From the NCBI RefSeq assembly GCF_011290685.1, contig NZ_JAANYN010000006.1:248001-312000 (forward strand): a stretch of DNA of 64,000 nucleotides, read 5' to 3'. The translations under genes were made by a program, and so were the position numbers. The stretch is from Cyclobacterium plantarum. Lineage in GTDB: Bacteria > Bacteroidota > Bacteroidia > Cytophagales > Cyclobacteriaceae. This document shows positions 1 to 64,000 of the stretch, piece after piece. The notes under the pieces were generated by a model, which saw nothing but the letters and a program-made list of their open reading frames with translations, was not told where the DNA came from and ran no database searches. The number at the start of each line of letters is the position of its first letter. Within the stretch, counting starts at the first letter, position 1.

Positions 1-410
1 ACAGGGCGTTCATCTATTAAAATTTCTATTGGGGAATCGGGGGCCTGGTTTCCCGGGGCAACATAAATGGAATTGTCTACTTGCTTGAATTTCAAATTGG
101 CACCCAGGGCGATATCCAATAGCAGCTCATTTACTGTTTGTCGTTTACTTTTCAGGTTCAATTGTGTCTCATTGTTCAGAATTTCCTCTCCCAGAACGAA
201 GGAATAGTCTGTTTTTTCTTCCACTTCCTGAAAGATTTCCTCTAAACCCCATTCTGCTTTGTTTAGCCGGATATGGGATTCGTCAATGGGCTTGATCTGG
301 GCACTGATCTCATGTGCCATCAATGTAGTCATAAACAAACATTGAATAACCAAACCATACAATAGGTTTTTAGATACCATTTTGATTAGGTACAGTAATT
401 TTCTTTTCAT
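1..410 (-). CDS. SusC-like TonB-dependent receptor, N-terminal part (cut by window edge)
   Basis: Reading frame on the minus strand opens at an ATG at 410 and runs open to base 1, about 136 residues. It starts with a basic N-terminus and a hydrophobic signal segment (around residues 14-34, ending near AHEISAQ), followed by a STN (secretin/TonB short N-terminal) type domain, in which 'AEWGLEEIFQEVEEKTDYSF' is characteristic. STN domains mark receptors that signal through FecR/ECF pairs, and a FecR gene and an ECF gene lie directly upstream (FecR stop 90 bases before this start). The plug and barrel lie outside the window, so the substrate cannot be judged. Confidence 0.8.
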   Translation of the reverse strand, partial: MKRKLLYLIKMVSKNLLYGLVIQCLFMTTLMAHEISAQIKPIDESHIRLNKAEWGLEEIFQEVEEKTDYSFVLGEEILNNETQLNLKSKRQTVNELLLDIALGANLKFKQVDNSIYVAPGNQAPDSPIEILIDERP

Positions 411-500
411 AATTTTAAAGGATTTTGAGTTTTACACTTTAAAGTCAGCAGGGCAAAGCAATTCATTTGGCGATGGAGGTTTTGTCCTGCATTTTTTGTT

Positions 501-1487
501 TCATAGGCGATTCTTTTTGATGATGACTTCTTTATGGTTGATATTGAATTCGAAGCCCATAGAAAAACCCAATCCAGTTAGTACATCTGTCAGGTTTTTG
601 TTTCGGAAAGCTCCAATCACTCTTCGGTTCAGATTTAGTCGGGGATCTATATTCATTTCCACCCCATACCATCTTTCCAAATCCTCCAGAATAAGTTTCA
701 GGGGCTTTTTATCAAAAACCAGCCTTCCTTCTTTCCAGCCGGTAATTTTTTCCGCATCAAATTTTTCCACCCTTAGCCCGGAAATAGCTTTTGCCTTATC
801 CATTCTGGCCAATTGCCCGGGTTCCAATTCCATTTTTGATTGAGGGCCATCCACAGCTACCCTTCCTTCAGTCAGGGCCACTGAAACCTGTCCGGAGCGA
901 GCAAAAACATTGAAAGCGGTACCCAAAGCTGTGGTAACAATTCCATCTGTTTCCACCCGGAAAGGCCGCAATGAATCTTTGGCTATTTCAAAAAATGCTT
1001 CCCCTGATAAACGAACTATCCTTTCCTTAACTCCATATAAGGAAGAAAAATATACGGTAGAATTGGCATTCAAGGTGATCTTGCTGTCATCGGGGAGGGT
1101 AAGCCGGAGTTTTTCCCCTTCACCTGTACTTTTCTCAATAATCCTTTCTGAAAGTACAGGGTCTTGTTTCTTGTAATCCACCGCCTGTTTTATAAAAAAA
1201 GCACTTGCCAGAAATAAAAAGAGGCTAACGGCAATTTTACAATACCTTCCCCATGGCCAAAGCGGCCTGATTTTGGTTTCGGGAAAGATTTTTGAATGAA
1301 TTTTCTCCAATAACAGTGGGTAATCCGTATTGTCTGCTGAATTTGATTCCACGTTTTTCCAGTGTTCACGGAGGAAACGATCAAAATTCTCCTTTGAATC
1401 ATCCTGTTCCAGCCATTCCATTACCTGCCTGCGTTCCGCAGCATTGGCTGTTCCATTTAAAAATTTGATGAGTAATTCTTTTTCCAC
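501..1487 (-). CDS. FecR-family anti-sigma factor
   Basis: Inner-membrane anti-sigma protein of about 328 residues that would hold the ECF sigma factor encoded just upstream and release it on a signal from the outer-membrane receptor. A cytoplasmic N-terminal region with 'LLIKFLNGTANAAERRQVMEW' character is followed by one membrane segment (about residues 84-102), the periplasmic FecR domain (about 110-215) and a C-terminal DUF4974 domain (about 255-325). The start is GTG at 1487: an in-frame stop lies about 36 bases upstream with no ATG between. It sits between the sigma gene and the SusC-like gene, the usual order of a Bacteroidota cell-surface signalling locus. Confidence 0.9.
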   Translation of the reverse strand: MEKELLIKFLNGTANAAERRQVMEWLEQDDSKENFDRFLREHWKNVESNSADNTDYPLLLEKIHSKIFPETKIRPLWPWGRYCKIAVSLFLFLASAFFIKQAVDYKKQDPVLSERIIEKSTGEGEKLRLTLPDDSKITLNANSTVYFSSLYGVKERIVRLSGEAFFEIAKDSLRPFRVETDGIVTTALGTAFNVFARSGQVSVALTEGRVAVDGPQSKMELEPGQLARMDKAKAISGLRVEKFDAEKITGWKEGRLVFDKKPLKLILEDLERWYGVEMNIDPRLNLNRRVIGAFRNKNLTDVLTGLGFSMGFEFNINHKEVIIKKNRL

Positions 1488-1629
1488 TGGGTTTATTGCG
1501 CTTTGGAAGTATAAAACACAAGTCTACCCATTTACTTAATGAAGGGTGTAAAATAATTAAATAAAATTTAAAAAATTATTATTGCCGAAAATTCAATATT
1601 AAATTTTATTATATAACCTTAATTCAATA

Positions 1630-2220
1630 TTAAAAAAAATAAACACCTGTAAATATCAGCAAAGAAAAGGAGGGGTGATGCAATAATCCCTTTTTAAGGG
1701 ATTTGGAGGCCAGGTAAAGGTGATGTTCTATGGTCCTTTTTGAAAGGTTCATCTGCAGTGCGATCTGATCACTGTTCAAACCTTTTAGTTTGTTCAATGT
1801 AAAGACTTCCTGTTGCACTTTCGGTAACCTGCCAATCATCTCCAGAGCCAACTCCTCCAATTCCTGATAGGCCAGGGTTGCCTCCGGGTCCTGGTCCACC
1901 AATATTTGTTCCGTTGTGGCGGTTTCCAGACAACACTCTTTTTTCCTGTCCCTGATATGGTTGTACATATAGAATTTTACGGATTGAAAAAGGTAACTTT
2001 TAAAGGATTTTGATGCATCCAGTTTCTTCCTCCTCTCCCAAATTCTTACAAAAATCTCCTGCACGGCTTCCTCCGCAAGGTGCTGGTCGGTAAAAAAAGT
2101 TAAAGAGAAGGACATGAGCTTTTTGGCATACCTGTGGTACAATTCGTCGAATGCCTTAACATCCCCCTGCCTGAGGCTGATAAGTAATGTTTCGTCCGTA
2201 TATTTTTCCAGCAATCCCAT
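1630..2220 (-). CDS. RNA polymerase ECF-type sigma-70 factor
   Basis: Sigma factor of about 196 residues expected to transcribe the neighbouring receptor genes. Sigma region 2 (FDELYHRYAKKLMSFS through VQEIFVRIWERR) and region 4 (LPKVQQEVFTLNK, SDQIALQMNLSKRTIEHHL helix-turn-helix) are both visible. I use the ATG at 2220 (MGLLEKYTDE); a TTG two codons upstream is a possible but unlikely alternative. The last 16 or so residues form a hydrophobic, aromatic tail (SLLIFTGVYFF) beyond region 4. Followed after about 140 AT-rich bases by the FecR gene, the typical arrangement of this signalling family. Confidence 0.92.
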   Translation of the reverse strand: MGLLEKYTDETLLISLRQGDVKAFDELYHRYAKKLMSFSLTFFTDQHLAEEAVQEIFVRIWERRKKLDASKSFKSYLFQSVKFYMYNHIRDRKKECCLETATTEQILVDQDPEATLAYQELEELALEMIGRLPKVQQEVFTLNKLKGLNSDQIALQMNLSKRTIEHHLYLASKSLKKGLLHHPSFSLLIFTGVYFF

Positions 2221-2350
2221 GATCAAGAGCTATTTGGGTTTGATTAGGCAGTGGTTAAGCGGAGCAATTTGTAAAGATTTGTCTTCACAATATACCTTTT
2301 ATTGTAATAAATAAAAAAATACCTTTCTCAAGTAGTAAACATACAAAGGT

Positions 2351-3127
2351 TTACTTTTCTGTTTTTTCTGTGATCCAACGGATAGCATAATACTCACAAT
2401 TGCCCTTGCCAGCATTCCGGATTCCATGAGGGTCAAATGCAGCCAGATAAATCACAGAGCCAGCACCCAGTCTGTATGGAGTACCATTAATCATTTCCTC
2501 TACCTCCCCCTGCAAGACCAGTATGATCTCTTCATCAGCATGTACATGTGGGTCATGGCTTTTTTCCCCTTCTTTCAGGGTAGTAATGTGCATTTCAAGT
2601 TCTTTAAGGGTTTGGGTCGGTGCCTGCATGACAGCTCTCCTCCCACCTCTGGAATTTTCCCTATATTCCATTTCAGAATAATCAAAAAGCACTGGATTCG
2701 TACCTATAGGCGTCAACTCCTCATCAACTAATTCCGATTCCCATTCAATGATAAAAAATGAAGCCTTATTGTCATTCCCAACAGCTATCCTGAGGGGCAT
2801 ATGTGCAGGAATCCAGCCCACACTTCTTTGGCCCAGGGCAGTTTCTTCTTCAGCCATTTTTAACGAAAGGGCTCCATCACTGACCAGGACTAAACGCTCT
2901 TCGCCTGAATGCAGGTCCATGGTTTCCGAGCCCTGCAAAGAATAATGGATGATGCGGAAATTGTCGAGGGTTTCGGTGGGCCAATCCATCAGTTTCCTCT
3001 CTTCTACTGCTCCGTTTATGGATACAGGAAGCATTTCCCATTCAAATACCGCCGATGGATGTGGAAGATGCTGGGCATATCCCGCGTTTAATACCAATAT
3101 AAAAATACAAAAGAATAATTTTTTCAC
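2351..3127 (-). CDS. secreted two-cupin-domain protein
   Basis: A 258-residue protein with a Sec signal peptide (KKLFFCIFILVLNAGYAQ) and two cupin barrels, the second carrying the metal-ligand-like motif HDPHVHADEEI and 'AFDPHG'. The layout resembles bicupins such as ureidoglycine aminohydrolase (AllE/UGHY), but those are cytosolic in bacteria and the exported form here makes that reaction doubtful. Start is a GTG at 3127; no ATG lies in frame between the upstream stop and the signal peptide. It stands alone, 130 bases upstream of the ECF gene. Biochemical role unknown. Confidence 0.75.
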   Translation of the reverse strand: MKKLFFCIFILVLNAGYAQHLPHPSAVFEWEMLPVSINGAVEERKLMDWPTETLDNFRIIHYSLQGSETMDLHSGEERLVLVSDGALSLKMAEEETALGQRSVGWIPAHMPLRIAVGNDNKASFFIIEWESELVDEELTPIGTNPVLFDYSEMEYRENSRGGRRAVMQAPTQTLKELEMHITTLKEGEKSHDPHVHADEEIILVLQGEVEEMINGTPYRLGAGSVIYLAAFDPHGIRNAGKGNCEYYAIRWITEKTEK

Positions 3128-3477
3128 AGTGGGTTCCGGGTTTATTTGGTCAATTGAAAGATTTGGGAAATTTAAAACTATTCGGGCTTTAAAACAATTT
3201 TATCTTCAACGCAGTAAATTTAGATTTTTCCTGGAATAAAATACAGAACGGGAATTGAAGCCTAATCAGGAGGCTTAAAGACTAACCTTTAAAATCCATA
3301 CTATTTTAAAACCGGAGTTCGAGGGAATTTAGTAAAGAACCGTCATCGGTAGACCTAACATTTTAAAAAACGCAGAAATCGGGATGGGGAATTGGTTTGG
3401 CTATATCCTAGTGCCGATTAGGATCAAAACCTGATGGTTTTGTGAGATTATGGCAGAAAAGCAACAAAAAGGCTTGA
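3128..3477. other. 350-base intergenic stretch with two adjacent inverted repeats
   Basis: No convincing coding frame. Near its right end two short inverted repeats follow each other: ATCCTA/TAGGAT at 3405-3410 and 3419-3424, and AAAACC/GGTTTT at 3426-3431 and 3436-3441. A third, AAGCCT/AGGCTT, is at 3258-3263 and 3271-3276. None has a clear T tract for a terminator. The stretch must contain the promoter of the cupin gene and the 3' end of the glycosyltransferase transcript. Confidence 0.4.
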
Positions 3478-4647
3478 TCAGCTTTGCCTTCGTTTCGCTT
3501 TTTCCCAGGTACTTTTTTGAGCGCCCCTCAAAAACCGGATCAGCCCGGCAATTACAGCATAGTTCATGAGACAAAAATAAAAAGGAATAAAAAGCACCTT
3601 GACCTTGATTTTTTTATTCTCCAGAAGGTAACCCAAAAACGCTGCAAGATAAAACAAAACCTGCCCTGTCATCAACAACTGATAAACCCATCCCTGAGGC
3701 CAAAGCAGAAGGTTTAGGAAAAAAATCAGGACCAATAAAAAAGGCGTTATGGTCCATCTCAAAACCCTGTGAGATAGATATTGAAAAAACAATATGGGGT
3801 TCTTGAAGGGGGTAATCTTAAAGAGGAGTCTTTGCATGGACTGCCACCCACCAGCACTGATCCTTACTTTTCTTTTTAACTCCTCATTAATGGAGTCAGA
3901 GGCTGTCTCCATGGCATAGGCCTCAGGTTCATAAACGATTTTGTATCCTTTGGACGCAATCAACAAAGACTGCATGAAATCATCAAGGATGGTATCTTCA
4001 GGCAAAGGTTCATACAGGGAAGACCTGAAAGCTACCAATTCCCCGGCAGCTCCTACCGCAGAGTACAGTTGGGAATCCAGTTTTTTTAAAAAGGATTCGT
4101 ACTTCCAGTACATGCCCTCACCTGCAGCGCTTGCTTCTTCCATCGCTTCCATCAGTACCCGTTTTTCGCCTGAGACACAGCCAACATTTTCGAATTGAAA
4201 ATGTCTGACAATATTCCTGATTGCTATGGGATTCAGCAGGGTATTGGCATCTGTAAAAATCACAATGGGGGTTTCAATGATTTCCATGGACCTGTTTTCC
4301 GCGGCTGTTTTCCCTGCTCTACGGTCTTTATGCAATAATTTCACCTGGGGATAATCAGACAACACCTCCCTGAAAGTATCGGTAGATCCATCTGTAATAA
4401 AAAAAATTTCAAGCTTCTCGCGGGGATAATCCAGTGATAGAGAATTTTCAACTTTTGTCCTGATAATATCCGATTCATTAAAACAAGGAACGACCAGGCT
4501 TACATGTGGAAAAAAGTTTGGGTTTTCGGCCTCCTCAGAGGGAAGAAACAACTTTTTCAGTTTCACCAGGAGGTATAAAATTAACCCGTATCCAAAAAAA
4601 GTATAGGCAACAATGATGATTGCCAGCCAAAATACAATAACAGTCAT
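3478..4647 (-). CDS. membrane family-2 glycosyltransferase
   Basis: A 389-residue inverting glycosyltransferase of the cellulose-synthase-like GT2 group. An N-terminal membrane segment (about 3-27) precedes the GT-A domain: VPCFNESD nucleotide-binding strand, ITDGSTD, FTDANT (DxD metal site) and ILDDF (catalytic acid region). Three or so C-terminal membrane helices follow (about 290-370). The acceptor motif reads RISAGGWQSM, not the classic QxxRW. The start ATG at 4647 is unambiguous. It is transcribed away from the hybrid kinase gene and is probably linked to the polysaccharide functions downstream, but its sugar is not known. Confidence 0.85.
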   Translation of the reverse strand: MTVIVFWLAIIIVAYTFFGYGLILYLLVKLKKLFLPSEEAENPNFFPHVSLVVPCFNESDIIRTKVENSLSLDYPREKLEIFFITDGSTDTFREVLSDYPQVKLLHKDRRAGKTAAENRSMEIIETPIVIFTDANTLLNPIAIRNIVRHFQFENVGCVSGEKRVLMEAMEEASAAGEGMYWKYESFLKKLDSQLYSAVGAAGELVAFRSSLYEPLPEDTILDDFMQSLLIASKGYKIVYEPEAYAMETASDSINEELKRKVRISAGGWQSMQRLLFKITPFKNPILFFQYLSHRVLRWTITPFLLVLIFFLNLLLWPQGWVYQLLMTGQVLFYLAAFLGYLLENKKIKVKVLFIPFYFCLMNYAVIAGLIRFLRGAQKSTWEKAKRRQS

Positions 4648-4881
4648 ATGATTAATTAGGTTACAAATTTGAATTTATAATTAAATTATCGAATTTGTAA
4701 ACAAAAGTGGAATGCTTAGAAAGAAAATTTCGATTGTTTCAAGATTTTGGTTTTTTAAAAGCAATATTCATAATTAATTTACCGTCATATTTAAACATTT
4801 TGATCATTCCTTTTACAGGATGTTTGAAACAGGCTAATTTCGCACAAGAATCCATATGGGTAGTGAAAACTCTTTAAAAGC

Positions 4882-7800
4882 ATGAAAAAATCTAATCAGA
4901 TTGCTGATTTTTATCTAGGTCGGGGTTTACAAAACGAGAACTTTGAAAAAACAATACTTTTGGCGGAAAGATTGACCGGCTGTGAGCAGGTTTTTTTAGG
5001 TTTTTTTGACAAAGAAGGCATATGGATAAAATCATTTTCTGAGGGGATAAGAGAAACATACATTTCTGAAAAAGACACTTTGTATAATTTTTTAAATAGC
5101 AGCAAAGGTTTTCAGGAAATAAGGGATCTCCAAACCAACAAAGCATTGGCTCAAAGTGATTTTCTGGCAAAAGTCTCCCCGGCTACCTACCTGGCTTCAA
5201 AGCCGATAACCAGTGAAAAAGAAAATATTTTAGGGTTTTTGGTTGTAATGGGGTCAAAAGCACCTGAATCCGCTGACCTTCTGTCAGAAAACTTAGGTCT
5301 TTTGAACCTGCAAATCCGTGAGTACATAAATGCAAAAACTGAAAATTTTGAGGACCGGCTTTTAAGCAAAGCCCTGGGCATTTCCCTGGATTTGATTACG
5401 GTCATCAGGTTTGATGGAAAGTTTATTAAAGTCAATAAAGCATTCAAAACCTTGCTGGGCTATGGTGAGGAAGAGCTTTCGGAGAAGGCCATGTCAGATT
5501 ACATACATCCCAAGGATGTGGAAGGCACTATGGTGGAGATCAACAAACTGATCAAAGGAGAAGCGACCACAAGTTTCAGGCACCGGTTAAAAACCCACAA
5601 AGGTGGCTATAAAACTTTTGCCTGGACGGCTACAGGTGACTTAAAAAACAAATGGATTTTCGCTATCGGCAGGGATATCAGTGAAGAACAGGAAAAAGAA
5701 GAAAAGCTACTTTCCAGCGAAGAAAAATTCCGGTCTTTTTTTGAAAACAGCCAGGGTTTGATGCTGACTCATGATCTCAAGGGGAATTTTTTGAGCTTTA
5801 ATAACTATGGAGCAAGGTTGTTGGGGTACAGTGTCGAGGAGATGCTGTCGAAAAAATTATGGGACATTATCCCAAAAAGGTACCATCCCGAAATTGACAG
5901 CTACTTCAAAGAACTGCTTCAAGATGGAAAAGCCCAGGGCCTGATGACCACCAGGCAGACCAATGGAAGCTTGAAGGTCTGGTTGTACAGCAACACCCTT
6001 GAAAAAGATTATCAGGGTAATAGTTACGTTATCGGAAATTCCATAGATATTACCGAAAGACTCAGGTTGGAAAGAAGCATACAGAATGCCAAAGAATTGC
6101 TCAGCCAAACTCATAGGATGGCAAAAATTGGGGGTTGGAAATACGACACCGACAAAAACTTTTTAAGTTGGACAGATATAACCAAAACCATTTTTGAGGT
6201 TGATGCAGATTTTAATCCAAAACTGGAAGATGCGTTTGGGTTTTACAAGGAAGGTTTTTACCGGGATAGAATGCAAGAACTTTTTGGGCTTGCAAAGGAT
6301 TATGGAAAAGCCTGGGATGAAAAATTAAAAATCATCACCGCAAAAGGCAAAGAATTATGGGTGAGGACCATCGGTGAAGCCCACATAGAAGAAGGTAAAT
6401 GCCTCTACCTTTTTGGAACAATTCAGGACATTCATGACACGGTGAACAGGGAAAACCAGTTGATCCAAAAAGAACAGATGCTTTTGGCGATCTCCAGAGC
6501 CACTGATGAGTTGCTTTCGAATAGAAATTTATATGAAGCCATTTCCAATAGTCTGGAATTGATCGGAAAAGCTGCGGATGTAGACAGGGTCTATTATTGG
6601 GAAAACAGCTTTGCTGAAGACGGCTCAGTGCTCACCTCCCAAAGATTTGAGTGGAGTTCTGATGAAGTGCAGCCCCAAATCAATAACCCAGACTTACAAA
6701 ACGTGCCCATCAATTTTTTCGGGGAATTTGTCGCACCCATGGAGAACAATGAAATTTTCTTTGCCATTTTATCCAAAATGCCGGAAGATTCCTCCACCCG
6801 TGAATTTCTGGCAAATCAGAATATCAAATCCATACTTTCCATACCCATATTTACCAAAGACGGATTTTGGGGTTTCATCGGATATGACGATTGCAAGTTG
6901 GAAAGGGAATGGTCGCAAGCTGAAATTTCTTTATTAAAAAGTTTTGCCAACAGCATCTCCAATGCAATCGACAGAAACATTCTTGAAAAAAACCTTATAG
7001 AATCGAAGGAAATGGCTGAAAAAGCCAGTCTCGCAAAATCAGAGTTTTTGGCCAACATGAGTCATGAGATCAGGACTCCGCTTAATGGCATCATTGGATT
7101 TACAGACCTTTTGTTGAAAACAGACCTGACTGAGGTTCAAAACCAATACATTGATATCGTTAACCAATCTGCCAATACTTTGTTGAATATCATCAATGAC
7201 ATCCTGGACTTCTCTAAAATTGAGGCGGGAAAACTGGAATTGGATATCAACAAAGCAGACATTTTCGTATTGGCGGGGCAGGCAACTGATGTTGTTTCTT
7301 ACCAGGCCCAGAATAAGGGTGTCGAAATGTTGCTTAATCTGGAAAAAGACCTGCCCAGATTTATATTTATAGATGATGTACGGCTAAAACAAATTCTTAT
7401 CAACCTACTTGGGAATGCCGTAAAATTCACCAATGAGGGAGAAATCGAATTAAAAATACAAACCATTTCCGTTCAAAATGAAAAAGAGCGACTGGTAAGA
7501 TTTGAAGTCAGGGATACGGGTATAGGGATATCTGAGGAAAACCAAAAAAGGATTTTTGAAGCATTTGCACAAGAAGACGGATCTACCACTAAAAAATATG
7601 GTGGTACCGGTTTGGGCCTGACCATTTCCAATAAACTTTTGGCCATGATGGGTTCAGAATTAAAACTGGAAAGTAAATTGGATGAGGGCAGTAAATTCTA
7701 TTTTGACATCAACCTCAAAACAGAAAATGGAAGTAATCTTAAAAAATCAGATACCAGTTTTATCCAAAAAGTTTTAGTGGTAGATGACAATGAAAATAAC

Positions 7801-8979
7801 CGATTGATCCTGAAGGAAATGTTTTCTCTGAAAAAAATTCATATGGAGGAAGCAGTGAATGGTTTTGACGCACTTCAAAAAATAGAGAACAATGGTGATT
7901 TTGATGCGGTATTAATGGATCTTAACATGCCTTATATGGATGGTTTGGAAACGACAAAAAAAATAAGGGAAAATTTCCCGGAAAACAAGGCTGCCACTCC
8001 CGTTATGCTCTTACACAGTTCGGCTGATGACGATTACATCTATACAAAATGTAAAGCACTTGGTATCGATATCAAACTATCCAAACCTATAAAAATAAAT
8101 GCGCTTTACGAAGCGCTGGCTCAACTCAACCCTAGAAAAAAGACTTTCACTAAAGATTCATCTCCCGCCCATCAGGAAAAGCCCTTAAACAGCAAACTGA
8201 CAGTACTTATTGCAGAAGACAACGCCATCAACATGTTTTTGGCCAAAACCATTGTACTTAAAGTGTCTCCCAATACTAAAATCTTAGAAGCCATTGATGG
8301 AAAAACAGCAGTTGAAATGGCCCAATCCTTCCTGCCTGATATCATCTTAATGGACATCCAAATGCCGGTCATGAGTGGGCATGAAGCAACCAAAAAAATC
8401 AAAGCTTCACCAGAACTTAGTCACATACCCATTGTCGCCATCACCGCAGGGAATATTAAGGGAGAAAGGGAAAAATGTATGGAATCGGGAATGGTCGATT
8501 TTGTAGCCAAACCCATTGTGGAAAAAAACATTATCCAGATATTTGAAAAATGGTTAAATCCTGTTCATTCGTTACAGGCACCTGACAATAAATCCGCTGC
8601 TAAGGCTGAACAAAAAAATACATCAACAACGACTAAAAACCCAAAAAATCATTTTAATGTTGAAAAAGTCATCGAATACCTTGGAGACGAGCCCTTGGTT
8701 ATCAAAGACGTGTTGAAATTGACACTAAAGGAGCTGGACCATTCAAAAAATTTATTGATCAAACACTTTAATGACCAAAACTTACCGGGATTAAACAGCG
8801 AAGGACACAAATTGAAGGGATCGGCCCTGACAGCAGGATTAAATCAATTGTATGAAATGGCAGTAACCTTCGAAGAGCTGGATTCTTTTGAATCCGGCGG
8901 ATTAAAGAAGTTGTTCGAGGATTTTTCGAAAGAAATTGAAACGGTAAAAGAATTGATCAATCAGTACATCAAGGATTAG
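4882..8979 (+). CDS. hybrid sensor histidine kinase (GAF-PAS-PAS-PAS-GAF-HisKA-HATPase-REC-REC-Hpt)
   Basis: A 1365-residue multidomain phosphorelay kinase with no membrane segment or signal peptide, so it should sense a cytosolic or diffusible cue. Order: an N-terminal GAF-like region (about 10-155), three PAS domains (about 165-280, 285-400, 405-515), a second GAF (about 535-690), HisKA with phospho-acceptor His728 (MSHEIRTPLNG), an ATPase domain with N box near 843 and G boxes DTGIGIS and GGTGLGL (near 876 and 906), a first receiver (Asp1013 in LMDLNMP), a second receiver (Asp1158 in LMDIQMP) and a C-terminal Hpt domain with His1309 (GHKLKGSA). All phospho-transfer residues are intact. The gene converges on a LytTR regulator 17 bases away. 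Confidence 0.93.
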   Translation: MKKSNQIADFYLGRGLQNENFEKTILLAERLTGCEQVFLGFFDKEGIWIKSFSEGIRETYISEKDTLYNFLNSSKGFQEIRDLQTNKALAQSDFLAKVSPATYLASKPITSEKENILGFLVVMGSKAPESADLLSENLGLLNLQIREYINAKTENFEDRLLSKALGISLDLITVIRFDGKFIKVNKAFKTLLGYGEEELSEKAMSDYIHPKDVEGTMVEINKLIKGEATTSFRHRLKTHKGGYKTFAWTATGDLKNKWIFAIGRDISEEQEKEEKLLSSEEKFRSFFENSQGLMLTHDLKGNFLSFNNYGARLLGYSVEEMLSKKLWDIIPKRYHPEIDSYFKELLQDGKAQGLMTTRQTNGSLKVWLYSNTLEKDYQGNSYVIGNSIDITERLRLERSIQNAKELLSQTHRMAKIGGWKYDTDKNFLSWTDITKTIFEVDADFNPKLEDAFGFYKEGFYRDRMQELFGLAKDYGKAWDEKLKIITAKGKELWVRTIGEAHIEEGKCLYLFGTIQDIHDTVNRENQLIQKEQMLLAISRATDELLSNRNLYEAISNSLELIGKAADVDRVYYWENSFAEDGSVLTSQRFEWSSDEVQPQINNPDLQNVPINFFGEFVAPMENNEIFFAILSKMPEDSSTREFLANQNIKSILSIPIFTKDGFWGFIGYDDCKLEREWSQAEISLLKSFANSISNAIDRNILEKNLIESKEMAEKASLAKSEFLANMSHEIRTPLNGIIGFTDLLLKTDLTEVQNQYIDIVNQSANTLLNIINDILDFSKIEAGKLELDINKADIFVLAGQATDVVSYQAQNKGVEMLLNLEKDLPRFIFIDDVRLKQILINLLGNAVKFTNEGEIELKIQTISVQNEKERLVRFEVRDTGIGISEENQKRIFEAFAQEDGSTTKKYGGTGLGLTISNKLLAMMGSELKLESKLDEGSKFYFDINLKTENGSNLKKSDTSFIQKVLVVDDNENNRLILKEMFSLKKIHMEEAVNGFDALQKIENNGDFDAVLMDLNMPYMDGLETTKKIRENFPENKAATPVMLLHSSADDDYIYTKCKALGIDIKLSKPIKINALYEALAQLNPRKKTFTKDSSPAHQEKPLNSKLTVLIAEDNAINMFLAKTIVLKVSPNTKILEAIDGKTAVEMAQSFLPDIILMDIQMPVMSGHEATKKIKASPELSHIPIVAITAGNIKGEREKCMESGMVDFVAKPIVEKNIIQIFEKWLNPVHSLQAPDNKSAAKAEQKNTSTTTKNPKNHFNVEKVIEYLGDEPLVIKDVLKLTLKELDHSKNLLIKHFNDQNLPGLNSEGHKLKGSALTAGLNQLYEMAVTFEELDSFESGGLKKLFEDFSKEIETVKELINQYIKD

Positions 8980-8996
8980 ATAAGGGGAATTAAAAA

Positions 8997-9695
8997 TTAC
9001 AGGAAATTAACGCTGTTTTTTAGTTGTTCTTTATATTTGGCACCGATTGGGATGATTTTGCCGTCCACCACAGCCGTATCGCTATCAAAATCAGTTAAAT
9101 AATGCAGGTTGATTACGTAGGAGCGGTGCACTTGTACAAATTCCGGATTACCAGATAACTTGTCCAGGAAGTTGGAAATGGTAGATTTGATGGTATAGGT
9201 TTGTGATTTACACTTCAGGCTGATATAATCCCCTTTTCCCTCGCAGAAGCTTATTTCTGCAAAAAGAATTTTTTTATACAACCGATCATCCTTTACAAAA
9301 ATAAAGTCTTTTGAATAGGCATTGGGGTCTATCCTCGCCTCTGCTTCCTTACATTTATCTATACCTTTAAGAAATTGGGCATAGGCAAAAGGCTTTTGTA
9401 AATAGAAACAGGCATTGGTTTCAAAAGCGGATATGGCATTCTCATGATTTGCCGATATTACGATCAAAGCACCATCATATTGACTGTGCTTAAGAATCTC
9501 AAAACCATTCATTTCAGGCATTTCAATATCCAGAAAAATCAGATCAATATTGCCTTTGTTTTCCACAAGAAAATTCAACCCCTCAATAGAGTCCGTAAAC
9601 TTCGCCTGAAGATCCAAAGATTTGGTCTTGGATATATAATGAGAAAGCACCTCGATGCTGGCAGCATCATCATCTATGATTACACAACGGATCAT
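8997..9695 (-). CDS. LytTR-family response regulator
   Basis: A 232-residue DNA-binding response regulator. The receiver domain (about 1-120) keeps the acidic pair (IIDDD), the phospho-acceptor in FLDIEMPEMNG and the lysine in QKPF; the C-terminal LytTR domain (about 135-230) has the typical 'VQVHRSYVINL' stretch and ends KEQLKNSVNFL. Its usual partner, a 7TM/His_kinase-type membrane sensor, is not next to it; the nearest kinase is the convergent hybrid kinase. It lies 34 bases downstream of an acyltransferase gene on the same strand and may share its transcript. Confidence 0.92.
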   Translation of the reverse strand: MIRCVIIDDDAASIEVLSHYISKTKSLDLQAKFTDSIEGLNFLVENKGNIDLIFLDIEMPEMNGFEILKHSQYDGALIVISANHENAISAFETNACFYLQKPFAYAQFLKGIDKCKEAEARIDPNAYSKDFIFVKDDRLYKKILFAEISFCEGKGDYISLKCKSQTYTIKSTISNFLDKLSGNPEFVQVHRSYVINLHYLTDFDSDTAVVDGKIIPIGAKYKEQLKNSVNFL

Positions 9696-9729
9696 TTCAT
9701 ATTCAGGTTTAATGGTTCAATTAAGTGAT

Positions 9730-10386
9730 TCAATCAGTCAGAATGGTTTGATTTTGATGTAATTTCCGGATCACTTTAGCAGGGACTCCCCCGACCAAGG
9801 TGTGAGGAGCGACATCTTTGGTTACTACTGCCCCTGCAGCAACTGTTGATCCTTTACCTATCCGCACTCCTTTCAGCACCATAGACCTGGTTGCCAGCCA
9901 CACATCGTCTTCAATGACAATAGCTGCAGACTTGCCTTCGGCAGACCTGTCATCTACCCCATGAAAATCTCCGTCCATGATAATCACCTGATTGGCTATC
10001 TGACAATTTTTCCCAATAGTAATATGTTTGCTTGCTGAAACAATACAGGCAGTATTTACAAATGTGCCCTCCCCAATTTCAAGCAAGGCACCACTATCCG
10101 CAAATAACTGGGTAGTCCCCATATGTGACCAAAGTTTGCAATAATTTCCAATCCTGATTTTGCCAGCGCCTTCCACTCTCAAACCTCCTCTGACAGTTAC
10201 CCATTTGCCCACTTTCTCACAGTTCCGAAGCCTGAATTTGGCATTCAGAAGTCTCCACAAACCTTGTAATAAGTCCTTTGCAAGCAGGCTGTAAAGGTTA
10301 AGTATTTCGCCAAAACCTCTGGCTTCCCTGCCAAAAACCGATTGGCTTTTTTGATTCAATTTTCCTGCAACAGTATGCTTAATCAT
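9730..10386 (-). CDS. left-handed beta-helix (hexapeptide) acyltransferase
   Basis: About 218 residues from the ATG at 10386 (a TTG one codon upstream is less likely). The C-terminal two thirds are hexapeptide repeats of the WcaF/maltose-O-acetyltransferase type (IGKNCQIANQ, IGKGSTVAAGAVVTKDV, VGGVPAKVIRKL), with DGDFHGVDD supplying the probable catalytic histidine loop. Such enzymes O-acetylate sugars of surface polysaccharides using acetyl-CoA. It is divergent from the exopolysaccharide operon (150 bases of AT-rich DNA between the starts), which supports a role in polymer decoration. Substrate not determinable. Confidence 0.88.
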   Translation of the reverse strand: MIKHTVAGKLNQKSQSVFGREARGFGEILNLYSLLAKDLLQGLWRLLNAKFRLRNCEKVGKWVTVRGGLRVEGAGKIRIGNYCKLWSHMGTTQLFADSGALLEIGEGTFVNTACIVSASKHITIGKNCQIANQVIIMDGDFHGVDDRSAEGKSAAIVIEDDVWLATRSMVLKGVRIGKGSTVAAGAVVTKDVAPHTLVGGVPAKVIRKLHQNQTILTD

Positions 10387-10539
10387 CAACCTTCTAAATA
10401 ATTAATGAATATATAAGCTGAAAATTTAAATTCAAAAAAAAAGGATAAATTAAAAATTTTGTTACTTTTATTTTAAAAATAGAGCTAAAACAGTAAATTA
10501 TTTTACATGAACCTATTTTTGTCATTGATATATAAATAA

Positions 10540-11316
10540 ATGAAATTTGTGCTGAAAAAATCAACATTCTACTCCCGCCTGATATTCGTTTTGGTCGTAA
10601 TGATTTTTTTAACTGATAAAAATGTTCGGGCGCAAGAAGAAGTCAATACCCTTGAAGGCATCGAATTGAATAGTCCGCTGGAAAATCAACTTTATAGTTT
10701 AGACAGCCTTATCGGTATAGCCATATCCAATCACCCAACCATCAAACTAAATGAAGCACTTATTGGGTCGGCGGAAGAAAGGGTGAAACTGGCGCAAAAA
10801 TCATGGACGGATTTATTCCGTGTTTATATCGACTATGGATATGGCAATCAGGCCATCCTGACGACCGGATCGCAGGGAGGGGACTTGACCAACATCGCAA
10901 ACGGATACAGGGCAGGGGCCAATCTTAGTATTCCCTTGTCCGAAATTTTCAATAGGGGAAACCGGATCAAACTTCAACAAAATGAAATGGAGGCCACTTT
11001 TTTCAAAACCCGAGAGATGGAATTGGTCATTGCCGAACAGGTCGTGGAAGAATACAACAATCTGCTACTGGCACACCGACTGATGCAAATCAGGTATCAA
11101 ATGCAGGAAAAAGCCAGGACCAACCTGCAACAGATGGAGATGGAGTTTAATTCGGGAAATCTGGATGCCTCCAGCTACATGAGAAATGCAGAAATCCATA
11201 CCGTTGCACAATCTGAATACGAAAATGCAAGGAGGGATTTTTTTGTCGCCACCAAAAAACTCGAAATATTAATCGGACTCCCCTTAGCTAATATCATCCT
11301 TAGAAATGACAATTAA
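10540..11316 (+). CDS. half-length TolC-family outer-membrane protein
   Basis: First gene of the exopolysaccharide operon. A 258-residue exported protein (basic start, hydrophobic stretch about 12-28, cleavage near VRAQ) matching one outer-membrane-efflux repeat: SLIGIAISNHPTIKLNEA at the start of the coiled-coil helices, GYRAGANLSIPLSE strand region, and a long helix with EYENARRDFFVATKKLE. Full TolC homologues have two such repeats and about 420-480 residues, so this is half size. It is not an obvious truncation: its last 11 bases overlap the start of the Wzz-like gene, leaving no remnant. Likely an envelope component of polysaccharide export; no Wza-type OPX protein was seen here. Confidence 0.75.
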   Translation: MKFVLKKSTFYSRLIFVLVVMIFLTDKNVRAQEEVNTLEGIELNSPLENQLYSLDSLIGIAISNHPTIKLNEALIGSAEERVKLAQKSWTDLFRVYIDYGYGNQAILTTGSQGGDLTNIANGYRAGANLSIPLSEIFNRGNRIKLQQNEMEATFFKTREMELVIAEQVVEEYNNLLLAHRLMQIRYQMQEKARTNLQQMEMEFNSGNLDASSYMRNAEIHTVAQSEYENARRDFFVATKKLEILIGLPLANIILRNDN

Positions 11317-13444
11317 ACAATTCATTCTTTTAACTTGGAAAAACAAATTCTTTATTGTGTTGCCACCTATTCTTGCAGCAGTGGGGATCTTCCTTTTGAC
11401 CAGCAATATGCCCAGAGAATATGAAAGCAAAACAATCGTGTTTACCAACCCAAGTTCCAATCAGGGTGCCACAGATGGTGGGGTGGTAAGGATGGATTTT
11501 TACACTTCAAACAATTTATTTGACAACCTTACACTTTTGGTCAAGTCGAGGCAAACTGTAGAAGAAGCCTCCCTTCGGCTGATGGCCCAACACCTTTCCC
11601 TTTCGGGTCCGGAGGAATCGATTATCAGTAGGGGTCCCTATTCCGAACTAAAATCTCATTTCTCCGAAAGAATGTGGGAGGATTTAGCAGTACCTGGTGA
11701 TGAAAAGGAAACATACGCAAATGTAAAAAATCATTATTTAAGTTTCGAAGATTCACCCATTGAATACCTGTTGAGGGAACACGACCATTACGCCATCAGC
11801 AAAATCATTGAGCGCTTGTATGTAAGCAGAAAATCCTCCAGCGACATGATGGAAATCGCATACAGAACCAATGATCCCGGTATTTGTTACCATACGCTCC
11901 GGCTAGTGACCGATGCTTTTACGAGCAGGTATTCGGACATGAAAGAAATGGAAAACATCAATTCCATCACCTACTTTCAAAATCAACTGGTGATTGCGCA
12001 GAACAAATTGAGAGCGGCGGAGGAAAACCTCAAATCCTTCATGACCCAAAACCGGATATTGAATTATTATGAACAGGGCAAATACCTGGATATCGCCAAA
12101 TTAGAGCATGAGCAAGACGAAGAAAGATCCAAACGTCTGCTTTCAGGCACTGAGGCCAATCTGAATGAAATCGAAAATATGTTTGAGAATTTCGAAAAAA
12201 GGCAGGTAATCATTCAACGGATAGGTACCCTTCAGGATCGCATTGTTTCTAAAAACATGGAGATTCAGGGTCTTGCAGCCCAGAATGCAGGATCCCCCCG
12301 AATAGATATGCTGGAAGAAGAAATCGAAAACCTAAAAAACCAAATCGATGAAGCCTCCTCCGAATTGTTTCAAAATAGCAATACCCAAAACGGACTACAG
12401 CGGGAGACCATCCTTGAAGAATGGCTTCGGTTAAAGATTTTATTTGAGGAGCAGAAACAAGCCCTGGATGTCATGCAAAACAGGAAATTATACCTGTCCG
12501 AAAAGATTGAGGAATTTGCACCGCTGGGAGCGGAATTGAAGAAATTGGAAAGAGAGGTCAGTGTAAACGAGGAGCAGTATCTATCCATTCTTCACGGGCT
12601 GAATATGGCCTATTTAAAAAAATATGACCTGGAAATGTCCTCCTCTCAAAGGTTGATCGATGAACCATTTTTCCCAAAAACCCCCCTGCCTTCAAAAAGA
12701 GCATTATTGACGCTGGGTGGGGGAATGGCCACTGGTTTTATCATGTTCTCCCTGGTTTTGCTTACTTTTTTTCTGGACAATACCATAAAATCTGGTCCAA
12801 ATGCAGAAAAAATGACTGGATTAAAGGTGGCCGGCGCCTGGCTCGACGAAAACCGAATAGAAAATACAGTCGACCAACACAAATTGGCCCAAAAAGAAAT
12901 CATTCAATTTCACAATAACCTGAACAAATACCTTCCCAAAACGGGAAAAAAAATCATTTTGTTTTACAGTTTAAAACCCGCAGAAGGCAAAACGTATTTG
13001 ATTAAAAAGTTGGTGCAGGACCTTGAGAAGCAAAACAGGGAGGTGATGTATTGGGGCATGAAAGAGGATACCGGGAAGATGCCCTGTGCCAGCATGGCTT
13101 ACCCGGGTTTAACGAGCATTCAGGGCAATTTTGAGCAGTATTGGTCAAACAAAATTTCCCAAACTGAGGAGGAGTTCATATTATGGGAATTGCCCAATAT
13201 TTCAGAAGCACCCCTCAACTACTCCCTGATCAATCAGGCGAATGCCCTGGTGATGGTATTGGATGCCGAGCGCAAATGGAATCAGGCAGATCTTCATTTA
13301 CTCAATAATTTAAAGGAAATGGTAGAAGTACCCCACCTGATCTGGCTCAATAAAATGAAAAGTGATGAATTGGAAGACATTATCGGAGAAATACCCAAGA
13401 AAAGATCATTCATACGCTCAAAAGTAAAAAAACTGCTTTCCTGA
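11306..13444 (+). CDS. Wzz/Wzc-like polysaccharide co-polymerase with degenerate tyrosine-kinase domain
   Basis: A 712-residue inner-membrane protein governing polysaccharide chain length and export. It has an N-terminal membrane helix (about 15-33), a Wzz domain, a long periplasmic coiled-coil with GNVR-like part (about 220-450), a second membrane helix (about 462-490), and a cytoplasmic domain (about 530-712) homologous to BY-kinases. The P-loop survives as KPAEGKT (Lys562), but the Walker A' strand reads MYWGMKED and the Walker B region ILWELPN, both without the expected aspartates. The protein ends KVKKLLS with no tyrosine cluster, so kinase activity is doubtful. Overlaps the TolC-like gene by 11 bases. 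Confidence 0.85.
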   Translation: MTIKQFILLTWKNKFFIVLPPILAAVGIFLLTSNMPREYESKTIVFTNPSSNQGATDGGVVRMDFYTSNNLFDNLTLLVKSRQTVEEASLRLMAQHLSLSGPEESIISRGPYSELKSHFSERMWEDLAVPGDEKETYANVKNHYLSFEDSPIEYLLREHDHYAISKIIERLYVSRKSSSDMMEIAYRTNDPGICYHTLRLVTDAFTSRYSDMKEMENINSITYFQNQLVIAQNKLRAAEENLKSFMTQNRILNYYEQGKYLDIAKLEHEQDEERSKRLLSGTEANLNEIENMFENFEKRQVIIQRIGTLQDRIVSKNMEIQGLAAQNAGSPRIDMLEEEIENLKNQIDEASSELFQNSNTQNGLQRETILEEWLRLKILFEEQKQALDVMQNRKLYLSEKIEEFAPLGAELKKLEREVSVNEEQYLSILHGLNMAYLKKYDLEMSSSQRLIDEPFFPKTPLPSKRALLTLGGGMATGFIMFSLVLLTFFLDNTIKSGPNAEKMTGLKVAGAWLDENRIENTVDQHKLAQKEIIQFHNNLNKYLPKTGKKIILFYSLKPAEGKTYLIKKLVQDLEKQNREVMYWGMKEDTGKMPCASMAYPGLTSIQGNFEQYWSNKISQTEEEFILWELPNISEAPLNYSLINQANALVMVLDAERKWNQADLHLLNNLKEMVEVPHLIWLNKMKSDELEDIIGEIPKKRSFIRSKVKKLLS

Positions 13445-13463
13445 TAAACTCAAGGATCATTAC

Positions 13464-14894
13464 ATGGATTATTCCCGTTACCCTATAGGCATACCCCTCA
13501 CAGGACTCGTCCTTGCCCTGCTGATCAGCCTTATTGTGGCCTATACAGGGATTTTGGGAGTTGGTGCACTGACCATACTGCCTTTTGCAGCCCTGCTGTT
13601 TCTTTTCATGTTGAGTCACCCCAACAAAGCTCTTATCGTTGCCCTGGTATTTGCTTTTGTTTCCATTGGAGCCAGCCGGTATATACCCAGCCTGCCTTTG
13701 GGCCTTTCGGTGGATTTTGCGTTGGTAGCCGTAATATTAAGTGCCTTGTTTCATACAAAAGTAAAAACAGACTTTCGCTACCTGAAAAACAGCCTTTTTG
13801 GCGTCACGCTGCTGTGGATGATGTATAACATAGCGGAGCTTTTCAACCCTGAGGCCAGAAGTGTTACTGCCTGGGTCTATGCTGTACGGGGAACGGCTTT
13901 GTACATGTTGCTTACAGTCCCCCTCACACTACTTTATGCGCATAAAAGAAAAGACCTGGACCGGCTGATCAAAATCATACTATTGTTTTCCATACTCGCT
14001 TCATTCTGGGGCCTCAGACAATACTACATAGGTTTGGATGGAGCAGAAAATCGCTGGCTGGATGCAGGTTCAAGATCCACCCATGTCCTTTTTGGGAACC
14101 TCAGGGTTTTTAGTTTCTTTTCGGACGCAGGCCAGTTCGGTGCAGGCATTGCTCATTCGGGAATGATTGCCCTTGTTTTGGCACTGGGACCTTTTACGCT
14201 GAAAAAGCGCATTTTCTTTGCCCTTTGTGCGCTGTTGTTTTTTTATCTAATGATCATGAGTGGCACCAGAGGAGCTTTAATGGTCCCGGTGGCAGGTACG
14301 CTGGCTTACCTTTTTGCATCAAAAAACTTTAAGTTAATGACCCTTGGTCTGGCTAGCCTCGCAATAGTCTTTGTATTTTTAAAATTCACTTCCATAGGTA
14401 ATGATGTTTACCAAATAAGGAGATTAAGGTCTGCTTTGGACCCAAATGATGCTTCACTCAATGTAAGATTAGCCAACAAGGCGAAATTTTCCGAATACCT
14501 GAAAACCAGGCCATTTGGAGGTGGAATAGGTACTTCTGGTTTTTGGGGGCAAAGATTCAGTCCTGGTACTTTTCTGGCAGAAACCCCCAATGACAGCTGG
14601 TTCATTAAAATCTGGGCAGAAATGGGAGTCGTTGGGCTTTCACTACATGTATCCATACTCGCATTCATCGCATTAATGGCTTTATTTAAAATCTGGAAGG
14701 TTGAAAACCCCCAACTCAAACAAAAATTGCTGGGATTGTTTGCCGGCTATGTGGGGATTGCAGCTGCATCTATCGGAAATCCTTTACTGGGACAAATGCC
14801 TACCGGTTTGATACTTTACATGTCCTGGGCCTATTTTTTCCTGGCAGAGGATCTTGATAAGGAAAACAACAAAGAAATAATGAATAATGAATAA
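13464..14894 (+). CDS. O-antigen ligase/polymerase family membrane protein
   Basis: A 476-residue polytopic protein with about ten to twelve membrane helices and the Wzy_C/O-antigen ligase signature region: a large loop after GLRQYYIGLDG and the motif MSGTRGALMVP, followed by RPFGGGIGTSGF and a late periplasmic loop ETPNDSWFIKIWAEMG. Family members either polymerise undecaprenyl-linked repeat units (Wzy) or ligate them (WaaL); inside an operon with a flippase and a Wzz-like protein the polymerase role is the better inference. It starts 19 bases after the Wzz-like gene and overlaps the next gene by 8 bases. Confidence 0.85.
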   Translation: MDYSRYPIGIPLTGLVLALLISLIVAYTGILGVGALTILPFAALLFLFMLSHPNKALIVALVFAFVSIGASRYIPSLPLGLSVDFALVAVILSALFHTKVKTDFRYLKNSLFGVTLLWMMYNIAELFNPEARSVTAWVYAVRGTALYMLLTVPLTLLYAHKRKDLDRLIKIILLFSILASFWGLRQYYIGLDGAENRWLDAGSRSTHVLFGNLRVFSFFSDAGQFGAGIAHSGMIALVLALGPFTLKKRIFFALCALLFFYLMIMSGTRGALMVPVAGTLAYLFASKNFKLMTLGLASLAIVFVFLKFTSIGNDVYQIRRLRSALDPNDASLNVRLANKAKFSEYLKTRPFGGGIGTSGFWGQRFSPGTFLAETPNDSWFIKIWAEMGVVGLSLHVSILAFIALMALFKIWKVENPQLKQKLLGLFAGYVGIAAASIGNPLLGQMPTGLILYMSWAYFFLAEDLDKENNKEIMNNE

Positions 14895-15801
14895 ACCGTT
14901 AATTTCTGTCATCACCATTAACTTCAATGGCCTGGTACACACCCTGGATTTTTTGGCTTCATTTCAAAAAGTGAGCTATCCCAATGTAGAAATCATAGTG
15001 GTGGACAATGCTTCAACTGAAGATCCTGAGGAAATACATACAAAATTCCCAAATACCATTCTGGTAAAAAACCCAGTTAACGAGGGATTCGCCGGAGGAA
15101 ATAACCGGGGAATGGAGAATGCAAAAGGAGACTATTTCTTTCTGATTAACAATGACACTGAGGTCGCCCCGGACATCCTGGATGTGCTTTTACAACGTAT
15201 TCAGCAAGAAGAAAATGCCGGATTGGTCTGTCCTAAAATCCTTTATCATGACGCCCCGGACACCATTCAATATGCCGGTTTCTCTGCCATAAACCCCATT
15301 ACAGGGCGTGGCAAGGGCAAGGGTTACCAGGAAAAAGATACAGGGCAATACCAAAAAGCGGAAATCACCCAGCTGGCTCATGGAGCAGCCATGTTTATCC
15401 CTAAAAGGGTGGTACTTGACATAGGCATGATGGCCGAACTCTATTTTCTTTATTACGAAGAAATGGACTATTGTGAGCGCATAAAAAATGCCGGGTATGA
15501 GATTTGGTACGAACCCGGGAGTTTTATTTTGCACAAGGAATCCATGAGCGTGGGTAAAAACTCCTTGCTAAAAACTTACTACATGAGTCGGAACAGGTGG
15601 TTGTTTTTGAGAAGAAATGTAAACTGGCCCTTGTTTTTTTTTACAGCAGCTTATTACCTGCTGGTTGCCCTGCCAAAAAACCTGCTGGTTTTTGCCCTGC
15701 AGGCAGAGTGGTCTCATTTTAAAAAATATTTCAAAGGTTTTTCAGACGGGTTGTTCATGAAGCATATCCGGGAAGACCCCGCACTTAAGCATCAGTCATG
15801 A
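14887..15801 (+). CDS. GT2 glycosyltransferase (rhamnosyltransferase-like)
   Basis: A 304-residue cytosolic GT-A enzyme: VITINFNG nucleotide-binding strand, VVDNASTED, GFAGGNNRG and LINNDTEV (DxD-like metal site), then YYEEMDYCERIKNAGY (catalytic-base region) and a short amphipathic or hydrophobic C-terminal segment (FFTAAYYLLVALP). The pattern is that of WbbL/RfbF-type enzymes that add deoxyhexoses such as rhamnose to lipid-linked repeat units. It overlaps the preceding polymerase gene by 8 bases and shares an ATGA with the following gene, so it is translationally coupled on both sides. Donor sugar is inference only. Confidence 0.88.
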   Translation: MNKPLISVITINFNGLVHTLDFLASFQKVSYPNVEIIVVDNASTEDPEEIHTKFPNTILVKNPVNEGFAGGNNRGMENAKGDYFFLINNDTEVAPDILDVLLQRIQQEENAGLVCPKILYHDAPDTIQYAGFSAINPITGRGKGKGYQEKDTGQYQKAEITQLAHGAAMFIPKRVVLDIGMMAELYFLYYEEMDYCERIKNAGYEIWYEPGSFILHKESMSVGKNSLLKTYYMSRNRWLFLRRNVNWPLFFFTAAYYLLVALPKNLLVFALQAEWSHFKKYFKGFSDGLFMKHIREDPALKHQS

Positions 15802-16931
15802 GAATAGGTATAGAAGCACAACGGATTTTCAGAAAAAAAAGGCATGGGATGGACATGGTAGCCATTGCACTCATTCGAAATCTGCAAAAAATGGATACCA
15901 GCAACCAATACTTTATTTTTGTCAATGAAGTGGAGGATACTTCCCCGATCAGTCCCACGGAAAATTTCACCATAGTACCCCTTACACCTTCTCCCTACCC
16001 TGTCTGGGAACAATATCATTTGGCAAGAGCAGTGAAAACCTATCAGCTGGACCTTCTCCATTGTACCAGCAACACTGCACCTATTTCCTGCAAGGCTAAA
16101 CTGGTCATCACTTTACATGATATCATCTATCTCGAAAAATTGAATTTTAGAGAAGGTTCCTGGTACCAAAGAATGGGCAACCTTTACCGCCGCTGGAACG
16201 TGCCAAAAGTCGTGAAAAAAGCCTCTTGCTTGTTTACTGTTTCACGCTACGAACAAGAGCGGATCGTAAGGCAATTTGGCATGCAGCCAGAAAAGGTCAA
16301 AGTGGTATACAACGGAGTGGCCGGACATTTCAAAAGAGAAAGCCCCGAAAAAAGAAAGGTAATCCAAAAGAAGTATGGATTGCCGGATACATTTATGTTG
16401 TTCCTGGGCAATACAGATCCCAAAAAAAACCTCAAAGGAGTATTGAAAAGCCTCGCCTTGCTGGAGGAAAAAAAAGTTGATTTTCCTGATTTGGTCATGC
16501 CTGATTTTGGAAAAGATGTTTTGATATTGATGCTAAAGGCCATAAACTCCCCTCAGCTGATCCATAAAATCCACCTGACGGGCTATATACCCAATGAAGA
16601 TCTTCCTTCCATTTATAGCCAGGCGTTGCTCTTCTTATACCCTTCCCTCAGGGAAAGTTTTGGCTTGCCCATACTGGAAGCCATGGCTTGTGGCTGTCCG
16701 GTCATCACTTCCAACACCTCCTCTATGCCTGAAGTAGCCGGAGAGGCCGCTTTGCTGATTGATCCCTTTGATCCGGAAAGTTTGAGCAAAGGAATAGCAT
16801 CCCTGCTTGAAAACCGGGAAAAAAGGCAAAAACTTATAGAAAGGGGATATAAGAGACCACAATTATTTGACTACCAAAAGGGTGCGAAAGAAACCCTGCT
16901 CAGCTATACCCAAATCCTGAAACAGGAATGA
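15798..16931 (+). CDS. GT4 family glycosyltransferase
   Basis: A 377-residue GT-B enzyme. The N-terminal half starts MRIGIEAQRIF and carries a HDIIYLEK segment; the C-terminal Rossmann domain starts FLGNTDPKKNLKG and has the retaining-enzyme signature ESFGLPILE (Glu286 and Glu294, EX7E) followed by MACGCPVI. These enzymes use nucleotide sugars to build the lipid-linked repeat unit. Start and stop overlap both neighbours by four bases (ATGA), so it is a central member of the plus-strand polysaccharide operon. Specific sugar unknown. Confidence 0.9.
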   Translation: MRIGIEAQRIFRKKRHGMDMVAIALIRNLQKMDTSNQYFIFVNEVEDTSPISPTENFTIVPLTPSPYPVWEQYHLARAVKTYQLDLLHCTSNTAPISCKAKLVITLHDIIYLEKLNFREGSWYQRMGNLYRRWNVPKVVKKASCLFTVSRYEQERIVRQFGMQPEKVKVVYNGVAGHFKRESPEKRKVIQKKYGLPDTFMLFLGNTDPKKNLKGVLKSLALLEEKKVDFPDLVMPDFGKDVLILMLKAINSPQLIHKIHLTGYIPNEDLPSIYSQALLFLYPSLRESFGLPILEAMACGCPVITSNTSSMPEVAGEAALLIDPFDPESLSKGIASLLENREKRQKLIERGYKRPQLFDYQKGAKETLLSYTQILKQE

Positions 16932-18265
16932 AGGATAAAAAATATTGGCTCAGCAGTGGATTTTATACCATGATGCACAGGGGCGTGGATTTTTTGCTTG
17001 GCTTCATTGGTTTCATGTTATTGGTTAGGATCATTTCTCCGGAAGATTTCGGGGTTTGGGTTTTGCTTACCACCATTGTATCCATCATTGATATGGCCAG
17101 GAACGGCTTTATTCAAAATGGTTTGATCAAATATTTTGTTGGAAAAAACCCAGGCGTTCAGGCCAAAATCCAAACAGCAGCCATTTGGTTGAATACCTCA
17201 CTTAGCATATTGATTTTTTTAATTATCTGGCTGCTTGCTTCCCCTTTGGCAAAGCTATTGAATGCTCCGGATTTGGCAGAAATCCTTATCATTTATTCCT
17301 GGGTGATTCCCGTATTGGTATTTCACACCCATAACCTGGTGCTGATGCAGGCCAGTTATGATTTCAAAGCTTACTTCTTTGCAGGAATCAGCAAAAGTTT
17401 GCCCTTTTTTCTGGTAATTCTATTGGCTTACATGAACTTCTTTGAACTAAGCCTCAAGTCTCTGGCCTGGTACCAAAATGGAGCCTTTTTACTGGCCTCT
17501 CTGATGTCTGCCTATCAGGTACGAAAATATTTCAGCCTCCGGTCGAAGGTCCGTCCCTATTGGCTGATCAAGTTATTTCACTTCGGGAAATACGTTTTTG
17601 GTACCAACCTCGTTTCCATGCTTACCAACAGCCTGGATAAATTTTTGCTCGGAGCCCTTCTTTCTCCTGTTCAGGTGGCCATGGCCAATACGGCTGGCCG
17701 GGTGATGAACATGGTTGAAATCCCCGTGAATTCCATTGCCTCCATCAGCTATCCCAAAGCGGCAGAAGCTCACGACAAAAAGGATTCGGAGGAGGTTGGT
17801 CGGCTCTATGAAAAAACTTTAGGGATGATGTTGGCCCTTACGGTACCATTTTGGCTATTTTGTCTTGTATTTGCGCATTATATCATATTATTTATCGCAG
17901 GGGAATCCTATTTGAACGCAGTCCCATTTTTAAGGATCATGGTATTCCTGGCCCTGATCAAACCCTTCGACAGGCAGTCCGGAGTATTTCTGGACGCCAT
18001 AGGCAAGCCCTTCTACAATATGATCATGGTTTTTGGTACCTTCGTTTACGGGGTAGGTTTAAGCTGGTTATTTATCCAATGGACCGGCTTGCAGGGAGCA
18101 GCATATGGATTGGTAATCTCCATTTTTATCACTGTTTTAATCAAAAACTTCATACTTTCAAGATACATCGATATCCATATTTGGGCTTGCTGGGCACAGG
18201 CTGCAAAAAATTATCTCAGGGCATTTGAAGAGGCGAAGAAAAGGATCGGTAAAAAGCTGCATTAA
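16928..18265 (+). CDS. Wzx-type oligosaccharide flippase
   Basis: A 445-residue polytopic membrane protein of the polysaccharide transporter (MOP) superfamily, with about 12-14 helices spread through its length and the family-typical start YTMMHRGVDFLLGFIGFMLLVRIISPEDFGVW. It would flip the undecaprenyl-linked repeat unit across the inner membrane for the polymerase encoded upstream. It is the last gene of the plus-strand operon and overlaps its predecessor by four bases. Its stop is 2 bases from the stop of a convergent glycosyltransferase, with no terminator hairpin visible between. Confidence 0.9.
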   Translation: MKDKKYWLSSGFYTMMHRGVDFLLGFIGFMLLVRIISPEDFGVWVLLTTIVSIIDMARNGFIQNGLIKYFVGKNPGVQAKIQTAAIWLNTSLSILIFLIIWLLASPLAKLLNAPDLAEILIIYSWVIPVLVFHTHNLVLMQASYDFKAYFFAGISKSLPFFLVILLAYMNFFELSLKSLAWYQNGAFLLASLMSAYQVRKYFSLRSKVRPYWLIKLFHFGKYVFGTNLVSMLTNSLDKFLLGALLSPVQVAMANTAGRVMNMVEIPVNSIASISYPKAAEAHDKKDSEEVGRLYEKTLGMMLALTVPFWLFCLVFAHYIILFIAGESYLNAVPFLRIMVFLALIKPFDRQSGVFLDAIGKPFYNMIMVFGTFVYGVGLSWLFIQWTGLQGAAYGLVISIFITVLIKNFILSRYIDIHIWACWAQAAKNYLRAFEEAKKRIGKKLH

Positions 18266-18267
18266 TA

Positions 18268-19497
18268 TCATTCCCATCTCTTTTTAAGGTGATGAAACTC
18301 ACCTTTGCGCTTGGCCCATAAAGGCTCAATATCAATGACCTCGTTATGCGAAGTAGCCATAAAATCTTTATTAGCCTTCCGGATATGCAGCATTCCGGAC
18401 AATTGTCCCCATACAAACAAGGGAATTTTTGGAATGGCTTTCAAAACTTTTCCAGGGGTCCTGTTAAAAGTCAGGATTGTTAAAAAGCCCAAAACAAATA
18501 AAAACAAACTGCCTGTAACAAGAAAAAAGTAGGGCCATTTCAACCATAAGGCAAAAATCGCCAGCACAAGACCAGCCCCAACCAGCATGACCATTGGAGG
18601 CATGGAGACCATCAGGGCAAAATATAGCAAATTCCAATCCCACTTGGTGATTCCCTTCAGTAAAAGCCTCAATGATACCGGAACCTGAGCAAAATAGCTA
18701 TTGAGCCAGCGCCCCCTTTGCCTACCAATCTGTTGGGCAGCTGTGACCTTTTCATCAAAAATAATGGCGGCTGCCGCATAGGCTATTCTATGGCCATTAT
18801 CTACCAATTGAAGTTGCAGTGATTTGTCCTCTGCCACTACTACTCCCTTCTCTTTCAATACCTGCAACTCACGGGATATATTGTCCCGGTAAACTTCCCT
18901 CTCCAGAGACATGCCGGAGCCGGCAATGGTGGAAGAAGAACCGAGTAAATAGGGTACATTTCTAACTGCAAAATCGTAATAATACTCGCCCAATGCATCC
19001 AGTGCGGCATAGGTTCCCTTAATATTTTTGGCAATTCTCTTTCCCTGAACCGCCTTAAACCCCATGGCATGATACTGGTTGATCACACTTAAAAAATGAG
19101 CAGGAACCAGGTTATCCGGATCGAAGACCACTACATGGGTATGATTTGCCTTCATTGAATTCAGGGCCAGGTCCAAAGAAGCCACCTTGCTGTGTAAAAA
19201 AATTTCGGGTTGCAGGATGCTTAATCTTTCATCTGAAACAGGAACCTCCAATGGATCCATGATCCCATCGGCTACCAGATAAATGTGAAAATCAGGGTAA
19301 TCCTGTTTCAACAGGGAACGGACCAGGGGCCAGGCGATTTCACCCTCTTTGTATAGGGTTATCACACAAGCAAAATTTGCGGAAAAACCGGGGTCAGGAT
19401 CCATCTTTTCTTTCCTGAAAACTGCCGCCATGGCACTGATCAGGGGAAACAGGAGATAAAAACAGCATATCCAGGTAATTATTTCAAACAGCACCAA
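18268..19497 (-). CDS. membrane GT2 glycosyltransferase, QxxRW type
   Basis: A 409-residue family-2 enzyme with an N-terminal helix (about 5-25), a GT-A core (VITLYKEGE, LVADGIMD, VVFDPDNLV metal site, AEDKSLQLQL catalytic acid) and the acceptor motif QRGRW of processive or membrane GT2 enzymes, then two to three C-terminal helices (about 290-350). There is no ATG in a suitable place: the frame opens with TTG at 19497 or GTG at 19494 after an in-frame stop 21 bases upstream. It is a single minus-strand gene within the polysaccharide locus, convergent with the flippase. Confidence 0.82.
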   Translation of the reverse strand: MVLFEIITWICCFYLLFPLISAMAAVFRKEKMDPDPGFSANFACVITLYKEGEIAWPLVRSLLKQDYPDFHIYLVADGIMDPLEVPVSDERLSILQPEIFLHSKVASLDLALNSMKANHTHVVVFDPDNLVPAHFLSVINQYHAMGFKAVQGKRIAKNIKGTYAALDALGEYYYDFAVRNVPYLLGSSSTIAGSGMSLEREVYRDNISRELQVLKEKGVVVAEDKSLQLQLVDNGHRIAYAAAAIIFDEKVTAAQQIGRQRGRWLNSYFAQVPVSLRLLLKGITKWDWNLLYFALMVSMPPMVMLVGAGLVLAIFALWLKWPYFFLVTGSLFLFVLGFLTILTFNRTPGKVLKAIPKIPLFVWGQLSGMLHIRKANKDFMATSHNEVIDIEPLWAKRKGEFHHLKKRWE

Positions 19498-19584
19498 AGC
19501 ATCAAAAATTAATGGTTATTTTTATCCTAAATTTAAGGTTTCCAATGTGGAATCCTTTTAAAAATCTAAGAAAAAACAGCTTGA

Positions 19585-20823
19585 ATGAATAATTTTTCAA
19601 TTTCCAGTCTAAAACAACTCCCTATAGTAATGACCAGTATGTCCAGGTGGGACGGTGATTTTTCTTCTGCCTCCTGGTCGCTGGCCAAAACCTTCTCCCG
19701 GGACCAGGTGGTATTGTATGTTGATTATCCTTTTACCCTTTTGGATTATTTCAGGGAAAGAAAAAAGAAGGCGATAAGACTTAGAAAACCAGCTTTACTT
19801 TGGGGCAAAAATAATTTAAAACCTTTACCGGAATATGGCACCTATCTATATGCGCTAACCCCGCCATTGATGCTGCCTATCAATTGGCTGCCCGAGGGGA
19901 TGATTTATGGTTTTCTGGCAAGGTGGAATGACAGGCGACTGGCCAAAAGCATAAAAAAAGGCTTGAAAAGGTTAAAATTAGAAGATTTCATATTTTTCAA
20001 CTCCTTTAATCCACTTTACCTGAGCCAACTGCCCAAAAATTTCAAGCCCAGGGTGATTGTATACCAATCAAGAGACAATATCCGGGCTTTGGAACCTTAT
20101 TTGAGAAAGCATGGGGCAGGAAATGAAATTAAGGCCATCCGTAATGCGGATATCAGCCTGGCCACTTCCCGGCAATTACAGGAAGACCTGCAGATTCTTT
20201 CCAAAAAAAATGTGGCTTATTTTCCCAATGCTGCAGATTTCAACCTGTTTAAATCCGCTTATGAAACAAAGCTTTCTTTACCAGACGACCTTCAAAATAT
20301 TCCTTCCCCTATCATTGGATATACCGGCAACATCTGCCACAGGCAGGATTATGATCTGATAGCCTATATCTGTGCTTCAAATCCAGAAATCAGCCTGGTA
20401 TTGGTCGGACCCAGGAACCATCAGGGGCATACCCATATTGACCTTGATAAGATTCCGAACCTGTACTTTACCGGACCAAAAGGAATCGAGCAATTACCCC
20501 AATACCTGGCTCATTTTGACCTTTTGATTTTACCCTTTTTATGCAATGAAGTGACCAGGAGCATCTACCCACTTAAAATAAATGAATACCTGGCCTCCGG
20601 CAAACCTATCGTAGCTACACCTTTTTCTGAGGATATACGTTCCTTCTATCCCCTGATCAGACTTGAAAATGACCCGGAAAGCTTTGCCCTGGCCATTAAG
20701 CAGGAACTTGAATCCGACAATCCTGATAAAGCCGAAAAAAGATATGTGGAGGCTTCCAAAAACACCTGGGAAGGAAGGGTAGCTCTTTTTTGGAAATTAC
20801 TGGATCAGACATTTTCGCTCTGA
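19585..20823 (+). CDS. GT-B glycosyltransferase (TuaH-like)
   Basis: A 412-residue protein opening with a strand typical of teichuronate TuaH-like and related enzymes (IVMTSMSRWDGDFSSASW), then YQSRDN and a C-terminal nucleotide-sugar binding half with IGYTGNI, LVLVGP, YFTGPKG and the acidic signature region INEYLASGKPIVATPF. No membrane segments. The ATG at 19585 is divergent from the GT2 gene at 19497. The last 19 bases overlap the 3' end of the convergent sugar transferase gene. It belongs with the exopolysaccharide assembly genes; donor and acceptor unknown. Confidence 0.83.
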   Translation: MNNFSISSLKQLPIVMTSMSRWDGDFSSASWSLAKTFSRDQVVLYVDYPFTLLDYFRERKKKAIRLRKPALLWGKNNLKPLPEYGTYLYALTPPLMLPINWLPEGMIYGFLARWNDRRLAKSIKKGLKRLKLEDFIFFNSFNPLYLSQLPKNFKPRVIVYQSRDNIRALEPYLRKHGAGNEIKAIRNADISLATSRQLQEDLQILSKKNVAYFPNAADFNLFKSAYETKLSLPDDLQNIPSPIIGYTGNICHRQDYDLIAYICASNPEISLVLVGPRNHQGHTHIDLDKIPNLYFTGPKGIEQLPQYLAHFDLLILPFLCNEVTRSIYPLKINEYLASGKPIVATPFSEDIRSFYPLIRLENDPESFALAIKQELESDNPDKAEKRYVEASKNTWEGRVALFWKLLDQTFSL

Positions 20824-22007
20824 AAAAGAGCCGGAATAGTACGCAGCAAAATCTTCAAATCAAACCAAAGGGAGAAATTTTTAACGTAATCATTATCCAG
20901 ACTAAGCCTTTCTTCTTCCGACATTTCCCCTCGTCCCCTTTTTTCAACCTGCCAGAGGCCTGTAATTCCTGCCGGCCCCAAAAAACGGAGGGCATATTTA
21001 TCCGTGGTTATTTTTTCAGCTTCATACAAAGGGAGGGGGCGATTTCCTACCAGTGACATATCACCTTTAAGTACATTCCAAAGCTGTGGTAACTCATCGA
21101 TGCTGGTATTTCGAATGAATTTCCCAATCCTGGTAACACGGGGATCATCTTTTATTTTGATAAAGGCGGAATCTTGATTGCTGTTCTTTTTGGCCAAAAT
21201 GATTTTTTCACATACCATTTGGTTATCGTCATAAAGGGGTTGCAAGCATCCCCCTCCCGCTTGTTCACATAATTCACAAAGTTCTTTAACCGCTGTGGTT
21301 TCTGTTGCTGGTATGCTTTCTTCGTCTGCCGATTTCTCCGGATGGTTGTATTGGTTAAGGTGCTTGAGTTGTTGAAGTTTGGCATCGGCATCGGGATCCA
21401 TGGACCGGAATTTGTAGAATTTAAAAATCGTATAGCCCGTACCTACCCGGTAAGAATAATAAAATACCGGACCTCTTGATTCCAGTTTGATTAAAATAGA
21501 AACGATTAAAAACAAGGGGCTCAATGCAAATAAAATCAACCCTGAAACAAAAACATCAAACAATCTCTTCAACCAGGGAATACTGTAGGGCTCAACCCGG
21601 GTGATTTCTGTATCTTTCAGCCTTTTGATCGGATGGTTGATTTGGAATTCCAGCCTGGTCTTTAACTTTTTTTTATTGATAGGCTTGGTAAAAATATCCG
21701 CAACACCTTTACCGATGGCTTTGAGGATTTCTTCCCTGTTGACTTTTTCCATAATGAGGAAAAAAGGCAGGTATCCAAACCCCAGTTTTTCCATGGTTTT
21801 TTTTAAAGAAAGGCCATGAACATCCTGCAAGGCAGCATCACTCAGCACCAGACAAAATTCTTTTGGAGATTGGGCAAGATGGTTATAAAAAACGATCCCA
21901 TTGGAAAAGCTGACTATCTCAAATTTATCCTCCACTGCCTGAATCACCGATTCAATTAACTGCTTACTTTCGGAAATCAGCGCAATTTTAAGAAAATGAT
22001 CAGCCAT
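20805..22007 (-). CDS. receiver-domain / polyprenyl-phosphate sugar transferase fusion
   Basis: About 400 residues from the ATG at 22007 (a TTG six codons upstream is less likely). Residues 1-125 form a receiver-like domain: Asp57 (VLSDAAL) and Lys108 (FTKP) are kept, but the acidic pair is Ser12-Glu13 and the usual Thr/Ser is Met86. Residues 145-400 are a WcaJ/PglC-type sugar transferase that loads the first sugar-1-phosphate onto undecaprenyl phosphate: membrane hairpin 146-175, KFRSMDPDAD, DPRVTRIG, IDELPQLWNVLKGDMSL. Between these last motifs lies an enlarged insert with Cys244, 247, 254 and 266. It overlaps the upstream receiver gene by 8 bases. Confidence 0.88.
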   Translation of the reverse strand: MADHFLKIALISESKQLIESVIQAVEDKFEIVSFSNGIVFYNHLAQSPKEFCLVLSDAALQDVHGLSLKKTMEKLGFGYLPFFLIMEKVNREEILKAIGKGVADIFTKPINKKKLKTRLEFQINHPIKRLKDTEITRVEPYSIPWLKRLFDVFVSGLILFALSPLFLIVSILIKLESRGPVFYYSYRVGTGYTIFKFYKFRSMDPDADAKLQQLKHLNQYNHPEKSADEESIPATETTAVKELCELCEQAGGGCLQPLYDDNQMVCEKIILAKKNSNQDSAFIKIKDDPRVTRIGKFIRNTSIDELPQLWNVLKGDMSLVGNRPLPLYEAEKITTDKYALRFLGPAGITGLWQVEKRGRGEMSEEERLSLDNDYVKNFSLWFDLKILLRTIPALFQSENV

Positions 22008-22407
22008 TGATAGATTCCATTGCAAGTTTTCCCGACCTCCTTAAAATGGAATTGATCCTTGCCTCAAGCTCTTTTGGATTAAAAGGTTTCACCATGAAAT
22101 CGTCTGCTCCCAGATTCAAAATGTCAATCTTTTTTTCAGATGACTCAGTAGCGGATAGGACGATCAATGGTATCTCGGCAAAAAAGCCACTGGAACGAAT
22201 AAACTCAACAAATTCAGACCCGTTGATATCGGGCATATTCAAATCACAAATGATAATATCGGGCAGGTTACCTTCATGCATGACGGCGATAGCGTCTGCC
22301 GGTTTACTAAAAACCTTTACGTCAAATTTTTCCTTGAAATAATGTTGAATGATAAGCAAAACTGAAGGCTCATCATCAATGGCAAATAATCTATACCCGC
22401 TTTTCAT
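22000..22407 (-). CDS. single-domain (CheY-like) response regulator
   Basis: About 135 residues, consisting only of a receiver domain from the ATG at 22407 (MKSGYRLFAIDDEP); a GTG 12 codons upstream is a weaker start. All receiver residues are present: acidic pair in AIDDEP, phospho-acceptor in ICDLNMPDING, Ser in LSATE and Lys in VKPF. No output domain. Its stop overlaps the start of the receiver/sugar-transferase fusion gene (ATGGCTGA), so the two are probably translationally coupled and may work together in controlling the start of polysaccharide synthesis. Confidence 0.92.
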   Translation of the reverse strand: MKSGYRLFAIDDEPSVLLIIQHYFKEKFDVKVFSKPADAIAVMHEGNLPDIIICDLNMPDINGSEFVEFIRSSGFFAEIPLIVLSATESSEKKIDILNLGADDFMVKPFNPKELEARINSILRRSGKLAMESING

Positions 22408-22612
22408 AGCTACAAGTACTTTTAGGTGATTTATAATTGTCACTAAAGGTAAATATCTACAAGCAAATAAAAAAAGGTTTATTCAATTTTCTTTTAATTA
22501 AAATAAAATATTTTGAATTTTTATTTATCTAAAATATGGATTTTTAATAAAATACAAAATTTAATATTTAAAAAACTAAATAGTGGGTTTAAAAAAGAAA
22601 TCACTTTTATTG

Positions 22613-22650
22613 ATAAAAAAAGGCATTGCCCCCGATTGGAAACAATGCCT
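22613..22650 (-). terminator. Rho-independent terminator after UDP-glucuronate decarboxylase gene
   Basis: Read on the minus strand, an 8-bp stem AGGCATTG/CAATGCCT (22650-22643 with 22628-22621) with a 14-base loop is followed directly by a run of seven T (complement of 22614-22620). It starts about 20 bases beyond the stop of the gene at 22672. Confidence 0.8.
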
Positions 22651-22671
22651 GTGTAAATCCTGCAAATAGGA

Positions 22672-23619
22672 TCAATACCCTCCTTCTTTCAATACCTGGT
22701 CGAAGTACCTGATCGTTTCTTTCAAACCTTCTTTCAATTGAATTTTAGGTTCCCAACCCAGTTCTTTTTTGGCCAGATCAATATTGGGTTTTCGCTGCAT
22801 GGGGTCATCCTGAGGTAAGGGTAGGAATTTCAGCTTACTTTTTGATCCGGTAAGTTCCAAAACGTTTTCAGCCAGCTCCAACATGGTAAATTCCACGGGG
22901 TTACCAATGTTTACCGGGCCTATAAAACCTTCACGGCTGTTCATTAATTTGTGCATGCCGGAAATCAAATCACTCACGTAGCCAAAACTTCTGGTCTGTT
23001 TACCATCTCCAAAAATGGTAATGTCCTCTCCTTTCAGTGCCTGTACAATAAAATTGCTCACTACCCTTCCGTCGGAAGGGTGCATTCTGGGGCCATAGGT
23101 ATTAAAAATACGCATCACCTTGATACTTAACTTTTGCTGCCGGTGGTAGTCAAAAAACAAGGTCTCAGCACACCTCTTGCCTTCGTCATAACAGGCTCGG
23201 GGTCCGGTCACACTTACACTGCCCTTATAGGATTCCGGCTGAGGATGGATTTCCGGATCGCCATACACTTCACTGGTGCTGGCCTGCAAAATCCTTACTT
23301 TCAATCTCTTAGCCAGACCCAACATGTTGATGGCACCCAATACGCTGGTCTTGGTCGTTTGAACGGGGTCAAACTGATAGTGGACCGGGCTGGCGGGACA
23401 TGCAAGGTTGTATATTTGATCCACCTCAACATACAATGGAAGAGTAACATCATGCCTTAGAAATTCAAAATTTTTATTGTCCAGCAGATGGTGAATATTT
23501 CTTCTTCTTCCGGTAAAAAGGTTGTCCGCACACAAAACTTCATTCCCTTCACTTAAGAGTTTGTCACAAAGGTGGCTGCCCAAAAAACCAGCTCCACCGG
23601 TTACTAAAATCCTCTTCAT
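22672..23619 (-). CDS. UDP-glucuronate decarboxylase (UDP-xylose synthase)
   Basis: A 315-residue extended short-chain dehydrogenase that oxidises and decarboxylates UDP-glucuronate to UDP-xylose. N-terminal NAD site [12 protein letters not shown] (GxxGxxG), STSEVYGDP, and the catalytic YDEGK (Tyr144, Lys148) in the context [11 protein letters not shown], which is distinctive of UXS enzymes and unlike GalE. The length fits the soluble UXS family. It follows the polysaccharide locus on the minus strand and pairs functionally with the UDP-glucose dehydrogenase gene at 61599-62996, which would supply its substrate. Confidence 0.93.
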
Positions 23620-23736
23620 TTTTTCTTAAAATAATTGATTTAAAAACAAGCCTTTAGCATGCTAAAGTATAAAAATCAAAAATAACAATATATTTCCCAT
23701 TGGTATAATATTTTTTTAAAGTAATTCAATTTTACT

Positions 23737-23744
23737 TACTTTTG
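23737..23744 (+). promoter_or_regulatory. candidate -7 promoter element (TAnnTTTG) for NIPSNAP gene
   Basis: TACTTTTG matches the Bacteroidota -7 consensus TAnnTTTG and lies about 50 bases before the ATG at 23795. The matching -33 TTTG is not clear (only a T-rich stretch around 23711-23717), so this is tentative. Confidence 0.35.
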
Positions 23745-23794
23745 GTCAAAATATTATTCTTGATATCAGGTACCAAACCTAAATTACAATCAAC

Positions 23795-24583
23795 ATGAAC
23801 CAAAATAAACTTATTATTGCCTCTTTGGTCACTCTTTTTACTTTTTCTTTGAGCTATATTACTCTCGCACAGGATGGTAAAAGGGACTTGTATGCGCTTA
23901 AAATATACCATATAGCTAATAGCGATCAGGAGAAAATGATAGATCAATACCTGAAATCCGCTTTTATTCCTGCCGCACACAAAGCCGGTGTAAGTAATGT
24001 TGGCGTCTTCAAACCTCTTCCTTCAGAGGAGGATGCCGGTGAGAAAATTTATGTCTTTCTCCCATTTAAAAATTCCAAAGCATACTTCGAATTTCAAAAT
24101 AAGCTGGAAAAAGACCAAACTTATCAAAATTCCGGAAAGGATTATATCTATGCTGCTCACGACAATCCTCCTTACACAAGGTTGGAAACCCGTTTACTGC
24201 AAGCTTTTACCGGAAACCCCAGAATGAGTACCCCGGAGCTTTCTTCACCTAAAAATGAGAGGGTGTACGAATTGAGAAGTTATGAGGCTGCAACGGAAAG
24301 GCTGTACCGACAAAAGGTAAAGATGTTTAACAGCGGTGAAATTGATATTTTTGATAAATTGGACTTCAATCCGGTTTTTTATGCAGAAACCCTTGCAGGT
24401 GCCACCATGCCCAATCTCATGTATCTGACAACATTTGAGAACATGAAAGAACGCAATGCCCATTGGGATGCATTCAGAGTGGACCCTGACTGGGAGGCCA
24501 TGAAAGACCTGGAAGAATACCGCAACACCGTATCTAAAAATGTCACCCGCCTTTTGAGGCCTACCGATTATTCAGATTTTTAA
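23795..24583 (+). CDS. secreted NIPSNAP-family protein
   Basis: A 262-residue protein with a Sec signal peptide (about 1-25, ending ITLAQ) and two NIPSNAP ferredoxin-like alpha/beta repeats, the first beginning DLYALKIYHI (about 31-125), the second VYELRSYEAATERLYRQKV (about 150-255). NIPSNAP domains resemble the dimeric ferredoxin-like (EthD/antibiotic monooxygenase) fold; their reaction is not established. Bacteroidota commonly carry such exported double-NIPSNAP proteins near sugar-metabolism genes. It stands alone and ends at a bidirectional terminator. Confidence 0.85.
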   Translation: MNQNKLIIASLVTLFTFSLSYITLAQDGKRDLYALKIYHIANSDQEKMIDQYLKSAFIPAAHKAGVSNVGVFKPLPSEEDAGEKIYVFLPFKNSKAYFEFQNKLEKDQTYQNSGKDYIYAAHDNPPYTRLETRLLQAFTGNPRMSTPELSSPKNERVYELRSYEAATERLYRQKVKMFNSGEIDIFDKLDFNPVFYAETLAGATMPNLMYLTTFENMKERNAHWDAFRVDPDWEAMKDLEEYRNTVSKNVTRLLRPTDYSDF

Positions 24584-24607
24584 TTTTGTTTGATACAAAG
24601 TTAAAAG

Positions 24608-24636
24608 GACCAGCTGTTAAAATAGCTGGTCTTTTT
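24608..24636. terminator. bidirectional terminator between NIPSNAP and solute-binding genes
   Basis: Perfect 8-bp stem GACCAGCT (24608-24615) / AGCTGGTC (24624-24631) with an 8-base loop, flanked by A-rich DNA on the left and five T on the right. It sits between two convergent genes and can end either transcript. Confidence 0.85.
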
Positions 24637-24640
24637 CGGC

Positions 24641-25504
24641 TTAACCTATTTCAGCAACCACAAAACTTTCGGGATTTAATTTTTTATTTATCAGTTTAAG
24701 ATCTTCCAGAATTTCCATGGTCTTTAGCAGGTGATGTGCTGCCACTTTTTTATGGGTTGACCATGTTGTCTGGGAAATCCATTCCCTGACATCTGCCTGT
24801 TCGAGTTGATACTTTTCACTAATCTGCTTTACCGACGCCACTTTATCTTTCATGATGGATAAGTTAATTTCATAAAGGGCATCCCTGATCTGAAAAGCAA
24901 GAGGCCCATTATCCTGCAGCATTTTTTCCGAAGCTACTATTACAAAACAGGGCCAGGGCGTTGGTATTTCCCCTACTCTTCTGAACAATCCTTTGTCCAC
25001 CAACGGTTTGGTCGTGTATTTTTCCCATAAAAAAGCTTTGGGACTACCTTTCTTAAACGATTGGATGGCACCGTCCAGATTACCAATGATTTCAAAATCT
25101 ATTTCACTGGTCTCCCATCCCTCCTTTTGGGCCAATAAATAAGTCATTAAATGTGAACCTGAGCCCATTCTGCTGACCAGAAATGGTACATTCTTCAGAT
25201 CTGTAACCTTTTCTAAATCTGTTTTTGCAGGCACATGTATCCCCCAGACCAAGGGAGAGTCCACATGAAAGCCAATAATTTTACCAGGATTACCCTCAAT
25301 TTTGTCCTTAACAAAACTTTCGGTAAGCACAATGGCCAGGTCAGTATTTCCCTCCCTTAAGGCCCTGTTCATGGCTCCGGAACCTCTGGATTCATTTTCC
25401 CAAACCAGCTGTACATCACTGTCCAAAAAAGGTTGATTTTCCACAAGCTTCTGCCAGGGGAAATTAAAATGTTCTGGTACACCTGTTATGTTGATTTTTT
25501 CCAT
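24641..25504 (-). CDS. periplasmic-binding-protein-like (type II) protein without signal peptide
   Basis: About 288 residues from the ATG at 25504. The fold pattern is that of SsuA/THI5-like solute-binding proteins: GVPEHFNFPWQ, a ligand-loop-like ESRGSGAMNRAL, DLAIVLTESF, PFLVSRMGSGSH and an all-helical C-terminus. It has no signal peptide, lipobox or membrane segment, and no ABC permease or ATPase gene is adjacent, so transport is unlikely. It may be a cytosolic ligand-binding or THI5-like enzyme. Function not assigned. Confidence 0.65.
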   Translation of the reverse strand: MEKINITGVPEHFNFPWQKLVENQPFLDSDVQLVWENESRGSGAMNRALREGNTDLAIVLTESFVKDKIEGNPGKIIGFHVDSPLVWGIHVPAKTDLEKVTDLKNVPFLVSRMGSGSHLMTYLLAQKEGWETSEIDFEIIGNLDGAIQSFKKGSPKAFLWEKYTTKPLVDKGLFRRVGEIPTPWPCFVIVASEKMLQDNGPLAFQIRDALYEINLSIMKDKVASVKQISEKYQLEQADVREWISQTTWSTHKKVAAHHLLKTMEILEDLKLINKKLNPESFVVAEIG

Positions 25505-25627
25505 AAACAAAGATATAAAGGAAATTTTATAGTTTCTAACAGATAATATGAAGCCTGTTATACTAGCTTTCTTTGGTCAAATGGTTTTTTTCAGCCTAAT
25601 AATAAGGCATTTGTTCAATGGTATTCC

Positions 25628-25635
25628 TATCTTTG
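25628..25635 (+). promoter_or_regulatory. candidate -7 promoter element for aldolase gene
   Basis: TATCTTTG fits TAnnTTTG and lies 68 bases before the ATG at 25704. The nearest upstream TTTG (25610-25613) is only 14 bases away, shorter than the usual 19-21, so the -33 box is uncertain. Confidence 0.35.
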
Positions 25636-25703
25636 AATTATAGTTTCCATTCAAAAGCATTTGAACAGGGATCAACATTTAATTTAAACATAAATCATTC
25701 AAT

Positions 25704-26765
25704 ATGAAATTTAAACCTGGAGTAAAATATGGTGAAGAACTGAAAGATCTGATCGCATATGCTAAGGAAAGCGAATTTGCGATGCCGGCCGTTAACTGTA
25801 TCAACAGCAATACGGTCAATGCCGTACTGGAAACGGCCAAAAAAGTGAACTCACCTGTAATGATTCAATTTTCCAATGGGGGAGCCCAATTTTTTGCAGG
25901 AAAAGGTCTGCCCAACGACAAACAACAGGCTTCCATAGCAGGTGGTGTATCCGGTGCCATGCACGTTCAAAAAATGGCAGAGGTATATGGGGTTCCTGTC
26001 ATCCTGCACACCGATCACGCAGCAAAAAAACTACTCCCATGGATTGACGGTCTGCTTGAAGAAGGCAAAGCCTACTATAAAGCTTTCAAGAAACCCCTGT
26101 TCAGTTCACATATGTTGGATCTTTCAGAAGAACCTTTGGAGGAAAATATTGAAATCTCCGTAAACTACTTCAAAGAGTTTGCCAAGTTGAAAATGGCCAT
26201 CGAAATAGAACTTGGTGTTACAGGTGGTGAGGAAGATGGAGTGGACAATACCGATGTGGACAGCTCCAAACTCTATACCCAACCAGAGGAAGTTGCTTAT
26301 GCTTATGAAGAATTGAAAAAAGTAGATGACATGTTTACCGTGGCAGCAGCCTTTGGGAATGTTCATGGGGTGTACAAACCGGGAAATGTATCCCTTAAAC
26401 CAGAAATTCTTAAAAATTCTCAGGATTATATCAATGAAAAATTTGGTACGGTAGGCAAACCCGTCAACTTTGTTTTCCATGGAGGATCCGGTTCCAGTGT
26501 AGAAGAGATCAGAGAGGCCAATAGCTACGGTTCAGTCAAAATGAACATTGACACTGATCTTCAATGGGCTTTCTGGGAGGGTGTGTTGAACTATTATCAT
26601 GAGAAAGAAGGCTATCTTCAAACGCAACTCGGTAATCCGGAAGGTGCAGATAACCCGAATAAAAAGTCTTATGACCCAAGGGTCTGGCTCAGGAAGGGTG
26701 AAGAAAATTTTGGAAAAAGGTTAGAGTTGGCCTTTGACATGCTCAATGCCATCAACAGAAATTAA
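25704..26765 (+). CDS. fbaA: class II fructose-bisphosphate aldolase
   Basis: A 353-residue zinc-dependent aldolase that splits fructose-1,6-bisphosphate into dihydroxyacetone phosphate and glyceraldehyde-3-phosphate. Class IIA features: FAMPAVNCIN near the N-terminus, metal ligand region VILHTDHAAKK, VHGVYKPGN, FVFHGGSGSS phosphate loop and NIDTDLQWAFW near the C-terminus. Full length for the family, ATG at 25704. Monocistronic, with a strong bidirectional hairpin just after the stop. Housekeeping glycolysis/gluconeogenesis enzyme. Confidence 0.95.
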   Translation: MKFKPGVKYGEELKDLIAYAKESEFAMPAVNCINSNTVNAVLETAKKVNSPVMIQFSNGGAQFFAGKGLPNDKQQASIAGGVSGAMHVQKMAEVYGVPVILHTDHAAKKLLPWIDGLLEEGKAYYKAFKKPLFSSHMLDLSEEPLEENIEISVNYFKEFAKLKMAIEIELGVTGGEEDGVDNTDVDSSKLYTQPEEVAYAYEELKKVDDMFTVAAAFGNVHGVYKPGNVSLKPEILKNSQDYINEKFGTVGKPVNFVFHGGSGSSVEEIREANSYGSVKMNIDTDLQWAFWEGVLNYYHEKEGYLQTQLGNPEGADNPNKKSYDPRVWLRKGEENFGKRLELAFDMLNAINRN

Positions 26766-26780
26766 ATTTTCAAACAGCAA

Positions 26781-26813
26781 AAAAAAGCTACCCGGATTGG
26801 GTAGCTTTTTTTT
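26781..26813. terminator. bidirectional terminator between fbaA and tandem-hydrolase gene
   Basis: An 8-bp stem AGCTACCC (26786-26793) / GGGTAGCT (26799-26806) with a 5-base loop, preceded by a run of A and followed by a run of T, so it works in both directions between two convergent genes. Confidence 0.88.
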
Positions 26814-26816
26814 GTA

Positions 26817-28919
26817 TCAGGGATTCAGCCATTTTCGTAAATACGCTTTTCTCTCACCGGGATCAGTCACCTGTATGGTTTCCACCTGGCTTTCCCGAAA
26901 GCTTTCTGACCAGTTGGGAAGGGAGCCTGGATCCATTTCGTTTTTTTCTATTACAAGGGGTTTTCTATTGGATAGATTTTCCAAAAGATCTGGCAGATCA
27001 TAAGCTGGCAGGGCTCCGGCAACCGTATAGGCAATATTGGCAGGGTCGTAATTTTCCTGCGCCACCAGAGACCTATAAGAAAGCATGGGGTCTATGAGCG
27101 CAATTGAAGCAATATCAGGATTGTAATTGGCTGCATGAAGCAATACTGCTGCCATCTGACCTTTGGCCAAACTTTTTATTTCATCTGCTCCCTGAGACTC
27201 TTGCAATACTTTAACCAAACGGTTGACATCTCCAGCATGAAGGCCCACAATACTTCTACCGATCAGGATACTACCAAACCACAAGTTATAAGACTCCCCC
27301 TGAAAGTTTGAATCTCCCGTAAATCCACCATTGCCCATTTCTCCGGTGTTTAACAAATCCGGAGCCAAAACCATCTGGCCTTCCTGTACCAATGCTTCCA
27401 TGGTTCCCCCTACAGCTGCATCAATGCCCTTTCCCTCAGGATCCAAATAAATTACAGCTTTGGAAGTCATTTTATCCGGTCTCATCAATAGGTAGGGAAC
27501 CCAATAGTCTCCTTCTCCCTTCATTAAATACTTTTCAACCACGTACCCATCTCTTTGAAACCTTCCCGTCATCATGGTTTCTATATCCGAAGAAGGCTCC
27601 CGATACCCAGAAAGCTTCCTTGAACGGCTTACACGTTCGGCCAGGGAGCCGTTTAGCTGCTTTGGCAAATGGGCCTGATTGAGTTCCTGAATGGTCTTAC
27701 CTGGATAACTGCTAAGGACCTGTCCAGTCGGGGTAACCTGCAGTTCCTCACGACTCAGGGTATCTATGTTCTGGTCTATTGAAGAGCCTGGCCAGTCCAG
27801 GTGTTTTTGAAAAAAAGCATACATGACCTCTCTGTTCCTGAGGGTTGAAGCATGCCCGGCGTCATCCTCCACCATCTCAAATCTATCTGAGAGACCATAT
27901 GCATCATAAATCCTTTGAACCTGATCCCTGGTTTCCCTGGCTCCTTCAATGTTGAAAATATCCCTGGTTGTGGTGATCATCAGGTTGGGCTTGGGAGCCC
28001 TTACCAACAAAAGATCCGGCTGGTCCAGGCCGGCAGCAATGCCCCTGAAAAAGTTTTGTTCTGCATCCTGAGGTCCATGGGTGAGCAGCAAACGCCTGAA
28101 ATTGGTTATGTAATTTTCCGGAGCTGAGGCATAAATGCGCGAATCAAATGCTGCAATATATGCCGCCTGGGTTCCTCCTCCCGATCTGCCGGTAATGCCG
28201 ATTCTAACTGGATCCACCTCAGGGCGGCTAATCAGGTAATCCATTGCCCGGATACCATCCCATATCATGTATTTGGCCTGGGAAGTACCGGCTACAAATG
28301 CCTGCGCACCGGGATAGGAATGCTGTTTGGTGGGACCTCCAATGGTAGGTTTGTTGGTGGAAGGATCAAAATATTCCAGGCGCTCACCTTGCCCCACCGG
28401 ATCAAATGCCAATACGATAAAACCTTTTTTAACCAGGTTTAATATCACATGTTGATAGGTAAAGCTCCTGTATGATTCCAGGGCATGACCGGAACAATAA
28501 ATAATGGCCGGTGCCTTTCCGGCCAACTCATCCGGTAGAAACAGGGTAGCGCTCACATAAAACCCTGGCTGCGATTGAAATACCACATGCTCCATACGGA
28601 AACCTTCCCGCTGCACCGTACGGGTAATTGCTGCTTTTAAGGGGGTTTTCTCTGGGAAAGGCCCAACTACCTGCATTAATTTTTCCTTGATTCCAGCTTG
28701 CCAATCCTGCCATTCTGCTTTTGATTGGATGTTTTCCAAGGCTTTTTCCCTTTCATCCAGTAAGTCAAAAGCCTGCCGGGTCTGGTGTCTGTATAAAGCA
28801 TTAGGACCATCCGTAAAACTGACCCAATGGGATTGGATAACCTTTAAATCCTCCTGAGCATGGGCAGGCAAAAACCCGCAGGCAAGTATTAACAAAGTCA
28901 GAAAAAAGGTCTTCAACAT
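26817..28919 (-). CDS. exported tandem alpha/beta hydrolase (acetyl-xylan-esterase-like)
   Basis: A 700-residue protein with a Sec signal peptide (about 1-21, ending PAHAQ). The N-terminal hydrolase domain (about 100-375) has the nucleophile elbow GRSGG (Ser246), an oxyanion region YCSGHA and the acid/His region EDDAGHAS, like acetyl xylan esterase/cephalosporin-C deacetylase relatives. The C-terminal part (about 440-690) repeats the fold, but its elbow reads AKGQMAAV with no serine, so it looks non-catalytic. Likely deacylates glycans in the periplasm. Last member of the minus-strand sugar cluster, 111 bases after the Gfo/Idh gene. Confidence 0.82.
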   Translation of the reverse strand: MLKTFFLTLLILACGFLPAHAQEDLKVIQSHWVSFTDGPNALYRHQTRQAFDLLDEREKALENIQSKAEWQDWQAGIKEKLMQVVGPFPEKTPLKAAITRTVQREGFRMEHVVFQSQPGFYVSATLFLPDELAGKAPAIIYCSGHALESYRSFTYQHVILNLVKKGFIVLAFDPVGQGERLEYFDPSTNKPTIGGPTKQHSYPGAQAFVAGTSQAKYMIWDGIRAMDYLISRPEVDPVRIGITGRSGGGTQAAYIAAFDSRIYASAPENYITNFRRLLLTHGPQDAEQNFFRGIAAGLDQPDLLLVRAPKPNLMITTTRDIFNIEGARETRDQVQRIYDAYGLSDRFEMVEDDAGHASTLRNREVMYAFFQKHLDWPGSSIDQNIDTLSREELQVTPTGQVLSSYPGKTIQELNQAHLPKQLNGSLAERVSRSRKLSGYREPSSDIETMMTGRFQRDGYVVEKYLMKGEGDYWVPYLLMRPDKMTSKAVIYLDPEGKGIDAAVGGTMEALVQEGQMVLAPDLLNTGEMGNGGFTGDSNFQGESYNLWFGSILIGRSIVGLHAGDVNRLVKVLQESQGADEIKSLAKGQMAAVLLHAANYNPDIASIALIDPMLSYRSLVAQENYDPANIAYTVAGALPAYDLPDLLENLSNRKPLVIEKNEMDPGSLPNWSESFRESQVETIQVTDPGERKAYLRKWLNP

Positions 28920-29030
28920 GTTTTAGGTATTTAGAAATAAAAGGGGTAAACATAAGACTTACCCCCCTTGAACAACAAAAGTAGAATAAGCCTTATTTAT
29001 ATTTTAATTCAAAAGGAATTCATATAGCAA

Positions 29031-30401
29031 TTACACCTGCTCAGGAACCACATATGGAGGCCTGCTGGGCCTGGTCAGCATGGTATCTGCTTCGGTATCG
29101 TTGGCGAATTTCTCATAATCTCCCATAAACTTTAATCCCCTTTCCAATCGATAGGAAATATTGGCAATTAATGGAAGTGCAGAAGAATAATATCCTTCCA
29201 TGATATCACAATTCAGACTTTCCTTTTTGCCATCCCTTATAGCATCCAGGAAGTTGGCATAATGTTCAGCTCCTCCTGGTGCTGCCAGTACATTGGAACC
29301 TGGTTCTTGTGGAGCTGCTTCCTGAGAGCTTGCAAAGGGCTCCTTTTCATCTTGTCTGAAGGCTTTCCAGGTGCTGCCATTAAGCTCCAGATAGCCGTCG
29401 GTTCCATAAAACATGTTTCCGATTTTGATATCAAGACTGGACTCTCCGTGGGTATACCTGCCCCGTGTTTCAAATTCCAAAATTTTTCCATCATCATATT
29501 TGAAAATAGACGTTTGGGTATTTGGTGTCTCCTGAGAACATTGCTGTGGTGTCATCCCATAAATATCCCCAGATGAATAAACGGAAACAGGATGTTCGTT
29601 CTTGTTCAATCCCCATCTGGCCACATCAAACTGGTGTGGTCCCTGGTTACCTGTGTCGCCATTTCCAGTATCCCAGTGCCAATGCCAGTTGTAATGCCCT
29701 TTTTTCTCATTATATGCCCTGTAAGGAGCAGGACCTAACCACAGATCATAATGCAAACCTTCCGGAGGAGTACTGTCTCTGCTGATGCCAAATGAATTTC
29801 TGGGCTTGTAGCAAAGCCCTTTGGCCATGTACACTTCCCCTATATTGCCATCATGTAAAAACTTCATGGCGTCCATGACATTTTTAATGGATCGATTTTG
29901 GAAGCCCACTTGCACGATACTGTCATATTTTCTGGCCGCCTCGATCATTTTTCTACCTTCAAATACGTTGTGACTAGCTGGCTTTTCTACATATACATGT
30001 TTGCCTGCCTGGCAGGCCCAAATGGTTCCCAAAGCATGCCAATGATTGGGTGTGGCAAAGGATAAAGCATCCACTTCCGGATCTTCAAAAACCCTTCTCA
30101 TGTCATATGCTGTACCCGGTTTATCCCCTACCCTGTCATTCACCAGTTTCACCTTTTCAGCCCAGGTATTTTCATCCACATCGCATAAGGTTTTGATCAC
30201 CACGTTGCGGCTCTCTTTTAATTTACAGAATTGATTGATGTGATTGGTACCCTGCCCCCTGATACCTATTACCGCCAGGTGCATCCTGTCGTTGGCTCCC
30301 ATGATTTTTCCATAGGACTTGGCACTCATGCTCATGCCAGCTAATGCTACTCCGGCACTACCCATCAAGCTTTTCCTGATAAATTCTCTTCTTTCGGTCA
30401 T
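29031..30401 (-). CDS. Tat-exported Gfo/Idh/MocA oxidoreductase
   Basis: A 456-residue NAD(P)-dependent sugar oxidoreductase-like protein with an N-terminal twin-arginine signal (TERREFIRKS, hydrophobic stretch to about residue 30). Rossmann domain from about 40 (LAVIGIRGQG), EKPASHNVFEG active-site lysine region, then the GFO/IDH C-terminal domain with NWHWHWDTGNGD. Such exported oxidoreductases are typical of Bacteroidota; a tightly bound cofactor exported by Tat would explain the location. It follows a TIM-barrel isomerase gene by 28 bases, suggesting joint action on an oxidised (keto) sugar. Confidence 0.88.
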   Translation of the reverse strand: MTERREFIRKSLMGSAGVALAGMSMSAKSYGKIMGANDRMHLAVIGIRGQGTNHINQFCKLKESRNVVIKTLCDVDENTWAEKVKLVNDRVGDKPGTAYDMRRVFEDPEVDALSFATPNHWHALGTIWACQAGKHVYVEKPASHNVFEGRKMIEAARKYDSIVQVGFQNRSIKNVMDAMKFLHDGNIGEVYMAKGLCYKPRNSFGISRDSTPPEGLHYDLWLGPAPYRAYNEKKGHYNWHWHWDTGNGDTGNQGPHQFDVARWGLNKNEHPVSVYSSGDIYGMTPQQCSQETPNTQTSIFKYDDGKILEFETRGRYTHGESSLDIKIGNMFYGTDGYLELNGSTWKAFRQDEKEPFASSQEAAPQEPGSNVLAAPGGAEHYANFLDAIRDGKKESLNCDIMEGYYSSALPLIANISYRLERGLKFMGDYEKFANDTEADTMLTRPSRPPYVVPEQV

Positions 30402-30429
30402 TATTCTTTTGTTTTTTTAGGACTGACTG

Positions 30430-31320
30430 CTATAAACTGGAAATATAATTTTCGAACATTTGCTTTTGAGCCACCATGGAAGCCACTTTATCCGCCGGAT
30501 TGCTGTGTGCTTCCAGCAAAATCCAGCCCTGATAATTGGCCTGGTCCAATAAGCGAAAAAGATCCTGATAAGGATAATCATTTTCATCAAAAGCCCTTAC
30601 ATGGGTGGTGTCTCCCAACCACTTTTTCACCATATTGAAATTCGCCTCCAATCCTGGTTCCATCAGGTCAGTATCGTTGCTGTTCCAACATATCTTTACA
30701 TTGGAAGAGGTAACCTGATCAAATATCGCCTTCATCACGGGAAGTTGCTGGGTGATCCTGCCATGAACTTCCACACGGACCAACTGCCCATGGTCAGCCC
30801 CAAATTCCCCCACCTCACTAAGGGATTTAGCGATCTGTGCGATGGTCTTCTCTCTTGAAACACCTTCAGGAAGGGTATTTGGTTTTACTTTAATGCCTGT
30901 TGCTCCTATATCGTCACAAAGTTGAATGTAGGCCTTGGTTTGCCTGATGTTTTCCACCACCAAAGCCGGGTCAGTGCTGTGATATTCAAAATTGCTTCCA
31001 TAACCCACGCAGCTAACCGGACTATCTTCAAACCTGCTCCGAATCTCCTTTCTTTCAGCCTTGCTAAGGTGCGCTTCCACCCCATGGGCATGTTCTGTCC
31101 TTAACTCTACCCCTTCATACCCGGTTTTCTCACAATTACTGATCAATTCTGCCAGGGACCAGTCTTTTCCCCAAAGGTAGGTTACCAGGCCAAAATTCAT
31201 TTTTGATACTTTCATACCGGCCGTAGCTGGCAAAGACCAGGAACCCAAAGTACCCATTGCAAGGCCGGAAAGCATGCTTTTTTTCAGGAAATTTCTCCTG
31301 TTATTTTGATTGTTCTTCAT
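30430..31320 (-). CDS. Tat-exported sugar phosphate isomerase/epimerase-like TIM barrel
   Basis: About 296 residues from the ATG at 31320 (an ATG four codons upstream is possible but would overlap the preceding gene). A twin-arginine signal (NNRRNFLKKS) precedes an AP-endonuclease-2-like TIM barrel (about 35-295) with metal-ligand-type acidic residues in EGVELRTEH, RVEVHG and WILLEAHS. Family members isomerise, epimerise or hydrolyse keto-sugars and inositols. In the periplasm the substrate is unlikely to be phosphorylated. Lies between the hydrolase and the oxidoreductase genes in the same apparent operon (5- and 28-base gaps). Confidence 0.83.
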   Translation of the reverse strand: MKNNQNNRRNFLKKSMLSGLAMGTLGSWSLPATAGMKVSKMNFGLVTYLWGKDWSLAELISNCEKTGYEGVELRTEHAHGVEAHLSKAERKEIRSRFEDSPVSCVGYGSNFEYHSTDPALVVENIRQTKAYIQLCDDIGATGIKVKPNTLPEGVSREKTIAQIAKSLSEVGEFGADHGQLVRVEVHGRITQQLPVMKAIFDQVTSSNVKICWNSNDTDLMEPGLEANFNMVKKWLGDTTHVRAFDENDYPYQDLFRLLDQANYQGWILLEAHSNPADKVASMVAQKQMFENYISSL

Positions 31321-31325
31321 ACAAA

Positions 31326-32528
31326 TTACCATTTAACATCGAATATGGAAGTGATGGCTGTTTCAGGAAAAGGGGATTTTTCATTAAACGGGTACAAATC
31401 TTCCTGGGCTTCCAGTTCAACATTATCCTCATTTAACCTTCCATCCTTATGCATGGCCTTGGAAAGATCCAATCCCAGATGTTCGGCTAAAAAGGGATAA
31501 ACTGCTTGACGTTTTTTGTCATCATATCCATGATTATCGGCTGGAATATGGATGTTTTGAACCATTTCCTTTTTACCTTTCAATCCATAAATGTATTGCA
31601 GGTGGGGGTATTCCACCTGAGGTGTATTTTTGGTCCAATCTCCTCCTACAGATACCAGCAAAAGAGGTTTTGGAGCGACCAGAGCCGCAATTTCTACATT
31701 GTTGGTTTGGAAATTTTTATTCTTATGAATGGGCATCCCGCTTTCACATACACAGCCCCCGAAAAAATGGGCGGATACCATGACTACAGGTGCTACCACA
31801 TCGATCCGATCATCCACAGCAGCCAAAAGAAAGGATTGGGTAGCCCCCCCTGAAGCTCCTGTCACGGCCAACCGCTCAGGGTCTGCGCCCATTGACAGAA
31901 TAAAATCCACTCCCCGTATACTGTTCCATAGTTGGAGTTTTAGCACTTCCCCGTCTTCTCTGTGGTCCCAGCCGAGCTCTTTTTGCTGTCCATAGCCCAC
32001 GGCATCATAGGCCCAGACCATGGCCCCCATCCTTGCCATAGAGGCAAATCTTTTTTGTGCATCTGGCCGGTAACGGCCCACCTCTCCTTCCTTATCCCAA
32101 TGGCCATGAGGACTGAGAATTCCTGGTGCTTTACCCGTGAATTCCGCTGGCATGTACAGGCTTCCAGTGACAAATACTCCGGGTAAGCTTTCGAAAGCTA
32201 CATTCCGGACACTATAACCATCATATTCCCTAATCTCGCCCATGATGGGGTTCATGGGACCCTTTTCAGGCATTTTGTCCAAGCCCGTTCCCTTTAAAAT
32301 TTGCTTGCGAATGGTTTTGGCCCTTTTGTCCCAGGCTTTTTCGCTGGTATATTCAGTCTGCATCATTTGCAGGAAACCGGCTCCTTCTTCTTCTGTCCAA
32401 TGAGCACCTACGCAAAGCATATCATCCGATGCTGAAGATTGAGCTTTGGAACCCCATATGGGGAAGAGCAATAACAAAGAGAAAAAGAACGAGAAGTTTA
32501 ATGGGTAATGGATTATTTTCATTTTCAT
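31326..32528 (-). CDS. secreted alpha/beta hydrolase (acetyl-xylan-esterase-like)
   Basis: About 400 residues from the ATG at 32528, giving a signal peptide (KMKIIHYPLNFSFFFSLLLLFP, cleavage near SKAQ); the frame extends upstream by 12 codons into the preceding gene, which is less likely. Hydrolase signatures: LSPHGHWDKEG, YDAVGYG, nucleophile elbow GASGG (Ser226) and ADNHGYDDKKR with the probable catalytic histidine. Resembles deacetylating esterases for plant glycans. It begins 11 bases after the preceding hydrolase gene. Confidence 0.83.
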   Translation of the reverse strand: MKMKIIHYPLNFSFFFSLLLLFPIWGSKAQSSASDDMLCVGAHWTEEEGAGFLQMMQTEYTSEKAWDKRAKTIRKQILKGTGLDKMPEKGPMNPIMGEIREYDGYSVRNVAFESLPGVFVTGSLYMPAEFTGKAPGILSPHGHWDKEGEVGRYRPDAQKRFASMARMGAMVWAYDAVGYGQQKELGWDHREDGEVLKLQLWNSIRGVDFILSMGADPERLAVTGASGGATQSFLLAAVDDRIDVVAPVVMVSAHFFGGCVCESGMPIHKNKNFQTNNVEIAALVAPKPLLLVSVGGDWTKNTPQVEYPHLQYIYGLKGKKEMVQNIHIPADNHGYDDKKRQAVYPFLAEHLGLDLSKAMHKDGRLNEDNVELEAQEDLYPFNEKSPFPETAITSIFDVKW

Positions 32529-32539
32529 AAAGGTTTGTG

Positions 32540-33808
32540 TCAAGCTTTTAACCATTTGTCCCACCAGGAAAAGGCTTCCTGCTGCATGTCCGCATCAAAT
32601 TTATGGGGACCGGGATAATAGGAGGCCTTGTAATTGTCGCTGAATCCAGCCTTTTCATAGATGTCTGCCAGAATTTTATCTGCTTTTTCCATCTCTGGCA
32701 AGGTATACAATTGATCTTCCTTATCGTTTAATACCAAGGTCGGCAATGGGACCCTTAACCCCAGTATTTCAGGAAAATCAAGTTCTTCAGGCAACCTGGG
32801 AACATATGTCATCCAGGTATGGGTATAGGACTTATTCAAAATGAAATCTGTCCAGGTACTCATAAAACCCACACAAACGGCACATTTGATCCTGTGGTCT
32901 AACCCGGCCATCATAACCGTTCGTAAGCCCCCACCGGACAGGCCTCCACAGCCCACCCTTGCTTCATCCACATCAGGTCTGGCCAAAAGCAGGTCAAGAG
33001 CAACCTTATCCTCGGCAAAGAAGACCCCCGGCCAGGTAGTGCCACCACAAAACAGGGATTTTGCCATAATATGTTCGTGGTTACCCGCCCAGTCATTATA
33101 GGCAGCAATATTTCCGGCATTTTCCGAATTCTTGTCCGTCAGACCGGAACGCAGGTGATCAGGGACATCCTCCATCATTACCCGTCTGCTGGCAAATGTA
33201 AAAGCATCTGAAACCATCACCACATATCCTCTTTTGGCGATCTCATTGGCCCATGCCTTACCTTCATAGTAATGGTCCTGATGTTCAACCATCAACTCAT
33301 GTTGGCCTTTTCCTGTTCTGGTGATTTTTCTTAATCCAAAATACTTGTTACCTCCATGGTCATGAAAAGCCAGAATAGCAGGTAGTTTACCTTTGGCACC
33401 TGCAGGCTTTAGCACCAGTGCTTGTGTAGGCCGGCCATAGGGAAGCTGCCAGGATATGGATTCGATCTCCAAGCCATCATGCACATGACTATCATGCCGT
33501 GTGACAACAGGAAGCGGGCCTGTATCTGGAATACCCATGCGCTCCCTGGTTCTATCGAGGGCCAATGCCTTCCATTGCTCCAAATTGGTGAATGAAGGGT
33601 TTCTGTAGGAAAATTTGGGCAAGGAATCTTTAATCAGGCCATCCACCCATGGTCCATATGGACCGATAATGCTTTGACCATTTACTGCCATCTTGTTGGT
33701 GTTTTTTGTAAAAACTGATGCATGAGATACTGGCATGTGAATGCCGGCGGCAAATCCGAAGCCTGCCAATCCTGCCTGCTTGATAAATGATCTTCTTGGT
33801 TTTTCCAT
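32540..33808 (-). CDS. Tat-exported alpha/beta hydrolase (dienelactone-hydrolase/esterase-like)
   Basis: A 422-residue protein with a twin-arginine signal (KPRRSFIKQAG, hydrophobic to about residue 30). The hydrolase core has LAFHDHGGNKYFG (oxyanion region), GYVVMVSDAF, nucleophile elbow GLSGG (Ser291), and a C-terminal PGPHKFD with the likely catalytic histidine. It is the second gene of the apparent operon, 29 bases after the lipoprotein oxidoreductase. Substrate probably an acyl or other ester substituent on a glycan; inference only. Confidence 0.82.
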   Translation of the reverse strand: MEKPRRSFIKQAGLAGFGFAAGIHMPVSHASVFTKNTNKMAVNGQSIIGPYGPWVDGLIKDSLPKFSYRNPSFTNLEQWKALALDRTRERMGIPDTGPLPVVTRHDSHVHDGLEIESISWQLPYGRPTQALVLKPAGAKGKLPAILAFHDHGGNKYFGLRKITRTGKGQHELMVEHQDHYYEGKAWANEIAKRGYVVMVSDAFTFASRRVMMEDVPDHLRSGLTDKNSENAGNIAAYNDWAGNHEHIMAKSLFCGGTTWPGVFFAEDKVALDLLLARPDVDEARVGCGGLSGGGLRTVMMAGLDHRIKCAVCVGFMSTWTDFILNKSYTHTWMTYVPRLPEELDFPEILGLRVPLPTLVLNDKEDQLYTLPEMEKADKILADIYEKAGFSDNYKASYYPGPHKFDADMQQEAFSWWDKWLKA

Positions 33809-33837
33809 AATAAAATTCGGCTATGCAACGGGCAGAA

Positions 33838-35250
33838 TTATTGTGCCATTTCCAATGCTTTTGTGGTGACATAATATTTGGCAAGCATATTGGGCACCTC
33901 CCATTCGGGTAATTTACCTGCTGTCAGGTATTCTATATATCGCTCTGTTACCTCCCTGAAATGGTCCTCGTGGCTGGTTCTGAAAGCCTGAGGGATTTCT
34001 ATGCGCCAGGCATCTTTGTCAGCTACCTTTACCACACCCAGGCCCTCGTATTTCTCTGTTAAATTTTCGACCTGCTCTTTAAGAGTTTCTTCAAAATCGG
34101 CCAGGTCTACCCCCTCAACCGGTTCTATGTACAATTCAGTAATGTATTTTTCTTCGGCATCCTGACGAATCACCAGATTGGACTTGCTGCCCCGCATGAT
34201 AGAATAATGGGTATCAGCAGACCCTTCAGGTGCTACATAGTTCCAAATCACAGAGACCTTGGCATGAACATCATTGATGGTGTAATTGATCTCTCCATTG
34301 CCGTAAACTTTTAAAATACCATCTTCCACTACCCCACCCAGGTAATCCGGGTACGACGGTAAACCCGTGGAGCGGGTAAATTGATCCAGGGTCAGGTCAG
34401 TGGTCCATCTCCTGGCATTGATCATTTCGATGTCATTTTCATAATCGATGATCTCTTCCGGAAAACTTTCCCATTGCACCAAATCTACCAGGTGAGTGGT
34501 CACATCAACGATTCCATTTCCTTGCTGGCTCACATCATAAAACCAGGCCGGCCTGATCAAAGGACTGCCGGATACCTGTTTGTAAAAATGGTGAACGCTT
34601 TCCTTCGTAATGGCGGGATCTTCCAGGCTTCCTTTTTCCAATTCACCAAATACTTCCGGTATCATGGAAAACTCCCTTTGAAGAATGGTAGATATTTCAA
34701 ACCTTTCTGTCATGATATCGAAAAGCAGCACATTGTTTTCTTTGGCCAACTCAAAGGATTCTTTGAGCATTTCGAATCCGGCAACATCAATGGCCATCGG
34801 TTTATCTGCCAATACATGGAGACCGGCCGCAACGGTAGCCTTGATATTTGCGGTTTTTTCTTTGTTATTTCCTGCGGTAACCATTACGTTACCTTTTTTC
34901 TCACTAAGCATTTTTTCTAAATAATCATCCCCTGTATACACTTCCATCTCCCAACTGGTAGGATCTTCAGGACGCGTATTATAACGCTCAATTGCCTGCA
35001 GGTAGGCCTTTAGTTCAGGACCATCTGGCGCATACACATGAACCTTGGGGTCCACCTGATCATACATGGACTTCTTAACCAGGTGGGCATGAAAATGTCC
35101 GGGGTCCAGGGTAAGCAACTTGATTTCGTTCTTTTCTCCGGTAAAGGTTGTTTTCACTTCTTCTTCCTCCATTTTTTCGTTGGAACATGACACAGCTAAA
35201 AGTAAAATTGATGCCGCCACAGGTGACCAAAATTTACTATTGATTTTCAT
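33838..35250 (-). CDS. Gfo/Idh/MocA-family oxidoreductase lipoprotein
   Basis: A 470-residue protein with a lipoprotein signal (SILLLAVSC, lipid-modified Cys near residue 23). The N-terminal half is a Rossmann-like oxidoreductase domain (LLTLDPGHFHAHLVKK, ADKPMAID, with DKP in place of the usual EKP), followed by the 'putative oxidoreductase C-terminal' type domain, with GNGIVDVTTHLVDL. It heads a six-gene minus-strand cluster of exported sugar-modifying proteins and is divergent from the LacI-type regulator, with a CpG-centred palindrome between them. Activity unproven; the exported lipoprotein form is notable. Confidence 0.83.
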   Translation of the reverse strand: MKINSKFWSPVAASILLLAVSCSNEKMEEEEVKTTFTGEKNEIKLLTLDPGHFHAHLVKKSMYDQVDPKVHVYAPDGPELKAYLQAIERYNTRPEDPTSWEMEVYTGDDYLEKMLSEKKGNVMVTAGNNKEKTANIKATVAAGLHVLADKPMAIDVAGFEMLKESFELAKENNVLLFDIMTERFEISTILQREFSMIPEVFGELEKGSLEDPAITKESVHHFYKQVSGSPLIRPAWFYDVSQQGNGIVDVTTHLVDLVQWESFPEEIIDYENDIEMINARRWTTDLTLDQFTRSTGLPSYPDYLGGVVEDGILKVYGNGEINYTINDVHAKVSVIWNYVAPEGSADTHYSIMRGSKSNLVIRQDAEEKYITELYIEPVEGVDLADFEETLKEQVENLTEKYEGLGVVKVADKDAWRIEIPQAFRTSHEDHFREVTERYIEYLTAGKLPEWEVPNMLAKYYVTTKALEMAQ

Positions 35251-35417
35251 AATTTTTATTTTATATTTTAGATGATAATTGGTTAAATTTTACAAAAAAG
35301 ATATTTTACATTTAAATATCTGAAATACCCCCTCTACTGTTTCCAATTTTTCGGGTTAATGGGACAATAAGGAATTAAATATAAAGAATAAAGCAAAAGA
35401 ATAAAACATATATTAGC

Positions 35418-35429
35418 GCAATCGATTGC
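35418..35429. promoter_or_regulatory. candidate LacI-family operator (perfect palindrome)
   Basis: GCAATCGATTGC is a perfect 12-bp palindrome with a central CG, the hallmark of LacI-family binding sites. It lies in the 261-base divergent region, 83 bases before the lacI-type ATG at 35512 and 168 bases before the oxidoreductase ATG at 35250, so one bound regulator could control both directions. Confidence 0.65.
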
Positions 35430-35511
35430 ATTTGCTGGATTATTTCCTTATCATTCATTTTAATTGGCTTTAAGGCTGCTATGCCCCATATTCTGCGTCC
35501 AGTAAAAATAA

Positions 35512-36540
35512 ATGAGAAAGAAAGAAAAAATCACCATCCATGACATTGCTTTGGAAGTTGGTGTTACCGCCTCCACGGTTTCCAGAGCCTTGAATAACCA
35601 CCCCAGAATTAGCGCAACAACAAAAAAAATGGTCCTGGATGCCGCAAAGGCCATCAACTACAAACCCAATAGAATTGCCGCTGCCCTTCGCCATGGAAAG
35701 AGTAAACTGATTGGTATTATTGTGCCTACCATTAACAGGAATTTCTTCTCCTCCATTGTTCGCGGAATTGAGGAACATGCCAATGCATTGGATTATAAAG
35801 TCATGATCAGCCAATCCTATGATGACTACAAAAAAGAAGTCGCAACCATCGAGGCCTTGCTGGATGCCAGAGTGGATGGGATAATGGTCTCTTTGGGAAA
35901 AAACACGCATAATTTCAACCATTTTGAATCTGTACTTCAAAAAGGCATCCCCCTGGTTTTTTTTGATCGGACCACGGATAAATTGAATGTAAATCAAGTC
36001 ATCATCAATGATTATCTATCTGCCTATCAGGCCACAAACCATTTGATTGAGCAAGGTTACCGGCATATTGCCCATTTTACCAGCCACATGAAAATCAGGA
36101 TTTATCAGGAAAGATTAAGAGGTTACGAACAAGCACTTTTGGACAATGGTATTAATTTTGATCCAAGATTAGTGGTAGAAAGCAATATGCAATTGGACGG
36201 GGGACAAAAGAGTACCCATCGACTATTAGATAATAATTTGGGGTTTGATGCCATTTTTTCTGCCAGTGATTATGCTATTGTTGGGGCTTTACAGGAATTG
36301 AAACGCATCAATGTGAAAATCCCTCAAGAAGTTGGTTTGGTAGGATTCAGTAATGAGCCTTTTACTGCTTTCACAGAGCCCACTCTCAGCACGGTGGATC
36401 AAAAAGCCATTGATATGGGACAAAGTGCGGCTGCATTGTTTTTCGAAATGGTCAATGCCGACCAGAGAAATAAGCCTAAAGTAAAAAAGGTCCTTGATGC
36501 CAATCTGATCATCAGGGCCTCTTCCAAAAGATTGCAATGA
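35512..36540 (+). CDS. LacI-family transcriptional regulator
   Basis: A 342-residue sugar-responsive DNA-binding protein. The N-terminal helix-turn-helix and hinge (TIHDIALEVGVTASTVSRALN, then NRIAAALRHGKS) span residues 6-60, followed by a periplasmic-binding-type effector domain (IIVPTINRNFFSSIV to RASSKRLQ). Residues of the minor-groove-inserting hinge helix are typical. It is 31 bases upstream of uxaB on the same strand and divergent from the oxidoreductase/hydrolase cluster, so both are likely targets. The effector may be a uronate or its derivative given uxaB; not shown. Confidence 0.94.
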   Translation: MRKKEKITIHDIALEVGVTASTVSRALNNHPRISATTKKMVLDAAKAINYKPNRIAAALRHGKSKLIGIIVPTINRNFFSSIVRGIEEHANALDYKVMISQSYDDYKKEVATIEALLDARVDGIMVSLGKNTHNFNHFESVLQKGIPLVFFDRTTDKLNVNQVIINDYLSAYQATNHLIEQGYRHIAHFTSHMKIRIYQERLRGYEQALLDNGINFDPRLVVESNMQLDGGQKSTHRLLDNNLGFDAIFSASDYAIVGALQELKRINVKIPQEVGLVGFSNEPFTAFTEPTLSTVDQKAIDMGQSAAALFFEMVNADQRNKPKVKKVLDANLIIRASSKRLQ

Positions 36541-36571
36541 TTAAATTTAAACCCTAATTAAATCCTATAAA

Positions 36572-37981
36572 ATGAAACCTTTAAACAGACAAAACACAGG
36601 AAAAACCTCTCCAAGACCCTTGAAAATCGTTCAATTCGGAACTGGTAATTTTTTGAGAGGTTTTGCCGATTGGATGGTACAAGTGCTCAACGATCAGGCT
36701 GAATTTAACGGTGATATACAAATGGTGCAGGTGCACAGCAGAAAACCTGCCAGGATAATCAATGAACAGGAAGGTCTTTATCATGTGATCGTCAGGGGTT
36801 TTCAAAAAGGTGAAACCGTGGAAGAAAATCAGCTCATCGATTGTGTAAGAGGGGCCATTAATCCATACATCGATTACAAAGGGTTTTTGGAATTGGCCAA
36901 TTCTCCTGAACTTGCCTTTATCTTTTCCAATACCACGGAGGCAGGAATTTATTTTGAAGAGAAGGACAGGGATTGGACCATTACGCCGGAATCCTTTCCG
37001 GGTAAATTAACCGCATTGCTCTTCCAGCGGTTCAGGCACTTTGAAGGTGATCCGGACAAGGGACTGCTTATCCTGCCTTGTGAATTGATAGCGGACAACG
37101 GCCAGAAACTTAAAGAAAATGTCCTTAGGTATGTGGATCTATGGAACCTTCCCGGCACTTTTGAAGACTGGCTGGTCAAATACAATACTTTCTGCAATAC
37201 GCTTGTAGACAGAATCGTACCCGGATTCCCAATTGACGCCGCTGAAAAAATACAAGAAAATCTGGGGTACAGGGATGATCAAATGGTGATGGCAGAGCCA
37301 TTTCACTTTTGGGCCATAGACGGGCCGGATGAGCTGAAAGAGAAATTTCCGGCAGACAAGCAGGGGCTTAACGTAAAATTCGTTGCTGATCTCACTCCTT
37401 TCAGAACCCGCAAAGTCCGGATTTTGAATGGGGCCCATACCAGCTTGGTTCCCGTTGCCTACCTAAAAGGAATAAGGTTGGTAAAAGAGGCCATGGATGA
37501 TTCGGGTACAAGTGATTTTATCGAGCAAACCATTTTTAAAGAAATCATCCCTTCCATGGATTTGCCGGAAGATATCCTGAAACCTTTTGCCGAAGCGGTC
37601 CTGGACCGTTTCAGAAATCCATTTATCAAACATAAATTAAGTGATATTGCGCTAAACTCCATTTCCAAATGGAAAGTAAGGGTACTCCCATCACTACTGG
37701 ATTTTATCAGAAAAGAAAACCGGTTGCCACAGCATCTTTGCGAAGCCTTTGCGGCCTTGATTGTTTTTTACAGGGGGCATTATAAGGGAGAAAAGATACC
37801 TTTAAAGGACAAAGAGGAAATACTGCATTATTTCGACCAAATTTGGAAGATCAAATCAAGCGAAGAGGTAGTAGCTGGTGTACTGTCAAAAATTGAATTT
37901 TGGGACCAGGACCTCAATCTTATCCCAGGCCTGAGTCAAGCCTTGATCCGGGAAGTGGATTTACTATTGGAAAAAGAATAA
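36572..37981 (+). CDS. uxaB: tagaturonate reductase
   Basis: A 469-residue polyol-specific long-chain dehydrogenase (mannitol dehydrogenase family). The N-terminal NAD site IVQFGTGNFLRGFADWMVQ is characteristic of UxaB (D-altronate:NAD 3-oxidoreductase), and the catalytic KxxxxNxxH signature is seen as KVRILNGAH, followed by TSLVPVAYL. The enzyme interconverts D-tagaturonate and D-altronate in galacturonate catabolism. UxaA and UxaC are not in the window. Probably co-transcribed with the LacI gene 31 bases upstream; ends at a strong bidirectional terminator. Confidence 0.88.
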   Translation: MKPLNRQNTGKTSPRPLKIVQFGTGNFLRGFADWMVQVLNDQAEFNGDIQMVQVHSRKPARIINEQEGLYHVIVRGFQKGETVEENQLIDCVRGAINPYIDYKGFLELANSPELAFIFSNTTEAGIYFEEKDRDWTITPESFPGKLTALLFQRFRHFEGDPDKGLLILPCELIADNGQKLKENVLRYVDLWNLPGTFEDWLVKYNTFCNTLVDRIVPGFPIDAAEKIQENLGYRDDQMVMAEPFHFWAIDGPDELKEKFPADKQGLNVKFVADLTPFRTRKVRILNGAHTSLVPVAYLKGIRLVKEAMDDSGTSDFIEQTIFKEIIPSMDLPEDILKPFAEAVLDRFRNPFIKHKLSDIALNSISKWKVRVLPSLLDFIRKENRLPQHLCEAFAALIVFYRGHYKGEKIPLKDKEEILHYFDQIWKIKSSEEVVAGVLSKIEFWDQDLNLIPGLSQALIREVDLLLEKE

Positions 37982-37983
37982 AG

Positions 37984-38026
37984 GCAATAAAAAAAGGCTT
38001 TGAGTTTCAAAGCCTTTTTTTATTGC
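37984..38026. terminator. bidirectional terminator with 20-bp perfect arms
   Basis: The 43 bases form a perfect inverted repeat of 20-bp arms around a 3-base loop (38004-38006). The core stem AGGCTTTGA/TCAAAGCCT is flanked by A7 and T7 runs. It separates the convergent ends of uxaB and xylA and is symmetrical for both. Confidence 0.92.
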
Positions 38027-38033
38027 AAGGGTA

Positions 38034-39347
38034 TCAAATATATTGATTAAGAATGTTTTCATACATCTCCTGTTTGCCACTGCTCATTTCGGGCTCGCCT
38101 ATTTCAATGGCATGTTCTCTCAAGGCCTCTAAACTTAGTTTGCCCGTTTCAAAATCCTTGCCTTTCCCACTATCGAAAGAGCTGTACCTTCTTTTTCTAA
38201 GCAGCTGGTAATCGGATTTTTCCATAATGTCATTCGCAATGATCAGACTTCTGGCAAAGGCATCCATACTGCCTACATGTGCATGAAACAAGTCCTCCAG
38301 ATCCGTGGAATTCCTTCGGAGTTTTGCATCAAAATTTACCCCCCCTGTAGTAAATCCCTGACCTTGAAGAAGTACCAGCATGGACTCCGTCAATTCCTGT
38401 AAATTGATGGCAAACTGATCGGTGTCCCAGCCATTTTGGTAATCCCCCCGATTTGCATCAATGCTGCCTAGCAATCCGGCATCCTGTGCCACCTGCAGTT
38501 CGTGTTGGAAAGTGTGCCCCGCCAGAGTGGCGTGATTGACTTCCAGGTTAAGTTTGAAATCCTTGTCCAAACCAAAATGTCTCAAAAAGCCGATTACCGT
38601 AGCTGCATCATAGTCATATTGATGCTTCGTGGGCTCCATAGGTTTAGGTTCAATCAGGAAGGTACCTTTAAACCCCTGTTTCCTTCCATAATCCCTGGCC
38701 ATGCTGAGAAACTGTGCCAAATGCTCCGTTTCCCGTTTCATGTCTGTATTCAACAAAGACATGTATCCTTCTCTTCCTCCCCAGAAAACGTAATTCTCTC
38801 CTCCAAGTGCGATGGTCGCGTCAATGGCATTTTTTACCTGGGTGGCCGCACGGCTTACCACATTGAAATCCGGATTGGTAGCAGCCCCATTCATGTACCT
38901 GGGATGACTGAACACATTGGCCGTACCCCATAATAATTTGATGCCGGTTTCTTTTTGCTTCTGTTTGGCATAATCCACGATAGCTTGCATGTGCTTTTCA
39001 TAGGTAGCCAGGTCTTCTCCTTCATCGATCAGATCCACATCATGAAAACAATAGAATGGGGCTCCAATTTTACCTATAAATTCAAAGGCTGCATCCATTT
39101 TATCCTTTGCCCGTTGTATTGGATCCGGGTTCTTATCCCATTCCCGAACCAATGTACCCGGGCCAAAGGGGTCATTTCCGGTGCCACAGAAGCTATGCCA
39201 GTAAGCAATGGCAAAGCGAAAGTGATCTTTCATGCTTTTTCCACCGATCATTCGGTTTTCGTCATAAAACCTGAATGCCAGGGGATTTTTCGAATCCCTG
39301 CCTTCAAATTTAATTTTGTCGATATTAGGGAAAAATGATTTTGACAT
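38034..39347 (-). CDS. xylA: xylose isomerase
   Basis: A 437-residue metal-dependent TIM barrel that converts D-xylose to D-xylulose. Class II features: [16 protein letters not shown] with metal-binding acidic residue, [34 protein letters not shown], and [16 protein letters not shown] near the C-terminus. Length and N-terminus ([14 protein letters not shown]) match the long bacterial form. Third gene of the xylose operon, 43 bases after xylB. Confidence 0.97.
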
Positions 39348-39390
39348 GTTGTTCTGTTATTTAGGTATTTAAATTAATTTTTGGTTTCCT

Positions 39391-40881
39391 TCATTTTACT
39401 TTCAGCAGGCTATGCTCCCAGGTCCCGTACACCGCCTTGTATGCCTCCTGCTTTTGTTTTTCAGGCTCTAGTACCTGAATTTTTTCAAGCCCCTGGAAAG
39501 CCTCTCTTGCTCCGGCATAAATTCCCAGACCTACTCCTGCGCCCCTGGCAGCACCCTGGGCCCCATCTGTATCATACAATTCCAGAGCAACATCATTCAT
39601 ATTGACAAAGGCCTCCCTAAACAAGGGACTTAAAAACATATTGGCTTTGCCTGCTTTTACAATCTTAAGGTTAAGCCCCATCTGCTTCATGATATTAAAA
39701 CCATAGGTAAGGGCAGAAACGATCCCTTCCTGTCCGGCTCTGAGCACATGCCTTTTGTCGTGTTTGAGTAAATTTAATCCAGACAAATGGGCTCCCACCT
39801 GTTTGTTTTCCATGATTCTTTCGGCACCATTGCCAAAAGGTATAAAACTCAGCCCCTCAGATCCAAGCGGAACTTCGGCTGCCCATTGATTCATTTGTTC
39901 ATAATCCATGATTTGCGGACCCAAGAGCTTCTTAAGCCAACTGTTCAGTATGCCTGTACCATTGACACAAAGTAACACTCCATACCGGGGATCTGCTATT
40001 GTATGGTTAACATGGACAAAAGTATTGACTCTGGATTTGGGATCATATACCGGTTTGGTACTGACCCCATATACTGTACCGGAGGTTCCTGCTGTGGTAG
40101 CCAGCTCCCCTTCGTCCAAAACATTTAACGAAAAGGCGTTATTGGGTTGATCCCCGGAACGATATGTCACGGGAATACCGGACTCCAATCCCAATTCCTT
40201 TGCAATTTCAGGCAATATACCTCCCTGATGTCCAAAAGAAGGTACGGCCTGCGGCAAAATGGATGCATCCAGCCCATAGTATTCCAGAAGTTTATCTGCC
40301 AATCCGTTTTTCTGGAAATCCCAAAAAACTCCTTCGGAAAGCCCCGTTTCAGAGGTAAGTATTTCACCGGTCAGCTTCATTGCGATAAAATCACCGGGAA
40401 GCATGATTTTATGGATTTTATCAAACTTATCCGGTTCGTTTTCTTTCACCCATTTAAGCTTGGATGCGGTAAAGTTACCGGGTGAGTTCAGCAGGTTTTC
40501 CAAACAATAGGCACTTCCTAAAGCCTCAAATGCTTTGTTGCCAATTTCTACCGCTCGGCTATCACACCAGATGATGGCCGGTCTGATTACGGATAATTTT
40601 TCATCCACAAGTACCAGTCCATGCATCTGGTAAGAAATTCCGATGGCCTTGACTTCTCCGGCTTTGACACCTCCCTTTTTGATTACCTCTTTTGTGGTGG
40701 CTATGATGTATTGCCACCAGGTTTCCGGATCCTGTTCTGCCCAATCCGGTTGAGGGGCCTCAATACGCATTTCTTCTTTGGGCAACCCTTCTGAAGCTAC
40801 CACCTTTCCGGAATCAGCATCCAGCAAAGTAGTTTTCACAGAAGAACTTCCCACATCATATCCAATCAGTAGTTGTCTCAT
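39391..40881 (-). CDS. xylB: xylulokinase
   Basis: A 496-residue FGGY carbohydrate kinase that phosphorylates D-xylulose to xylulose-5-phosphate. N-terminal ATPase phosphate-1 motif GYDVGSSSVKTTLLD, conserved ISYQMHGLVLVD, IIWCDSRAVE (substrate-binding) and SGDQPNNAF, with C-terminal domain motifs TAGTSGTVYG and GAQGAARGAG. Second gene of the operon between the symporter (19 bases) and xylA (43 bases). Confidence 0.95.
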   Translation of the reverse strand: MRQLLIGYDVGSSSVKTTLLDADSGKVVASEGLPKEEMRIEAPQPDWAEQDPETWWQYIIATTKEVIKKGGVKAGEVKAIGISYQMHGLVLVDEKLSVIRPAIIWCDSRAVEIGNKAFEALGSAYCLENLLNSPGNFTASKLKWVKENEPDKFDKIHKIMLPGDFIAMKLTGEILTSETGLSEGVFWDFQKNGLADKLLEYYGLDASILPQAVPSFGHQGGILPEIAKELGLESGIPVTYRSGDQPNNAFSLNVLDEGELATTAGTSGTVYGVSTKPVYDPKSRVNTFVHVNHTIADPRYGVLLCVNGTGILNSWLKKLLGPQIMDYEQMNQWAAEVPLGSEGLSFIPFGNGAERIMENKQVGAHLSGLNLLKHDKRHVLRAGQEGIVSALTYGFNIMKQMGLNLKIVKAGKANMFLSPLFREAFVNMNDVALELYDTDGAQGAARGAGVGLGIYAGAREAFQGLEKIQVLEPEKQKQEAYKAVYGTWEHSLLKVK

Positions 40882-40900
40882 GCTTTCTTAAATAAATATT

Positions 40901-42544
40901 TTACCAGAACACGATATAAAGGGCGGCAATGATCCCGGAAATCAGGATAGCTCCTATTTTGAATTTGGTACTGGTAACAAAAAGATCTTTTGTAATTTCA
41001 ATTCCTTTGGGATGGTCTTTGCCTTTTCCATCCAGCAAACTGATAACAATGATCAATGCCGAAAGGATCAGAAAAACAACTCCCATACGATCAATAAATG
41101 GAAGGTCTGGTGTCAAAAATTTAAAGGCTGTGGACAAAGGAATGGTCAGGGCAGCAGCGGTGAGGGCAGCGTTGGAAGTAGTTTTCTTCCAGAAGAAGCC
41201 AAAAATAAATATGGCAAAAACACCCGGAGACACGAAACCTGTATATTCCTGAATATACTGAAATGCCTGATCCAACTCGCTCAAGGCTGGTGCCACTATA
41301 GCAGCTATAATAAATGCAATGATAGCCGTCAATCTACCTACCCTTACTTGTTTATTTTCCGATGCATTTTGGTCGAAGAAAGTTTTGTAAATATCCAGGG
41401 TAAATATGGTGGAAGTGCTATTGGCCATGGATGCCAGGGAGGAAACAATGGCAGCGGTTAAAGCGGCAAATGCCAGGCCTTTTAAGCCAGATGGCAATAA
41501 CTGAAGCAAGGTAGGATAAGCCCGGTCTGACTTGATGATGCCCGTTTCCGGATCCGTCATGGATGAAATAAAAGAGGTGTCCACCCCTTGATTGACAATC
41601 ACAAAGGCAGCAATGCCCGGAATCACCACAATCAAAGGCATGACCAGCTTAAGGAAGCCAGCGAAAACCATTCCTTTTTGGGCTTCATTTAAGGATTTGG
41701 CCGCCAATGCCCTTTGGGTTATATACTGGTTAAAGCCCCAATAATTCAAGTTGATTACCCACATCCCCCCTATCAACACACTGATACCAGGCAAATCAAG
41801 GTAAGCGTCCCTTTGACCACCATCACCATCGGGGATCATCATCTCTCCCTGATTGATAATCATGTTGAAATGGGAAGGGGCTTCTTTCAACAAAGAGGTA
41901 AAACCCGCAATAACATCCCCTGAACCTACAATGGACAAGGCCAGGTAGGTAGTGGCAAGGCCACCCAGGACAAGGAAGAAAACCTGAACTACATCCGTCC
42001 AGGCCACAGCTTTCAACCCACCATATATAGAATACAACATGGCAAAAAGTGCCAAACCGGCAATGCCATAGGTCAGGGGGACACCCAGGATGGTTTCCAA
42101 ACTCAAGGCTCCCAAATAAAGTACAGAGGTTAGGTTTACAAATACATAGACCAATAACCAGAATACCGCCATTACCGTCCTCACCCTGCTATCATACCTT
42201 TTCAACAAGAATTGGGGCATGGTGCTGATTCCTTCTTTCAGGTACACCGGTAGGAAAAAAATGGCCACAATGATCAGTGTGGCCGCTGCCATCCATTCAT
42301 AGGTCGAGATGGCAAGTCCCAGAGCAAAACCGGATCCTGACATGCCGATAAATTGCTCGGCGGATATATTGGAGGCAATCAGCGAAGCACCCACCGCCCA
42401 CCAGGGCAAAGCTTTACTCGCCAGAAAATAATCATTGGAATCCTTGATATGTCCCTTCTTTTCCCTGGAGACCAGGTATCCCATCATGAGGATTAAAATA
42501 CAGTAACCTACAAAGATGATAAGGTCTAAAGTGGTGAAATTCAT
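40901..42544 (-). CDS. sodium:solute symporter (SSS family), probably for xylose
   Basis: A 547-residue polytopic transporter of the SGLT-like SSS family, with about 14 membrane helices. Family motifs include the early helix segment SLIASNISAEQFIGMSGSGFA, GLKAVAWTDVVQVFFL and AFAALTAAIVSSLASMANSTSTIFTLDIYK, the Na+-site region. It would bring xylose or a xyloside through the inner membrane with sodium. First gene of the xylose operon (then xylB, xylA); the 266-base region to the divergent transglutaminase-like gene should hold its promoter, but no clear box was found. Substrate assigned from context. Confidence 0.9.
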   Translation of the reverse strand: MNFTTLDLIIFVGYCILILMMGYLVSREKKGHIKDSNDYFLASKALPWWAVGASLIASNISAEQFIGMSGSGFALGLAISTYEWMAAATLIIVAIFFLPVYLKEGISTMPQFLLKRYDSRVRTVMAVFWLLVYVFVNLTSVLYLGALSLETILGVPLTYGIAGLALFAMLYSIYGGLKAVAWTDVVQVFFLVLGGLATTYLALSIVGSGDVIAGFTSLLKEAPSHFNMIINQGEMMIPDGDGGQRDAYLDLPGISVLIGGMWVINLNYWGFNQYITQRALAAKSLNEAQKGMVFAGFLKLVMPLIVVIPGIAAFVIVNQGVDTSFISSMTDPETGIIKSDRAYPTLLQLLPSGLKGLAFAALTAAIVSSLASMANSTSTIFTLDIYKTFFDQNASENKQVRVGRLTAIIAFIIAAIVAPALSELDQAFQYIQEYTGFVSPGVFAIFIFGFFWKKTTSNAALTAAALTIPLSTAFKFLTPDLPFIDRMGVVFLILSALIIVISLLDGKGKDHPKGIEITKDLFVTSTKFKIGAILISGIIAALYIVFW

Positions 42545-42810
42545 GAATGTTTGGATTAATGGGTTCGGTCTTAAGTCAATTCACTTGGTTTTACTATTAA
42601 AAACAAAGATGCAATATAGTCAAATAAGGTTTTTATAAAATAAAATTAAATAGATTTCATCATTCAGGATTCCGAACCTTGTTGATGAATCCCAGGAGCA
42701 AGATAAATCCGGGCTTGTCAGAACTTTGTCTTCCATATTCGATGGAACCTCCTTGTTCCTACACAGATATATTTTATCTTTGAAAAAATCAACCCTGAGC
42801 CCGATTATAA

Positions 42811-44202
42811 ATGAAAATCAATCCATACCACTACCGGATAATAAATACCGCTTGCCTTTTCAGTCAAAAGCTACTGATTTTAGGATTAATCTTGTTTTAT
42901 GGCTGCCAGCCCAATGAAAAAAAGGAAAATGCTCAACAGGAAAATAAGGTAGTTTCCCGCCCAAAAGTTGATATAGCTGATATTGAAAAGGGTATCAAGG
43001 CATACATAGATTCCAAAACGGAAGAAAACGATGGCTTTTTCATCGTAAAAGACGGGGATAAATTGTTACGGTTGAAGCTGGTCCGGGTACATACTGAGTA
43101 CCTTTCAAATCTCGGCCCTAAAAGCCATTTTGCCTGTGTTGACCTGGCAGATGCAAATGGAGATGTCTATGACGTGGATTTTTTTATGGAGGGGGACCCC
43201 GGAGCCATGGATGTAACAGCAACATCGGTGCACAAACTCAATGGGAAACCATTTTACAGCTGGAAACAAAAAGAAGACAAAACCTGGTACAAATTACCCA
43301 TAGAAGAAGCTACCAATGAATTGTTAGGGGTAATTGAAGGAGAGGATCAATTTGTTTTTAATTATCAAGCTACCCTTCCAATCTTGGAAGAAGCTGCTGA
43401 GATGTGGATTCCGATCGCTTTAAGTGATGCTTTTCAACAGGTGGAATTGGTAACCACGGACATTCCGGGAATTCACCGGATGATTGAGGACAAAGTCAAC
43501 CTTAACCAGATCCTATACATGAAGTTGGGCCCGGAACACAGTGGACAAAAGGTAAGATTGGTTTATAAAGTAAACCGGAAGGAAAAGGGTCCTTACACTG
43601 CTCAGGAAGAAGTAGCCGACAGGTACCTGGCATCCAATCGCCTGATGCCTGTAGATAGAAGGTTCCGCGAAATAGCCATGGAAGCCATCGGAGAAAAAAA
43701 CAAAGACAGCCAACTCATGCAGGCCAGGGCCATTTACGATTACATCATTGACAATATGCGGTACGCCAAATCAGGAGAATATGGTAAAGGTGATGCAGTT
43801 TATGCCTGTGATGCAAAGACAGGTAATTGCACTGAATTCCATTCCTTGTTCATTTCTCTGGCTAGATCAGTGGGCATACCCGCCCGGTTTTCGATTGGGG
43901 CAGCCATTCCATCGGATAGAAACGAAGGAGGAATAGATGGGTACCATTGCTGGGCAGAATTCTTTGCAGAAGGGAAGTGGTGGCCGGTAGATATCAGTGA
44001 AGGAAATAAATATACCGCTTTGGCCACGTATTACTTTGGACGCCACCCTGCCAATCGCATAGAATTTAGCAGGGGAAGGGATTTAGAGCTAAATCCCGGA
44101 CCAGCCTCAGGCCCAATAAATTTTCTGGCCTACCCTTTATTGGAAATTGATGGAAAATCTGCCGTGGCACAGACTACATTTACTTTTTCCAGAAGTAATT
44201 AA
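42811..44202 (+). CDS. transglutaminase-like domain lipoprotein
   Basis: A 463-residue protein with a hydrophobic signal and lipobox (LILGLILFYGC, Cys near residue 31). A beta-rich N-terminal part (to about 270) is followed by a papain-like transglutaminase fold with an intact catalytic triad: Cys340 (GNCTEFHSLF), His379 (YHCWAEF) and Asp394 (PVDISEG). Bacterial members are often proteases or amidases, not crosslinking enzymes. Start ATG 42811 chosen because it gives the lipoprotein signal; divergent from the xylose symporter. Confidence 0.85.
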   Translation: MKINPYHYRIINTACLFSQKLLILGLILFYGCQPNEKKENAQQENKVVSRPKVDIADIEKGIKAYIDSKTEENDGFFIVKDGDKLLRLKLVRVHTEYLSNLGPKSHFACVDLADANGDVYDVDFFMEGDPGAMDVTATSVHKLNGKPFYSWKQKEDKTWYKLPIEEATNELLGVIEGEDQFVFNYQATLPILEEAAEMWIPIALSDAFQQVELVTTDIPGIHRMIEDKVNLNQILYMKLGPEHSGQKVRLVYKVNRKEKGPYTAQEEVADRYLASNRLMPVDRRFREIAMEAIGEKNKDSQLMQARAIYDYIIDNMRYAKSGEYGKGDAVYACDAKTGNCTEFHSLFISLARSVGIPARFSIGAAIPSDRNEGGIDGYHCWAEFFAEGKWWPVDISEGNKYTALATYYFGRHPANRIEFSRGRDLELNPGPASGPINFLAYPLLEIDGKSAVAQTTFTFSRSN

Positions 44203-44204
44203 GG

Positions 44205-44240
44205 CTCGATAGAAACACCGGAAGGATGCTTCTATCGACC
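44205..44240. terminator. probable bidirectional hairpin after transglutaminase-like gene
   Basis: A 9-bp stem TCGATAGAA (44206-44214) / TTCTATCGA (44230-44238) around a 15-base loop, with only a short T-rich tail (TTATTTT). It lies between the convergent transglutaminase-like and small lipoprotein genes. Confidence 0.6.
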
Positions 44241-44252
44241 TTATTTTAGGAT

Positions 44253-44453
44253 TTATTCGGGATGTTCTCCTCCCCCGTCGGTGGGGTGCTCGTCTTCGCT
44301 ACCTGCTTCAGGGTGTTCTCCTTCCGGATGTTCGGCAGATTCTTCTGTATCGTCCGTCTTTTTGTTGCCACAAGAACTTACAGTAGCAGAAAAGAAGAAC
44401 GCAATCAATACCATCAATACTGCCGTGGATTTTACACTCTTTAATAATTTCAT
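44253..44453 (-). CDS. small His/Glu/Pro-repeat lipoprotein
   Basis: A 66-residue protein with a lipoprotein signal (STAVLMVLIAFFFSATVSSC, Cys28) and a mature part of only 38 residues that is strongly acidic and contains four EHP units (AEHPEGEHPE, DEHPTDG, GEHPE). No known domain. The histidines and acids suggest metal or proton binding at the inner face of the outer membrane, but this is inference. The coding frame is supported by its clean signal and lipobox, ATG at 44453 and its own intergenic spacing on both sides. Confidence 0.72.
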   Translation of the reverse strand: MKLLKSVKSTAVLMVLIAFFFSATVSSCGNKKTDDTEESAEHPEGEHPEAGSEDEHPTDGGGEHPE

Positions 44454-44658
44454 AGTTCTCTCGTTTCGGTTTTAAGTAATTTTAAAGTTAACAATTTTTA
44501 AAAATAAACATATTTGTTCCCTCAATCATTTTAAAAACATGCCATTATTTCCCTCTTTCATAATTTGCTCGCTGAACTAATTGTGTGTACATTAAAGTTA
44601 TAAATGGAATTTTATACAAAAACTTTGCAACAAATATTTTTCACCATAATCTTTAAAC

Positions 44659-45120
44659 ATGGACAAAAAAGCATATAAAAAGAAAGTGATGGAACAAGCC
44701 ATCAAATACCAGGAAGCCATTGTTTCTGATTTTCAAACCCGCATCAGGGAATTGAGGGAAGGGGAGCAACAAGCCCAGGATGACAAATATGAATACGACC
44801 AGCAAGGTCAGGAGGATGAAAGCGCTATTGTGATTAACAGGATTGCGGACGAGTTAAATTTTGTAGTAGCCGAACTGGACTTTTTGAAACAAATGAAAAC
44901 TGCAGGAAACATCTTTGATGAAGTCACCCTGGGAGCCGTGGTCAAAACCGATAAAATGACCTTTTTCCCAAGTGTGAGTATAGAGAACTTTGAAGTAGAA
45001 GGAGAAGCACTTTTTGGTATTTCCAGAGAGGCGCCAATCTATAAAGAAATGAAAGGAAAAAAGAAAGGCGATTCGTTCGGGTTAAATGACCGTACCTATA
45101 AAATCCTGGATGTCTTTTAA
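44659..45120 (+). CDS. Gre-like transcription factor
   Basis: A 153-residue protein with the architecture of GreA/GreB: an N-terminal helical hairpin rich in charged residues (about 1-78, with acidic residues at the predicted tip, QDDKYEYDQQGQEDES) and a C-terminal FKBP-like domain with ISREAPIYKEMKGKKKGDSF, which parallels the SPIGxALLGKKxGD motif of Gre factors. It would bind in the RNA polymerase secondary channel. Divergent in sequence from classical GreA. Single gene; ATG at 44659. Confidence 0.8.
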   Translation: MDKKAYKKKVMEQAIKYQEAIVSDFQTRIRELREGEQQAQDDKYEYDQQGQEDESAIVINRIADELNFVVAELDFLKQMKTAGNIFDEVTLGAVVKTDKMTFFPSVSIENFEVEGEALFGISREAPIYKEMKGKKKGDSFGLNDRTYKILDVF

Positions 45121-45173
45121 CCGATGATAAGAACAGCACCCCTATTCGGATAGTACCCAAGGCATATTCCGCA

Positions 45174-45857
45174 TTATAACTTGAGGTACCATCCGAATTT
45201 AAACCAGGTGCGTTGCCGGAAATCATCGTCGAAAAAACGATCGGTTCTGTAATCTATGCCGGCCTGGAATTTTTGTTTCCCTTTGGAAAAATGACCTAAA
45301 GCAGCTACAACCCTGTTTTCAAGACCACTTTCTCCGGATTGTATACTATATATCGGTTCATCACTGAAGACCAGGTAAAATTCTCCCGGATCAAGGCTTT
45401 GGCCCTCTATAGGTATTTCATAGGAAATCCGGTATCTTAACCGGAATTCTACCGGATCATTTGGTGCAAAAGTCTGGTCTGTACGGATCCTGTGTCCGAT
45501 CTTGAAATTTCCTTTTCTTTGCAAAATGGAAACTTGCTGTATGGAGCGGTGGCTGTTTTCACTCCCTGATTCCAACCGGTATTGATAACCACCAGTTATG
45601 GAGACAAATGGATTGATGGATGTTCCTAAAAAACCCTGAAAATCTGTTTGGTTGTGGTAATAACCCCATTTTGCATCACTGTTTTCAACCTTATCAACCA
45701 TTCCATGCTGGCTTTCTATTTTACCAGTTACTTTAAGCTTTTCGGTTGCGTCGAATCCAATTTGAAATTCAGGAAAAAGGCCGAAATTACTCACCCTTCC
45801 CTGTGCCATTATTTCAATTGGCAAAACCAATAAAATAATCCAAAATATTTTTCTCAT
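45174..45857 (-). CDS. DUF2490-type outer-membrane protein
   Basis: About 227 residues from the ATG at 45857 (a TTG one codon upstream is less likely). A signal peptide (RKIFWIILLVLPIEIMAQ) is followed by alternating beta strands typical of a small barrel, with FRLRYRISYEIP and AGIDYRTDRFFDDDFRQRTW and a terminal aromatic-rich strand (FKFGWYLKL). Matches the DUF2490 family by pattern. Function unknown. Its start overlaps the stop of the upstream acidic secreted protein by one base (TGATG), implying translational coupling. Confidence 0.8.
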   Translation of the reverse strand: MRKIFWIILLVLPIEIMAQGRVSNFGLFPEFQIGFDATEKLKVTGKIESQHGMVDKVENSDAKWGYYHNQTDFQGFLGTSINPFVSITGGYQYRLESGSENSHRSIQQVSILQRKGNFKIGHRIRTDQTFAPNDPVEFRLRYRISYEIPIEGQSLDPGEFYLVFSDEPIYSIQSGESGLENRVVAALGHFSKGKQKFQAGIDYRTDRFFDDDFRQRTWFKFGWYLKL

Positions 45858-46429
45858 CAAAAAAACAAATTATCTGCTGGTGGAATAATGATTTCTCTTC
45901 GGCCAATAAGTTTTCCTTTATCGTCAAACAGGCCTTCCCAAAGGTTTTTCCCTTCTTCCCCTTCGGCGTAATACTCGATCTCATACCGCAGCTGTATATC
46001 CTCCTGCTCCTCTTCATCCATTAAATCTTCCAGATCATCCGGGTCACCTGTATATTGCAATTGGATCTTTTCAATTCTCCATTTGTTGTATTTGCCATCA
46101 AAATAAGATCCCAGATTAATCCTGACTTCCTCTTCTAAATCCTCCCAATCTTTTTGGATTTCAATATCTTCAATTTTTCCGGACAGGTCAAACTCTACAC
46201 TGTAGGCCTCTTTTTTCCAGGAAAACTTGGCCTCATAACTTCTCTTACCAGAAGTTTCTTCCATAAACCATTTTACTTTTTTACGCCCTTCAAAGGAATC
46301 ATCCAGCCAATCCCTTGCTTCAGCAGGTACCTCAGGGGCTTTTACCCTGTACTCCCTTTCCACCTTCTCCTGAGCAAGGGATTGTAAAGGAATTAAAAAA
46401 GAAAAAAAACAAGCAATTCTCAGTAACAT
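45857..46429 (-). CDS. acidic secreted protein (PepSY-like)
   Basis: A 190-residue protein with a Sec signal (LLRIACFFSFLIPLQSLAQ). The mature part appears to hold two PepSY-like alpha/beta units (WFMEETSGKRSYEAKFSWKKEAYSVEFDLSGKIEDIE and a later RYEIEYYAEGEE segment) joined by a very acidic stretch (GDPDDLEDLMDEEEQEDIQ). No catalytic motif. Co-transcribed with the DUF2490 gene by a TGATG overlap, so the two probably act together in the envelope. Role unknown. Confidence 0.75.
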   Translation of the reverse strand: MLLRIACFFSFLIPLQSLAQEKVEREYRVKAPEVPAEARDWLDDSFEGRKKVKWFMEETSGKRSYEAKFSWKKEAYSVEFDLSGKIEDIEIQKDWEDLEEEVRINLGSYFDGKYNKWRIEKIQLQYTGDPDDLEDLMDEEEQEDIQLRYEIEYYAEGEEGKNLWEGLFDDKGKLIGRREIIIPPADNLFF

Positions 46430-46700
46430 GATAATTGAAATTTAGGGACAAGATTTTAAACAAAAGCCTTGCCAAGGGTTTTTAACCTTATAAACTATTG
46501 AATCCACTAAAGGAATTAGGTATTCTCCAACCACCTGATCCCATGACAAAATCAATCACACGTTGCCGTTTTCAACATAGCGACGGATTTTCCGAATATT
46601 TTCTTGAAATTTCAGCTTTTACTGATGCTCCTTTGGATTTACAGACAAGCTATAAGGTAACCCGATACAAAATCCGCGTTGAAATGTGCACAGTTAATAA

Positions 46701-48281
46701 TTAATACTCATGAGACAAAGGAACGAGGCGGGCAGAAAGATCCGGCGTTTCCATGTCTTTATCAAAGGGAAACATCGGCCGGTTGATCCTTTTGAATTCG
46801 AGTCGCTCCAGATCCTGGTCCACACCTCCCGGTGTTAGGGCCATGACCCAATCAGCACGCATATCATAAAGTTCAGGAACCAAATAACCGATTTTCACAA
46901 CTACTATATCCGTTTCCCGGGGATTTAAGCCCAAATTGGTGAAATCACTTTCCCTGTGATATGGCTTGCGTTTTTTGGTGACAATCACCTGCACACTGCC
47001 AACAGCTACCACCACTTCCGTTTCCGCATTTCTATCCCCATGGGCGATAGCCTTCACCGTACCCGATAATAAAACAGGTGGAGAAAAGCGATCATCCACT
47101 GCTGCTCCAACATTGGCAGACACTTGTTCCCCCACACCTGCAGCTACGGCGGCTTCCACCAATTCCGGACCTGGTATGGAAGCATAAATCAAAGAAGGTC
47201 CATCGGCATCTTTAAACTCTGGTCGCGCAAGTATTTCCCTCAAAGTCCAGGTAACATCCCCGGCTCCCCCCGCAGTGGGATTATCTCCCATATCGCTGAT
47301 CATGAACGGTTTTTTATCGCTGCCTATGGCCATATCCAAACTTTCTTTCAAAGTTGCAGTTGGTGCAATAAATTCAAATTCATTTCGCTTCTCCCAAAAA
47401 CTTTGTGCCAACTCTTCAGCTGTCTGGGTCACTTTGGCCTGATCATCTCCCGTGACCATTACCACCGCATGATTTCTCGGTTCATCGGCCCAGGCATACC
47501 CTACCCAGATGGCAGCATCTACAACACCTTTTTGTTCGGCTGCAGGATAAACGGCTGCATACAGACTTTTTCCAGGATCTACTCTGGTGCTGGTCTTTTC
47601 TCCTGGCAATAATATCGGTACAGGAATCCAGGCTTTATAGGCAGGTTTGCCCTTACCTGATTCCAGTCTTTCCAGCAAATTATCTACGGCCCTTTTTTTA
47701 GATTCTAAAGCATCTTCATGAGGTGCCATGCGGTAACAGGTAATCAGGTCCGAATGTGCCGCCAGCCGCCAGGATACATTTCCATGCAAGTCCATGCTGG
47801 TTGAAATGATGGTTTCATTACCAACCACAGCCCTGACTCTTTCGATAAAATCTCCTTCAGGGTCATCTAATCCAACTACGCTCATGGCGCCATGGATATC
47901 AAAAAACAAGCCGTCATATGGCAAATTTTCCTTCAGACGCGCTAATGTTTCTCCCACCAATGATTCATAGGCCTCTCTCGAAACAATTCCACCTGGAATG
48001 GCATGCCCTCTTAAAGTTGGAAACCAATTGGCCCTGCTCCTGTTCACGGAGTCCTCTTGCAAGAAGGGATAGTAAGAAAAAACTTCCTCCCCTCTTCTGG
48101 CTAGAAAAGCCTCCTCTTCAGTGACTGCCGGAGAAAAAGTACTGGACTCAATGGCTAAACCGGCAATGGCAACACGTGGTAGCTCTTCCGATACCTGCGT
48201 CTCCTTGCCGCCACAACTTATGGCAGTACAAAGCAGAAAGCCGACTAAAACCCTGGAATAAAAGTGATTGGTCATATGCAT
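46701..48281 (-). CDS. M81/MlrC-family metallopeptidase-like lipoprotein
   Basis: A 526-residue protein with a lipoprotein signal (VLVGFLLCTAISC, Cys about 23). It matches the M81 (MlrC, microcystinase) family: VAIAGLAIESSTFSP, FDIHGAMSV, SMDLHGNVSW with probable metal ligands, YRMAPHEDALES and ISDMGDNPTAGGAGD, followed by the MlrC C-terminal domain. MlrC proteins cut linear peptides, but most relatives have no known substrate. ATG at 48281 or 48275 (two codons apart). Stands alone. Confidence 0.88.
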   Translation of the reverse strand: MHMTNHFYSRVLVGFLLCTAISCGGKETQVSEELPRVAIAGLAIESSTFSPAVTEEEAFLARRGEEVFSYYPFLQEDSVNRSRANWFPTLRGHAIPGGIVSREAYESLVGETLARLKENLPYDGLFFDIHGAMSVVGLDDPEGDFIERVRAVVGNETIISTSMDLHGNVSWRLAAHSDLITCYRMAPHEDALESKKRAVDNLLERLESGKGKPAYKAWIPVPILLPGEKTSTRVDPGKSLYAAVYPAAEQKGVVDAAIWVGYAWADEPRNHAVVMVTGDDQAKVTQTAEELAQSFWEKRNEFEFIAPTATLKESLDMAIGSDKKPFMISDMGDNPTAGGAGDVTWTLREILARPEFKDADGPSLIYASIPGPELVEAAVAAGVGEQVSANVGAAVDDRFSPPVLLSGTVKAIAHGDRNAETEVVVAVGSVQVIVTKKRKPYHRESDFTNLGLNPRETDIVVVKIGYLVPELYDMRADWVMALTPGGVDQDLERLEFKRINRPMFPFDKDMETPDLSARLVPLSHEY

Positions 48282-48466
48282 AAATCAATAATCTGGTTTG
48301 AAATATCTAAGAATGGGCTGGGGTTCTTTTGGGCAATGTTCAAATTAAGTGAAATTCATGGACAAATACAGGGAAATTCTTTCCTAATTTTCCTGGTACT
48401 CCTGAATCATTTTACAAAAACGCTCCCAAAATTTTTAGTATCTTTAAACCTTAATCCTCTTAAAGA

Positions 48467-49534
48467 ATGATATCTTCCAGTGAAACCAACCAAGGGATTT
48501 TTACTGCCTGGCAGAATCGATTGAACGAGTTTTCCCGGCAGAATAAATTAAAGGGAACGATCCTTTCTGTTTTCAGGGAAAAAAAGGACCCGATCTCCTG
48601 GACAGGGGCAACTGGCAATCTTTCCAGGGAGCAGCCTTATTTTATTACCAGCGTAGCCAAACTGCATCTTCTGGCCCTGGTCCTGAAATTAAAAGTAAGG
48701 GGTTTGGTAAATTTGGATGATCCCATAACAAAGTTCCTTAATGAGGACATCTATCTTGGCTTGAGCATTGTCAAGGGGCAGGATTTCACCCCCAAAATCA
48801 CAGTAGGGCACCTGCTTTCCCATCTTTCCGGACTTCCAGACTATTTTCAATTTTCTTTTAGTGGGGAAAAGAGCCTGAGGGAAGAACTCTTTACAGGTAA
48901 GGATCAATCCTGGAGGCCAAAAGACTTGCTGAAGGCCATTAAGGAATTAGGTCCCATTTCCAAACCAGGAAATAGGAAATCTATAGCCTATGCGGATACT
49001 AATTTTCAACTGTTGGGGAAAATTGCTGAAAAAATCACCAGGCAAGACCTGGAGGAGGCATTGATAAATTTTCAATTAAAGCCACTGGGGATGAATGAAA
49101 CTTACGTTTACAATGATGTGCATGACCGGACTCCTGCCACCTTTTATCACTATGAAAAGCAACTGGAAATACCCATGGCGATGAGCTCATTCGGGCCCGT
49201 AGGAGGAATGGTCAGCACGGCCAGGGACAGTATGATTTTCCTTAAAGCCTTTTTTCACGGACAATTGTTTCCACTCACAGAATTGGATACCATCCAGCAA
49301 TGGAAATCTATGAATAAATACCTTTCCTACGGCCTGGGCATAAGCAGGTCTGAAAAGCCCCGTTATGCCCTGCCGCTTAAAGCATATCCTGAGATCATTG
49401 GGCATACGGGTATGTCAGGCGCTTTTGCATTATTTGTTCCTGAAAAGAAAGTTTTTTTTACTGGAACAGTAAACCAATCCAAAGACCCTTACCTTCCCTA
49501 CAAGCTGGCAAGAAAAATCATCGGAACACTTTGA
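48467..49534 (+). CDS. serine hydrolase (class C beta-lactamase-like)
   Basis: A 355-residue penicillin-binding-protein-like esterase. Catalytic Ser62 and Lys65 in TSVAK (SxxK), a second motif YADTN (Tyr equivalent of YxN) and a third motif HTG (IGHTGMSGAF) in place of KTG. No signal peptide or lipobox is evident, so it is probably cytosolic. Such proteins are generally esterases or D-amino-peptidases, not true beta-lactamases. Monocistronic; convergent with the AarF kinase gene (23 bases). Confidence 0.88.
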   Translation: MISSSETNQGIFTAWQNRLNEFSRQNKLKGTILSVFREKKDPISWTGATGNLSREQPYFITSVAKLHLLALVLKLKVRGLVNLDDPITKFLNEDIYLGLSIVKGQDFTPKITVGHLLSHLSGLPDYFQFSFSGEKSLREELFTGKDQSWRPKDLLKAIKELGPISKPGNRKSIAYADTNFQLLGKIAEKITRQDLEEALINFQLKPLGMNETYVYNDVHDRTPATFYHYEKQLEIPMAMSSFGPVGGMVSTARDSMIFLKAFFHGQLFPLTELDTIQQWKSMNKYLSYGLGISRSEKPRYALPLKAYPEIIGHTGMSGAFALFVPEKKVFFTGTVNQSKDPYLPYKLARKIIGTL

Positions 49535-49557
49535 CCTTTAAAGGAATTTACACTTTT

Positions 49558-50877
49558 TCATTTTAACCATTCTGGCTTGGTTGTGTCCACAGCCGCCTGC
49601 AGTTGGTTCAATAAATTATACAAACCAAAGTAAGTACGGTTGATGTACAAACCATGCCTTGATCCTCTGGCCTGTTTGGATTTTCTAAACATCTTGTCAT
49701 TGGAAATCTTATCACCTAAAGCAAAAATCTGCTGGAAATAACCATCATCTGCAAAATCAAAATGGTCTACATGGAAAGGTTTTCCCAAAAGCGAAATCAT
49801 TTCTTTAAATGTATTTTTAAAATAGATTTTTTCCTCCTCAGAGTCTTTGTTTGATATAAACTCCAGGCCATAAAATATTTGGTTTAGTTCATCCTCATTG
49901 ATCAAAAGGTCTTTTTTGATCAATGAAAAATAGCCGGTATAGAAATCTTCGGGTATCACCTTCACACAGCCGAAATCAATTACGGCAAGTTGATTGCCAT
50001 CCTGAATGATAAAATTACCAGGATGGGGATCGGCATGTACCTGCTTTAACTCGTGGACCTGATGGTGATAAAAATCCCATAAAGCCTGCCCGATTCGGTT
50101 TTTTGCTTGCTGATCAGGATTGGTGGCAAGCCACTCCCTGAGATGCAATCCTTCCATCCAATCCATGGTAATGATCCTTGGACTACTGAGTGATTCATAA
50201 TAGCGGGGAAACTGTAAATCCGCAATATGGGAACAGGCTTCTGAAATTTCTTTGCTTCTCCTGACCTCCAGTTCATAATCTGTCTCTTCCAGCAATTTCT
50301 CCTCAACTTCCTCCATGTAATGATCCAATTCCCGCTCATTCATGTTCAGCAGGCGAAGTGCAAAGGGTTTTACCAATTTCAAATCAGAGCGAACACTGGA
50401 AGCTACTCCGGGATATTGTATTTTGACTGCATAAATTTTGCCGTCTTTTGTTGCCTGGTGAACCTGACCGATGGAAGCAGCATTTACAGCTGAAGGTGTA
50501 AAGGTGTCGAAAAGTGATTCAGGCCCTTTATTAAAATGCTGCTGGAAGGTTTTTACCACCAATGGATAAGACAGTGGTGGAGCACTGTACTGTGCCATGG
50601 TGAATTTATCCTGGTAGGCACGGGGCAGCATGTTTTTATCCATAGCCATCATTTGGGCTACCTTTAAAGCACTTCCCTTCAATTCACTTAAGGAATCATA
50701 GATATCTGTAGCATTGCTTTTGTCCAGGTCATCTCTGGTCAATGAAGGATTTACTACCTTTTTTGCATAATGCTTCATGTAATTACCTCCCACCCTTGCA
50801 CCGGTACTAATAAATTTGGCCGCCCTTTGCACCTTTGACACAGGGATGCTTTGTTGCTCTTTCAATTTTTGAGTCAT
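49558..50877 (-). CDS. AarF/ABC1/UbiB-family kinase-like protein
   Basis: A 439-residue atypical kinase. The ABC1 features are seen: SELKGSALKVAQMM (KxGQ-like region), AASIGQVHQA (alanine-rich nucleotide loop), AVKIQYPGV lysine, HADPHPGNF catalytic loop and VIDFGCVK (DFG). UbiB proteins support quinone or lipid transport and homeostasis. The gene follows the TetR gene by three bases on the same strand, so the pair is an operon and probably autoregulated by TetR. Confidence 0.92.
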   Translation of the reverse strand: MTQKLKEQQSIPVSKVQRAAKFISTGARVGGNYMKHYAKKVVNPSLTRDDLDKSNATDIYDSLSELKGSALKVAQMMAMDKNMLPRAYQDKFTMAQYSAPPLSYPLVVKTFQQHFNKGPESLFDTFTPSAVNAASIGQVHQATKDGKIYAVKIQYPGVASSVRSDLKLVKPFALRLLNMNERELDHYMEEVEEKLLEETDYELEVRRSKEISEACSHIADLQFPRYYESLSSPRIITMDWMEGLHLREWLATNPDQQAKNRIGQALWDFYHHQVHELKQVHADPHPGNFIIQDGNQLAVIDFGCVKVIPEDFYTGYFSLIKKDLLINEDELNQIFYGLEFISNKDSEEEKIYFKNTFKEMISLLGKPFHVDHFDFADDGYFQQIFALGDKISNDKMFRKSKQARGSRHGLYINRTYFGLYNLLNQLQAAVDTTKPEWLK

Positions 50878-50880
50878 TTG

Positions 50881-51537
50881 TTATCTGGATTGAAATAAAA
50901 ATTTTGAGAAATCCACAAAACTGTCAAGTGCTGATTTTCCCATAAGGTCAAAAGCAAGGTTCACTGATTTTTCTATGGCAGCATCTGTTTTTTCGAATGC
51001 AGGAGAGTCATCTTTCAGCCAAAACTTAAAAACAAACATTACCTGGAGCCATAAGGCCTCATCATATCGGTCTGTAATGTAAGGCCGCTCAGCAATTTCA
51101 TCTGTCTCTTTTCCTTCCATGATAATTTCATTGACGAAGGTTTTGAATTCAGACTTGAAACCCTTAAGCTCTGCAGGGAATTTTTTATCCTTCATCAAGT
51201 TCTCTCCGTAAACGGCAAGCAGATAAGACCTTCTTTTTTTCAATTCTTCTATCCAGGTGAAAAAAAATCCCAGGAGCTTTTCCCTTGCACTGTAACTTTT
51301 ATACACTTCCTGCCCTTCCAGATCAGTTAGCGTCCGGTCAAAAATCATCTCCCAAACAGCTTTCTTGATGGCTCCGAAATTGGTAAAATGTTCGTAAAAA
51401 GCAGCCTCCTGCATTTTCAGATCTTTTGCAAACTTAAATACAGAAACTGGTTCCGAACCTGTTTCCAAAATGTGATTGATGTATCCTTCGATAATTTTAT
51501 ATTTATCCGTCTTTTGACTTTTGGCTTTTTCTGTCAT
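50881..51537 (-). CDS. TetR-family transcriptional regulator
   Basis: A 218-residue regulator with an N-terminal helix-turn-helix (KIIEGYINHILETG, SVFKFAKDLKMQEAAFYEHFTNF) and an all-helical ligand-binding region of the kind seen in other Bacteroidota TetR genes next to AarF kinases. Start ATG 51537. Divergent from the S41 protease gene over about 190 bases, with the AarF kinase gene 3 bases downstream; both are possible targets. Ligand unknown. Confidence 0.9.
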   Translation of the reverse strand: MTEKAKSQKTDKYKIIEGYINHILETGSEPVSVFKFAKDLKMQEAAFYEHFTNFGAIKKAVWEMIFDRTLTDLEGQEVYKSYSAREKLLGFFFTWIEELKKRRSYLLAVYGENLMKDKKFPAELKGFKSEFKTFVNEIIMEGKETDEIAERPYITDRYDEALWLQVMFVFKFWLKDDSPAFEKTDAAIEKSVNLAFDLMGKSALDSFVDFSKFLFQSR

Positions 51538-51729
51538 CTCCTCATATTTTTAAACATACAGTCAAGTAACAATATCCGAAGGCAAGTGGTTTGTAAAAAT
51601 GTGCAATTAATTTGCCCTATAGCTTTTGTCATCGCGGGAAATTATATACTTCATGTTCAAATGTTTCAAATTGGGGCATCCAAATGGACTTTGAATACGT
51701 TACTAATGAGAAGTTTAAGCAGAATAAAG

Positions 51730-53055
51730 ATGTTGGTAGAATTTAAAAAATTAGTTTTTGTCTTTCTTTTTGGGTTTTCATTTCTTCTTTTTTCCTGTAA
51801 AGAAGATATTGGCGAATTGCCCAGAAACCAAAATCTGGTGAAGGAAGCCATTTATGAAAGCATGCAGGAATGGTACTATTGGAATGATCGTTTACCCCTT
51901 GCCCTGGATGTAAGCAATTACCGCAGCAATGATGAGCTGCTATATGGGCTGATGTACCAAGAATTGGATCGCTGGTCTTATATTACAACCAGGGAAGACT
52001 TTAACAAGGCCTTTACCGGCCAAAATGCCGGCCATGGTTTTGGCTTTGCTTTGAGCGAGGACAATAAACTTTATGTTTCTTTTGTCTATGAAGATTCTCC
52101 AGCCGGCCAGGATGGCTGGCAGCGGGGGTGGGAAATTATCGAAATCAATGGGAAACCTATTGCTGATTACAGAAGAAGCAATGGGTACAATTTTGATCTG
52201 GGTGAAAACCTGCCTGGTGTTTCCAATTCCTTTACTTTCAGGCTTCCGGATGGAACTACTACTACCCGCAGCAATACCAAGGCCGAATACCAGGCCAATT
52301 CTGTCTTGTATAAAAATGTCATTGAAACCGGAGGCAAAAAAACTGGCTATTGGGTATATAACAGTTTCAAAGCCACCGCTGGTTTAAGTCCCAACCGAAG
52401 TACCGAAGTAGAGGAAACTTTGGATTACTTTGACGCTGCGGGAATAGATGAACTAATTTTAGATTTGAGATACAATGGGGGTGGATCCGTGGATGTGGCC
52501 GAGCAAATCATGAATGGACTGATTCCGGCAGCCGCCAATGGAGAATTGATGTATACCAATGCCTTAAATGCGGACAAGAGTAATCTCAATGAAACATACA
52601 GGTTTGAAAAAAGAGGCGGTATTGCTTTGGAGAGATTGATCGTCATCACCTCCAGAGGATCTGCCTCTGCCAGTGAATTGATCATCAATTGCCTGAACCC
52701 GTACATGGATATAGTGCTGGTAGGACAAAGAACCTATGGTAAGCCTGTAGGTTCTTTTCCCCTATCTCAATTTAACCCTGTTCTGGAACAAAATGATGTG
52801 GAGTTGGTCCCCATAACCTTTGCTATTGCGAATGCTGCCGGTAATGCAGCCTATTACGATGGCTTTCCGGTGGACATTCCCGCGGCAGACGATCCTTCGT
52901 CCAATTGGGGGGATATTAAGGAATTCAGACTTGCGAGTGCACTCACTTACGTACAATATGGGGCAGCTTCAACGGCCCGACAAAAAATCCCCGAAGACCA
53001 ATGGCAAATGATTGATAATTTCCATGGCCTGGAAAAGGAATTCCCTGTTTATTAA
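51730..53055 (+). CDS. S41-family C-terminal processing-like peptidase (lipoprotein)
   Basis: About 441 residues from the ATG at 51730, which gives a lipoprotein signal (VFVFLFGFSFLLFSC, Cys about 20); the open frame extends upstream into the divergent TetR gene, so the earlier start is not used. A PDZ-like part (VYEDSPAGQDGWQRGWEIIEINGKPI) precedes the tail-specific protease domain, with LDLRYNGGG, the nucleophile region SRGSASASE (Ser311 or 313) and the general-base lysine in TYGK. It probably cuts extracytoplasmic proteins at the outer membrane. A GCCCC-TTCC-GGGGC hairpin with four T follows about 115 bases downstream. Confidence 0.88.
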   Translation: MLVEFKKLVFVFLFGFSFLLFSCKEDIGELPRNQNLVKEAIYESMQEWYYWNDRLPLALDVSNYRSNDELLYGLMYQELDRWSYITTREDFNKAFTGQNAGHGFGFALSEDNKLYVSFVYEDSPAGQDGWQRGWEIIEINGKPIADYRRSNGYNFDLGENLPGVSNSFTFRLPDGTTTTRSNTKAEYQANSVLYKNVIETGGKKTGYWVYNSFKATAGLSPNRSTEVEETLDYFDAAGIDELILDLRYNGGGSVDVAEQIMNGLIPAAANGELMYTNALNADKSNLNETYRFEKRGGIALERLIVITSRGSASASELIINCLNPYMDIVLVGQRTYGKPVGSFPLSQFNPVLEQNDVELVPITFAIANAAGNAAYYDGFPVDIPAADDPSSNWGDIKEFRLASALTYVQYGAASTARQKIPEDQWQMIDNFHGLEKEFPVY

Positions 53056-53170
53056 ATATCGTTTTTTCGCAAGGCCAAACTACAATAGTACCATCCAGGA
53101 TGGATCGGTGGTAGCCTAAGCCCGTTTAATAGGTGGCTCAGTAAATAGGTTAAGGTAAATTATACCGTAC

Positions 53171-53188
53171 GCCCCTTCCGGGGCTTTT
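53171..53188 (+). terminator. probable terminator after S41 protease gene
   Basis: A compact GC hairpin GCCCC (53171-53175) / GGGGC (53180-53184) with a 4-base loop, followed by TTTT. It lies 116 bases past the stop at 53055. Confidence 0.6.
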
Positions 53189-53226
53189 GGGAATCGGTAA
53201 GGGTTTAAACCAAACCCGGAAAAAAT

Positions 53227-53257
53227 AAAAGGCGATGGAAAATATCCATCGCCTTTT
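53227..53257. terminator. bidirectional terminator between S41 protease and SusD genes
   Basis: A 9-bp stem GGCGATGGA (53231-53239) / TCCATCGCC (53245-53253) flanked by AAAA and TTTT runs. It serves the convergent SusD gene (stop at 53280) and backs up the terminator at 53171. Confidence 0.85.
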
Positions 53258-53279
53258 GCATTGTAATTGGGTCAAGTTC

Positions 53280-54794
53280 TCAATAGCCAGGGTTTTGCGG
53301 ACCAAGGTTGGGATTGACATCCAATTCTATTCTGGGAAGTGGCATCAGGTAATCCCTTGCAGGGTCAAAATTAGGATGAGGCTCCAGGCTTTCCGGGCCA
53401 GTGAACACCTGTTCTCCCAATTGCCTCCTTTTGATGTCATACCATCTTTTATATTCAAAAGATAATTCCAACCTGCGTTCGTCCAATACCAACTCGATAA
53501 AGCTGTCCTTATTCAAACCTGCAGGTACATCTTCAGGAAAAGCATTTTGTGTTCCGCCGGCATTTCTGGCTCTCTCCCGGATGGCATTGACATATTCGAC
53601 GGCCTCTGCTGTAGGCCCACTATTCACCTCAGCTGCCGCTTCTGCAGCGATCAGTAAAACCTCGGCATAGCGCATGGCAGCATAATTATGATCCGAGTAC
53701 CTTCCATCAGAATTGCTATTACCGGGATACATTCTGTATTTGGCGATATGAGGCCGTTGCGTATTGGCATATTCGGTATATGGTTCCATTACCCCATTGA
53801 TCAAAGCCTCTGGTTGGAAACCAACTTCCTTGCGGTAGTCGCGGTCATCCCAGGTATTGTACACTGCCATGGAGGGAACGCAAACGCTCCATCCCAGCTG
53901 ATCTGCTCCCCGGATGCCGGTCATCGGTGGCATGATATCGTCATTGGCACCCCCTCCGCCGTTTTGTTGACCCAGGAAGTCCAGTGTAAAAATTGGTTCA
54001 TTCAAATTATCTGCCATCTCCGCCCGGAAGAGGTTTTGATAATCTGCCTCCAAAGCATAACCAAACCTTTCTTTATTGTCAATTACCCATTTGGCTTCCT
54101 CATAGGCCTTGGGATAATCCGCAAGGGTAAGGTGTACGGAAGCCAGATAAGATGCGGCCGTGCCTTTGGTAGGCCGGGACCTGACATTATTGGGCTGATT
54201 GTCAGGAAGCCATTGTTTGGCAAATTCCAGGTCAGCCAATATTCCCTGATAAACTTCTGAGGAACTGGTTTTGGAAATATCCTTAACCGCTTCCGGATCA
54301 TTGATAAAATAATCGATATAGGGGATGTCTCCAAAAACACGGACCAGATGGTAATAGCTAAAGGCACGAACAAACCTGGCTTCTGCAACCAACCTGTTGT
54401 TGACCTCTTCTTGCAATTCAAGGCTTTCGGCACCGGAAATAGCGGCATTGGCCGCACTGATCACCTGGTACCAATAAGGCCAAAAAGAGCGGACCATTCC
54501 ATTATTATCATCCATATTGAAATCATTCACCTGCTGCCGCTCGGCAGGGGTACCCCGGTCTCCAATATCTACCATATCGCCGCGAAGCATCAGCGCAGTT
54601 ACAAATTGTCTTCCGTACAATCTTTCGGAAGCAATCCATCCATAAGCTCCAAAAATGGCCGTTTCCACATCACTTGCTGAATTAAACAAGCTTTCCGGGG
54701 CCAACAAACCAACCGGTTTTTCTTCCAGATCGGTACATCCGGCAAACCAGCAAGTCATGGCCAAAACCAAAGATTTATATATTTTCGTTTTCAT
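53280..54794 (-). CDS. SusD/RagB-family nutrient-binding lipoprotein
   Basis: A 504-residue surface lipoprotein (signal SLVLAMTCWFAGC, Cys about 20) of the SusD/RagB family, which caps the SusC barrel and binds the glycan or peptide ligand. Helical TPR-like parts: RLVAEARFVRAFSYYHLVRVFGDIPYI, the family hallmark, VRSRPTKGTAASYLASVHL, and a C-terminal FELVLDERRLELSFEYKRWYDIKR, near-identical to the consensus. Downstream of SusC by 25 bases on the same strand. Ligand not identifiable from sequence. Confidence 0.95.
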   Translation of the reverse strand: MKTKIYKSLVLAMTCWFAGCTDLEEKPVGLLAPESLFNSASDVETAIFGAYGWIASERLYGRQFVTALMLRGDMVDIGDRGTPAERQQVNDFNMDDNNGMVRSFWPYWYQVISAANAAISGAESLELQEEVNNRLVAEARFVRAFSYYHLVRVFGDIPYIDYFINDPEAVKDISKTSSSEVYQGILADLEFAKQWLPDNQPNNVRSRPTKGTAASYLASVHLTLADYPKAYEEAKWVIDNKERFGYALEADYQNLFRAEMADNLNEPIFTLDFLGQQNGGGGANDDIMPPMTGIRGADQLGWSVCVPSMAVYNTWDDRDYRKEVGFQPEALINGVMEPYTEYANTQRPHIAKYRMYPGNSNSDGRYSDHNYAAMRYAEVLLIAAEAAAEVNSGPTAEAVEYVNAIRERARNAGGTQNAFPEDVPAGLNKDSFIELVLDERRLELSFEYKRWYDIKRRQLGEQVFTGPESLEPHPNFDPARDYLMPLPRIELDVNPNLGPQNPGY

Positions 54795-54819
54795 GGTTAT
54801 TTCTTTTTTGGTGGCTAGA

Positions 54820-57800
54820 TTAAAATCCTACATTTAAACCCACTGTATAACTTTTTGCATTGGGATAGCTTCCGTAATCCAATCCCAGGTTCCTGTTGCC
54901 ATCGGTAGCTCCACCGGATCGGTAATTCACCTCTGGATCATACCCTTCATACTGGGTAAAGGTCAGAACGTTCTGGGCACTCACATATACTCTCAGCCTG
55001 GATAAACTCAACCTGTCAACAATCGATTTAGGGAAATTGTAGCCCAGAGAGAGGTTTTTCAACCTGGTAAAAGTACCGTCGTAAATCCAACGGGTAGACA
55101 CCCTTCTGGTCCTTCCATTAAAGGCCCTTGGGATATCCGTTTGCGTGTTTGTGGGCGTCCATCTGTTCAGCGCCGCAGTAGTGGCATTGTTTATCCCTGA
55201 CATTAAATCCAACTCCATCAGGGTGTAACTCAGGATATCGTTGCCAAAGGAACCCTGAAAGAATACATTCAGGTCAAAATTCCGGTACCTGAAATCATGG
55301 TTCCAACCCCAGAAGAAATCGGGATGGGGATTACCAATGATCTCCCTATCGTCGCTGTTTAACGTACCGTCGTTGTTCAGGTCTCTGAATTTTTCCCCTC
55401 CTGGAGTTTGTTCAAAACCTCCACCGGGAAGGAAACCTTCTCCCTCCTGATAAACACCATCGTAAACCCAACCAAAGAAACTACCAACAGGATAACCCTC
55501 TTTAAGCAGTTGTGTGGTGCCAAGGCCTACCATATGTCCCGGACCGGAACCATATTGTATATCATTTCCATCGGGCAGCGATAAAACGGTGTTCCGGTTT
55601 CTGGAGAAGTTGATATCCATGTCCCATTGAAAGGCTCCAACCAGGTTTCTTGAGCCCAGGGTTAATTCCACTCCTTTGTTTTCCACCTCACCGATATTTC
55701 TCAATTGATTGGTGTAACCGGAATATTGTGGCAATTGAACAGCAAATAAAAGGTCAGAGGTGACCATGCGGTAATATTCTGCTGATAAAGTTACCCGATC
55801 GTCCCAGAAGCCAATATCCGCTCCAATATTAAATTGGGCGGTGGTTTCCCAGGTGAGGTTGTCGTTCGCTACCGTGGTTGGGCGGACGGCATTGACGGGC
55901 ACACCATCGATCACTGTAAACACCGGCGAAAACCTGGCCAATGTCTGGTAGGGAGAAATCGCCTGATTTCCTGTAATTCCGTAGCTGGCTCTCCACTTCC
56001 AGAAACTGATCAGATCCGAGGTCTCCAGGAATGGTTCATTTTTCATGTTCCAGGCAATGGCTCCTGAAGGAAAAAAGGCCCACTTGTTATTTCTTGAAAA
56101 GGTAGAAGATCCATCATAACGGGCATTAAAAGTAAGGAGGTACTTGTCTCCCAGAGAATAATTCAAACGACCATAAAATGATGAAATCCTCCAATCGGTA
56201 AGACCTGAATTGGGGGTTTGCCAAACCGCAGCAGAGCCCAGATTCCAGAAGGAAAAGGCATCGGTGATGAATGAAGTACCCCTTGCTCCCCAATTTTCAT
56301 TTTCAGATGATTGGTAGGAATACCCTCCCATGGCGGTGAATGTATGGTCACCGGCAAAGTTCTTCGTGTAGGTCAGGTAATTTTCATTTAAGAACAAGGT
56401 GTTTCGGGAGGCATTAATGCGTGCATCTCCTCCTACATTTCTGCCTTCCGTCACGGTAGTTGGGGAATACAAACCAGTGCGACTGGCATTGGCAGTTGCT
56501 CCTAAGGTAGTCCTGAATTTCAGGTTCTCCAACAGGTCATATTCTGCAAAGAAATTGCCCTGAAACCTGTCGTTTACATTTTCATTGACCAATTGTGTAG
56601 CCACAGCATACGGGTTGTCATGGGGATCATTCAGGCGTGCAACCGTGAAAGTTCCATCCTCCCTGTAAATGGGTTGATCCGGTTCAAACTTAAATGCTGA
56701 GGCAACTACGCCCGGGGTGAGTCCGCCGGAACCTTCCTGGGTTCTTACCCCGTCACTACTGCTTCTCCGGGCGAAAAGGTTCAATCCTATTTTTAGCTTT
56801 TCCGTAGCCTGAATATCCAGGTTACTGGTAATGCTGAACCGATTGAAATCCGAATTGATGATTACCCCTTTTTGATCAAAATAGGCTCCTGATACATAAT
56901 AATTGACATTATCTGTTCCTCCACTGATGGAGAGCTGGTAATTCTGAATGCCTCCCGTCCGAAATATCTGATCCTGCCAATCGGTATCTCCTCCAGCAGG
57001 CTCAATGTTGGGTCTGGCATCGGATATATAGTCATTGAATTGGTCCGCATTCAATAAGTCCAACCGGTTGATTTCGTTTTGCATGGAGTAAGAAGTATTG
57101 AATTCAATTCTGGCGGCCCCCTTCTTGCCTCTCTTGGTGGTGACCATAATGACTCCATTGGCTCCTCTGGATCCATAAATGGCCGTGGCCGAAGCATCTT
57201 TCAACACTTCAATGGATGCAATATCTTCCGGAGGAGGCATGGCCGCACCTATAAATCCGTCCACCACAAAAATAGGGTCACTGCTGGCATTGATAGAAGT
57301 ACCTCCCCTGATCCGAACCTTAAGACTTGCACCTGGTGCTCCGTTATTGGCCTGAATCTGCACCCCCGCAGCCCGTCCTTGTAAGGCCTGCACCGCATCG
57401 ATGGCGGGATAAGCTGTCAATTGTTCTGCCTTAACAGAGGATACTGCACCAGTCAGATCACTTCTCTTCTGAGTACCGTAACCGATGACCAAAACTTCCT
57501 CCAGAGAAGACTCATCCATACTCATGGTGATATTGATCGTTGTCTGGTTGCCTACTGTTACCCTTTGGGTATCGTAACCTATGTATGAAAAGATCAATAC
57601 GGCATCATCAGGAACAGTCAGGGAATAACTGCCGTCCAGATCCGTAACAGTACCCGTAGAAGTTCCCTGTACAGAAACAGTGGCACCCGGCAGGGGTTGA
57701 CCCTGCTCATCTTTTACCATTCCACTCACCGTTATTTCCACCAAGGTTTCCACTTTAGCGGATAACTTGTTAATTTTTCTCACATCAATCTGATCATTGA

Positions 57801-58131
57801 CCTGGCGGAAACCCAGTGAAGTTTGCTGGGATACTTCCTGAAGCATGGTCTCCACACTTGCACCGCTGTCGGTCAAAACCACTTTCATTTCCCTATCCAG
57901 ATCCTTTTTGTCATAGGAAAAGGTGAAGGGTGTCCTGGATTCAACCTGCCTGAAAAACTGGCCCAAAGACATCTCCTTTTGATTCAAATTGACCCAAACC
58001 TTATCAATAGTCTCCAATTGGGCATTGACACTTCCTGCTAGAACCAGGTTTAATACCAGTAGTTGCAGGGAAAATCCATAAAGGAAATAGCGTGACAACA
58101 TATAAATTGTCTTTTGTAATTTAAATTTCAT
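54820..58131 (-). CDS. SusC-like TonB-dependent outer-membrane receptor with STN domain
   Basis: About 1103 residues from the ATG at 58131, which begins the signal peptide (KFKLQKTIYMLSRYFLYG... ending VNAQ); the frame continues upstream but those codons are probably untranslated. Domains: STN signalling domain (about 40-105), CarboxypepD_reg-like beta sandwich (about 130-205, with DEQGQPLPGATVSVQGT), plug with the SusC box EEVLVIGYGTQKRSDLTGAVSSV, and a 22-strand-type barrel ending YTVGLNVGF. The STN domain plus the FecR gene 128 bases upstream mark it as a signalling receptor. Confidence 0.95.
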   Translation of the reverse strand: MKFKLQKTIYMLSRYFLYGFSLQLLVLNLVLAGSVNAQLETIDKVWVNLNQKEMSLGQFFRQVESRTPFTFSYDKKDLDREMKVVLTDSGASVETMLQEVSQQTSLGFRQVNDQIDVRKINKLSAKVETLVEITVSGMVKDEQGQPLPGATVSVQGTSTGTVTDLDGSYSLTVPDDAVLIFSYIGYDTQRVTVGNQTTINITMSMDESSLEEVLVIGYGTQKRSDLTGAVSSVKAEQLTAYPAIDAVQALQGRAAGVQIQANNGAPGASLKVRIRGGTSINASSDPIFVVDGFIGAAMPPPEDIASIEVLKDASATAIYGSRGANGVIMVTTKRGKKGAARIEFNTSYSMQNEINRLDLLNADQFNDYISDARPNIEPAGGDTDWQDQIFRTGGIQNYQLSISGGTDNVNYYVSGAYFDQKGVIINSDFNRFSITSNLDIQATEKLKIGLNLFARRSSSDGVRTQEGSGGLTPGVVASAFKFEPDQPIYREDGTFTVARLNDPHDNPYAVATQLVNENVNDRFQGNFFAEYDLLENLKFRTTLGATANASRTGLYSPTTVTEGRNVGGDARINASRNTLFLNENYLTYTKNFAGDHTFTAMGGYSYQSSENENWGARGTSFITDAFSFWNLGSAAVWQTPNSGLTDWRISSFYGRLNYSLGDKYLLTFNARYDGSSTFSRNNKWAFFPSGAIAWNMKNEPFLETSDLISFWKWRASYGITGNQAISPYQTLARFSPVFTVIDGVPVNAVRPTTVANDNLTWETTAQFNIGADIGFWDDRVTLSAEYYRMVTSDLLFAVQLPQYSGYTNQLRNIGEVENKGVELTLGSRNLVGAFQWDMDINFSRNRNTVLSLPDGNDIQYGSGPGHMVGLGTTQLLKEGYPVGSFFGWVYDGVYQEGEGFLPGGGFEQTPGGEKFRDLNNDGTLNSDDREIIGNPHPDFFWGWNHDFRYRNFDLNVFFQGSFGNDILSYTLMELDLMSGINNATTAALNRWTPTNTQTDIPRAFNGRTRRVSTRWIYDGTFTRLKNLSLGYNFPKSIVDRLSLSRLRVYVSAQNVLTFTQYEGYDPEVNYRSGGATDGNRNLGLDYGSYPNAKSYTVGLNVGF

Positions 58132-58259
58132 AATTTTAAAAGGTTTATTGAAACATTCATTAAGCCTGGTTCGGTGATGGTGCATTCCCCAATGACTTTC
58201 CATCCCGGACCATTTTAGGGGTTCTTTACCCATTTTTTCATTGGAAGTCTGTCATATAT

Positions 58260-59318
58260 TTAAAATTTTAGGTTTACGTTTTTGCCGCTGATGTAATATT
58301 CGAAATTTTCTATATAAGCCATTCGATCCAACACCAAATCGAGATTTTGATTGTTGTATTTTCCGCTGAGTTGCCAGGTATTGGATGGATGGCCTGTAAC
58401 TGAAATGCTGACCCCATACCAGCGTTCCAATTGACGAATCACCTCTTCAAATCCAGCATTGGAAAATTGAAGCAGCCCTTCCCTCCATCCTGTAATTTCA
58501 GCAGTAGAAAAGGGTTTTACCTCAAAACGCCTATCTGAATCAAGGTAACTAAGCTGCTGGCCTGCTTGTAAAATCAAGCCACGTTCCAAGCTATCGTGGT
58601 TTATCCTTACCTTCCCACTGACCAAGGAAACTGCCAATTGATCCGTATCAATGTATTTGATATTGAAAGAAGTGCCTACTGCCTCGGTGACCAGATTACC
58701 GGACACTACCCTAAATGTGCTGCTGGAATCCTGCTGAACGTCAAAAAACCCCTCTCCAGTCAGGATAACCCTTCTCTCCAATGAATCGAATCTTTCCGGG
58801 AAAATCAATTCACTGCCTGAATTCAACCAAACTGTTGAGCCATCGGGAAGTTTGAAATTCAATTTTTCCCCAAATTGCGTAGTTTTTGCTATCATGGCCA
58901 CTTTTGGTACATCGGCAGGTTCCAATGGTGCCGGATCAATGGCCATCCTGCTCAATAAAAAAATGGATACCAGTACAAAAACCAAAATGGCAGCTACCTT
59001 GGTCCACTGCCCCATAATGAGCCAAAAAAACGGGTCTCTTTGCGAGGTGTTTTTTTCTGATGAAGGCCCTGTCCCCGGTGTTTCTGTTGCCAAAATTTTT
59101 TGTAATACCTCGTATTTATTATTTTTTGGCAAGACACCTTGTTTCGACTTCAAACCATTAATTATTTCTCTGGCCTCTTTTACACTCTTTATTTTATCAG
59201 GATGTGCTAGCAGCCAATTTTTCCAATACGTATCCAACTCCGCATCAGGGGACCTGACCCAACGGACAAATTCCGGATCGGTTAACAATAGAAAGGTGGT
59301 ATCCTTAGCCATTTTCAT
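58260..59318 (-). CDS. FecR-family anti-sigma factor
   Basis: A 352-residue protein with a cytoplasmic helical N-terminus (DPEFVRWVRSPDAELDTYW), one membrane helix (about 108-128, VAAILVFVLVSIFLL), periplasmic FecR domain (about 150-245, with GEGFFDVQQDSSSTFRV) and a C-terminal DUF4974-type domain (LQFSNAGFEEVIRQLERWYGV). ATG at 59318, or two codons later at 59312. Between the ECF gene and SusC, with the same order as at the left end of the window; presumably the partner of both. Confidence 0.93.
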   Translation of the reverse strand: MKMAKDTTFLLLTDPEFVRWVRSPDAELDTYWKNWLLAHPDKIKSVKEAREIINGLKSKQGVLPKNNKYEVLQKILATETPGTGPSSEKNTSQRDPFFWLIMGQWTKVAAILVFVLVSIFLLSRMAIDPAPLEPADVPKVAMIAKTTQFGEKLNFKLPDGSTVWLNSGSELIFPERFDSLERRVILTGEGFFDVQQDSSSTFRVVSGNLVTEAVGTSFNIKYIDTDQLAVSLVSGKVRINHDSLERGLILQAGQQLSYLDSDRRFEVKPFSTAEITGWREGLLQFSNAGFEEVIRQLERWYGVSISVTGHPSNTWQLSGKYNNQNLDLVLDRMAYIENFEYYISGKNVNLKF

Positions 59319-59466
59319 ATTTCAGCTGCTTTCTTATGGGTATAAGGCAAAGGGAAGGAAAATGACATCATTATTTTTAAAAAAAAATCAGAAAATTTCA
59401 CTTTGATGGTAGAGGAAATACTTTAAAAAGGCAAATGCAAAAAAAATACTATAGCCAGCTAAAGGG

Positions 59467-60078
59467 CTATTGAAGTACCAATTTCAATGTGGATATGGCT
59501 TGGTAAATCAGGTTTCTGGCGGATTTAACATGGGAAAACCCCATTAACTCGCTAATTTGGTGATAGGGAAGGCCCTCAAAATAAAAATAATATAGCGCTT
59601 CCTTTTTCCGTCCTGACAATTTTTTCAAAGCTTGATTAAGTTGATTTGCCTGTTCTTCATGAAATTGTTGATCAATCATTACCTGCTCATGGGAATAAAT
59701 GATCTGAAATGGTTCATGATCTTTGAAGGCTACGGTCTTTTTGGATTTGCCCATTTCACGAATCAGTTTCCTTTTCAGGCATTTCATCAGGTAAAATTTG
59801 ATGCTATCTGTATCTCCCAACCCCGATCTTTTTAGCCTGATTTGAATAAAAAGGTCCTGAATACAATCTTCTGTAAGCTGCGGCTGTCCGGAAAGCCTTA
59901 ACCCATAATTAAAAAGCTGATCGTAGTACCTTTCATAAATTTTAATAAATGCGGTTTCACTACCCTGCTTAAATTGAATCCAAAGATCAGCATCTTTCTC
60001 ATTTACAGCCAATTCTGAATTTCGCAAGTTATTATGCTTTCCCTGATTTGGGTCGGTATAATTTTTGGGTTTATTCAT
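59467..60078 (-). CDS. RNA polymerase ECF-type sigma-70 factor
   Basis: About 203 residues from the ATG at 60078 (MNKPKNYTDPN); an upstream in-frame start would add 31 hydrophobic residues unlike the family. Region 2: ETAFIKIYERYYDQLFNYGLRL, EDCIQDLFIQIRLKR; region 4: LKKLSGRKKEALYYFYFEGLPYHQISELMGFS with SARNLIYQAISTLK. It would activate the downstream SusC/SusD pair when released by FecR. Divergent from the desaturase gene. Confidence 0.92.
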   Translation of the reverse strand: MNKPKNYTDPNQGKHNNLRNSELAVNEKDADLWIQFKQGSETAFIKIYERYYDQLFNYGLRLSGQPQLTEDCIQDLFIQIRLKRSGLGDTDSIKFYLMKCLKRKLIREMGKSKKTVAFKDHEPFQIIYSHEQVMIDQQFHEEQANQLNQALKKLSGRKKEALYYFYFEGLPYHQISELMGFSHVKSARNLIYQAISTLKLVLQ

Positions 60079-60259
60079 TCTAAACTTAAATGTAGCCCAT
60101 TCTGTTAAGAAATAAAAAAACAGGTTTCTTATAACTCCTTTTACATTGCTCAAAAAAGTGACATGAATCACCTTTTATATAAATAATAGGTTCTGATGCT
60201 TTTTTTAAAAAAAAATGGATTTAATTTTACCTTATAATTACAATCAAATCTGACAGCTA

Positions 60260-61012
60260 GTGATTCTACTATTTCTATTTCTTATCCATTGGTATTTCTC
60301 CTTGTTTTGCCAGAGTTTTTTCCTTCACCGCTATGCGGCTCACCAAATGTTTATCATGAGCAAATTCTGGGAAAAATTCTTTTACGTTTTCACCTGGATT
60401 GCTCAAGGGAGTTCCTATTTATCCCCCAGAGCTTATGCTATTTTACATCGCATGCATCATGCCTACAGTGATACCCCGGATGATCCTCATAGTCCACACC
60501 ATACAGAGAACCTGTTTACCATGATGTGGAAAACAAAAAAAATCTACAATGAGCATTTCACATTCAAGGTAAAGCCCGAAGAAAGGTTCTCAAAGGATGT
60601 ACCGGACTGGAATCGGTTTGACCGCTTTGCCGATACCATGGGCATTAGAATAGGATGGGTTTTGGTTTACGTATCTATCTATGTGTTATCGATAAGCGTG
60701 TTTGAATTGGCTGGCACCCATTGGTGGATGTATTTTCTATTGCCCATACATTTTATGATGGGACCAGTACATGGTGCCATCGTCAATTGGAGCGGCCACA
60801 AATACGGTTACGCAAATTTTAACAATAACGACCAGTCAAAAAATTCTCTGTTTCTGGATTTTCTGATGCTTGGAGAATTGTTTCAAAACAACCACCATCG
60901 CCTTCCAAAACGGGTTAATTTTGCGGTCAAATGGTTTGAGTTTGACCCAACTTATCCGCTTATCAAATTATTGCATGCTTCTGGAATAATAAAAATGAAA
61001 ACTTTGCAATAA
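60260..61012 (+). CDS. membrane fatty acid (acyl-CoA-type) desaturase
   Basis: A 250-residue di-iron desaturase with three histidine boxes: HRYAAH at residue 23, HRMHH at 63 and QNNHH at 209, and membrane helices at about 1-20, 40-55 and 130-165. Such enzymes introduce a double bond, usually at delta-9, into fatty acyl chains of membrane lipids. The start is GTG at 60260: an in-frame stop lies three codons upstream and the first His box is only 23 residues in, so no later ATG can serve. Monocistronic. Confidence 0.9.
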   Translation: MILLFLFLIHWYFSLFCQSFFLHRYAAHQMFIMSKFWEKFFYVFTWIAQGSSYLSPRAYAILHRMHHAYSDTPDDPHSPHHTENLFTMMWKTKKIYNEHFTFKVKPEERFSKDVPDWNRFDRFADTMGIRIGWVLVYVSIYVLSISVFELAGTHWWMYFLLPIHFMMGPVHGAIVNWSGHKYGYANFNNNDQSKNSLFLDFLMLGELFQNNHHRLPKRVNFAVKWFEFDPTYPLIKLLHASGIIKMKTLQ

Positions 61013-61179
61013 AACCAATATGAGCAAATTCATGGATATTTGTAGGCCCTACAGGTAATTTTAATTTTAAACACTTTTTTTTGAATAATTCCATTTAAAA
61101 AAAATTTTTTTTATAAAAGTTTTGCAAATAAAAAACTAAATGGTTAAGTTCATGAAAAATCACCTACTTAAATAAAAAT

Positions 61180-61548
61180 ATGAGAGAATTAACAAGAGCG
61201 GAAGAGCAGATCATGCAGATCCTTTGGGACATTGAGAAAGGTTTTGTCAAGGATGTCCTGGAAAAAATGAAAACACCGAAACCAGCCTATAATACTGTTT
61301 CAACCATTATACGGATATTAGAAAGGAAAGGTTTTGTCAAGCACAATGCCTATGGTAAGTCTCATGAATACTATCCAATCGTTTCAAAGGATGAATACAG
61401 GAGTTTTACCATAAAAAACCTGCTTTCGGGTTATTTTAGCGGTTCCTTTGCCAAACTTGCATCATTTTTTGCGAAAGATGAAAAGCTTGATGTGAAAGCT
61501 GTCGAAAAAATATTGGACGAGGTTAAGGATGATGTTAAGGACAAATAA
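61180..61548 (+). CDS. BlaI/MecI-family transcriptional repressor (orphan)
   Basis: A 122-residue winged-helix repressor: LTRAEEQIMQILWDIEKG, then recognition helix PAYNTVSTIIRILERKGFVKH, and a C-terminal dimerisation part (SFTIKNLLSGYFSGSFAKLASFF) which in BlaI/MecI proteins contains the site cut upon induction. The adjacent M56/BlaR1-type sensor peptidase gene that usually follows in Bacteroidota is missing: a terminator and convergent ugd follow. A complete but unpaired regulator. Confidence 0.92.
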   Translation: MRELTRAEEQIMQILWDIEKGFVKDVLEKMKTPKPAYNTVSTIIRILERKGFVKHNAYGKSHEYYPIVSKDEYRSFTIKNLLSGYFSGSFAKLASFFAKDEKLDVKAVEKILDEVKDDVKDK

Positions 61549-61555
61549 TTGAATT

Positions 61556-61586
61556 AAAAAAGGGGATCAATTGATCCCCTTTTTTG
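61556..61586. terminator. bidirectional terminator between blaI-like gene and ugd
   Basis: A perfect palindrome GGGGATCAATTGATCCCC (61562-61579) with A6 on the left and T6 on the right, between two convergent genes. Confidence 0.88.
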
Positions 61587-61598
61587 TTTTACTTTTTT

Positions 61599-62996
61599 TT
61601 AATCTGCAGTGCCTATTGCATGAACCTGAAATCCGATAGCCCTCAGGGCTTCTTTATCCAATAAATTCCTTCCATCAAAAACATGGGCAGGTTTTAACAT
61701 GCTATCATAAATTTTCTGCCAATCATAAGTTTTAAATTCATCCCACTCTGTAAGGACCGCAACTGCATGTGATCCTTCGCAAACCTTGTAAGGGTCAGAG
61801 CCAACTGTAAGATTTTTCCGGTTGTCCTCGGGGCTTCTGGAGCCCAGATAATCAAGATCAGAAAAAATCTGCTGTTTGTTGACTTTTGGATCGTACACTT
61901 CAATAATAGATTGTTCATTCAAAAGGTGATCTGCCACATAAATGGCCGCCGACTCCCTGGTATCGTTGGTGTCCTTTTTAAAGGCCCAGCCTAAAAATGC
62001 AATTTTTTTACCACTTACGGTATTGTACAAATTCCTGATGATTTTTTTGGAAAACCGCCTTTTCTGATGGTCATTCATAATGATCACCTGTTCCCAATAG
62101 TCAGCCACTTCATGCAATCCGTAAGACCGGGAGATATAAACCAGATTCAAAATGTCCTTTTGAAAGCAGGACCCTCCAAAGCCCACTGAAGCCTTCAGAA
62201 ATTTGGGGCCAATACGCGAATCTGTCCCGATGGCCTTGGCTACCTCATTCACATCTGCTTCAGTAAATTCGCAAAGTTCAGACAGTGAATTGATAGAAGA
62301 CACCCTTTGGGCCAAATAGGCATTGGCTGTCAATTTTGACAATTCAGAAGACCAAACATTCGTGGTTAGTATCCTGTCTTTAGGTACCCATCTGGCATAA
62401 ACCTCAACTAGTGCCTGAATGGCCCTTTCCCCATCAGGTGTCTGATCTCCTCCAATAAGTACCCTATCAGGTTTCATTAAATCATCCACCGCCGTACCTT
62501 CTGCTAAAAATTCGGGATTAGACAAAATCTGGAAATTCAACCCATTTCCCGTATGGGTCAGGATATCTTTTAATGTACTGGCCGTGCGGACCGGAAGGGT
62601 AGATTTCTCTACCACTATCTTATCCCCTTTTGCCACCCTTGCGATTTGACGGGCACACAATTCAATCCATTTCAGATCTGCAGCCTGGCCTTTTCCCTCC
62701 CCGTAGGTTTTGGTAGGTGTATTCACAGATATAAAAATCATCTCTGCCTCGTCAATGGCCTTATCCACTTCAGATGAAAAAAACAAGTTTCTTCCTCTGG
62801 CCTCGGCTACAACTGCAGACAAGCCAGGTTCATAGACCGGAATATTTTCCACATTCGGATCGTTCCAGGCTGCGATTCTGGCTTTATTGATATCTACAAC
62901 AGTAACATTAATGTCAGGACACTTCTTCGCGATCACGGCCATAGTCGGGCCTCCAACATACCCGGCACCGATACAACATATATTTCGGATTTTCAT
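61599..62996 (-). CDS. ugd: UDP-glucose 6-dehydrogenase, eukaryote-like type
   Basis: A 465-residue NAD-dependent enzyme oxidising UDP-glucose to UDP-glucuronate in two steps. N-terminal [26 protein letters not shown] is typical of the animal/plant type, as are [10 protein letters not shown] and [12 protein letters not shown]; catalytic Cys277 sits in [11 protein letters not shown], matching the known position of the eukaryotic enzymes closely. Product would feed the UDP-glucuronate decarboxylase at 22672-23619. Monocistronic between terminators. Confidence 0.96.
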
Positions 62997-63160
62997 TTTT
63001 TATGTGTTAAAAACAATAGAAAATTTAAAAACAGCGTTAATTAGCAATAATAAAAATTATTTTTATTTCAAAGTCAACACTTATTTGAGTTCAGGTTTCA
63101 AAATTAAAATATTCAAACGAATATCAAAAACAAACCATTCTTTTTGATTGGATATGTAAA

Positions 63161-63191
63161 TAAAAAAAGGGGAATCCTTTTAGGATCCCCC
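63161..63191 (-). terminator. terminator after the T9SS-cargo gene
   Basis: On the minus strand GGGGGATCCT (63191-63182) pairs with AGGATTCCCC (63178-63169) with one G-T wobble and a 3-base loop, followed by a run of seven T. About 30 bases beyond the stop at 63220. Confidence 0.85.
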
Positions 63192-63219
63192 TTATTCAAT
63201 CTAATCGGGTAATCAAGCA

Positions 63220-64000
63220 CTAATGCACCACAATCAACCTTTGCATGTCTCTGGCTCCGGTTTGGGTGACAGTACTTACAAAGTACACGCCAGCAGCCAG
63301 ATCATTTACAGGTATCTCAAATGCGTTACTGCTGACTTCATCTGCAGGCTCGTAAATGTTCACCAGCCTACCCCTCAGGTCAAAGATCCTCACTTCTGCT
63401 ATTCGCTCTGTTTCATGATCAATGCTAAGGGTTACAAAGTTAGATGCCGGATTAGGATACATGCTAATGTGCAACAGCCTTTCAGCAGCTTCTTCAGAAT
63501 CAGGATTGATTCCCTCATCCCAAACCGAAATCGAAATGGTTTCAGTAAGTAATGGAATACCATATTTACTGATTCGCACTTTGACTTCATACGCTCCTGC
63601 CTGCTCAAAGGTATGCTTAGGATTCTTTTCCTTGGAAGCGTTGCCATCCCCAAAGTCCCAGAAGTAACTAAGTTCAGGATCAGCTGTTCCCAGGAGGTCT
63701 CCGGAGAAGCTTACCAATAAAGGCCCATCTCCTTCCATAGGACTAGCCACCAGCATTGGGGTACTGCTTGTTTTTATCCTTGCTCCTTCAGTACTAAATC
63801 CTTCTATAGCTATTCCGGAAATAGTTGGCCTGTTGGCACTGACAGGGAAATCGATATTCATCTCTCCGTCGCTAACCACGACGTCTTCGAAGGTAAACTT
63901 GACAGGTTCATTTCCTGATTCAAGGAATAGGTCCATATCATCTTTCACCAAAACTCCTTCGATTAAGATATCAAACACCCTGTTTCCTGCACCACCTTCA
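63220..64000 (-). CDS. malectin-PKD-T9SS sorting-domain protein, C-terminal part (cut by window edge)
   Basis: The frame is open to the right edge and its stop is at 63220, so about 260 C-terminal residues are seen. It begins inside a malectin-like carbohydrate-binding domain (GAGNRVFDILIEG to FEDVVVSDGEMNIDFPV), then a PKD domain (YFWDFGDGNASKEKNPKHTF, with the WDFGDG signature), a linker, and a C-terminal type IX secretion sorting domain (YPNPASNFVTLSID, IFDLRGRLV, LAAGVYFV). Secreted, probably polysaccharide-related surface protein. An in-frame GTG at 63978 is internal, not the start. Confidence 0.88.
   Translation of the reverse strand, partial: EGGAGNRVFDILIEGVLVKDDMDLFLESGNEPVKFTFEDVVVSDGEMNIDFPVSANRPTISGIAIEGFSTEGARIKTSSTPMLVASPMEGDGPLLVSFSGDLLGTADPELSYFWDFGDGNASKEKNPKHTFEQAGAYEVKVRISKYGIPLLTETISISVWDEGINPDSEEAAERLLHISMYPNPASNFVTLSIDHETERIAEVRIFDLRGRLVNIYEPADEVSSNAFEIPVNDLAAGVYFVSTVTQTGARDMQRLIVVH

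Follow-up and report, generated by a model that had tools for sequence, protein, structure and literature searches.

The window, a 64,000-nucleotide stretch of Cyclobacterium plantarum DNA, contains an exopolysaccharide (EPS) locus in which the stop of a single-domain response regulator (SD-RR) gene overlaps the start of a gene for a small monotopic phosphoglycosyl transferase (PGT) with a fused, degenerate receiver domain. The SD-RR and the fused PGT form a conserved module and are not an artefact. We propose, with a probability of about 0.6, that the two proteins constitute a switch on the first step of EPS synthesis, in which the phosphorylated SD-RR (SD-RR~P) acts via the fused pseudo-receiver. 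The module consists of the following features.

22000..22407, minus strand: SD-RR, 135 aa, with D11, D12, D55, S85 and K107 present
20805..22007, minus strand: pseudo-receiver plus small monotopic PGT, 400 aa
21633..21995, minus strand: fused receiver-fold domain, aa 5-125, with S12-E13, D57 (21837-21839), M86 and K108
20808..21575, minus strand: catalytic part of the PGT, with a long helix of the re-entrant type (aa 145-176) and the catalytic Asp304-Glu305 (21098-21093)
21210..21278, minus strand: four-cysteine insert C244-x2-C247-x6-C254-x11-C266 within the PGT domain
22000..22007, minus strand: 8-nt overlap of the SD-RR stop and the PGT start (ATGGCTGA)

The product of 20805..22007 is a small monotopic PGT (monoPGT; PF02397) with a Bac_transf score over the cut-off, the Asp-Glu dyad and a PglC-like fold. 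It lacks the N-terminal TM bundle and DUF of the large monoPGTs: the structure model has no TM bundle and shows a receiver fold at the N-terminus, where no other Pfam family matched at E 0.01. We know of no receiver regulation of PglC. The solved 185-residue chain of this Campylobacter small monoPGT (8e37) aligns to the catalytic part of the window PGT only. The four-cysteine insert (CxxC-x6-C-x11-C) is possibly metal-binding. An insert pattern of this type was found in 131 of the 329 distinct PGTs of the module; a regular expression for insert types was set aside because some of its matches extended over the N-domain. In other PGTs of the module its place is taken by a run of acidic residues or by a short loop, and the insert is also present in short PGTs without an SD-RR (L447-L450).

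PGT homologues, counted whether or not they have the N-domain, were detected in at least 69 of 396 genomes of the class, at least 140 of 295 genomes of the window's family and at least 108 of 244 genomes of another family, and, with other alignments, in at least 22 of 151 genomes of a third family and at least 24 of 296 genomes across the phylum. These are lower bounds because the thresholds were strict and the number of candidates considered was capped; the third-family survey, which scored at most 12 candidates per genome, missed two genomes found in the class survey (G165 and G418). Pairing was examined at all loci available at that stage except L001-L007 and L035-L037. A PGT was found at 357 of the 358 loci, 329 of the PGTs were distinct, and the N-domain region was present in 316 of these. 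The initial annotation had suggested tabulating how often a single-domain receiver gene overlaps such fusions: an SD-RR gene lies upstream on the same strand, ending no more than 600 nt from the PGT start, for 311 of the 316 PGTs with an N-domain. The gap is 50 nt or less, or the genes overlap, in 285 of the 311 pairs, and the frames overlap in 97. The commonest spacings are -4 (29 pairs) and -8 (23 pairs), both measured on the longest open frame, which exaggerates the overlap in some pairs (for the window pair it gives -26, as against -8 from the ATG). Under the same criterion, none of 37 other PF02397 loci in this and related genomes, a non-random set, had a receiver upstream. The module was found at 311 distinct loci from Bacteroides to Cyclobacterium, with downstream genes that differ between loci, which disposes of the concern that the fusion might be an assembly artefact missing from relatives. 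OEP proteins often lie just downstream of the module (34 of the 99 neighbour proteins scanned, out of 111 picked).

The five N-domain PGTs without an SD-RR are L152 (partly masked), L186, L332, L340 and L347. About 900 bases upstream of the last three contain no receiver, and each of these genomes has a second PGT of the module. L186 (4926-7802, Flexithrix dorotheae) encodes a 958-aa pseudo-receiver PGT fusion with a long N-terminal extension and no adjoining SD-RR. Of the 13 PGTs in which the N-region is short or missing, six have an upstream receiver, two of them apparently as split reading frames. Because L146 and L148 look split and L211 looks like a fragment, the clean cases of an SD-RR with a PGT lacking the fused domain number four in the 329-PGT set (L017, L020, L173 and L185).

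The fused domain is a receiver by its (beta-alpha)5 fold and family score (PF00072). The receiver fold was seen in the N-domain of the window PGT and also in a divergent member scoring below the receiver HMM, and a profile of the fused domains matched that of the SD-RRs with a probability of 99.7 and an E-value of 3.9e-26. The initial description of an N-terminal receiver overlapping a CheY-like gene was thus correct, and the doubt whether the N-terminus has a receiver fold is answered by the structure model. Its residue reading was also accurate for the window: the acidic pair is partly lost (S12-E13), Met86 replaces Thr/Ser, and Asp57 and Lys108 are kept. With this set the window domain fails the test for a phosphorylatable receiver and fits the definition of a pseudo-receiver, that is, a receiver by sequence and fold with key catalytic residues missing. 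The neighbouring SD-RR, described at the outset as a complete CheY-like protein, indeed has all of D11, D12, D55, S85 and K107 and passes the same test.

A complete phospho-set (two acids, Asp, Ser/Thr and Lys) was found in 276 of the 311 SD-RRs, and the other 35 lack part of it. Several of the eroded SD-RRs have Gly at the second acidic position, and proteins with an eroded set are still paired with a PGT (e.g. L104, L105 and L107). In a tree, the 35 SD-RRs sampled clustered together, separate from 34 other receivers encoded in the C. plantarum genome (SH-aLRT 91). The fused Asp57 is commoner where the SD-RR is eroded (17/35 vs 61/276, Fisher p 0.0015, with kinship ignored). A role swap, in which the fused domain regains the site lost by the SD-RR, was rejected, as the set is otherwise incomplete in every one of these fused domains.

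Contact between the partners was examined by coevolution. Distances among the SD-RRs and among the fused domains correlate more than the PGT core accounts for (partial r 0.38). In a mean-field analysis, 26 pairs of SD-RR and fused-domain positions had couplings above 0.8, vs 2-12 in 16 within-cluster shuffles (5-12 in the eight with tight clusters, which make the fairer comparison, and 2-5 in the eight with looser clusters). The true maximum was 1.41; twelve earlier looser-cluster shuffles gave maxima of 0.59-1.01 and one tight-cluster shuffle reached 1.65. The SD-RR couples to the PGT core about as strongly as to the fused domain. The excess is therefore not clearly above phylogeny, and the data weakly favour a contact between SD-RR and fused domain and single out no interface. 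The alpha4-beta5-alpha5 block, set in advance, held 1 of the top 26 pairs (2.3 expected by area). Charge covariation between SD-RR position 103 and fused position 118 was not detected (p 0.86, 311 pairs), and that between SD-RR position 117 and fused position 104 was, if anything, reversed (acid at 104 in 160 of 176 pairs with a basic residue at 117 and in 134 of 135 without). A classical face-to-face heterodimer through alpha4-beta5-alpha5 is not favoured by the coupling test, in which its block was not enriched; the receiver heterodimers suggested by the initial annotation may still form. A patch of SD-RR alpha3/loop against fused alpha4-beta5-alpha5 held 10 of the top 26 pairs (mean 3.6 and maximum 7 in the 16 shuffles), a weak result as the patch was chosen post hoc from the coupling list.

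The same face bears on how the fused domain is used. An acid at position 104 and a basic residue at 118 (D104 and R118 in the window) occur in 275 of the 311 fused domains; by position we take them to correspond to PhoB D101 and R115, which form a salt bridge between the subunits of the alpha4-beta5-alpha5 dimer. A pair of this type occurs in 9 of 38 other receiver domains of the genome in which both positions are filled. This conservation points to a retained dimerisation or docking face, and, because the matching pair is kept less often in the SD-RRs (163/311), the contact is perhaps between fused domains. Such fused-fused pairing is what one would expect if the pseudo-receivers merely homodimerised the PGT, as a stand-in for the DUF of WbaP/EpsZ, with the SD-RR targeting the catalytic part or some other protein encoded in the locus; the SD-RRs adjoining PGTs without a fused domain also agree with this explanation. 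We nevertheless consider it unlikely, since the N-domain is seldom found without an SD-RR (5/316) and the post hoc patch links the SD-RR to the fused domain.

Less probable still is that the fused receiver is itself phosphorylated at Asp57 and heterodimerises with the SD-RR through alpha4-beta5-alpha5. The genus itself lends this reading some colour: among the nine same-genus sequences listed, Asp57 is kept in seven (Glu in two), Lys108 in nine and Glu13 in eight, so residual phosphorylation of the fused domain may occur there, and the PhoB-like pair at 104/118 would suit such a dimer. Over the whole set, however, Asp57 is missing in 233 of the 311 fused domains (present in 78, with Glu there in 95) and Lys108 in 284 (present in 27). 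The two occur together in 10, and two acids stand at positions 12-13 in 2 and at 13-14 in 12. On these counts a conserved phosphosite at Asp57 was rejected, and phosphorylation of the fused domain, as far as these residues tell, cannot be the basis of the module as a whole; the claim for Asp57 falls as a general feature. The window domain moreover lacks Ser/Thr at position 86, and neither the coupling block nor charge covariation favours the proposed dimer. Single-domain receivers can serve as phosphate sinks. That the pair is a neutral, co-inherited operon whose SD-RR is such a sink or acts on unrelated targets would fit evidence that is wholly genomic, but is very improbable given the recurrence of the pair in many families of the class with overlapping frames and differing downstream genes, the zero of 37 among other PGTs, and the loops 46-49, 73-76 and 109-111, which are conserved in 77 sampled SD-RRs and far less so in 45 other receiver domains of the genome.

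The proposed switch of SD-RR~P and pseudo-receiver PGT would require a phosphodonor. The surrounding locus is organized as follows.

4882..8979, plus strand: hybrid histidine kinase PAS/GAF-HisKA-HATPase-REC-REC-HPt, the candidate phosphodonor
8997-9695, minus strand: LytTR-type response regulator gene adjoining the hybrid kinase
10540..18265, plus strand: EPS export/polymerisation gene block
10540-11316, plus strand: OEP (TolC-type), 258 aa
11306-13444, plus strand: Wzz/Wzc-like co-polymerase, 712 aa
13464-14894, plus strand: Wzy_C protein
14887-15801 and 15798-16931, plus strand: glycosyltransferase-like genes, from sequence reading with no domain scan
16928-18265, plus strand: flippase-like gene, from sequence reading with no domain scan
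18268-19497, minus strand, and 19585-20823, plus strand: glycosyltransferases adjoining the PGT
22672..23619, minus strand: NAD-dependent sugar epimerase/dehydratase upstream of the SD-RR

The hybrid kinase gene sits at the opposite end of the EPS locus from the SD-RR and PGT genes. The order of kinase, OEP, chain-length protein, Wzy, glycosyltransferases, PGT and SD-RR is the same in all seven same-genus genomes taken. The genome of C. plantarum has six PF02397 genes, and only the PGT of 20805..22007 carries a fused receiver. Hybrid kinases of this kind commonly signal through an HPt to a free receiver, and we infer that the 4882-8979 kinase is the donor for the SD-RR. Of six larger loci taken elsewhere in the phylum, three, all from one genus (L454-L456), encode a HisKA-HATPase-REC-HPt kinase directly upstream of an SD-RR and a PGT without a fused domain. 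At L457 a kinase frame lies close by on the opposite strand, and L458 and L459 show none. A motif scan of 80 named loci with flanks of up to 8 kb found a kinase near 13, and therefore the relay is usually not encoded next to the module. The LytTR regulator may form a two-component pair with the hybrid kinase or be a rival target of the relay; its position beside the kinase is also kept in all seven same-genus genomes.

In the mechanism that we infer from gene order and residue patterns, a hybrid kinase/HPt relay would phosphorylate Asp55 of the SD-RR, and SD-RR~P would bind the pseudo-receiver fused to the PGT, possibly contacting the catalytic part too. Binding would alter PGT activity, most likely by activation through a stabilized productive, perhaps dimeric, membrane arrangement; the activating sign is suggested by analogy only. 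The fused receiver would serve as an adaptor that no longer accepts phosphate in most of the family, and the gene overlap would keep the production of SD-RR and PGT joint. Direct phosphorelay control of the priming step, as first suggested for the window, is accordingly retained as the best reading, with EpsW~P/EpsZ as its analogue (PMC12802240, from the available text), but its input moves from the fused Asp57 to the free receiver.

Ten loci outside the class, drawn from the phylum-wide survey, comprise a PGT alone (L447-L450), an SD-RR with a short PGT (L442, L444, L445 and L446), and an SD-RR with a fused PGT whose fused domain scores higher as a receiver (L437 and L438). As loci pairing an SD-RR with a PGT lacking the fused domain exist, the adaptor is not indispensable. 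The series from PGT alone through SD-RR and PGT to SD-RR and pseudo-receiver PGT would be a natural one in which to follow an enzyme acquiring allosteric control. A tree of few columns did not show whether the fused domain arose from a duplicated SD-RR, and decayed remnants of N-domain or SD-RR were not found upstream of 10 short PGTs (best E 0.91). In several genomes of the family (e.g. G661, G745 and G775), short PGTs have an HMM match that runs upstream across stop codons.

More broadly, and tentatively, since we put it at a little under even odds, a His-Asp-His-Asp phosphorelay may gate the initiation of one class of EPS across Bacteroidia, ending on a free receiver that works via the dead receiver domain of the priming transferase. 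Its origin would be distinct from that of the myxobacterial EpsW/EpsZ, and the fused domain would be a former receiver, perhaps the SD-RR itself, turned adaptor. If true, signals would have a general route to EPS flux that bypasses transcription, in which the receiver taking the input is mostly intact and the one attached to the enzyme is degenerate. The initial annotation knew of no characterised system of this arrangement. Within the open-licence literature this stands for the module: the conserved pair of SD-RR and pseudo-receiver PGT, its wide extent, the phosphosite loss on the fused side and the link to a kinase were not found there. It does not stand for the components: control of a PGT by an SD-RR was published in 2025 with the EpsW/EpsZ work, and REC-PGT fusions as such are on record through the 2021 analysis that this work cites (PMC12802240, available text).

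According to the available text of PMC12802240, the SD-RR EpsW of Myxococcus xanthus is phosphorylated by DifE and activates the large monoPGT EpsZ post-translationally. Its Discussion supposes that receivers may regulate monoPGTs in other organisms too, and its abstract and Discussion describe PGTs as competing for scarce undecaprenyl phosphate, the rationing of which by cells is an open question. The Discussion also describes small monoPGTs as functional monomers, so a mechanism based on dimers, like that of EpsZ, may not apply to them. The same source credits a 2021 sequence analysis (O'Toole et al., PNAS) with finding small monoPGTs with receiver domains, the architecture of the window PGT. 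In the review PMC12632262, pseudo-receivers are receivers by sequence and fold in which key catalytic residues are missing; the fused domain fits this description, and heterodimers of pseudo-receivers and receivers are discussed there as a possibility, in an available text that does not use the terms "sugar transferase" or "glycosyl". The window proteins score far below the NCBIfam cut-offs of EpsW (NF041866; 58 of 200 bits) and EpsZ (NF041877; 158.5 of 800 bits). As described in PMC12802240, EpsZ is a large monoPGT with a TM bundle and DUF and no fused receiver, whereas the Cyclobacterium PGT is small, carries a pseudo-receiver and belongs to Bacteroidota. The two systems are alike in the post-translational control of the first step, which for the Cyclobacterium module is proposed from genomic evidence.
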